Of a DNA stretch of 22,265 nucleotides, positions 1 to 22,265 are shown one piece after another. The first letter of the stretch is position 1. Each line of letters opens with the position of its first letter. Origin of the DNA: a virus; the IMG/VR virus record IMGVR_UViG_3300030109_002837, positions 1-22,265 of that record; one strand, 5' to 3'. The translations under genes were made by a program, and so were the position numbers. Under the pieces are notes generated by a model that worked only from the letters and a program-made list of their open reading frames with translations, was not told the DNA's origin and did not search any database.

Positions 1-1161
1 AATATTGGTAAGGCAGATTTACCCAAAGAAGTACCCTTAATCGACCCATTGCATCGTATATTCGATTTAGAAGATTTAAATCAATTAAGAGGGTTTACTG
101 GAGAATGGGTAGTTTCAACATTAGTTGACGGTAAAAGATGCAAAGTAGTGAAGAAGAACAATAGAATAGTTGTGTTTGATGAAAAGGCTGAAAAAATACC
201 AGCAGACGATGATGTTAAAGATTCGTTAAAATTAGTTTGTAAGAAGGATTACGTTATAGATGGTATGATGAAAGATGGTGAGTTTTACGTTAACGATATA
301 CTTCACTACGATGACGATGACGTTACTGAACTAACGACTAGAGAAAGAATAAAGATACTAAGAGGGCAATTTGAAAGTTATCACCCTGTATTCATACCTA
401 GTCCTTCTGATGTTAGAATTACTGATGAGGTGGGTCTAGAAGCGGCTGTTAAGGATTTAGGTAAAGAATCTGATAGGATTATGCTTCGTGATGCAAAGTC
501 TACATACATGAAGGGAGAAGAGAAACACCCTAAATGGGTTATTTTGGCTAAGAGTGAAATCGATTATCATGTTACGTTTGCTACTGAAATGAACAATGGG
601 CATTTTATCATTCATCTACCTGAGGATTTAGTTAAGTACGAAATTGTAGAAGGTAAAGCCGTTAATCCTGTATCAGCCATAGGTAGTTTAACGGAATCGG
701 ATTATTCTTTAAGATTAGCAAAAAGCCTAGAACCTTACTGGAGTTCTCATTTAGAAGACCTATTGAAAGGTGAATCTGAAATACACGCAGAAATGGATGA
801 AGATAAGGTAGAAGAAGAAAGTGCGGGAATATTAAAACCCAAGACAGATAGGAACATCTTGTTAAAACCAAAACAAAAAGAAATGTACAAGGCGTTACTA
901 ATCATGGAAAAGATACTTGATAAAATAGAAAAAGGTCACAGTAACCTTGCTGGAAGAGGATTAGGCATAGATGTTGGTGGTGGTGTAGAAAGCCCTAGAG
1001 GGCCGACAAGATTGACTTCAGAACAATCTTTACCTGATTGGGATATGAAAAACCGCCCTACTGAAGATTTGGAGAAACCTGAAGATTATCCGGGTAGAAA
1101 ACAGAAAAAGAAAGAAAGTGCAGAGCAGTCTAGCGTTTTTGATAAAAAGAACCTTGATTAG
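1..1161 (+). CDS. Degenerate ATP-dependent DNA ligase-like protein, 5' partial; possible portal C-terminal extension
   Basis: The frame is open from base 1, so the gene starts upstream; the TTG at 49 is just an internal codon. 386 residues are visible, ending at TAG 1159-1161. Roughly the first 180 follow the layout of an ATP-dependent DNA ligase adenylation domain: a motif I-like stretch LVDGKR (121-138), a motif III-like VIDGMM (about 256-270), a motif IIIa-like FYVNDIL followed by a TERERIK-type helix start (TTRERIKIL), a motif IV-like RIMLRD and a motif V-like KWVILAK. The AMP-accepting Lys of K-x-D-G-x-R is Leu (TTA 121-123), the motif III Glu is Met, motif IV lacks the usual Glu-Gly and its Lys is Arg, and motif V has lost one Lys. 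It is therefore probably not a ligase. The rest is charged and helical with a basic, Pro-rich tail. It occupies the portal position just upstream of the prohead protease; fusion to a portal is an inference from gene order. Confidence 0.6.
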   Translation, partial: NIGKADLPKEVPLIDPLHRIFDLEDLNQLRGFTGEWVVSTLVDGKRCKVVKKNNRIVVFDEKAEKIPADDDVKDSLKLVCKKDYVIDGMMKDGEFYVNDILHYDDDDVTELTTRERIKILRGQFESYHPVFIPSPSDVRITDEVGLEAAVKDLGKESDRIMLRDAKSTYMKGEEKHPKWVILAKSEIDYHVTFATEMNNGHFIIHLPEDLVKYEIVEGKAVNPVSAIGSLTESDYSLRLAKSLEPYWSSHLEDLLKGESEIHAEMDEDKVEEESAGILKPKTDRNILLKPKQKEMYKALLIMEKILDKIEKGHSNLAGRGLGIDVGGGVESPRGPTRLTSEQSLPDWDMKNRPTEDLEKPEDYPGRKQKKKESAEQSSVFDKKNLD

Positions 1162-1209
1162 TAGTCGCGTAGCAATTAAGTAGTAAGGATATACGTTACA
1201 GGGATTAGT

Positions 1210-2571
1210 GTGCTCGGTAGTCAACAGCAATTCAGATATGGCGATGAACCAATTACCATCCTTAAGGGTGCTAATGACCTCATTGTCGCTGGTTACGCTA
1301 GTGTGGAAGTTGTAGACAAACAAGGCGACGTAATAACAAAGGAGGCATTGAAACAAGCATTTCGGAAGTTCATGGAAAATCCGTCATACAGAAACGTTCA
1401 ATTGGCTCACAGTAATATACAAGTTGGAGATGTAGTACCGAATTACACAGATAGCGAAGGGAGGTTGTGGAAAAGCGAAGTTGATGATGTCGGGATGTTT
1501 GTAGTAGTACAACTCAGAAACGACATCGAGAAAGCAAAAGAGGTTTCAGCAGAAATCAGAAAAGGCGTTCTCAGAGGATTCAGTATCGGTGGTCAAGCGT
1601 TTAAAAGAGTCAGAAAATCTGATGCAAAACGAGGAGATTACCAAGAAATAAGTAAACTGGAACTTCATGAAATAACAATTTGCGAAAAAGGCATAAACCC
1701 CGAAGCGACATTTAGTATATTAAAAGAAGACACGGAAGTGAAAAATATGACAACAGAAAATGATGATGATATGATGAAGCAAATGAGTGACGTACTAAGT
1801 CGCTTAGAAGGTCGACTTGACAACATGGAGAAAGGCGAAATGCCTCCAGCGCTCAAGGAAGCCATCGCTGACAAGAAAGATGACAAGAAAGAAGACATGA
1901 AAGACGACAAAAAGAAAGAAGATGCAGAAGTAGAGAAATCAGAATACTCTGATGTAATCACTTCTGATTACCTTAACTGGATGGAAGACACTCTAAAGAG
2001 TGCTGGAGTCGACACTGCTGAAGCACGTGCACACTTCGATGGTCTAGAAAAGGCAAACTTGGGTTCTACACCTGAGGAACTTGCTGCGTACGAAGTACAG
2101 AGAACAGGTCAAGTAAAGGGTCGAGCACAAGAGAACGGTAGTCCATCTACTAACGCTCTAGGCAAAACCACTGGAGCAGTAAAGAAATCGGATTTCGTTA
2201 ATCCAGCAACACTATCAGATTCAGATATCGAATCTGCATACGAAGTATACAAAGCAGCAGCAATGGAGCAAGAGTTCCGTGGCTCTCTAGAATCACAATT
2301 TGCATCCCGCTTCGCAACAGAGCGCGCAGCAGAAATCGCAAAAGCAGAGGCAGCAGCATATGACGCTCGCGGTCCTCTAGATGAAATAACAAAAGCAATC
2401 AGTGCACTATCAGAGCGCATTGAATCAATCAGTACTCCAGCAGAAACAGGAGAAACAATCGCTAAATCAGTAGATACTACATCAGTTGTAGTACCTTCTA
2501 CGGAGGATATGGCTAAGATGTCTTGGGATGAGGTTCATCATCTAGCATCAAAAGCCTTCACCCCGGAGTGA
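1210..2571 (+). CDS. Prohead serine protease fused to capsid scaffold domain
   Basis: 453 aa. Residues about 20-175 match the phage prohead protease type (S78/XkdF-like): AGYASVEVVDKQGDVIT near the start, candidate catalytic His67 in LAHSNIQVGD, candidate Ser125 in LRGFSIGG, and the C-terminal strand motif LHEITICEKGINPEA (third catalytic residue uncertain, an acidic residue near 151-154). From about residue 176 the protein becomes very acidic and lysine-rich with coiled-coil character (Met/Asp-rich start, then KKDDKKED-type runs) and later Ala/Glu-rich helices up to the C-terminus; this is the expected layout of a scaffold. The protease would cut the scaffold away as the procapsid matures. 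The first possible start after the in-frame TAA at 1177 is GTG 1210; its ribosome site is weak. The major capsid gene follows 31 bases later, and that capsid protein lacks a long N-terminal delta domain, which fits scaffold being supplied here. Confidence 0.88.
   Translation: MLGSQQQFRYGDEPITILKGANDLIVAGYASVEVVDKQGDVITKEALKQAFRKFMENPSYRNVQLAHSNIQVGDVVPNYTDSEGRLWKSEVDDVGMFVVVQLRNDIEKAKEVSAEIRKGVLRGFSIGGQAFKRVRKSDAKRGDYQEISKLELHEITICEKGINPEATFSILKEDTEVKNMTTENDDDMMKQMSDVLSRLEGRLDNMEKGEMPPALKEAIADKKDDKKEDMKDDKKKEDAEVEKSEYSDVITSDYLNWMEDTLKSAGVDTAEARAHFDGLEKANLGSTPEELAAYEVQRTGQVKGRAQENGSPSTNALGKTTGAVKKSDFVNPATLSDSDIESAYEVYKAAAMEQEFRGSLESQFASRFATERAAEIAKAEAAAYDARGPLDEITKAISALSERIESISTPAETGETIAKSVDTTSVVVPSTEDMAKMSWDEVHHLASKAFTPE
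1734..1749 (+). promoter_or_regulatory. Internal ribosome binding site and in-frame ATG for a separate scaffold protein
   Basis: GGAAGTG at 1734-1740 lies 6 bases before an in-frame ATG at 1747 (Met180 of the protease-scaffold protein). The same GGAAGTGAAAAA string precedes the independent gene at 4643, and GGAAGTGA precedes the chaperone gene at 10796, so this is a working ribosome site type in this genome. Starting here would give a 274-aa protein containing only the scaffold part, as lambda Nu3 is made from inside gene C. Use of this start is inferred, not shown. Confidence 0.5.
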
Positions 2572-2602
2572 ATAAAAAAGGAATTAAATGGAGGAATAAA
2601 AT

Positions 2603-3742
2603 ATGGCAAGAGATTATGTACGAACAATAACAGATATGGAAAGATACTACTACGGTGCAGGTAACGCAATGGGTTACTCATACACTGGTAGTGAATTACT
2701 CAAGGCTGACAGCCCTATGCTGTCCACAACAGGCGGAACATACCAAGCAATCTATGGTCGCAAAGTATGGTCACAATTGAACCAAGAGTTTAACGCCTTC
2801 TCAATACTACCTAAGAAACCATGGGACAGAAGCGGATGGCGTGTTATCACTGGCAGACCAAATGCTGGTGTTGTACACGGTGGAGTAGCAGAAAACGCAA
2901 CACTACCTGAGACTGTAAAACCTACTTTCCAGCACATTGCTGCAAAGCCAAAGACAATCGCACACACATTCGATATGTCTGAGACAGCAATCTTCCTTGC
3001 AGACAAGGATGACGGAATGGGAGACATTCGCTCAGTTCTTAAAGAAGAAATGGGTAAGCACCACGCAGAAATGGTCAACAAGATGCTTCTTGTAGACACA
3101 GACTCACCTGTTGGAAACAACTTCGAGTCACTAGACAGAGTTACTGCAAGCCACTCAACTATGGGTGGAGACACAAACTGGGTGACCGCAGCAGCAGATT
3201 TAGACATCTATTCAATAGACAGGTCTGCTAACTCATGGTCAGATGCAGAAACCAACCTTGGTACTGCTGGAGCAGATAGAGTTCTATCTCTAGACCAAAT
3301 CGATGACCTATTCCAAAAGATATGGGTACGTGGTGGAAATCCAAAAGTTATGCTAACTGGATATGACACATTGATGAGACTACAACAACTATTGCAGTCA
3401 CAGCAGAGATTCATGGAAGAGAAGAGAGTAACACCAACCTACAACGGTGTAAAGGGTGTTCCCGGTATGGAAGCAGGTTTCATAGTTGCAACATACAACG
3501 GAGTACCAATCATACCAACAAAGGATATGGATGACGATGGTAACCTATCAAAAATCTACTACCTAGATACAGATTACCTGCACTTTAGCACAGCAATACC
3601 AACACAGTACTTCGAGAGTGGAATCGAGACTGGTGACCCATTCGCAATTAACAGACTAGGCCAAGAGGGACTATACCGAACCATGGGTGAAGTATGGACA
3701 ACTTTCTTTGGTGCACAAGGGAGCATTCGTAACCTAAAGTGA
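2603..3742 (+). CDS. Major capsid protein, HK97 fold
   Basis: 379 aa, the usual size for an HK97-fold capsid subunit. The N-terminal region (residues 1-40) is Tyr/Gly-rich and short. It is followed by the expected N-arm/E-loop region (YGRKVWSQLNQEFNAFSILP, then WDRSGWRVITGR and the Gly/Ala-rich VVHGGVAENATLPET) and a long P-domain helix around RSVLKEEMGKHHAEMVNKMLL. The second half has the A-domain pattern ending in ETGDPFAINRLGQEGLYRTMGEVW. Position directly after the protease-scaffold gene agrees. ATG 2603 has a perfect GGAGG at 2590-2594 with 8 bases spacing, one of the strongest ribosome sites in the window, as expected for the most abundant virion protein. Subunits would form the icosahedral shell; whether they crosslink cannot be judged from sequence. 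Confidence 0.9.
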   Translation: MARDYVRTITDMERYYYGAGNAMGYSYTGSELLKADSPMLSTTGGTYQAIYGRKVWSQLNQEFNAFSILPKKPWDRSGWRVITGRPNAGVVHGGVAENATLPETVKPTFQHIAAKPKTIAHTFDMSETAIFLADKDDGMGDIRSVLKEEMGKHHAEMVNKMLLVDTDSPVGNNFESLDRVTASHSTMGGDTNWVTAAADLDIYSIDRSANSWSDAETNLGTAGADRVLSLDQIDDLFQKIWVRGGNPKVMLTGYDTLMRLQQLLQSQQRFMEEKRVTPTYNGVKGVPGMEAGFIVATYNGVPIIPTKDMDDDGNLSKIYYLDTDYLHFSTAIPTQYFESGIETGDPFAINRLGQEGLYRTMGEVWTTFFGAQGSIRNLK

Positions 3743-3778
3743 GGTTATTGCGGGAAATAATAAACGGAGGAAGAAAAG

Positions 3779-4180
3779 ATGGATACATTAACAGTAACAG
3801 CAGCAGGTGGAAGTATGACAGCAACCCTAGTAGGGGCATGGGAACTTAGAGCAGGTTCTCAAAGCACTACTGAGTGGTTAGATGGAGCAGCAGATACATC
3901 ATATCCGGGCGGTGGTCCGGGTACATTCAGCGCAGTAAATAGCGATGGAGCAAACGGATACGACCCAGCGCCAAAGATGGCAATCATAACATTAGGAACA
4001 GTAGCAGACAGTAACACAGTAACACTAAGTGGTGGAGCAAGTGCTATTCTTGGAGTATTCCCTGCAAACGGTACAGCAAACAGTGGTCAAACACTAGGCT
4101 CAAACCATAGCGGATTAGTAATTACTCTAGAAACAAGTGGCACAGTAACAGCCGGACAACTGCTAGTATTGTACAACTGA
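3779..4180 (+). CDS. Small beta-rich virion protein, capsid decoration candidate
   Basis: 133 aa, almost free of charged residues and rich in Gly, Ala, Ser and Thr, with alternating hydrophobic/Thr strands (MDTLTVTAAGG, MAIITLGTV, NTVTLSGGASAILGVF, LVITLETSG, QLLVLYN). A Gly-rich PGGGPG stretch lies near residue 44. It has no signal peptide or membrane segment. Strong GGAGG at 3766-3770 with 8-base spacing suggests high expression. Small beta proteins immediately downstream of the capsid gene are often decoration or stabilisation proteins (lambda gpD occupies a neighbouring slot), but I recognise no specific family. The TGA at 4178-4180 is part of the next gene's ribosome site. Confidence 0.55.
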   Translation: MDTLTVTAAGGSMTATLVGAWELRAGSQSTTEWLDGAADTSYPGGGPGTFSAVNSDGANGYDPAPKMAIITLGTVADSNTVTLSGGASAILGVFPANGTANSGQTLGSNHSGLVITLETSGTVTAGQLLVLYN

Positions 4181-4193
4181 GGTGGTTTAACTG
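4179..4193 (+). promoter_or_regulatory. Shine-Dalgarno GAGGTGG placing an apparent CTG start
   Basis: GAGGTGG (4179-4185) overlaps the TGA stop of the preceding gene. Exactly 6 bases after GAGGTG lies CTG (4191-4193), the first codon after the in-frame TAA at 4188-4190. No ATG, GTG or TTG occurs in that frame until GTG 4296, 105 bases on and with no comparable ribosome site. Confidence 0.6.
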
Positions 4194-4622
4194 CCCACAG
4201 TAACATATACTGGACCTTACTACAAAAAGAAATCTCCTGACCCAACAGTCAGGGATTTCCAACGTGGTGAAGCAAGACAAGTTAGTCAGGCTTGGGTGGA
4301 CCAGTTTAGGCGTAAGATGGGTGACGGTATGCTCATCGAGGGTGATGAAGCACCACATTCAGATGCATTAGGTGATGGAATACCGGATTCAGGATGGCGC
4401 AAGGCGCAGATTGAAACTTGGTTGAAATCATACGGTGTAGCAGTACCCGGTGGATACAAAACAAAGTCATCTTTACTCACAATGGTCGACATGGTTTTAA
4501 GCCCGGCTGCTGAGGAAGAGATAGAACCGGAACCAGTCGCGGAAGAAGTTGTTGACGAAATACTAGAAGAAGCAGTAGAAGAAGTAGCAGAAGAAGCAGT
4601 GGAAGACCCGGTTACAGAATAA
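4191..4622 (+). CDS. HeH/SAP-like small virion protein with acidic tail (CTG start)
   Basis: 143 aa if started at CTG 4191; the ribosome site decides this, and the extra 35 residues read as normal protein (PTVTYTGPYYKKKSPDPTV, then a basic helix with RDFQRGEARQVSQAW). Residues about 69-104 look like a HeH/SAP-type helix-extension-helix: WRKAQIETWLKSYGVAVPGG followed by YKTKSSLLTMVDMVL. Such mini-domains bind nucleic acid or act as protein docking units and occur in small phage head/neck proteins. The C-terminus (about 108-143) is highly acidic and repetitive (EEAVEEVAEEAVED). It sits between capsid and connector genes, so a head-completion or packaged-DNA role is possible; that is inference. 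If GTG 4296 were the start the protein would be 108 aa. Confidence 0.65.
   Translation: MPTVTYTGPYYKKKSPDPTVRDFQRGEARQVSQAWVDQFRRKMGDGMLIEGDEAPHSDALGDGIPDSGWRKAQIETWLKSYGVAVPGGYKTKSSLLTMVDMVLSPAAEEEIEPEPVAEEVVDEILEEAVEEVAEEAVEDPVTE
4566..4607 (+). repeat. 12-base in-frame repeat encoding an acidic tail
   Basis: Three and a half imperfect copies of GAAGAAGCAGTA-type 12-base units (4566-4577, 4578-4589, 4590-4601, partial 4602-4607) encode EEAV/EEVA units. It looks like a slippage-grown low-complexity tract within the HeH/SAP-like gene. Confidence 0.7.
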
Positions 4623-4642
4623 AATTAAGGAAGTGAAAAATT

Positions 4643-4930
4643 ATGGCAGCAACAAATACAATAGATGAGAGACCACACACAATGGGTAACCTACATATGG
4701 TTACTGGAAGTTTTACTAACAGTGGAAGCGAAGTAGCAAATACAGTCGATTTGACTGGTGTTTTGGCTAATATAGTCGCTTGCGGAGCGACAGCAGGTAG
4801 CGGCACAGCAGGTAGCGGCTCAGGTGTAGATGGTGTTTTTGCAAGTATTAACACCACTGGACCTAAGATTGTTATTAATTGTGTAGCGGGCCAAGATGGT
4901 ACTTGGTGGGCTATGGGTAACCGCAGTTAA
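4643..4930 (+). CDS. Small Gly/Ser/Thr-rich protein, unrecognised
   Basis: 95 aa. ATG 4643 follows GGAAGTG (4629-4635) with 7-base spacing. The sequence is beta-prone and Gly-rich, with a short GTAGSG repeat (residues about 52-62) and strands such as KIVINCVAGQDGTWWAMG at the C-terminus. No signal peptide, membrane helix or catalytic motif. Placement between capsid and connector genes suggests a minor virion protein (decoration or neck). Function unknown. Confidence 0.55.
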   Translation: MAATNTIDERPHTMGNLHMVTGSFTNSGSEVANTVDLTGVLANIVACGATAGSGTAGSGSGVDGVFASINTTGPKIVINCVAGQDGTWWAMGNRS

Positions 4931-4943
4931 GGCGGTGACCTAA

Positions 4944-5138
4944 ATGGCTAACCTAACACCGAAATACAAAGTTGTTGGACCTTTCTCACCGAAGGAGTTC
5001 AGTGACACATCTACGGTGTCAACCACCATAGCCACGGCTGTGGGTACATTGGGTGATGCATCGAGCACTACTAGTCTAATAGCATCGGACCCTTTTACGG
5101 TCTTAGGTAACATCTACATATTGGTGACATACGTTTGA
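4944..5138 (+). CDS. Very small beta-rich protein, unrecognised
   Basis: 64 aa. ATG 4944 is preceded by GGCGGTGA close to the previous stop (4928-4930). Ser/Thr-rich, ending in a hydrophobic strand FTVLGNIYILVTYV that resembles in style the hydrophobic C-terminal strand of the protein at 3779. The gene is kept because it fits perfectly between its neighbours, has a ribosome site and is in-phase with the tight packing. A small virion component is the likeliest role; no family recognised. Confidence 0.5.
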   Translation: MANLTPKYKVVGPFSPKEFSDTSTVSTTIATAVGTLGDASSTTSLIASDPFTVLGNIYILVTYV

Positions 5139-5153
5139 TGGTGAGGGGTATGT

Positions 5154-5453
5154 ATGGGTTTCGAGTTACAAACGCTTGATATTGAAGACATAAGCCGAGC
5201 ACAAAAGCAAAACGTACGCTCAGATATTCATTATGATGCAGGTACTGTGCAAAACACAGATGCTCCATTGAAGGGTATTACTAAGAAACAAAGAGCAAGA
5301 GTATCTGATATTGCAGATGTACTAGACATAGGCGCTGGTACTCGTTGTACACATTGTGGATTACTGCATTTTATGTGGCGAGCCACTTGTGCTTCTTGCA
5401 ATAAACCTATGGAGTATAACCTCGGTACACGCAATGAGGAGGCACGACTTTAA
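5154..5453 (+). CDS. Zinc-ribbon protein in the neck gene cluster
   Basis: 99 aa. ATG 5154 follows GTGAGGGG at 5141-5148. The C-terminal half carries four cysteines in a zinc-ribbon arrangement, C65-x2-C68-x10-C79-x2-C82 (CTHCGLLHFMW and CASC). The N-terminal half is hydrophilic and basic (KKQRARVSD). The stop TAA 5451-5453 overlaps the next ATG by one base (TAATG), so translation is probably coupled to the connector. A structural zinc knuckle in a small head-tail joining or assembly protein is a reasonable guess; DNA or RNA binding is also possible. The partner is unknown. Confidence 0.65.
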   Translation: MGFELQTLDIEDISRAQKQNVRSDIHYDAGTVQNTDAPLKGITKKQRARVSDIADVLDIGAGTRCTHCGLLHFMWRATCASCNKPMEYNLGTRNEEARL

Positions 5454-7018
5454 TGCCACAAGTGTTTAGTCCGGGTGAAGGAGAAACAAGACCACTTGAC
5501 CCAACAGCGATTGTCTATACAACAGCACAAAAGGTTGCTGACTTATTAGATATAGGACCACAAGAAGCAATAGCAGCCTCTTACAACAGTGATGCAGATG
5601 CAGTGTATGTCACTGGTAATGATTACAGAAACATCGGATTCTCAGTTGGAGACTCGATATTAGTTTATTCAGATGCTGACCCATTGGGTTTTGAGCGTAC
5701 TATTACTGCAATAACAAGTTCAATCAATGGTGTAAAACTAGCATTCAGTGGTAACGTGACTGCGGCAGATTATCAGACTGCTGACAATACATACATTCAG
5801 AATCAAGCCTCATTTTCAAACGGAAGAACAAGAGGCATTACGAAGAGCAAAGTCGAGAGCATCATACTTCGTATGCAAGACCACATAGATAACAAGACTC
5901 ACAATGCTTGGAGACCATATTTAGTACAAGCGGAATACATCAACTTTGATACTTACAAACCATATCGTCGTAGGTACTATACAGACTACGTTGGTACTAG
6001 CCCGTTGCTATTTAGAAACGTACAACAAGTCTTGAGGTTAGAATTATGGCAAGGAGATGATTACAGAGAAATCGCTGCTGCTGAGGCTAGAATCATATTA
6101 CCCGATGATGTTCGTGCATTGAGTGGTTCTTTAGTCGTCTCACCCGGCAATGGTAGTGCAGGTTTACTCACAATCGGCACTGGTACTGCGAATTGGCGCG
6201 CTGACTTTGATAAGACAACAACAGCACAGAATCTTGCTGATTTAATCAATAAAGAAGATAGGGTTAGCAAGACTGAAGTTACCTTCTCACCTAACTTTAC
6301 ATTAGAGGGTAGCACATCTAATGTTGCTGTACACAACGAGTTTATTGCAACTGCTAATTCTGACTATGGTACTGGTAGAGTAAAAATTACTAGCATGAGA
6401 CAAACCTCTGCCGGAGAGTCTTGCTCCATTGTTAGCACTGATTCTAACATAGAAATTAATCAAACACAATCTAACAACGCTACATTCTCTAGTTTGGATA
6501 GCACTACTATTACAGTAGATAGCACTGCTGGGTTTGCTAACGCAGGTGTAGTAGTAGATGCCAGTGGTGATGTGTTCAGATACACAGGCAAAACAGATAC
6601 AACATTTACTGGTTGCGTAATAGTGGTAGGTTCTGCCCTGTCTGATATCGCCGGAACTCTCACTCAACATATTCTACAAGTCGATTTGCATGGTGGTAGT
6701 GGTAGTGGAGACCAAGGTAGATTACGTGACTGGTGGATAGACCATGAGATGGGTATTATCTACTTCAACAATTCATATCCATTCTTTGAGTGGAACGCCA
6801 TTAAGACATCATACATTTATGGTGAGAGATATGTAGATAAAGCGATAGAGGATATTTGTACAAAGATGGTGGCTATCGATTTACTAATGAGTGATGACCG
6901 AAGTGTGTTGATACCCGAAGGTACACAAAACGTTGACTTAGCGTCTAAAATACAATTATATCGAGCAGATATAGATAGAACATTCCCACGTTACATAGAG
7001 GTGGTAACCTTTGAGTGA
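5453..7018 (+). CDS. Head-tail connector/adaptor with inserted beta domains
   Basis: 521 aa, large for an adaptor. GAGGAGG at 5436-5442 precedes ATG 5453. The N-terminus has a helical connector start (TTAQKVADLLDIGPQEA), a beta insert (residues about 50-120), then a basic helix region (TRGITKSKVESIILRMQDHI) followed by NAWRPYLVQAEYINFD and the Arg/Tyr-rich YKPYRRRYYTDY. Residues about 225-405 look like one or more inserted beta modules, including the common virion motif TITVDSTAGF...FRYTGKTDTTFTGC (6500-6615). After this the connector core resumes (DWWIDHEMGIIYFNN, then YVDKAIEDICTKMVAIDLLM). Alternating helical core and beta insertions, together with position between capsid and tail genes, point to the neck ring below the portal. 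Family assignment is by pattern and context only. Confidence 0.6.
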   Translation: MPQVFSPGEGETRPLDPTAIVYTTAQKVADLLDIGPQEAIAASYNSDADAVYVTGNDYRNIGFSVGDSILVYSDADPLGFERTITAITSSINGVKLAFSGNVTAADYQTADNTYIQNQASFSNGRTRGITKSKVESIILRMQDHIDNKTHNAWRPYLVQAEYINFDTYKPYRRRYYTDYVGTSPLLFRNVQQVLRLELWQGDDYREIAAAEARIILPDDVRALSGSLVVSPGNGSAGLLTIGTGTANWRADFDKTTTAQNLADLINKEDRVSKTEVTFSPNFTLEGSTSNVAVHNEFIATANSDYGTGRVKITSMRQTSAGESCSIVSTDSNIEINQTQSNNATFSSLDSTTITVDSTAGFANAGVVVDASGDVFRYTGKTDTTFTGCVIVVGSALSDIAGTLTQHILQVDLHGGSGSGDQGRLRDWWIDHEMGIIYFNNSYPFFEWNAIKTSYIYGERYVDKAIEDICTKMVAIDLLMSDDRSVLIPEGTQNVDLASKIQLYRADIDRTFPRYIEVVTFE

Positions 7019-7343
7019 TACTAGAAAGATAGTCTACGATGAGTGGAAAGAAACTATATCTTTGGAATTGAGTAAAAAGGAATATCAAGCGGATTTGCAG
7101 AAGGCTATTACAGAAGGACCATCTGAATATAGGGAATCTGTTGAACGTTCAGAAAGAGAGTTAGAGTCAGAAGACATGACTTTTGAACAAGAAGTTGCGT
7201 TAAAAGATAGAGTCAACAGACGTATGATGACTGAATCACCGGGGCTTATGGAACACAAACTCAAGAATGATGGTGGTAACTTAGTGCCTGATTTTGAAGC
7301 ACATGAGCGTGAAAAGCGCAAAAAGGAGTTTGCAGAATGGTAG
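7011..7343 (+). CDS. Small charged helical protein in the neck cluster, unrecognised
   Basis: 110 aa. TTG 7011 is chosen because GAGGTG at 6998-7003 sits 7 bases upstream; the gene overlaps the previous one by 8 bases. The product is almost entirely helical and charged (KKEYQADLQKAITE, ERSERELESEDMTFEQEVAL, EHEREKRKKEFAEW-like C-terminus), with coiled-coil character and no membrane segment. Its end overlaps the next ATG, so the three neck genes are translationally coupled. A head-completion or chaperone role is possible but not supported by any motif. Confidence 0.55.
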   Translation: MSDTRKIVYDEWKETISLELSKKEYQADLQKAITEGPSEYRESVERSERELESEDMTFEQEVALKDRVNRRMMTESPGLMEHKLKNDGGNLVPDFEAHEREKRKKEFAEW

Positions 7344-7786
7344 CGACATTTGATGAGGGTATTGATGTAGTACTTGGTGTACTAAAAGATAACTGGACTA
7401 GAAGTAACACTAACAACTTCAAACCAGTAATCATAGATATAGCAGATGTTTCACCTGAACGTGGAAAGAGACTTGACCTTGATAGAACCGATTACATCAT
7501 GGTCTTTGAGACAGCGCATAACGAAGAGTTGCCTGAAATGCTATACGATTTCGTCACTACACGTATCAACATCACAGTAGATATGCGCACTACGAGAAGC
7601 AGAGACCAACTGAAAAAAATGGAAAATGAATTAAGAAGATGCATACATCTTAAAAGAAAAGGCGACGGTGTAAACTTTGACAGGCTAGTGTACAAAACAC
7701 GTACCGATTTGTCAGATAGGAGTAAAAAACTGTTCAGAATGACCTTTCAGATAGAAGTTGTTATCTTTGCAGAGTTAATCCCATGA
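7337..7786 (+). CDS. Tail terminator/neck protein-like
   Basis: 149 aa, the usual size for tail-terminator or tail-completion proteins. AAAAGGAG upstream and ATG 7337 overlapping the preceding TAG. Pattern: N-terminal helix DEGIDVVLGVLKDNWT, strand PVIIDIADVSP, then DYIMVFETAH, strands RINITVDMRTT, a helix KKMENELRRCIHL, then a final strand pair LSDRSKKLFRMTFQIEVVIFAEL. This alpha-beta order with VTIDIRT-like strand and a helix of the 'EVRRIL' type is what phage terminator proteins show. Position directly upstream of the tail tube gene agrees. It would cap the tail tube and join it to the connector. Call is by pattern and context. Confidence 0.6.
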   Translation: MVATFDEGIDVVLGVLKDNWTRSNTNNFKPVIIDIADVSPERGKRLDLDRTDYIMVFETAHNEELPEMLYDFVTTRINITVDMRTTRSRDQLKKMENELRRCIHLKRKGDGVNFDRLVYKTRTDLSDRSKKLFRMTFQIEVVIFAELIP

Positions 7787-7800
7787 GGTGAGAGAGAGCC

Positions 7801-10086
7801 ATGCCGTCGACAGTATACAAGAGTGATTTGTCCGAGATTACATTCGGACACGAAACTGGAGTGAGATTAGAACACGATTATGCAGCAGGTACATCTTTCA
7901 CTCAAGGCTCATGTTCTTACAACGATGCTACAACAATAACACATGGTGCTAATGCGAATATAGTTACTGGATTACGAGTAACAGGTACAGGTATTCCAGC
8001 CGATGCATACGTTGCAGCGATATTAAGTACTACTACATTTCAATTATCAGTATCAACAACTGGGGGTAGTTTAAGCAGTCAGACGCTTACTTTTGACCCT
8101 GATTTTAAGTTCATCGCTGGTGGTGGCGATAAAGATACAGTAAAGGACACCAGTGTTATTTCTTTTAGAGGTGGGCAAGAAGATACCCCTGTGTTTCAAG
8201 GCATTCTTGAATACCCAAACGGTATGTTAGTTGGTAGTAAAGTAATATTCACAATAGGAAGCGGTAGTCCTGAATGGGATACGCAAGACGATTATGCGGT
8301 ATCGGGTAGGATGTTTACTATAATTAAACAAGAAGTTGCTACAAGTGGTGATAACAACGGATGTACTGAAATTACTATTACACCTGCGTTAAAAACTCTT
8401 CATGAAACACTAGATAAAGATTCTAAGACTAATGATGTAATGACTATCTTACCTTTCACGACACCTGCGATGGATGTAGGTATGCAACACGCTGATGCAG
8501 CAAACGCATCTGCTGAGAGCGTATTGACTGACCAATTCGTTGGACTGGTAAGCACTGTCGCACTTCCTGAGACTAAAGTAGACCTCAAGAGATACCACGT
8601 TGTTGGACTTGGTAGAGATATAGCGGTTCAAGTGCCGGGTAGATTTACTAATGTCGGTGGCTCATTTGAGTGTAACATACACAATGGCCGATGGTTCTAT
8701 TATTGTCTAGGGCACGAAGTTGTAAGTGCACCGGAAGTTAGGCAAGACGGTCATACTAATGATACATTTTCTTTATCCTCTGCTGTTTATTCAGGAGATT
8801 CTTACATAGCATTCGATAGTAGTGGTAGCACTAATCCAGCAATTGGTGGAACAGATATAGGCGTGGGCGACTACATTTTCTTACTCGGAAATACCTTAGT
8901 CACTGACGGAGATGCCACAGGTAACTCTGCTACTAATACCATAAATATGGTCGACGTGCAAACATACAGAGATACTGGTGTTGGCGGCGGCCTTGCTGCT
9001 GATGCTTGGCCTAATGTAAACGCTACGCAAATAATTGATAAAGCGATAAAAGAAGAAGCAAGAAGAATTGTAGCCATTACTGTAACTGGTGGTGCTGGTA
9101 AAGTTTGGTTAGATGACCCGTTACAATATTCGTATGATGATAATACAGTAGTAGAGTTTGCTAGATATGCAGCAGATGATAGCCATGGTAGTCCACATAG
9201 AAACACGACCACAGGGGCAATCACTAAACCAGTCAGTCATTTGTTCTTCTCTCGTACAACTGTGCCTTCTTTTGCTATGGAAGTCAGTGTTAGAAGAAGA
9301 GACATAGACAGTAACGATGGTACTACCGATGGTGGTACAGGAGATTCAAAACAACTAACACGTGTCTTTAGAGGCTGTAAAGTCAAAGATTTCTCACTTA
9401 CCACAGATACAGACGCTGCTCTAAGATTGACAGCAAACTTCGATTCAGCGTTGTGTTACACAGATACTGGTAGGTTAGAAGCAAGTAACAAAGGAGATAG
9501 ATACAATACACACAGACTCTTTGAAGATACTGCTAATACAGAAGTGAAGAGAAAAGTGTCGGGTATAGGCAAAGGTACACAGAAACCGTTTATGTTCTAC
9601 AACGGTTCTATATCTATGCTAGGAACAACACTGGGTCAAGTTGTTTCATTCACGTTAAACGGTAAGACTGGTGTAGAGCAGTACTATACTATTGGAGCGT
9701 CTAATATAGCAAACAGTGCTACCGACCAAGTTCCATTTGCTGGCACTCGTAATCCTACACTAGCAGTAGAGGGTAAAACAGAGTATGACCTTGAGATGGA
9801 GATAATCGTAGACGACCCATTGTTCTATCACAATATGCGTAGAGCAGTGGAGAACTTTGATGATACAGATGAGACTGAACAAACTGATTCAGACATGATA
9901 CGCTTGTCTTTCACAAAACAAGTATCTAGCGGTACAGCAGAATCTATTGACATACTAATGGATGACTATTACATTGTTGAAGCACCGTTGCCTGTACCTG
10001 AGGATAAAGGACCACTCAGAGCAAAACTAAAGATTCTACCTAAGTCAGTCAAGGTTATTGCTGTTGATACAGTCATACATGCTTGA
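7801..10086 (+). CDS. Major tail tube protein, enlarged by inserted domains
   Basis: 761 aa, far larger than most tail tube proteins (often 150-350 aa). TGAGGTGAG overlaps the previous stop and places ATG 7801. The N-terminal segment (STVYKSDLSEITFGHETG) resembles the opening of tail tube proteins in archaeal and marine viruses. Residues about 34-99 are an inserted beta module (see separate entry). Tube-like strands resume around FKFIAGGGDKDTV and VFQGILEY, with GRFTNVGGSFEC (about 282-293) typical of the 'inner' tube sheet. Another insertion-like Asp/Gly/Ser-rich part follows (about 320-400). The C-terminal half repeats the tube theme (VPSFAMEVSVRRRD, LTRVFRGCKVKDFSLTTDTD, PFMFYNGSISM, EYDLEMEIIVDD). 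Two tube-like halves could indicate an internally duplicated tube protein. Position before chaperones and tape measure fits. Confidence 0.7.
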   Translation: MPSTVYKSDLSEITFGHETGVRLEHDYAAGTSFTQGSCSYNDATTITHGANANIVTGLRVTGTGIPADAYVAAILSTTTFQLSVSTTGGSLSSQTLTFDPDFKFIAGGGDKDTVKDTSVISFRGGQEDTPVFQGILEYPNGMLVGSKVIFTIGSGSPEWDTQDDYAVSGRMFTIIKQEVATSGDNNGCTEITITPALKTLHETLDKDSKTNDVMTILPFTTPAMDVGMQHADAANASAESVLTDQFVGLVSTVALPETKVDLKRYHVVGLGRDIAVQVPGRFTNVGGSFECNIHNGRWFYYCLGHEVVSAPEVRQDGHTNDTFSLSSAVYSGDSYIAFDSSGSTNPAIGGTDIGVGDYIFLLGNTLVTDGDATGNSATNTINMVDVQTYRDTGVGGGLAADAWPNVNATQIIDKAIKEEARRIVAITVTGGAGKVWLDDPLQYSYDDNTVVEFARYAADDSHGSPHRNTTTGAITKPVSHLFFSRTTVPSFAMEVSVRRRDIDSNDGTTDGGTGDSKQLTRVFRGCKVKDFSLTTDTDAALRLTANFDSALCYTDTGRLEASNKGDRYNTHRLFEDTANTEVKRKVSGIGKGTQKPFMFYNGSISMLGTTLGQVVSFTLNGKTGVEQYYTIGASNIANSATDQVPFAGTRNPTLAVEGKTEYDLEMEIIVDDPLFYHNMRRAVENFDDTDETEQTDSDMIRLSFTKQVSSGTAESIDILMDDYYIVEAPLPVPEDKGPLRAKLKILPKSVKVIAVDTVIHA
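7900..8097 (+). other. GTGIP beta module in tail tube protein
   Basis: Encodes a Thr/Ser/Gly-rich module with SCSYNDATTITHG, VTGTGIPADAYVA, TTFQLSVSTTGGS and SQTLTF. The same order of motifs appears once in the giant tail-tip protein (15445-15650). It sits near the tube N-terminus as a likely surface insertion. Confidence 0.65.
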
Positions 10087-10095
10087 GGTGAAATA

Positions 10096-10839
10096 GTGTT
10101 ACCAACTGCTGTAAAGAGAGTTCAATTCTACTCTCGAAACTCTCATGAAAACTATGTCTATTGGTTAATCGACAATGCTGGTATACCATACACGGAAGAG
10201 TTGTTCAAGACTAATTCTAGAAATGTAGTAGATTCTATGGTTATGAGAATGATTAACGAAGGTAATACAATTACCGAAGAAACTGTACTCGCACCTATCG
10301 CTAGAGAAATAGAAGATACACCTGTTGAAACAATCGTCGAAAAAATAGAGGAAGAAGAACCTTCATGGGTAGGGGCCGCTAGGGATGTACTAGGCGACGT
10401 AGTAGAAGACGTAGTTGAAGAAACTCCTGTAGAAGATGTTGTTGAGATTGTTGAGAACGTTATCGAAGATACAGTGGGAATTACTATTGACAGACCTGTC
10501 AAAAATATTGTTGAAGATGAACAAGAAGTGATGATAGTCCCCGAAGTAGACAACCCATTCGGTGGTGAAGTGGACTACAATTCTTTCACTGTAAGAGAAC
10601 TCCAAAAAGAATGTAAAGCGCGTGGAATCACTATTCGTGGCACTAAATCTGAGGTAGTGTTAAGGCTACGACACGATGACGCGGGTATTGTCGAGCAACC
10701 GACACAAGGTGTAACAGAAGCCCACTCGCAAGAGTCTGCCGATGTAACGCCGGATGCCCCCTCGCAAGAGGCTGCAACCGAGGAAGTGACAACAGATGAC
10801 GATAGTAGACAAACAGAACTTACTGACGAAGAAGAGTGA
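10096..10839 (+). CDS. SAP-domain protein with acidic repeat linker, tail gene cluster
   Basis: 247 aa. GTG 10096 is set by TGAGGTGA overlapping the previous stop, with 5-base spacing. The N-terminus (1-75) is a compact domain opening with KRVQFYSRNSHENYVYWL. Residues about 85-150 are an acidic Val/Glu/Asp repeat (VVEDVVEETPVEDVVEIVEN). Residues about 162-196 are a SAP motif (FTVRELQKECKARGITIRGT then KSEVVLRL), normally a small DNA-binding or docking helix pair. The C-terminus is disordered, with two SQE-containing repeats. It overlaps the chaperone gene by 44 bases. SAP domains near tail chaperone genes are seen in other viruses, but the function here is unknown; a tail-assembly helper or minor virion protein is possible. 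Confidence 0.65.
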   Translation: MLPTAVKRVQFYSRNSHENYVYWLIDNAGIPYTEELFKTNSRNVVDSMVMRMINEGNTITEETVLAPIAREIEDTPVETIVEKIEEEEPSWVGAARDVLGDVVEDVVEETPVEDVVEIVENVIEDTVGITIDRPVKNIVEDEQEVMIVPEVDNPFGGEVDYNSFTVRELQKECKARGITIRGTKSEVVLRLRHDDAGIVEQPTQGVTEAHSQESADVTPDAPSQEAATEEVTTDDDSRQTELTDEEE

Positions 10840-11158
10840 ACAACGACACGAAATCCGTGTAGACAAAGAAAATACTGATATGATAATGGAAGTATGGGTT
10901 AGAGAATTAACTTTCTTTGACGTACAACAAGCCGCACAAAGTATGTTTCAGATGGATGGCGATGACATATCGCTAAACCTTGAAGGGTATTGGCGTTACG
11001 CATTTTCAAACTGGGTTGTAAGAACAAACCCGGAACTTACCGTAGACGACATGATGAATCTAAATGCATATGTCGGTCAACAGATAGCCTCTCTATTACC
11101 AAAGCCGGATGAACTGGCGGAGGCAATGCAGGGGGGTTTTACGAAAGCGAACAACTGA
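10796..11158 (+). CDS. Tail assembly chaperone, short (G-type) form
   Basis: 120 aa, ending at TGA 11156-11158. ATG 10796 follows GAGGAAGTGA (10780-10789) and overlaps the SAP gene by 44 bases in another frame. The central part (MEVWVRELTFFDVQQAAQSM, then YWRYAFSNWVVRTNPELTVDD and a C-terminal helix AYVGQQIASLLPKP) has the size and helical pattern of the lambda gpG class that helps the tape measure fold and recruits tail tube subunits. The gene lies directly before the tape measure gene and ends just past a slippery heptamer, which is the hallmark of this class. Identification is by position, frameshift signal and general pattern. Confidence 0.75.
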   Translation: MTIVDKQNLLTKKSEQRHEIRVDKENTDMIMEVWVRELTFFDVQQAAQSMFQMDGDDISLNLEGYWRYAFSNWVVRTNPELTVDDMMNLNAYVGQQIASLLPKPDELAEAMQGGFTKANN

Positions 11159-11165
11159 GGGTTCG
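11134..11165 (+). promoter_or_regulatory. Programmed -1 ribosomal frameshift site
   Basis: The heptamer G GGT TTT at 11134-11140 is in the right phase for X XXY YYZ slippage from the chaperone frame (codons GGT TTT) to GGG TTT in the -1 frame. Seven bases further on, CGAAC (11148-11152) can pair with GTTCG (11161-11165) around an 8-base loop that contains the zero-frame TGA; this is a modest possible stimulator. The -1 frame is open from 11113 to the TAA at 11431-11433. Confidence 0.8.
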
Positions 11166-11433
11166 GCAATTTCTAAAGAAAAAGGTAATTAAAAATCCTG
11201 ACGATTTAGAGATGCAGATGCAGTTGTTCGCATACATCGTAGCGAAACATTACAGCATATCACTACATGAGGTATACCATATGAGCGAGGCCGTCTTCAA
11301 ACAATCTCTATCATGGGCACTTGCTGTCAATGAAGAAGAACGCCTAGCAGAGAAGAAACAAGACCTAGAAAATAGAACAGATAGCACTGATGTTGTAGAG
11401 TTTGATTATTCATTTTTAGAGGGAGAAGATTAA
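11140..11433 (+). CDS. Tail assembly chaperone, T-domain reached by -1 frameshift (GT-type fusion)
   Basis: After slippage at 11134-11140 the ribosome would read YESEQLRVRQFLKKKVIKNP and continue for 97 codons to TAA 11431-11433, giving a fusion of about 212 aa (115 residues of the G part plus this T part). The T part is helical: MQMQLFAYIVAKHYSISLHE, then HMSEAVFKQSLSWALAVNEE and an acidic C-terminus. An independent start at ATG 11212 has no ribosome site and would discard an apparently meaningful N-terminal stretch, so the fusion is preferred. In lambda the GT fusion binds the tape measure protein, which is the very next gene here (start 11435). Confidence 0.75.
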   Translation, partial: YESEQLRVRQFLKKKVIKNPDDLEMQMQLFAYIVAKHYSISLHEVYHMSEAVFKQSLSWALAVNEEERLAEKKQDLENRTDSTDVVEFDYSFLEGED

Positions 11434-11434
11434 C

Positions 11435-12280
11435 ATGGCACTAGGAGCATTACTCAATTCATTAGCCAGCGTATCTAGTAGCCTTAGTGTCATAGGTAGC
11501 ACAATGAGCACACTAGGCAGTGTAGCCAGTAGTATAGGTGAAGCACTTGGTAAAGCCTTCAGTTTTGCTGGTAAAGTAGCGAGAAAAATATTTAATGAAA
11601 TAAGGGAGGCTTTCGAGCCTTTGACAGAGGCTTTGAGGTCTGCATGGAACGCTACCGTTATGCCGATATGGAATCTAATGAAAGAGGGAATGATGTTTTG
11701 GGTTAACATATTCAAAGGTGAATGGGGCAAGGCATTAGATAATGTCAAAACTATATGGAATGGTACTTTTGGTAAACTATGGTCGGGACTAAAAGCAGGT
11801 GCTACCTTAGCCTTTAACGGAATCAAAACCATTGGAACACTCGTTTTTAATGGTATGAGCGTTATATTTGATGCTACCATAGGTAGAGCATTCAGTGGTC
11901 TTAAGTCAGCAGCACAAAGTGTATTTGATGTAATTGGCAGTGCTTGGGATACAGTTACAGGTGTAATGCAATCTGTGTATGATAAGACACTAGGTAAGAT
12001 ATTCGATAAAATAGGTGGCGCTCTTAAGGGCATATTTAATTTTGGCAAATCAGTAGTTGGTGGAGTCAAAGATTTAGGAAGCAGTGCCATAAACGCTGTC
12101 ACTGGTGGCGGTGGGGGTGGAGATTCACCTAGTGGTGGTGGAGGCCACACTTTCAACATGACATTCAATCTAAGCGGTCTCACAGACCGTACTGATAAAA
12201 GACAGTTCGCAAGAGAAATCAGCGACTTAGTGCAACAAGAAATGTCTCGTAACATTGGTGGTGTAGGTAGAGGTAGGTGA
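11435..12280 (+). CDS. Tape measure protein, short
   Basis: 281 aa, very short for a tape measure (commonly 600 to over 1,000 aa). ATG 11435 follows the chaperone stop by one base; GGGAGAA upstream. The N-terminal half is Ser/Ala/Gly-rich helix (LASVSSSLSVIGSTMSTLGS), followed by amphipathic helices with Trp (RSAWNATVMPIWNLMKEGMM) and repeated hydrophobic units with a WNGTFGKLWSGLK/FDVIGSAWDTVTG rhythm that resembles tape measure repeats. A Gly-rich linker (GGGGGG...GGGG, about 225-240) separates the C-terminal piece NMTFNLSGLTDRTDKRQFA followed by REISDLVQQEM, which is a typical tape measure C-terminal motif. It would set tail length and be ejected with the DNA; the length suggests a short tail. 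Confidence 0.8.
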   Translation: MALGALLNSLASVSSSLSVIGSTMSTLGSVASSIGEALGKAFSFAGKVARKIFNEIREAFEPLTEALRSAWNATVMPIWNLMKEGMMFWVNIFKGEWGKALDNVKTIWNGTFGKLWSGLKAGATLAFNGIKTIGTLVFNGMSVIFDATIGRAFSGLKSAAQSVFDVIGSAWDTVTGVMQSVYDKTLGKIFDKIGGALKGIFNFGKSVVGGVKDLGSSAINAVTGGGGGGDSPSGGGGHTFNMTFNLSGLTDRTDKRQFAREISDLVQQEMSRNIGGVGRGR

Positions 12281-12284
12281 TTGA

Positions 12285-13409
12285 ATGGCAAAGGGCATAC
12301 CAATCAGACTTATTCAAGAAAACGGCAATACCATTGAGTTAGATGCTACAACCATGGTACTAAGCACAACCCGTAAAGTTGGTGGTTCACCTATACCATT
12401 CACTGGGAGTAAGCGTATAGGTATGGATTTGAACGTCAATAGTGCTATGATAAATATTCAAGGTATCATCGCAGATGACAGAGAAGGCACAAAGAGTACA
12501 GCACACAGTGGTACGATTAATTTTGGTGTTACAAAAGATGGTCTTCAATTTAATACATCTGCTAATTTAACTAGACTAGTTGATAACGTTACTAAAATAA
12601 ACTTACAAACTTTTGAGACAGCAGTAAGTGGTGATGAAAAAATAATTACTTTTACAAACGTCACTGATAGAACCGATGGTGGTAGCACAAGTGATACGAC
12701 TCGATACGATGCTAATGCTGGAACAGGTGGTACACCGACTATTTTAGTAAACACAAGCAATGCTACATCTGTTGAATTGGCAACTGCTTTGACAGACTAC
12801 ATAAATGCACAACATTCTTCTGATTTCACTGCTACATTACAAGAGGGCGTGGACTACAATAACCAAACGCTTAATTGTGTAGTAAATATTGCAATGACTA
12901 GTTTAGGTAAAAACAGCGCTATGAGTAGAACTACACCTAGAATGCGATATTTTAGGTTTGTAGAACAGCCTCAAATTACTAAGTTTGCTGGAGGGTCAGA
13001 TGGTGGAAAGAAATCTGCTGGTGACAAAACTATGGATTTATACGGTATAATCAACAACAGTAAGAGAAGAGGCCCGGTGAGTGATTTCTTTAACAGAAAA
13101 AACGGTAGACAAAGTGAGGTAAAAGATTACATTGTTGGAATACAGATACCGTATAACTCTACTTTGAAAGCAACTGGTGGTGACCAATACGTTGCAAGAA
13201 ACTTCTTCATGCCTACTGGTAATTATGATGGACATGATAAAACATCAGAAGGTAATGATTTACCAGCCAGTGTAGATTTTTCTATGAAGGAGGAAACTAC
13301 TGGGATACAAGGGTCAGTGCAAAAGTTTGACATTACATACGATGCTGGAGAGTCGGTTTACAATTTTAATATGATATTCGCACCGATAGATAATTTGATT
13401 CTATCATAG
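12285..13409 (+). CDS. Distal tail/baseplate protein candidate
   Basis: 374 aa. ATG 12285 lies 4 bases after the tape measure stop, with GAGGTAGGTGA upstream. The opening IPIRLIQENGNTIELD and later SKRIGMDLNVNSAMINIQGI read as a beta-rich tail core. Residues about 100-225 look like an inserted domain (NATSVELATALTDYINAQHS followed by FTATLQ, a pattern seen in many phage tail insertions), and the core resumes at RMRYFRFVEQPQITKFAGG and ends with YDAGESVYNFNMIFAPID. In siphoviruses the gene after the tape measure usually encodes the distal tail hub, and the next the tail-tip protein, which fits this order. Exact family not recognised. Confidence 0.55.
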   Translation: MAKGIPIRLIQENGNTIELDATTMVLSTTRKVGGSPIPFTGSKRIGMDLNVNSAMINIQGIIADDREGTKSTAHSGTINFGVTKDGLQFNTSANLTRLVDNVTKINLQTFETAVSGDEKIITFTNVTDRTDGGSTSDTTRYDANAGTGGTPTILVNTSNATSVELATALTDYINAQHSSDFTATLQEGVDYNNQTLNCVVNIAMTSLGKNSAMSRTTPRMRYFRFVEQPQITKFAGGSDGGKKSAGDKTMDLYGIINNSKRRGPVSDFFNRKNGRQSEVKDYIVGIQIPYNSTLKATGGDQYVARNFFMPTGNYDGHDKTSEGNDLPASVDFSMKEETTGIQGSVQKFDITYDAGESVYNFNMIFAPIDNLILS

Positions 13410-13428
13410 ATAACTTGGGGGGAGACGA

Positions 13429-16400
13429 ATGACAGTAATTAGCCGTAAGACACATGGCTTCTTTTTCAACGGTATCACTGACAGTATCATAGTTCCTGAA
13501 GGTGACTTTAGCGAATTAGGGCATAGAACCACAAGAGGGACTGACGACGTACGAGTTATCCTATCTGAAAATGCACCATTGTCTACACGTGATAGCGTAG
13601 CAACATCGGGTATTTTCAATAAGAATCTAACAATAGAAGCGTGGGTAATGCCTGATTGTGGCGGTACAATAATAGAGAAAGAGGGTCAATACAAACTTTC
13701 ACTCGGTAATATAGACACACCCGGTCCAGCGACTTTTGAGGTATTCATGGAGGGTGAAGGTGGTGAAGAAAGATATTATTTAACCACAGCGACACTAGCA
13801 ACAGACAGATACGAAGGCACTGTCTATCCCCATATTGAATATCAAGGTGTACAGGACTCATACAATAGATTTGTTGGAAGTAGAGACGATGCGACTGAAC
13901 TAAACAAAAACCATAGACCTTTGATTCATGTAGTAGCAACGGTAAGAACCACAGCCATAGAACTATACATTAACGGGGAGTTAGTTGTAAGACAATCTAT
14001 CAAAGACAGAGATTTAGCGCTAAAGCCTTCTACCAAGCAAACATACATTGGAGGTAAAGGTGGTAAGTTTAGAGGTACGATGGAAGGCATTCATCTTAAT
14101 GCGTCATTCAAGACTTCAATGATAGAAGGTAACTCTCCGTTATCGGATAGTGATACTTTACTTCTATACAGATTTGAAGAGCCTATCGCTCCTGTTGAAA
14201 CAGTATATACGTTTTCTTCGATTGCAAATAATAGCACGCAGATAGATGGACAAAATGTAACTGTGTCACAAATTAGTATGAGTACAGCCGATGCTATTGA
14301 TTTAGCCAAAAAACTCACTGGTTTGTCTAGTGTGTCAGGTAACTATGTATTTTGTAAAGATGTAACAGGAGTACACAACTATTCAAGCGGAGATTACAAA
14401 GTACTAGATTCTTTATCGGGTACTCTTGTTGAACATTCTGTTTCACATACACCATATAACCTTCTAATCAATCCTGATGGAATTGACCCGGATACAAAAG
14501 CACCAAACAACAAACCGCCTGAAAGAGTACGTTTGCTTAGTATTAATGTCGGTACAGGCAATATGCTAGTATCTAGTATTCATCTCGATTTTGCTACATC
14601 TGTAAATGGTTTGCGTAGCGCATTGCACACTAGAACCTCAGGTGTAGACAATCACTTTGTTGTGGTGAGTGCGGATATGTTGCTTGATTCTTCAACTGGT
14701 AATCCGTATCAACCACCTCATTATACGTCCCAAATTATAGATAGGACAGGACAAATGATAATTGATGAAAGTGACTTTGAAAATCATGGATTTGTTTATT
14801 CTAGTGCAATTGCCACAACTACATCTGATACAAACAATCCCTTTGCAGTAGTATGGCCTACTAGTGTAAGTGAGGATTTCCAAATAGGCCATAGCGGTAG
14901 ACACATTAAGAATCATGTCGAAGGACATTCTTTCTTACGTATGTTGCCAAAGGCTATTGATGAAATAATAGACCAACAGGGGAATGGTAGTGCAGATATC
15001 GTTGATGTGATGTATAGTGATATGCACAAAGGTGTAGAGAAGCAAGTTACCGTAAATAGTCTAGTAGATGTGTATAGAGATTTTAGCGATGTGGTAATAG
15101 ACAATGTTGTTAGTTCTAGTACAGTAACCGCAGCATATAATTCTTACAATGGAACAGCAAGCCCACCTGCTGGTAAAAGGAAACTAATTGCAATAGGTGG
15201 TCCTGATTTTGATTACACTCCCTTTGCGCTAAAAGGCCCGATACCGCAATATAACAAATATGATGCTAATAACGATGAGACCCATCACGATAGTAATATT
15301 AGAGATTATCATGTTACTCCATCTAAAGAAAGTAGAGTTGCTATATTACATGTACCTAGATTGGCAGACTTAACACCTACGTTAGCGCCTTATGTAGAAA
15401 TACATTACAATGCCATTGATTTAACAGGAGCGAGTATAAGTAAAACATTTACAGATGCTACGTGTGATTACAATAACGACCCAACTATTACCATGGATAA
15501 TACGGCCTTTGTAATACCGGGTATGGCTGTGTCAGGCACTGGTATACCTACTGGTGCTACTGTCTCTAGCGTTACTAATGGAACTACATTTGAATTAAGT
15601 GCGTCGACCACTGGTGGCTCTAAAACAAACCAAACACTAACCTTCACTACTGTTGTTCAACCTCTACTAATGGTAGAGAAAACCGTACCTTCATCTGATA
15701 CATTAGTAACAGGTTCCGAATATGTCTATGATGCTATAATCAACTCAATTGCATCAGGGCATACTATCTATGCTCCGGGTGGATACATAGATGTGTACGC
15801 ATCTGATTTTGGTATAGATAGCCCAATAGTACAAGAACACGGTTTAGTGGGCGATACATCAGAAGGATATTCTGCCGATACGGAAGTAGACGAGTCTTTG
15901 ACACCTGCTAATTACACTCCTAGAAACAATACGGATTCTGTACAAAACCGTACACCACAAGCCATAATTGAATCTGTGAGTACAAGTGGTGTGCATAACT
16001 CTGCATTCAACAGATTGTATCTAAATAAAATAGACCAAACTAAGACTTTGACCGATAAAGGTAGTTACTCTAGAATTGCTCCTGATGTAGTATTAAGCAG
16101 TGGTTCGGCAGGGCAATTCGATACTGGAACTGTATCATCTGCATCACCTATACACGAAACATTTGACATAATAGACAATCACATTTTAGCAGATGCAAAC
16201 GATGCTGATTTTAGAATCTTCATTCAACCTACTGACCGAAGAAGAAGTATGCAATTGCGTAATGTTAATTTGTCTACAAGATTCAATAGGGCAACTGTGC
16301 TTTACTTAATGAGTAGAGCGAAAGTAAGGTCGATTGAAGAGAGTGTAGGAGATGAAGGTGGTTACACCACATTGAGTTGTATAGGCGTAGGAGATAGCCT

Positions 16401-19400
16401 GATATCTCGTTCAATAGATTTTACTGGCAAAGGTAGCCCTGACTCGCATATAGTCAAGGAGATAGAACCTAATGCACCTGTTGTCACTGTTACACTTGGT
16501 GGTCCGGGTCAAGGCGCTATGGATACTAGGCCAGTATTCCAGCGCAGTATGTTAGCACATGAAGCATATTCTACACGCAGGTCGTACGCTGTAAGTGTGA
16601 CTAGGTTGAATGTGCCTACGGGTGCTAGTAGTGTAGGCGATACTGTCGGAACATTATACGTTAAACCTCTTAATAATGAAAGTGAAGATTTAGCAAGTTG
16701 GGGTACGTATGGGTTTACTCGCTATGGAAGAGTGTACTTTGTAGACGGTAGTAACGCTAGATATAGTAGTAAAACAGGTAACACATTCGTATTTACATTA
16801 CAAAGTTTAGGTAGCGGATATTATGTTGGCTCGGATGGTACTGAGTACACAACCATACAAAACTTGCTACGCGCAAACGGTATGATGGAAGGATATAATA
16901 GTACGGGGACGGACATATACGCTAACTTTACGATATATAATGAACCTAATTTTGGTGAAGAAAGTAAATTAGAAAATGGTACTACTGTAAACGATAGAAT
17001 GCATCAGTCTATGAATGACGTACAACATGATTACCAATTAGGTACTCAGTACGCTAGTACTAGAGCAGTTGCAGAAATACCTTTTTTCTCTAAACAATTT
17101 TTTGCCCCATCTGTCGGTCCTGATAACGCATTTAAGATACATATAGACGCAACACACACTGCACATACTTACAATCCTAGCCCAGTTGGTAGAAGATTTA
17201 TAGATACAGAACCAGCAGATAGAGAAGCGCAATCTGCTTATTCAATAGCGTTAGCAAATAGAGAATATGTCAATTCTACATTTATCACCGAATATAGAAG
17301 AGTATCGAATACAGATAAAAGACTCTACGTGAATGACCCAAGCGTGTTCCCTGAGTCACATACTGATACAGACGAATACAAAGGCTTCGCTAATGACGTT
17401 TATCGATATAGAAAAGTTTGGTTGGCTAACGGAAAATGGGCTTTTTATACTAATGCACCTGCTACTGACAAGTATCTAGCGTTAGCAAATGACGACATGA
17501 CATACGGTCATAGCGAAGGTTTCTTTGAAGACTTAGCCGCAGGGCAACCAGTCTATCTAGGGGGTGTAGGGTTTGAAGAAGGTAATACACCTATGGCATC
17601 TGATGAAATAACCCCATCATCAGACTTTGAGAATAGAGATGAATATTACTATGATACCGCTAGTGTAAAAACACAAGGGGGTAATGTAGATTACGGATTA
17701 CGTCAGTATGTTAGCGCAGTTGAGTTTAAGGCCGGACCTGAAAGTAATCCACACGCAGCACAAATACAACCTATGCGTGCTAGTGGTAAGGTGCTTTCTA
17801 CAAAGACAATACCATTATCCGGTGAAGATAAAGCCGTAATTGTAACATTGTCACCTGAGGATTTTGCAAAGTTTCCTGACTTGGGATATGATGTGTTAGC
17901 CAATGCCCCTTCTACTGTTGGAGATTTAGGATACGAAGTACAATACGATGATAATGGCACTACCCACAAGTTCCAATATCACGGTCACATTAAGACACTA
18001 ACTGGTGCAACAATCACAGCAGTGCCTAAAAACAGTATTGTGCTTGTTTACAATACATCAACAGGATTTACCCCAAATAAATATTCTACTGGTGTAGCCA
18101 TCAATAAACCCCTCAGCCCAACATACTACTCATCTAGCACTACTAGTGCTATGCAAGTGGACGGAGTAGATGCTACAACTATCTTTTCAGTAGGTAGTAA
18201 TGTATACGATGCAAATAATAATCTTGAGGGCGTAGTAACAGCAGTAGCAGCAACTAGCATAACCATAGGGGCCGGTACAGCATCTCAATTAGCAAACAAT
18301 GCTATTTTACACACAGACGGGTTGCCTGAGGGTGCTAAAATAACATTAGCAAGAAAATGTAGAAGTATTCTCGGTACAGCGATTACAGCAGAAGTTGCTG
18401 ATGGTTCTCAATACTATCGTGAATTGAAGAACAGCCTAAACATCACCGATGTCACAATTACTGCAAATGGAAGCACATCATCTACCATAACTATTGACGG
18501 TGCTAGTGGTAAAAACGTCAATGACCTACATGGTATGAACGTCAAGAAAGGTGATACGCTCTACTATTGGGAAGATACCGGAACGGACAAAATACGAAGA
18601 ATAGGGTTAGTTAGTAGTATTGGTAGTGCTGATGCAAACGGCACTCAAACAGTTACTTTAACTGCTACTGGTCCAATTATTCCATCTAATGCTAAACTTG
18701 CAGTATGGACTGGCGACTATGAAGATAAAGACGCTGTACTAAACGCTACGTGGTTAAATCCATACGCACAAGGTGGATTACGCAACGGTGATACCGTATG
18801 GGCAAATATGTCGTATAACAACCCACATGCGGTTGAGGGTTTGTTTGCTAAGAGTAGAGGTGTGTTGAACGAATCACAAGTATGGAATGCGTTTGATAAT
18901 GGTGCGGGTGAATTAGACACAACTAATCCAAGAGACAGCATACCTTTAGAGAACTTCTTAATTGGCAATACTTGTCTAGAAACTGCAAGAAATTATGCAC
19001 AACATGTCAATAGAACAATTGAAGAAAACTATCTAGCACTTGGACTTACATCGGCACAAGCGCCTGTTGTAGCCTATATCGACCCTTACTTGTCTACTGA
19101 CGAACATGCACGTGTATTACTATACAACGTGGCACATGACAAGGAGTTTATCGCATTTCAAGATATACACATGCAAGTGCAGTCTAGTGCTCAGGCTACA
19201 CAAATAGGTTGGCCTAAAGAGGTTGTAGAAAGCGGTGGTACAACTAGGAGTGCATTACACAAAGTCAACGCTGCGTACAACGGTGCTGGTCCAAGTCCAT
19301 GGACCACTCAAATAGATGTTACAAACGGTTTCTTATCTCAGAACCCATACATACGAAGTACTCAACAATCTAAGTATATCGAAAGTGCTTACGCACACGA

Positions 19401-22265
19401 TTTAGCAAACAGACATACTAGTGACTTAATTGATAGCAGTACTATTGCTAGTTTGGCTACTGCTTTACCAACAGATGGTAGAAAAATAGAGGGTGCTAGA
19501 TTATACGGTAAAGCACACGGTCATCACGTACACACAGGATATTCCTATGGTGGAACAACCAGTGGACTTTCAACAGGATACAGTCTTACGCCTAGAACTA
19601 ACGATTCTGTTGCTTTACATAAGCAAGCAAACGCAAAGCATTCGTTCACTAGAATACCTAGTAGCAACGCAAACTCGTTTGTTAAGAAATTAATAGAACA
19701 TAGAGAAGCAACAACTGGTTGTACGCTAAGAGACCCTTCTACATTCTTTGATACACCTGATGGTACTAGAGTTATACCTGCATTCTTGTGTCTAAAAGGT
19801 ATTAGAAGTTCATCTTTAGATTTGACTAATCATACTGAGAGTAGATTACAACACCTACCGCAATGGAAAGATATGGACTTTGTTAGACGTTTAACATTGG
19901 ATTTAGGTGAGATTAGTCAAAAAGACGATGTTGTAGATACATTGTCTGCAACAGAAGAGGCTGTTAGATTAATTAATCAACACGCTGCACTAAACGGTAG
20001 ACTGTTAACTGGTTCAGCGCATGACCCTTCACCGTTTTGGAATGTAGATAATGGTGACAAGGGTACACACATGGGGTACATACGCGCTCACATAGGTAGA
20101 GAAGTACAAGACCTAAACGGAGATACAGGATACACTATTGTCATTCATAGTACAGTGCCGGGCGCAAGTGGAAGAAACTTCTGTGTGTGGCTAGATAATA
20201 GTAAAGGGCAGAGTGTCTATCAACCTCAATTCTTAGTAGGACATGGCGGGAGATGGCGTAACTTTTGGGCGTTGCCTGACGAAAGAGAGGGTGAAAACAT
20301 GCACCCAGCGCCTATGCCATTAAACAAACATGGTAGACCGTTTGCCCCGATTACCACACTACAACAATACGTTACATCGGTAGAAAGCGGTGAAGAAATA
20401 GAAAGTGTCGTTGAGTTTGAAGATAGTAGCGTATTGAGAGCAGTGTCTGATTCTATAAGTGGTAAGAGTCATAACACAATAAACACAGAATCTTTAGACA
20501 TTAAAGGTTCATCATCTTCATTAGTCAAGGGTTTAAGAGTTGGTAAAAAGGCTATCTCAAGAATAAACTTTGGGGGATTAGTAGCAAGCGGTGTACCGGG
20601 ATTTGCGCCCGATGTCGGAACTTGGGGTTTTGGTAAAATAGGTGAGACTAAGTTCAATAATAGGTATGGCGCATTTAACACTCAAGGCACTGCTCATACT
20701 GGTTTAGATTATTCAAATCATGTGCCAACATCAAACATAATTTCTGATAATATAGGTAACGGACAATTATACGGTTTTAGATTCAGAGACAACTTAGGTG
20801 TAGAAAACGGTATTAGATACATTTATCGTAAGATAGGTGAATCGTTTGCAAACAGTAATACTACATTACCTTCCACTATTGAAGATGAAGTATGCGTTTT
20901 CTTCGACGACAGGGATGTGGGACAGGGTGGATTTACAATAGGTAAACACATGCATGGTGTCGGTGATGCGACAGGTAGATTAGATACAGATGCAAGTGGT
21001 GTCACAGAAACATTGCAGTATTGGAAGGGCGCTAGATGGAGAGGCGTTAGTGCCCCAAATGCTACACTTCTCGTTAGTGCTACTGAGGATACCAGCGCTA
21101 ACACATTAGTAATAGCCTTTGACCAAACGCCATATACAAGCGCTAACACCCCACTTAATTCTGCTTTTAATGTCAAAGGGGATATTTTGGGTTACTTGGG
21201 ATTCCCGAAGAAAAATGGGATTATACAAATTACAGATTATGACGCGACGGCTGATGTTGGGATTACAGTATCTTATACATCAAGAGACCACACTACATTT
21301 TACGGTTGTACTGGGTTAGTAGCATTACCGGATGAGGTATTAATTGCTTCTGTATTAAATTGGACTACGCTTGTAACAGATGAGTTAATCGCTGCTGCAA
21401 CTGCTGCTGCAATAAACGCAGGTAATGAAGTAAATACAGAAGAAGGGCATGTGTTTGATTGTAGAGAGATGTATGCGACAGATGGTCGTACATTCGGTGA
21501 ATGGGGTGTGAAAGAAGATGCAATACGAATTAGAGCCTATAACACTCAAAGTCCGATAGTACCTCTCAGTCAATCTTATACTAGCGTTGTGAAGAGAGAT
21601 TACGGTATCCACGCTTCACACTTAGAGTTTGGCGAAGTGAGAAGAGTAGACAAGGTAACAAACGGTGAATGGGACTTCGATACTAGTGAAAGTGCTGGTC
21701 ATGGCACAAGACCAGTAATTGATACAAATATAGATGCTAGTCAAGGCATCGATTGTGGTTATATACCACATACATTACTTGAAATAACTACTGTATCAAA
21801 AGGTCCAAACTCAAACACAGCGTCACCTAATCTAGTTGATTCAACTAATACCCCGATTGATACTACCACTTGGAACGAAGGGCTAAAGGGTATACAATTT
21901 ACACGTTCATCCGGTGACCACATACTACCGATGATTGATAATCCCCATGTGCACTTTGGAAGCAGTCAGAGTAGTTGGACTACCGAAGTGACACTAAGTG
22001 ACAACGTAGACCCATTCCTGATACCATCGGGTGCAACGGCAAGCAACGTAATATTGCCAGTAGGCGAAAGAGTAACCGTGTGGTTAGGAGACTATCCTAT
22101 TGAGGCTGAGAGTCAAACAGGCTCTAATCCACGTACTAAAATTAGTTGGTTAACAGCAGATGCGGGAGATAACTTTCCTCAATCTATGGCTAAAGCAAAT
22201 ATATTGCAACGACACAATAACAAAGAGTTCGATGGATTGCGCTCTATTGGTAGCGTATTTTCTGA
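13429..22265 (+). CDS. Giant tail-tip/adhesin protein, 3' partial (at least 2,945 aa)
   Basis: A single frame opens at ATG 13429 (GGGGGGAG at 13417-13424 upstream) and stays free of stops to the window edge. Residues about 60-230 form a LamG/concanavalin-like lectin fold (LTIEAWVMP, IIEKEGQYKLSLGN, HVVATVRTTAIELYINGELV, TYIGGKGGKFRGTMEGIHL), a carbohydrate-binding type common at phage tail tips. Residues about 673-740 are the GTGIP module shared with the tail tube. Around 930-1030 comes a conserved-looking region (FRIFIQPTDRRRSMQLRNVN, VTVTLGGPGQGAMDTRP). Further Thr/Ser/Gly-rich beta modules lie near 1565-1625, 1670-1765, 2560-2650 and at the end. An HGHHVH cluster (2030-2035) could bind metal. 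No transmembrane segment or protease motif was recognised. It follows a distal-tail candidate, so it likely forms the tail tip and host-receptor apparatus; the C-terminus is unseen. Confidence 0.85.
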   Translation, partial: MTVISRKTHGFFFNGITDSIIVPEGDFSELGHRTTRGTDDVRVILSENAPLSTRDSVATSGIFNKNLTIEAWVMPDCGGTIIEKEGQYKLSLGNIDTPGPATFEVFMEGEGGEERYYLTTATLATDRYEGTVYPHIEYQGVQDSYNRFVGSRDDATELNKNHRPLIHVVATVRTTAIELYINGELVVRQSIKDRDLALKPSTKQTYIGGKGGKFRGTMEGIHLNASFKTSMIEGNSPLSDSDTLLLYRFEEPIAPVETVYTFSSIANNSTQIDGQNVTVSQISMSTADAIDLAKKLTGLSSVSGNYVFCKDVTGVHNYSSGDYKVLDSLSGTLVEHSVSHTPYNLLINPDGIDPDTKAPNNKPPERVRLLSINVGTGNMLVSSIHLDFATSVNGLRSALHTRTSGVDNHFVVVSADMLLDSSTGNPYQPPHYTSQIIDRTGQMIIDESDFENHGFVYSSAIATTTSDTNNPFAVVWPTSVSEDFQIGHSGRHIKNHVEGHSFLRMLPKAIDEIIDQQGNGSADIVDVMYSDMHKGVEKQVTVNSLVDVYRDFSDVVIDNVVSSSTVTAAYNSYNGTASPPAGKRKLIAIGGPDFDYTPFALKGPIPQYNKYDANNDETHHDSNIRDYHVTPSKESRVAILHVPRLADLTPTLAPYVEIHYNAIDLTGASISKTFTDATCDYNNDPTITMDNTAFVIPGMAVSGTGIPTGATVSSVTNGTTFELSASTTGGSKTNQTLTFTTVVQPLLMVEKTVPSSDTLVTGSEYVYDAIINSIASGHTIYAPGGYIDVYASDFGIDSPIVQEHGLVGDTSEGYSADTEVDESLTPANYTPRNNTDSVQNRTPQAIIESVSTSGVHNSAFNRLYLNKIDQTKTLTDKGSYSRIAPDVVLSSGSAGQFDTGTVSSASPIHETFDIIDNHILADANDADFRIFIQPTDRRRSMQLRNVNLSTRFNRATVLYLMSRAKVRSIEESVGDEGGYTTLSCIGVGDSLISRSIDFTGKGSPDSHIVKEIEPNAPVVTVTLGGPGQGAMDTRPVFQRSMLAHEAYSTRRSYAVSVTRLNVPTGASSVGDTVGTLYVKPLNNESEDLASWGTYGFTRYGRVYFVDGSNARYSSKTGNTFVFTLQSLGSGYYVGSDGTEYTTIQNLLRANGMMEGYNSTGTDIYANFTIYNEPNFGEESKLENGTTVNDRMHQSMNDVQHDYQLGTQYASTRAVAEIPFFSKQFFAPSVGPDNAFKIHIDATHTAHTYNPSPVGRRFIDTEPADREAQSAYSIALANREYVNSTFITEYRRVSNTDKRLYVNDPSVFPESHTDTDEYKGFANDVYRYRKVWLANGKWAFYTNAPATDKYLALANDDMTYGHSEGFFEDLAAGQPVYLGGVGFEEGNTPMASDEITPSSDFENRDEYYYDTASVKTQGGNVDYGLRQYVSAVEFKAGPESNPHAAQIQPMRASGKVLSTKTIPLSGEDKAVIVTLSPEDFAKFPDLGYDVLANAPSTVGDLGYEVQYDDNGTTHKFQYHGHIKTLTGATITAVPKNSIVLVYNTSTGFTPNKYSTGVAINKPLSPTYYSSSTTSAMQVDGVDATTIFSVGSNVYDANNNLEGVVTAVAATSITIGAGTASQLANNAILHTDGLPEGAKITLARKCRSILGTAITAEVADGSQYYRELKNSLNITDVTITANGSTSSTITIDGASGKNVNDLHGMNVKKGDTLYYWEDTGTDKIRRIGLVSSIGSADANGTQTVTLTATGPIIPSNAKLAVWTGDYEDKDAVLNATWLNPYAQGGLRNGDTVWANMSYNNPHAVEGLFAKSRGVLNESQVWNAFDNGAGELDTTNPRDSIPLENFLIGNTCLETARNYAQHVNRTIEENYLALGLTSAQAPVVAYIDPYLSTDEHARVLLYNVAHDKEFIAFQDIHMQVQSSAQATQIGWPKEVVESGGTTRSALHKVNAAYNGAGPSPWTTQIDVTNGFLSQNPYIRSTQQSKYIESAYAHDLANRHTSDLIDSSTIASLATALPTDGRKIEGARLYGKAHGHHVHTGYSYGGTTSGLSTGYSLTPRTNDSVALHKQANAKHSFTRIPSSNANSFVKKLIEHREATTGCTLRDPSTFFDTPDGTRVIPAFLCLKGIRSSSLDLTNHTESRLQHLPQWKDMDFVRRLTLDLGEISQKDDVVDTLSATEEAVRLINQHAALNGRLLTGSAHDPSPFWNVDNGDKGTHMGYIRAHIGREVQDLNGDTGYTIVIHSTVPGASGRNFCVWLDNSKGQSVYQPQFLVGHGGRWRNFWALPDEREGENMHPAPMPLNKHGRPFAPITTLQQYVTSVESGEEIESVVEFEDSSVLRAVSDSISGKSHNTINTESLDIKGSSSSLVKGLRVGKKAISRINFGGLVASGVPGFAPDVGTWGFGKIGETKFNNRYGAFNTQGTAHTGLDYSNHVPTSNIISDNIGNGQLYGFRFRDNLGVENGIRYIYRKIGESFANSNTTLPSTIEDEVCVFFDDRDVGQGGFTIGKHMHGVGDATGRLDTDASGVTETLQYWKGARWRGVSAPNATLLVSATEDTSANTLVIAFDQTPYTSANTPLNSAFNVKGDILGYLGFPKKNGIIQITDYDATADVGITVSYTSRDHTTFYGCTGLVALPDEVLIASVLNWTTLVTDELIAAATAAAINAGNEVNTEEGHVFDCREMYATDGRTFGEWGVKEDAIRIRAYNTQSPIVPLSQSYTSVVKRDYGIHASHLEFGEVRRVDKVTNGEWDFDTSESAGHGTRPVIDTNIDASQGIDCGYIPHTLLEITTVSKGPNSNTASPNLVDSTNTPIDTTTWNEGLKGIQFTRSSGDHILPMIDNPHVHFGSSQSSWTTEVTLSDNVDPFLIPSGATASNVILPVGERVTVWLGDYPIEAESQTGSNPRTKISWLTADAGDNFPQSMAKANILQRHNNKEFDGLRSIGSVFS
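13621..14115 (+). other. LamG/concanavalin-like lectin domain
   Basis: This part of the giant protein shows the usual order of such domains: LTIEAWV, IIEKEGQYKLSLG, a long loop, HVVATVRTTAIELYINGELV and YIGGKGGKFRGTMEGIHL. The family binds glycans; here it would sit at the N-terminal, tube-proximal end of the tail-tip protein. Confidence 0.7.
15445..15650 (+). other. GTGIP beta module in giant tail-tip protein
   Basis: Encodes TFTDATCDYNNDPTIT, MAVSGTGIPTGATVSSV, TTFELSASTTGGSKTNQ and TLTF in the same order as the module at 7900-8097 of the tail tube gene. The match is at protein level; nucleotide identity is partial. Confidence 0.65.

Follow-up and report, generated by a model that had tools for sequence, protein, structure and literature searches.

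The window analyzed here, a 22,265-base fragment of an uncultured marine virus (an IMG/VR record), very probably carries a tail assembly chaperone pair of the G/GT type. Its two frames would be joined by a -1 slip at GGG-GGT-TTT (11132-11140), and this slip would be set by an upstream GGAGG, the G/T run itself and a downstream stem. The reading rests on related sequences. Their comparison demonstrates that both frames are coding, that selection acts on the slip region and that the stem covaries. The features of the region are the following.

10796..11158, + strand: gene G, zero frame, predicted short tail assembly chaperone (120 aa)
11119..11123, + strand: Shine-Dalgarno-like (SD-like) GGAGG, 10 nt 5' of the heptamer, constrained and widely kept
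11131..11137, + strand: overlapping in-frame heptamer G GGG GGT; a shift here would give a peptide identical to that of a shift at 11134
11134..11140, + strand: slippery heptamer G GGT TTT, proposed -1 shift site, in phase with ORF 10796-11158
11137..11433, + strand: T domain, -1 frame, entered by the proposed shift (frame open from 11113)
11141..11146, + strand: spacer of 6 nt between heptamer and stem
11147..11157, + strand: stem 5' arm (GCGAACAACTG)
11156..11158, + strand: zero-frame stop TGA of G (TGA in 70/72 relatives)
11221..11231, + strand: stem 3' arm (CAGTTGTTCGC)
11435..12280, + strand: tape-measure-like gene, directly 3' (281 aa)

We collected 72 distinct close relatives, which were thinned at 93% identity to 44. 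A second group of relatives comprises 40 distinct loci (L214-L256).

Coding frames and slip site

The second frame lies at -1, with a similar length, in 72/72 distinct close relatives. It is also at -1 in all 40 distinct relatives of the second group. The initial annotation had described a -1 frame open at 11113-11433, a zero frame ending near the slip and a product of about 212 aa. The ORF check bears out the first. The zero frame indeed closes with the TGA at 11156-11158, and a tandem shift gives a computed product of 115 + 97 = 212 aa. The peptide spanning the predicted G-T junction is ...MQGGFYESEQLR. The -1 frame is kept even before the zero-frame stop, with Tyr in 43/44 thinned relatives. 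Likewise, where the zero frame exchanges N and S (AAC to AGC, AAC to AGT), the amino acid of the -1 frame stays the same. The low synonymous values just past the slip are thus explained by coding in the -1 frame.

The heptamer GGGTTTT is present at 11134-11140 and correctly phased, as previously proposed. We considered the in-frame X XXY YYZ heptamers of the 17 main ORFs in the window. Just two of them lead into a -1 frame that stays open over 30 codons or more: GGGGGGT at 11131-11137 (100 codons) and GGGTTTT at 11134-11140 (99). The heptamer alone is unremarkable, with 4 copies of GGGTTTT in the window versus 2.0 expected.

The expected conservation of both frames and of the canonical heptamer in related genomes holds for the frames and only in part for the heptamer. 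The exact form GGGTTTT is present in 35/72 distinct relatives, GGGGTTT in 34/72, and the heptamer is broken in 3. At the codon level, the slip region reads GGG GGT TTT in 34 relatives, GGG GGG TTT in 34 and GGG GAT TTT in 2. TCG GGT TTT and AGT GGT TTT occur in one relative each. Across these relatives, the conserved signal is GGG-GGK-TTT and not the exact heptamer. The two loci with GGG GAT TTT (L107 and L110) also present ATGA at the zero-frame stop, and possibly belong to a lineage moving from frameshifting to restart.

In the thinned relatives, the Gly codon is GGG in 42/42 and TTT is kept in 44/44. GGG represents only 7.7% of the glycine codons in the window. Synonymous pair differences among the 44 amount to 1 versus 527 expected at GGG and 0 versus 369 expected at TTT (observed/expected = 0.00 at both). 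GGK and the following codon show synonymous variation near expectation. A second low spot is found at the GCG-GAG codons, which hold the GGAG/GGAGG (observed/expected 0.47 and 0.13). GGAGG is present in 45/72 relatives, and GGAG or GAGG in 15 more. An SD-like element upstream is an optional stimulator of -1 signals, and here it is present at 10 nt. SD-like sequences also precede most genes of the window.

Downstream stem and the possibility of restart

An 11-bp stem (11147-11157 with 11221-11231) closes a 63-nt loop. In the window, the predicted folding energy of the 123 nt starting at 11138 is -35 kcal/mol (z -5.15). The stem begins 6 nt past the heptamer, inside the 5-9 nt range of canonical -1 signals. 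At least 9 of its 11 pairs are found at exactly the same offset in 57/72 relatives. These 57 loci (50 distinct rows) form the covariation set. In it, 97.3% of cells are paired, compared with 31-41% in slid partner controls. Choosing the loci by pairing inflates this percentage, and the matching of changes less so. Cells changed on both sides number 33 versus 10.8 in shuffles. This count, like the stem covariation score, is reached by 0/500 shuffles.

Read in the -1 frame, each arm encodes Gln-Leu, and the arm pair CAA-CTG/CAG-TTG swaps in step with CAG-TTG/CAA-CTG, that is, by paired synonymous changes. Traced by parsimony over a tree of gene G, the double changes number about five for A-U to G-C and six for C-G/U-A.

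The remaining 15/72 relatives lack the stem at the exact offset. In eleven of them another stem, 6 to 10 bp long, begins 5-6 nt past TTT, and the other 4 (L124-L127) show weak folds only. Folding the alignment of the 44 thinned relatives as a whole returned no structure, since it included divergent lineages that have other stems; the signal emerged once the set was limited to the 57 loci that share one offset. The search of Rfam gave no match.

The initial annotation had drawn a smaller hairpin of 5 bp (11148-11152 with 11161-11165). Such a pairing is possible in the window, yet only 8/44 thinned relatives form all 5 pairs. We rejected it, since it shows no covariation and competes with the better supported 11-bp stem. 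That annotation had missed three elements: the 11-bp stem, the SD-like GGAGG (11119-11123) and the overlapping heptamer at 11131.

The T domain could also be made as a separate protein by translational coupling. Ribosomes would stop at the TGA and restart at an overlapping NTG in the -1 frame. NTGA is present in 70/72 relatives, with TTG in 27, GTG in 11 and ATG in 8 (46/72 together), and L107 and L110 pair a damaged heptamer with ATGA. However, CTG stands at that position in the window and in 23 others. Restart would leave the conserved upstream -1 frame (Y-E/Q-x-E-Q) untranslated, and it accounts for neither the constraint on GGG and TTT nor the stem 6 nt past them. Relatives whose second frame has its own start and ribosome site, or in which the heptamer is lost, had been named as evidence against frameshifting. 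An ATG or GTG does overlap the stop in 19/72, and half carry GGGGTTT, yet the -1 frame is conserved upstream of that start and both GGG and TTT persist. We consider restart in place of frameshifting very unlikely. It may nevertheless add to expression in ATGA or GTGA lineages.

Encoded protein and kinship of the virus

By its predicted fold, G is a tail assembly chaperone. The AlphaFold model of G (pLDDT 83) has as its top two solved-structure matches YqbN (3klu, Z 5.9) and the HK97 tail assembly chaperone (2ob9, Z 4.3); these Z values are moderate and not decisive alone. A Foldseek search of G against the PDB showed nothing significant at first, and the chaperones surfaced on a second look. 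In the viral library, G matches the HHTV-2 tail assembly chaperone (E 3.5e-5), and tail chaperones dominate its named matches. T is modeled as all-helical (pLDDT 85), with no clear named structural match.

At the sequence level, the resemblance is weak. Neither G nor T has a significant match in sequence families, the search of solved structures by sequence gave no match, and tblastn of G in named phages found none. The PHROG matches of G are weak (best chaperone, E 0.0053). Its similarity to the HVTV-1 chaperone is also weak (E 2e-4, probability 47%).

The gene that follows had been taken for the tape measure. ORF 11435-12280 indeed matches mostly PHROG tape-measure families, the best of these with E 9.5e-11. 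Its single top match is an endolysin-labelled PHROG (E 1.5e-15). With 281 aa versus 480 aa in HVTV-1, this gene would predict a very short tail, unless neighbouring genes contribute. A SAP-domain protein gene (10096-10839) lies just 5' of G and overlaps the G start by 44 nt. Downstream, the ORF 13429-22263 (2945 codons, open at the window end) probably encodes a giant tail or surface protein.

A true -1 frameshift with a product other than a tail chaperone would agree with the empty sequence-family searches for G and T and with the moderate fold scores. Nevertheless, phage-like YqbN and then the HK97 tail chaperone head the solved-structure matches, the viral-library names are mostly tail chaperones, and the gene adjoins the tape measure as in HVTV-1. 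We regard such a product as highly improbable.

The nearest named viruses by capsid protein are the haloarchaeal HVTV-1, HCTV-1 and HCTV-5. The capsid gene (2603-3742) has nine matching records in the phage collection. Eight are haloarchaeal (HCTV-1, HCTV-5, HVTV-1 and kin, about 33%) and one is a Methanofastidiosa virus (29%). Beside the capsid protease, ORF 49-1161 shows a weak ATP-dependent DNA ligase domain (E 3.7e-6). A family B DNA polymerase is present in 10/10 related long contigs, and PCNA_N and MCM were found in none of the ten. Capsids of the marine magroviruses group with HVTV-1-like capsids (PMC8651126). Compared by description, the capsid kinship of the window and the family B DNA polymerase of the related contigs fit these magroviruses. 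Two scans of genome contigs for a link to a Poseidoniales host gave no relative. In the open-licence literature, magrovirus and frameshift co-occur only through a reference-list mention.

Slippage mechanism and comparison with known systems

From these patterns we infer a ribosomal shift at this place, its frequency and the roles of G and GT. Most ribosomes would read the zero frame to the stop at 11156 and produce G (120 aa). Some would slip back one base at 11132-11140, enter the -1 frame and produce a G-T fusion of ~212 aa. The rate would be set by three mRNA elements: the GGAGG, which would pair with the 3' end of 16S rRNA from 10 nt upstream, the G/T run and the 11-bp stem. The ribosome would be held above the slip site by the SD-like element on one side and the stem on the other. 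By analogy with lambda, G would coat the tape measure protein and the T part would recruit tail tube subunits.

On G GGT TTT both tRNAs could re-pair, whereas on G GGG TTT only the P-site glycine tRNA would re-pair fully. Half of the relatives carry GGG-GGG-TTT, with no clean A-site re-pairing, so the step shared by the main variants is probably a slip of the glycine tRNA in the P site.

The second group presents another junction. Its G is clearly homologous to that of the window group (probability 99.9%). It shows STT TTT CGG at the junction, with CGG in 39 of the 40 distinct loci. A 10-bp stem lies 6 nt past TTT, the spacing of the window, and is 95% paired. The base 5' of STT varies, which implies a -1 frame without constraint upstream and thus places the junction at STT-TTT. 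No canonical heptamer fits there. The simplest reading would be a TTT tRNA slipping over T TTT. Dual coding may be the reason why CGG is conserved.

The fused frame could instead arise by transcriptional slippage, in which RNA polymerase adds a G within the conserved run of 5 to 7 G in part of the mRNA and one extra base gives the same frame, but this is the least probable alternative, since about a third of the relatives have only 5 G, the process needs neither an upstream SD-like element nor a stem at ribosomal spacing, and the second group keeps the same stem spacing with a T5 run.

Returning to ribosomal frameshifting, we tentatively consider, with rather less than even confidence, a signal of three parts in which a single P-site tRNA slip is essential and the spacing and the stem are kept. 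The A-site half would then be free to vary, as in GGG-GGT-TTT, GGG-GGG-TTT and STT-TTT-CGG. If true, archaeal and bacterial ribosomes would respond to the same stimulators, both upstream and downstream.

G/GT frameshifting is already known, and haloarchaeal viruses have also been suggested to use it (PMC5009743, PMC8211752). For HVTV-1, HCTV-1, HCTV-2 and HCTV-5, -1 shifts are listed in reviews (PMC5009743, PMC8211752). According to a 2021 review, a -1 frameshift has been demonstrated once in archaea, and a few are proposed for viruses of haloarchaea (PMC8211752). The present case is unusual in how strong the comparative evidence is and in how much the slip site varies. A signal with compensatory stem evolution is kept in more than 100 distinct viruses related to archaeal viruses. 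The lineage offers natural variants of every signal element, ready constructs for probing slippage of the archaeal ribosome. In addition, gene models that split the chaperone in two get corrected.

Joined chaperone genes are annotated in HVTV-1, HCTV-1, HCTV-2 and HCTV-5. An overlapping gene pair stands directly before the tape measure in the window, HVTV-1, HCTV-2 and HCTV-5, whereas HCTV-1 has two extra genes between. In the Druskaviridae HVTV-1 (129/130) and HCTV-5 (128/129), two chaperone frames are likewise joined at -1 before the tape measure. Compared with the window, their G and T show weak colinear similarity, and the sequences are hardly alignable. Their heptamer is G GGA AAG instead of the GGG-GGK-TTT of the window lineage, and no unusually stable downstream fold was found there (z about -0.8), in contrast with the stem of the window. 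Nevertheless, HVTV-1 (L211, locus 5950-5971) has GGAGG exactly 10 nt 5' of its heptamer, the spacing of the window. HCTV-1 presents GGGGAG 8 nt 5' of its own.

The slippery run of lambda begins with GGG. Lambda G/GT also resembles the window in its short G, its -1 extension T and a site before the tape measure (PMC5009743). However, the sequence and the heptamer differ, the window has a covarying stem and an SD-like element, and its virus is related to archaeal tailed viruses. As in the window, E. coli dnaX combines an upstream SD, a slippery site and a downstream stem-loop (PMC5009743). Conversely, dnaX is another gene with another slip sequence, while the shift in the window would yield the longer product and the loop of its stem has 63 nt. 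The resemblance to lambda G/GT, suggested in the initial annotation, is supported by the chaperone fold, the gene order of HVTV-1 and the HCTV viruses, the -1 relation, the slip-site constraint and the covarying stem. As judged from the sequences, a new variant of the G/GT frameshift in an uncultured lineage is well supported.
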